A stretch of 5,434 nt of DNA from NCBI GenBank assembly GCA_003161755.1, contig PMNP01000344.1, forward strand, positions 7,906-13,339, written 5' to 3'. The notes beneath the pieces are model-generated. The model was not told the origin of the DNA and did not search any database. It saw nothing but the letters and a program-made list of their open reading frames with translations. The DNA comes from Ignavibacteriota bacterium (GTDB lineage Bacteria; Bacteroidota; UBA10030; UBA6906). Numbering within the stretch: the stretch's first letter is position 1; every line of letters starts with the position of its first letter. Shown here in pieces: positions 1 through 5,434 of the stretch. Made by a program: the position numbers and the translations under genes.

Positions 1-22
1 ACTTTTACTTCGATCTTCAGTT

Positions 23-271
23 CTATACGATCAGATTTCGGGTATCAGCCGAACCCACCACTTCCACCTTTGCTGCTTCCGCAGCCTCTTTCGCCGCCTT
101 GTTCTTCGCTTCCCTCCTCTTCCGCAGAAACGCAGCCGACTTTGCGCTCATTTCGTCTGCTTCGCGGTCTTCGGCTGCTTCGATCCGCTCGCGCATCTCT
201 TCGAACGTTTCCTCCTTTTGCGTCGGTGGTTGCTTTGAAGATGTGGTGCGTGAGATGTTGTCGTCTATCAT
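23..271 (-). CDS. Small charged helical protein of unknown function (82 aa)
   Basis: I do not recognise a family. The 82-residue product has a polar N-terminal stretch (residues 1-20, rich in S, T, Q and P). It is followed by a highly charged, Ala/Glu/Lys/Arg-rich segment (about 21-70) that should form a long amphipathic helix or coiled coil. There is no signal peptide, membrane segment or cysteine. The start at 271 is chosen because AGGAG lies 7 nt upstream of this ATG; a longer GTG-initiated reading from 316 has no such site and adds an unconvincing 15 residues. It lies downstream of the 266-residue gene on the same strand, with a 110-nt gap that contains a strong hairpin, so the two may or may not share a transcript. 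Composition suggests a soluble nucleic-acid- or protein-binding accessory protein, but that is a guess. Confidence 0.72.
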   Translation of the reverse strand: MIDDNISRTTSSKQPPTQKEETFEEMRERIEAAEDREADEMSAKSAAFLRKRREAKNKAAKEAAEAAKVEVVGSADTRNLIV

Positions 272-331
272 GATGTGGCTCCTGTGTGGTTGATGTGATA
301 GGTTTGAGCATTGCACTACATTTTAGTCTTA

Positions 332-375
332 GACTCACCTCCGTCCCATCCTTCCGGTCGGGACGGGGGTGAGTC
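332..375. repeat. 16-bp inverted repeat between the two minus-strand genes
   Basis: Arms 332-347 and 360-375 pair over 16 positions around a 12-nt loop. The only non-Watson-Crick position is T340 opposite G367. It begins 6 nt after the stop codon of the 266-residue gene in the direction of minus-strand transcription. No T-run follows on either strand, so it is not a classical intrinsic terminator. The odd position is a G-U wobble only in RNA read from the plus strand; on the minus strand it is a C-A mismatch. It could be a transcript-end or mRNA-stabilising hairpin, or a copy of a REP-like dispersed repeat. Confidence 0.6.
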
Positions 376-381
376 GATTTG

Positions 382-1182
382 TCAAGTCGGATCCGTAATC
401 ACCGCAATCTTCTTCCTGTACCCCTCGATAATCTCCGGCAAGCGTTCGGCGTACTCTCCCGAGATTTGCTTGTCCTTGATGGCCCTGTATACGTCGATGA
501 GCTTATCGGGCTGGGAGAAGCGAAGTGTCTGTCGCAGCTCCACCATCACCTCACCGGCAATATCATCCTGCTCTTCGGGACTTACCAAGTCACCTTGCAG
601 AAGGTCAAGCACGTTTTGGAAGAAATAACTATCCTCCTCCCAACCGATCTTTATGGCTCGCAGGATATGGTAGAGGCGGTAGGTCCAGCTCTCCCCTGTC
701 ACGAATGCCACAACGCCGCGCCCATGCTCTTTCAGTCCGTCCAGCGCCCGAGCCACAGCCCTTTTCATAAGGCCAAGGCAACGGGCCTTCCCATGGGTCC
801 ACCGGTCTTCCTCGAAGAATCCTCCCTCGAAATGGTGGAAATTACGCAGCAGGGCATCCATTGCATCCCGCTCGTCAAATATCCAGCCTCCTTGCTTTTC
901 GTAGATTTCAAGGCCGGTCAGGAGGTATTCCGCATGATCGTCTAAATATCCTACCCTGAGAGTAAGCTCGGCGTATTTGAGCAGGTCTCTGTAGCCGCGC
1001 TCACGCTTGAGTGATTCACGCAGATGGAAGATGGCAGATTCCATCAGTCTGCGATTTTCGGTTGTGGAATAGAGGATATCCAGCAGAGTGGCAATCGAAT
1101 CGGGGTGTTTGGCGTACTGGAGGTGAACGGCGAAGATGTCGTCCAGTTCCGAGCAGGGGATAGCAGTGCGGTCTCGTTCCAT
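382..1182 (-). CDS. Uncharacterised soluble alpha-helical protein (266 aa)
   Basis: I do not recognise this family. The 266-residue product is predicted to be almost wholly helical, cytoplasmic and acidic to neutral. The N-terminal half (about residues 12-95) reads as successive antiparallel helices, with a pattern like TPR or HEAT-type solenoids. The segment around 98-180 is rich in W, F, H and Y (GGW, RNFHHFEGGFFEED, GESWTYRLYH). The C-terminal third (200-260) is again helical and charged. No catalytic motif stands out. Its ATG at 1182 is preceded by a weak GGGAA-type site 8 nt upstream, and a good sigma70-type promoter lies about 110 nt further up on the same strand. It faces away from the plus-strand gene block. 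The open frames on the opposite strand across this gene are shadows. Confidence 0.85.
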   Translation of the reverse strand: MERDRTAIPCSELDDIFAVHLQYAKHPDSIATLLDILYSTTENRRLMESAIFHLRESLKRERGYRDLLKYAELTLRVGYLDDHAEYLLTGLEIYEKQGGWIFDERDAMDALLRNFHHFEGGFFEEDRWTHGKARCLGLMKRAVARALDGLKEHGRGVVAFVTGESWTYRLYHILRAIKIGWEEDSYFFQNVLDLLQGDLVSPEEQDDIAGEVMVELRQTLRFSQPDKLIDVYRAIKDKQISGEYAERLPEIIEGYRKKIAVITDPT

Positions 1183-1300
1183 AGCGATGATTCCCGTTGA
1201 TATTGATCATGATGTGAAGCCTGACTACCTAGGACGGGTAGCTGTTCTGACGGGAATTCTCTTCGGAAGCGAGAGCTTGTGACGGAATCATCACGCCAAC

Positions 1301-1329
1301 AATATACACTCGCAAACGAGGTTTGGCAA
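1301..1329 (-). promoter_or_regulatory. Predicted sigma70 promoter for the 266-aa gene
   Basis: On the minus strand, TTGCCA (1329-1324) is followed after exactly 17 nt by TATATT (1306-1301). Transcription would start near 1294, giving a leader of about 110 nt before the ATG at 1182. The spacer contains a small dyad, CTCG-N4-CGAG (1309-1320), which could be a repressor site or chance. This promoter diverges from the plus-strand promoter at 1385-1413. Confidence 0.6.
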
Positions 1330-1384
1330 GAATCTTTTCAAGTATTTTGGCCTTATGCGGCTGGTTACCTGTGTCTGTTCTGAG

Positions 1385-1413
1385 TTGACATTGGCGAATG
1401 TGCGCCGTATTAT
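1385..1413 (+). promoter_or_regulatory. Near-consensus sigma70 promoter
   Basis: TTGACA (1385-1390) and TATTAT (1408-1413) are separated by exactly 17 nt: a perfect -35 box, optimal spacing and a -10 box one base off TATAAT. The predicted start is about 1419-1421. The spacer holds a dyad, GGCG-N6-CGCC (1393-1406), a possible operator. The nearest plus-strand start codon is about 240 nt away with a strong terminator in between, so this promoter most simply drives a short RNA. Confidence 0.72.
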
Positions 1414-1419
1414 GGACTA

Positions 1420-1495
1420 AGCTCTTGTGTTGAGCAGTACGGCCTGAGGCTCGCGGCCCCGTTCTCGAATCTTCGAGGGTGGGGCGCTTTTCGTT
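1420..1495 (+). ncRNA. Predicted small non-coding RNA (about 75 nt)
   Basis: The prediction rests on a strong promoter just upstream (start near 1420) and a strong intrinsic terminator whose T-run ends near 1495, with no ATG between. The 5' part can fold as GCTC(1421-1424)/GAGC(1432-1435) with a 7-nt loop. GAGC can instead pair with GCTC at 1449-1452, giving two exclusive conformations. The terminator hairpin forms the 3' end. It is not a tRNA: CGAATC at 1466-1471 resembles a T-loop, but the surrounding arms do not fit. It may be a regulatory RNA, an attenuated leader for the HEPN gene at 1661, or an RNA antitoxin partner of that protein; the last is speculation based on gene order. Confidence 0.5.
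1453..1491 (+). terminator. Intrinsic (Rho-independent) terminator, plus strand
   Basis: GCG(g)CCCC at 1453-1460 pairs with GGGGCGC at 1481-1487, leaving one bulged G. The stem continues through three wobble pairs (GTT 1461-1463 against GGT 1478-1480) into CTCGA/TCGAG around a 4-nt loop. TTTT (1488-1491) then CGTT follows. The three G-U pairs work only for RNA copied from the plus strand; in the other orientation they would be A-C mismatches. This supports termination of a plus-strand transcript. Confidence 0.75.
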
Positions 1496-1630
1496 GGGGC
1501 ACACGAGGGACAAACAATATCCACTTGCCGTCGGCACGACACTCCACGGACACACGAAAGGAACGAGCAGGCTTACCTGCGGTTACCCCCCTATAGCGCG
1601 GGATGTATGCAATGTGTCATTCCAGTACTA
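1496..1630. other. Intergenic stretch with only small hairpins
   Basis: No convincing gene or consensus promoter is seen here. It contains small foldbacks: TGCC-N3-GGCA (1526-1536) and GCAGG-N4-CCTGC (1567-1580). An ATG at 1607 is in frame with the HEPN gene but is not preferred as its start. If the terminator at 1453-1491 is efficient, the HEPN gene must be transcribed by read-through or by a weak promoter in this stretch, which I cannot identify. Confidence 0.4.
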
Positions 1631-1648
1631 AGCCGCAAGCACGTTAGG
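1631..1648 (+). repeat. Left arm of an 18-bp inverted repeat flanking the HEPN gene
   Basis: The arm AGCCGCAAGCACGTTAGG is matched at 17 of 18 positions by the reverse complement of 2592-2609. With the next base it ends in GTTAGGT (1643-1649), which fits the integron core-site consensus GTTRRRY. AGCCGCA lies 5 nt before it, as an L' box would. The likely ATG of the HEPN gene follows 11 nt later, the short leader typical of integron cassettes. Confidence 0.7.
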
Positions 1649-1660
1649 TATCGACATCCT

Positions 1661-2596
1661 ATGACCAGCGTACTCGACCAAATTGAAGTCATCTGTGATT
1701 TCATCAACAGCCCGAGAAAGCAACATCTACTTATTTCTCAAATGGCTGACTGGAATAAACTATGCAGTTCGCTTGATGTTGTTGGTGACACCGAACTTGC
1801 CATCGAATCATTTCTTAAGACTATCCAGCCCAAGTCTGATGGGGAGATGTATCTTGTGATCTACGGAATTCTCCAAGTCCTCTTTGTCCAACAAGATGCC
1901 GTTCAGCATATAGCAGAATCTTTAGCGATACATTATACACCCGACCCACTACTCGCAGAGATCCGAGAGATTCGCAATGCCTCAATCGGGCACCCTACTA
2001 AGAGGGGTTCAGGCAAAGGATCGGAATCCAACTTTATCAGCCGTCCTACTATGAGCTCGACCGGATTCCAACTTATGACCACTTACGCTGACAGAGTTCA
2101 GCCACAATTCACCTACATTGACATCCCGAAGCTCATCCAAACCCAAAGAGACAAGCTGAGTCAGCTTTTGTCAACCCTAATCCAGACACTGCGAGAAGAA
2201 GAGATGAATCACAGAATAGCATTCCAGGACGAGAAATTAACGGACATCTTCCCGCATACTCTCGACTATTATTGTGAGAAGATATATGAATCCATCCGGG
2301 GGAATATGCCCAAGACTTTTGGCTCAGGGATGGTTGACCTGATCAATAACCATCTCACTGAGTTCAAGGGCGCCCTTGATCGTCGGGACTTGTTTCAGGC
2401 ACTCGATAGCGTAAAATACCTATTTGACGAATTGAGCTATCCACTTGAGAAATTGAAAAAGTATTTTACGGATGCAGCCAATCCCACATTCAATGATAAG
2501 GATGCCCTAATATTTATCTTCTTCATCAGGCGGCATCTCGAGGGACTCCGAAGCATCGCTAAAGAGATCGACGCAAAGTACGCGGCCGAGCCCTAA
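1661..2596 (+). CDS. HEPN-type protein, predicted RNase (311 aa)
   Basis: The key feature is EIRNASIGHP, with RNASIGH at residues 105-111 (bases 1973-1993). It matches the HEPN ribonuclease motif R-x(4-6)-H with a polar residue directly after the Arg. A hydrophobic helix (about 63-83, MYLVIYGILQVLFVQQDAV) precedes it, as in HEPN folds, so RNA cleavage is the likely activity. The rest (about 150-305) is helical, with LREEEMNHRIAF near 177-188, and has no recognised domain. I recall similar uncharacterised proteins but no named family. Start 1661 gives 311 residues. The frame is open from 1607, but that extension runs through the inverted-repeat arm and is unlike protein. No clear Shine-Dalgarno site precedes 1661. 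The stop codon lies inside the right repeat arm. The predicted small RNA lies about 165 nt upstream. A toxin or abortive-infection role is inferred. Confidence 0.9.
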   Translation: MTSVLDQIEVICDFINSPRKQHLLISQMADWNKLCSSLDVVGDTELAIESFLKTIQPKSDGEMYLVIYGILQVLFVQQDAVQHIAESLAIHYTPDPLLAEIREIRNASIGHPTKRGSGKGSESNFISRPTMSSTGFQLMTTYADRVQPQFTYIDIPKLIQTQRDKLSQLLSTLIQTLREEEMNHRIAFQDEKLTDIFPHTLDYYCEKIYESIRGNMPKTFGSGMVDLINNHLTEFKGALDRRDLFQALDSVKYLFDELSYPLEKLKKYFTDAANPTFNDKDALIFIFFIRRHLEGLRSIAKEIDAKYAAEP

Positions 2597-2609
2597 CGTG
2601 CCTGCGGCT
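2592..2609 (-). repeat. Right arm of the inverted repeat, overlapping the HEPN stop codon
   Basis: CCTAACGTGCCTGCGGCT is the inverted partner of 1631-1648, with one mismatch at 2602. The TAA stop of the HEPN gene (2594-2596) lies within CCTAAC, the usual placement of a stop in the R'' box (RYYYAAC) of integron cassettes. Here the R position is C (2591), so the match to consensus is incomplete. The 57-nt repeat below overlaps this arm from 2602. Confidence 0.7.
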
Positions 2610-2658
2610 AACGAACGTTGAGACAAAGCTCTTTCATTTCGTAAGTCAGCACACATGT
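2602..2658 (+). repeat. Structured post-gene repeat, copy 1 (diverged)
   Basis: It begins CTGCGGCTAAC, then after exactly 20 nt has TTCA (2633-2636), followed by an AAG-CAG block. Ungapped, it matches copy 3 at about half of 57 positions, mostly in these boxes. The TTCATTT box (2633-2639) pairs with AAATGAA (2668-2674) across 28 nt. An outer GTTGAG (2617-2622) pairs with CTCAAC (2686-2691). Similarity to copy 3 resumes after the stem (TA-TATGT, then a C-rich run), so the full element may reach about 2697. Confidence 0.5.
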
Positions 2659-2720
2659 CATCGCACCAAATGAATATTATGTTCGCTCAACCCTGCCTCA
2701 TTCCCTATCACTTCATTCGG

Positions 2721-2747
2721 CGAGGCTGCGTTGCCTCGGTAAACGCA
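2721..2747 (+). other. Hairpin with possible pseudoknot upstream of the TIGR02391 gene
   Basis: CGAGGC (2721-2726) and GCCTCG (2733-2738) form a hairpin whose 6-nt loop TGCGTT (2727-2732) is complementary to AACGCA (2742-2747), 3 nt beyond the stem. The two stems are either alternatives or, with a few pairs lost at the junctions, an H-type pseudoknot. GCAA/TTGC repeats follow (2745-2769). It lies about 40 nt before the ATG at 2786 and could affect translation or bind a regulator; both are untested. Confidence 0.35.
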
Positions 2748-2785
2748 AATGGCAATCGTTGCAGGCAACATTAAGAGTCGGAAAC

Positions 2786-3595
2786 ATGGGTTCGGCTAAT
2801 CGAGATGCGGTGCGCTTCGCCGCAGAAGAACTAACCCACATCTGCCAGCAACTTGCTAACACCAGCACTGGATTGACCGGCTCAGAGATCGGCTACGTTC
2901 TCAAGCAGATTGGTGTCGAGGATAATGATCCCACCAACACAAAATGGCGGAGGCTGTTTAATGCCTTGGTTGACCGCCAGAATCGGGACCAAAAGGGTAA
3001 CATTGTTCTGGCTTGCATTGCCAAGGCTCTGGCTCCAGCCAGATATGTTGGGAATCGGGCGCTCTACGAACAGAAGTTGGAGAGTGTGAATGTCATTCTC
3101 GCTTTTAAGGGTCTGAGATTTCAGGATGATGGCAAATTCCACAACATTGACAAAGCGGCTAGCTTAACCGATGCAGAAGCGCGTGCCTCACGTTTGAAAG
3201 AGGATTTCGTCACACGCAATTTGCATCCAGAGCTTCTTCGCTTCTGCAAAGCCGAGCTTGTCGCCGATAATTATTTTCACGCAGTTCTCGAAGCAACAAA
3301 AGGTATAGCCGAGACGGTAAGGAGCATTACCGGGCTAGCAAGCGATGGAGCTGCTCTTATTGATGACGCCTTCGGCGGAGACAACCCAAGAATCAAGATC
3401 AATTCATTGCGGACTGATACAGAGCAATCAGAGCAACGAGGTTTTGTGAATCTGGCAAAGGGTTTGTTCGGCACGTTTCGGAACCCAACAGCCCATGCGC
3501 CCAAGATTCTGTGGCAAATGACGGGTGAAGATGCACTTGACCTCTTCACTTTAGCATCTTATGTTCTCCGACGTATCGACAATCGAGTGAAGTGA
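2786..3595 (+). CDS. TIGR02391 (Ymh-type) HEPN-family protein (269 aa)
   Basis: The C-terminal 120 residues (about 147-264) match what I know of the TIGR02391/Hypoth_Ymh family, in order: LHPELLRFCKAEL, DNYFHAVLEATKG, TGLASDGAALIDDAFGG, TEQSEQRGF, GLFGTFRNPTAHAPKI and DALDLFTLASYVLRRID. RNPTAH (232-237, bases 3479-3496) is an R-x4-H HEPN motif with Asn after the Arg, so RNase activity is plausible. The N-terminal half (about 25-140; GLTGSEIGYVLKQIGV, TKWRRLFNAL, LAFKGLRFQDDGK) looks like a target-sensing or regulatory domain of the kind seen in full-length family members linked to AbiJ-type abortive infection. I start at ATG 2786, with a modest purine-rich AAGAG about 8 nt upstream. A TTG at 2759 extends the frame but lies in a palindrome and lacks a ribosome site. 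The gene appears intact and full length. Confidence 0.94.
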   Translation: MGSANRDAVRFAAEELTHICQQLANTSTGLTGSEIGYVLKQIGVEDNDPTNTKWRRLFNALVDRQNRDQKGNIVLACIAKALAPARYVGNRALYEQKLESVNVILAFKGLRFQDDGKFHNIDKAASLTDAEARASRLKEDFVTRNLHPELLRFCKAELVADNYFHAVLEATKGIAETVRSITGLASDGAALIDDAFGGDNPRIKINSLRTDTEQSEQRGFVNLAKGLFGTFRNPTAHAPKILWQMTGEDALDLFTLASYVLRRIDNRVK

Positions 3596-3610
3596 CACTT
3601 TATGCAACAA

Positions 3611-3667
3611 CTGCCGCTAACTGCACCGGGCACGGCGTTCGTTCATCTGCAAAGGCAGAGTTCGAAC
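3611..3667 (+). repeat. Structured post-gene repeat, copy 2
   Basis: It begins CTGCCGCTAAC 15 nt after the stop codon, has TTCA (3642-3645) exactly 20 nt after TAAC, then CTG, AAGGCAG, GTT and AAC boxes. It matches copy 3 at about 37 of 57 positions without gaps. TTCATCTG (3642-3649) pairs perfectly with CAGATGAA (3679-3686) across 29 nt. The loop contains the 10-bp palindrome AGTTCGAACT (3659-3668). The element continues into a C-rich hairpin (3691-3721). Confidence 0.65.
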
Positions 3668-3690
3668 TGACGCAACGACAGATGAAGTTC

Positions 3691-3721
3691 TCCCTCCACC
3701 CCGTCGCGGGGTAGGAAGGGA
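3691..3721 (+). promoter_or_regulatory. Hairpin that can hide the ribosome-binding site of the membrane-protein gene
   Basis: ACCCCG (3698-3703) pairs with CGGGGT (3707-3712) around a TCG loop. The stem extends through TCC (3695-3697) with GGA (3714-3716) and TCCC (3691-3694) with GGGA (3718-3721), with single bulged A residues at 3713 and 3717. The right arm contains the Shine-Dalgarno-like GGAAGGG directly before ATG 3723. Formation of this stem in the mRNA should block initiation, so it may act as a translational switch; alternatively it is only the 3' part of the repeat. Confidence 0.5.
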
Positions 3722-3722
3722 A

Positions 3723-4199
3723 ATGAGCCATTCGCTAACGTCGCCCGCCTCCCGATCAAATGTTCCTATGAAAGGACTGGCTGTGGAAACGAAGGATGCA
3801 TTGCTTCTGATTCTACCCGTACTGTCAGGAATTCTTGGCAGCTACTTCACGTACTTTTTTGCAGTACGTTCTAGAAGGCAAGAAGCCATTCTACGATTCA
3901 AAGAAGAAAAGTACTCCGCCTTGCTCGTTTTGCTGCAAGGATTTGTGGGCGTGACCGCTTCAGCGAATACGAAGCGCCAGTTCTTTGAGGAACAATACAG
4001 ATCATGGATCTATTCCTCCGACGAGGTGGTCAAATCAATAAATCAGTTGATCAAACTCGTGGTCGACTCACGAGGACAACAGCCGAATCTTCATGCAGGC
4101 AGACAAGCTGTCGGCAATATCGTTTTGGCCATGCGAAAGGACCTGCTCGGCAAGACTAATTTGTCATTCGACGACTTTCTTTATACCGATGTTCACTAA
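3723..4199 (+). CDS. Small single-pass membrane protein of unknown function (158 aa)
   Basis: One hydrophobic segment (about residues 26-48, ALLLILPVLSGILGSYFTYFFAV) is followed at once by RSRRQ. By the positive-inside rule this predicts a cytoplasmic C-terminus anchored to the inner membrane. The cytoplasmic part (50-158) is helical, with a charged stretch RFKEEKYSALLVLLQ (58-72), and has no catalytic motif I can identify. Start 3723 is chosen for the strong GGAAGGG site just upstream; an internal ATG at 3768 (residue 16) would still include the membrane segment but has no site. The family is not recognised. Many short membrane-anchored proteins of this general shape sit in defence or cassette regions, some as membrane-damaging effectors, but nothing here shows that. 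It has its own long flanking gaps, 127 nt upstream and 187 nt downstream. Confidence 0.82.
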   Translation: MSHSLTSPASRSNVPMKGLAVETKDALLLILPVLSGILGSYFTYFFAVRSRRQEAILRFKEEKYSALLVLLQGFVGVTASANTKRQFFEEQYRSWIYSSDEVVKSINQLIKLVVDSRGQQPNLHAGRQAVGNIVLAMRKDLLGKTNLSFDDFLYTDVH

Positions 4200-4211
4200 T
4201 AGCGGGCGGCG

Positions 4212-4268
4212 CTGCGCATAACAACCGCAATCATGACGCTCATTCACCTGTGAAGGCAGGGTTGTAAC
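4212..4268 (+). repeat. Structured post-gene repeat, copy 3
   Basis: It begins CTGCGCATAAC 12 nt after the stop codon, with TTCA (4243-4246) exactly 20 nt after TAAC, then CCTG, GAAGGCAG, GTT and AAC. ACAACC (4221-4226) pairs with GGTTGT (4260-4265). CACCTG (4245-4250) can pair with CAGG-AG-TG (4278-4285) across 27 nt, the same layout as copies 1 and 2. ACCGCAA (4224-4230) also pairs with TTGCGGT (4340-4346), closing a fold over the whole 120-nt region. Confidence 0.62.
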
Positions 4269-4293
4269 ATGTAGTTTCAGGAGTGTAGTATGT

Positions 4294-4337
4294 GCTACCC
4301 CCGCCGACATAATACCAGATAGTTGGCGGCGGGTGGT
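4294..4337 (+). other. Strong GC-rich hairpin upstream of the DUF2806-like gene
   Basis: Arms 4294-4308 and 4322-4337 form about 15 pairs with one bulged C (4330) and a 13-nt A/T-rich loop. No T-run follows on either strand, so it is unlikely to be an intrinsic terminator. It occupies the same place in its gap as the CCCCG/CGGGG hairpin at 3691-3721 and may be the 3' part of the same repeat type. Confidence 0.5.
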
Positions 4338-4353
4338 GGTTGCGGTAAACATT

Positions 4354-4377
4354 ATTCACGATGCAGCTCTATTCACG
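4354..4377 (+). repeat. Short direct repeat ATTCACG upstream of the last gene
   Basis: ATTCACG occurs at 4354-4360 and 4371-4377, 17 nt apart, ending just before the ribosome-binding site of the gene at 4387. It could be a regulator half-site pair, but 7-nt repeats can arise by chance. Confidence 0.3.
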
Positions 4378-4386
4378 TAGGATAAC

Positions 4387-5232
4387 ATGAATGACTCGAC
4401 GTCTATTGCTAGCATAGGTGATCTTTCCAAGCCTGCCAATACGCTTATAGAAAAGATATCTGATGCTATAGGAGGTATCTTCAAACCGTATCAGATCAGG
4501 AGGATTGCTCAAGCTGAAGCGGAGGCGGAAAAGATACATGCCGTTGCATCAATGGAAGTGACCGAGCTGCAGCGTCGTGCTTTGCATCGGTTTATTGCTG
4601 AAGAGGCAAAAAGACAGCAGAACATTGAATCCATTACGAAAAGGGCAATAGCCGAGGTTAGCGACAAGGCAAGTCCAGAGAAACTAGAAGATGACTGGAT
4701 TGTGAACTTCTTTGATAAATGTCGGCTCATTTCTGATGAACAAATGCAGGGCCTCTGGTCAAGGATTCTCGCTGGAGAAGCAAACTCACCCGGGAAGTAT
4801 TCGAAAAGGACTGTTAATCTTCTAGCTTCACTCGACATGAACGATGCTGAATTATTTTCGAGACTTTGTTCTTTCATGTTTGTAATCCAAAGCTTTGTGC
4901 CCTTGATCTATGATGTTGAGCACCCCATTTACAACGATCACGGGATCAACTTCAATGTCTTATCTCATCTGGAGAGCATTGGACTCATCCAGTTCGAGAA
5001 TTTAGCCGGGTTCATCCGAAAAAGCCTGCCTCAGAGAACAACTGTTTCTTTCTACATGACAGAGGTGGCTATCGAATTCCCATCCCCTTCTGACAATGAG
5101 ATGCGGATTGGATCTGTTCTTCTAACTCAAGCTGGACAACAGCTTGCCCCAATTTGCGGTTCATTGCCGAGAGAAGGATTCCTAGACTATGTGAAAGGAC
5201 TCTGGCAGAGTTTTGGTTACAAGGTAGAATGA
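4387..5232 (+). CDS. DUF2806-like protein (281 aa)
   Basis: The middle of the protein matches my recollection of the DUF2806 family: AKRQQNIESITKRA (74-87), DDWIVNFFDKCRLISDEQMQ (102-121), LWSRILAGE (123-131), PGKYSKRTVNLLASL (135-149) and DAELFSRLC (153-161), then LLTQAGQQLAPICG (245-258). The LW-x-LAGE block resembles the Abi-alpha/DUF4393 type of helical defence-associated protein, though a common origin is not shown here. Residues 36-75 form a charged coiled-coil-like helix, preceded by a small Ala/Gly/Ile-rich segment (23-32). There is no signal peptide or clear membrane span. The molecular role is unknown. Start 4387 has TAGGA 4 nt upstream. It is the last full gene of the plus-strand block, separated from the membrane-protein gene by 187 nt of structured repeat, so co-transcription is uncertain. 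It appears complete. Confidence 0.9.
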   Translation: MNDSTSIASIGDLSKPANTLIEKISDAIGGIFKPYQIRRIAQAEAEAEKIHAVASMEVTELQRRALHRFIAEEAKRQQNIESITKRAIAEVSDKASPEKLEDDWIVNFFDKCRLISDEQMQGLWSRILAGEANSPGKYSKRTVNLLASLDMNDAELFSRLCSFMFVIQSFVPLIYDVEHPIYNDHGINFNVLSHLESIGLIQFENLAGFIRKSLPQRTTVSFYMTEVAIEFPSPSDNEMRIGSVLLTQAGQQLAPICGSLPREGFLDYVKGLWQSFGYKVE

Positions 5233-5434
5233 GGACATGAATGCTACACGCCACAGAATATCAATAAACTGCGTCCCCATTCATATGACGTAGCTTGGTC
5301 AAGGCACAGTTATCGCAAGTTCACAAGAGTTCGCTACACACGGAACCAATTCGAAAAGAACTTGGAGTGGCGAATGGGCAGATTGCGCTTCCTTTTTACG
5401 CCACGAAACCCGTCAAGGCGCGTGTGAACAATCC
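5233..5434. other. Window end: no confident gene
   Basis: Two tiny ATG frames at 5237 and 5241 (18 and 8 codons) overlap just after the DUF2806-like stop behind a GAGGA site and are too short to call. A plus-strand frame is open from a TTG at 5295 to the window edge (46 codons; includes RKELGVANGQIALPFYATKP) and looks moderately protein-like, so a gene could begin here, but no ribosome site supports it. No clear fourth copy of the post-gene repeat is seen. Confidence 0.3.

Follow-up and report, generated by a model that had tools for sequence, protein, structure and literature searches.

The locus analysed here raises the question of why one gene of an Ignavibacteriota bacterium should be framed by two inverted copies of the same short sequence, one just before its start codon and the other over its stop codon. 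A sequence-only reading had likened the arrangement to the geometry of an integron cassette, or to the terminal repeats of a small mobile unit. The window, by which we mean the whole stretch of 5,434 bp that was analysed, carries four plus-strand genes in a row which are separated by gaps of approximately 170–190 nt (Table 1). The gaps are designated A (between genes 1 and 2), B (genes 2 and 3) and C (genes 3 and 4). On balance we lean, without great conviction, towards gene 1 being an atypical integron cassette, or a former one, in an array that lacks an integrase and belongs to an uncultured bacterium.

Table 1. Features of the window discussed in the text, in order of position
Feature	Position	Strand	Basis
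Left arm of the 18-bp inverted repeat, AGCCGCAAGCACGTTAGG	1631-1648	+	Repeat search and shuffles
GTTAGGT, R'-like cassette core, 11 nt 5' of the ATG at 1661	1643-1649	+	Sequence; anchored-end tests
Gene 1, 311 aa, HEPN-like, RNx4H motif	1661-2596	+	Homologue search, alignment, motif count
CCCTAAC, R''-like box with the stop TAA (2594-2596) inside	2591-2597	+	Sequence; anchored-end tests
Right arm of the 18-bp inverted repeat, CCTAACGTGCCTGCGGCT	2592-2609	+	Repeat search and shuffles
GTTGCAG, possible 5' core of gene 2, weak	2758-2764	+	Own-end test, p 0.043
Gene 2, Hypoth_Ymh/TIGR02391, HEPN family, PD-Lambda-3_B-like	2786-3595	+	Profile searches, motif
ATGCAAC, possible R'' of gene 2, weak	3602-3608	+	Own-end test, p 0.043
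Gene 3, 143 aa	3768-4199	+	Homologue search; own-end test
GCATAAC, R''-like word 3' of gene 3, no partner GTT found	4216-4222	+	Sequence
Gene 4, DUF2806, no cassette-end signal	4387-5232	+	Profile search; own-end p 0.82

The inverted repeat and the core-like sites at the edges of gene 1

As had been claimed, the two arms (1631-1648 and 2592-2609) are inverted copies of one another with 17 of 18 positions matching, and the repeat extends to 23 nt at 87% match (1631-1653 and 2587-2609). There is no second 17/18 inverted pair anywhere in the window, and a pair of this quality was present in one of 150 dinucleotide-shuffled windows. The flank-alignment score of gene 1 is 31, a value above the maximum of 28 obtained for 541 mismatched combinations of upstream and downstream flanks from homologous loci. 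That one shuffled window in 150 has such a pair, and that the finding was selected from many windows, argue for the main rival explanation, namely that the repeat is unrelated to integrons and represents a coincidence, or a fold-back formed by chance at the gene edges. We regard this as possible but rather unlikely: the arms sit on both edges of the gene, which in true cassettes of this family is the place of the cores, and the GTT/AAC-anchored pairing, taken by itself, gives a p value of 0.002.

In Fibrobacter (L023, gene at 149-1033) a gene 1 homologue is flanked by an imperfect 28-nt inverted repeat which overlaps the stop codon; its flank score of 30 is also above the mismatched-pair maximum of 28.

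The GTTAGGT core does lie 11 nt before the ATG (1643-1649), a start codon which is backed by the alignment of homologues, and the stop codon is indeed located inside the core word of the right copy, with TAA (2594-2596) falling within CCCTAAC (2591-2597). The complementary GTT-type 5' core and AAC-type 3' core at the ends of gene 1 are GTTAGGTATCG and CGAGCCCTAAC. Such ends were scored with an anchored-end test, which asks if the GTT... before a gene pairs with the ...AAC after it. The gene 1 pair scores 7, a value attained by 4.2% of mismatched pairs. In an own-end test by shuffling the p values were 0.002 for gene 1, 0.043 for gene 2, 0.084 for gene 3 (using a different AAC from that in GCATAAC, 4216-4222) and 0.82 for gene 4; for the genes other than gene 1 the signal is suggestive only.

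The weak points conceded in the sequence-only reading also stand. The next gap contains no GTTRRRY, the candidate nearest gene 2 being GTTGCAG (2758-2764); the R''-like box begins with C, which is off consensus; and family searches found no integrase among the proteins of the window. In a relative, a well-formed attC-like site (L006:2074-2158) has the word CCCTAAC for its R''.

If gene 1 is a cassette, one of its ends would be G^TTAGGT, located 11 nt 5' of the ATG, and the other CCCTAAC, which overlaps the stop codon. In the cassette circle a single attC would lie between these two ends, with the ends pairing to form the R arm of that site; insertion would have been carried out by IntI, with cleavage at G^TT. 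This pairing would explain why the arms are inverted copies.

By its geometry alone the repeat would also suit a small transposon-like unit with inverted repeats at its termini, or an invertible segment bounded by the two arms. There is no target-site duplication outside the arms, the flanking sequences ...CAGTACTA and AACGAACG... having no common direct repeat, and no recombinase or transposase family was found among the window's proteins. Copies of the arm are absent from 115 loci, and three matches in viral_contigs may be due to chance. With target duplication and transposase both absent, the suggestion that these are the ends of a mobile unit was not borne out, and we consider it the least probable of the readings discussed here.

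attC sites in the window

Our attC detector is a loosened version of an earlier, strict one which found almost nothing in six relatives. Applied to 20 intI-flanking stretches it reported 85 sites in the array direction and 29 in the opposite one, with approximately 30 in shuffles, and it gave p <0.05 in 8 of 14 positive controls. Its best candidates in the window had p values of 0.32 upstream of gene 1, and of 0.57, 0.35, 0.33 and 0.58 in gaps A, B, C and D, respectively. A stem test, with p <0.05 in 8 of 9 controls, returned 0.82 for the upstream flank and 0.24, 0.23 and 0.37 for gaps A, B and C. At a looser threshold the plus strand of the window yielded just three attC hits, which is the chance level. 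Candidate canonical attC sites picked out by eye in gaps A–C were rejected since none beat shuffles, and an attC covariance model of our own was abandoned because alignments A2 and A3 had their L' arms out of register.

No complete attC (R'', L'', L', R') was found 3' of gene 1, and the attC searches of the window's gaps located no partner half-site for either arm. Clusters of attC without an integrase are referred to as CALIN (PMC9024848, PMC9668308), the definition being at least two attC with intI absent nearby (PMC9024848); with zero significant attC in five intergenic stretches the window does not fall under this definition.

Some signals of other kinds were recorded in the gaps. A stem with a 3-nt bulge in gap A gave a p value of 0.017 under rules which were fixed after the stem had been seen. 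The word TAAC is over-represented in gaps A–C (6 occurrences vs 2.1 expected, p 0.019). In single-strand folding, gap B surpasses shuffles on both strands and gap C does so on the plus strand; gap A and the upstream flank (minus strand) fold no better than shuffles.

In real attC sites the central spacer is described as unpaired (PMC8946536). Considered box by box, the arms of gene 1 pair at 6 of 7 positions in R, 4 of 5 in the spacer and 7 of 7 in L, for a total of 17/19, and they thus do not possess an unpaired spacer; the test is indirect, since these arms would belong to two sites or to one split site. Among 38 consecutive attC-like pairs from reference arrays the spacer paired at 0–3 of 5 positions and the total was at most 13/19. 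This comparison was ungapped, so that L arms carrying an extrahelical base score too low, and some of the sites in it are due to chance. Spacer pairing was likewise 0–3 of 5 in 40 single attC-like sites. L'-like and L''-like boxes had been reported 5 nt from the cores; with arms that pair through the spacer (4/5) and no significant attC in any gap, that assignment is not supported. The continuous pairing through the spacer and the missing attC partner halves speak for a repeat unrelated to integrons.

The missing partners would also be expected if one attC had been split, with its halves now facing outwards as the two arms. The cassette circle would in that case have opened within the hairpin loop and become joined to the chromosome independently of IntI. 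The arms would then match each other and nothing else because the circle opened in the loop. They do match mutually (17/19 over R, spacer and L) and neither side has a partner half, yet this is a single example, the spacer is paired, unlike that of attC, and a limited literature search found no such route. We judge a split attC to be highly improbable. Were it true, it would constitute a second exit of cassettes from integrons, overlooked by attC-finding programs, and cassettes would escape from integrons more often than is counted.

Relatives of genes 1 and 3 beside integron integrases

A scan of species genomes revealed 68 gene 1 loci, 54 of which were used in the flank tests, the 14 with partial matches being dropped. 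An end score of at least 9 was obtained for 9 of the 54 homologous loci vs 0.67% of mismatched pairs; the other 45 scored below 9. The nine high scorers are from Shewanella, Psychromonas, an Acidobacteria MAG, Calditrichota, Gilvimarinus, Zhongshania, Pyrinomonadaceae, Desulfofervidaceae and Alteromonas. At the Pyrinomonadaceae locus (L004/L089), a distance of 491 nt separates the start of the gene 1 homologue from an intI match (TIGR02249, 459.7 bits). There, attC-like sites of one type are located before the homologue (L089, 390-474) and after it (1447-1560, 2621-2734, 3240-3353 and 3653-3765). The Calditrichota locus (L006) has adjacent homologues of genes 1 and 2 in the same order as in the window, with an attC-like site 3' of each. 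Its gene 2 homologue fails the own-end test (p 0.63), and the best intI match in that genome carries two stop codons. The gene 1 family rides on integrons in other genomes.

Of 66 genomes which carry a gene 1 homologue, 20 have an intI match above the cut-off (13/26 and 8/41, one being shared). This was rejected as support, the proportion not being enriched vs that in Acidobacteriota at large (46/149); the presence of intI at the genome level is no evidence by itself.

Gene 3 has 551 homologues. The 120 listed are 58–100% identical and come from many bacterial and some archaeal lineages. One homologue (60% identity) is the first gene after intI, on the same strand and approximately 200 nt 3' of the intI match (G522:C36:54180-55729; L119, L120). 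Its ends, GTTATCTGA and TCAGATAAC, are complementary over 9 nt. It is the sole hit in 395 genomes of its phylum, and no homologue of gene 3 was found in 66 further genomes. The detector showed no clear attC array in L120, with 15 sites vs 9–13 in shuffles.

The spread of gene 3 is unusual for an unnamed protein, and 15 Leptospira plasmid records carry it. A gene 1 homologue in a Methanophagales archaeon (L014:3017-4030) has cassette-type ends with a score of 8, and is followed by an attC-like site (p 0.017).

The comparison of gene 1 with an integron cassette can thus be upheld in part. Homologues of genes 1 and 3 are cassettes elsewhere, the cores are placed alike with respect to start and stop codons, and the end pair in the window is non-random (p 0.002; 4.2%). 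The part which did not hold concerns attC, there being no significant site, a paired spacer and missing partner half-sites. We infer that IntI once moved the window's copy of gene 1, and that its attC has either decayed or is of a kind that our detector misses. The likeliest account of gene 1 is that of a gene cassette which is worn or atypical, and not of something new.

As in cassette arrays and CALIN, the window contains short genes on the same strand, gaps of some 170–190 nt, integron-borne families and, for gene 1, complementary ends; unlike them, it has no recognised attC, its arms are paired through the spacer and there is a single clear core pair. Unusual cassettes of the Delta-attI type are reported to be mobile even without a canonical attC (PMC12901181), and the gene 1 unit is like them in having no recognised canonical attC. 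Integron carriage is now tied to an unnamed HEPN-like family (488 homologues) and to the small, widespread gene 3 family (551), and gene 1 is a cassette-like gene which a search for attC alone would not call.

The gene products and the remainder of the window

The protein search with gene 1 yielded 488 homologues, among them proteins with 89, 85 and 71% identity; the lineages among the 120 listed include Pyrinomonadaceae, Eisenbacteria, Syntrophales, other Acidobacteria, Ignavibacteriaceae and an archaeon. Across 42 aligned members of the family R105 and H111 never vary, and R[NDH]x3-5H is matched by 40 of them. A motif of the Rx4-6H type has been described for HEPN RNases (PMC3710099), and gene 1 possesses Rx4-6H with a polar residue after R. 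No family in Pfam or PADLOC describes gene 1. At E 0.01 each hit among the 42 members was confined to a single member, and Pfam HEPN families were absent. The AlphaFold model has a pLDDT of 88.5, and its listed PDB matches are generic helical folds; HEPN chains are absent among the matches listed, a result which excludes nothing. Of the solved chains, none matched the family profile with an E value of 0.1 or lower, and this holds for 3jrt as well. The HEPN assignment therefore rests on the motif. Gene 1 probably specifies an RNA-cutting HEPN-type protein, and the product may be a HEPN RNase which functions in defence or dormancy. Toxin-antitoxin and phage-resistance functions are described as common on cassettes (PMC9668308).

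An “Integron cassette HEPN” family (PDB 3jrt) has already been published (PMC3710099). Gene 1 resembles it in encoding a HEPN-type motif protein on a cassette-like unit, and differs from it in that its profile has no match to 3jrt (E 0.1); it probably belongs to another HEPN family. No publication on the gene 1 family was found in a limited literature search, of a kind known to miss relevant papers. Neither gene 1 nor gene 3 has a relative in viral_contigs.

Gene 2 matches PF09509 with 139.4 bits (cut-off 25) and carries the HEPN motif RNPTAH, as expected of the Ymh HEPN family, which is present on 121 plasmid records. Homologues of gene 2 were found in 2 of 34 genomes and those of gene 4 in 5 of 34; no attC was seen in the flanks of L108 and L109 when these were read by eye. 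In Calditrichota, the two neighbouring HEPN genes of the array (L006:198-2079) may work together.

Searches with the window's DNA found neither a high-identity match among plasmid records nor, in sensitive mode, a match among phage records, and the minus-strand ORFs (23-316 and 382-1182) gave no family above the cut-off. Gaps B and C share a direct repeat of 27 nt (3636-3662 and 4237-4263, approximately 78% alike) which contains a small CTGC/GCAG hairpin. Neither viral_contigs nor the 115 loci contain a match to it, and plasmids gave none for gap B. The minus-strand ORF at 382-1182 specifies 266 aa, and its sole match in 5.8 billion proteins is one shorter copy with 100% identity. Lastly, a terminator-like hairpin (GCCCC...GGGGC followed by TTTT) is located at 1456-1485, between this minus-strand gene and gene 1.
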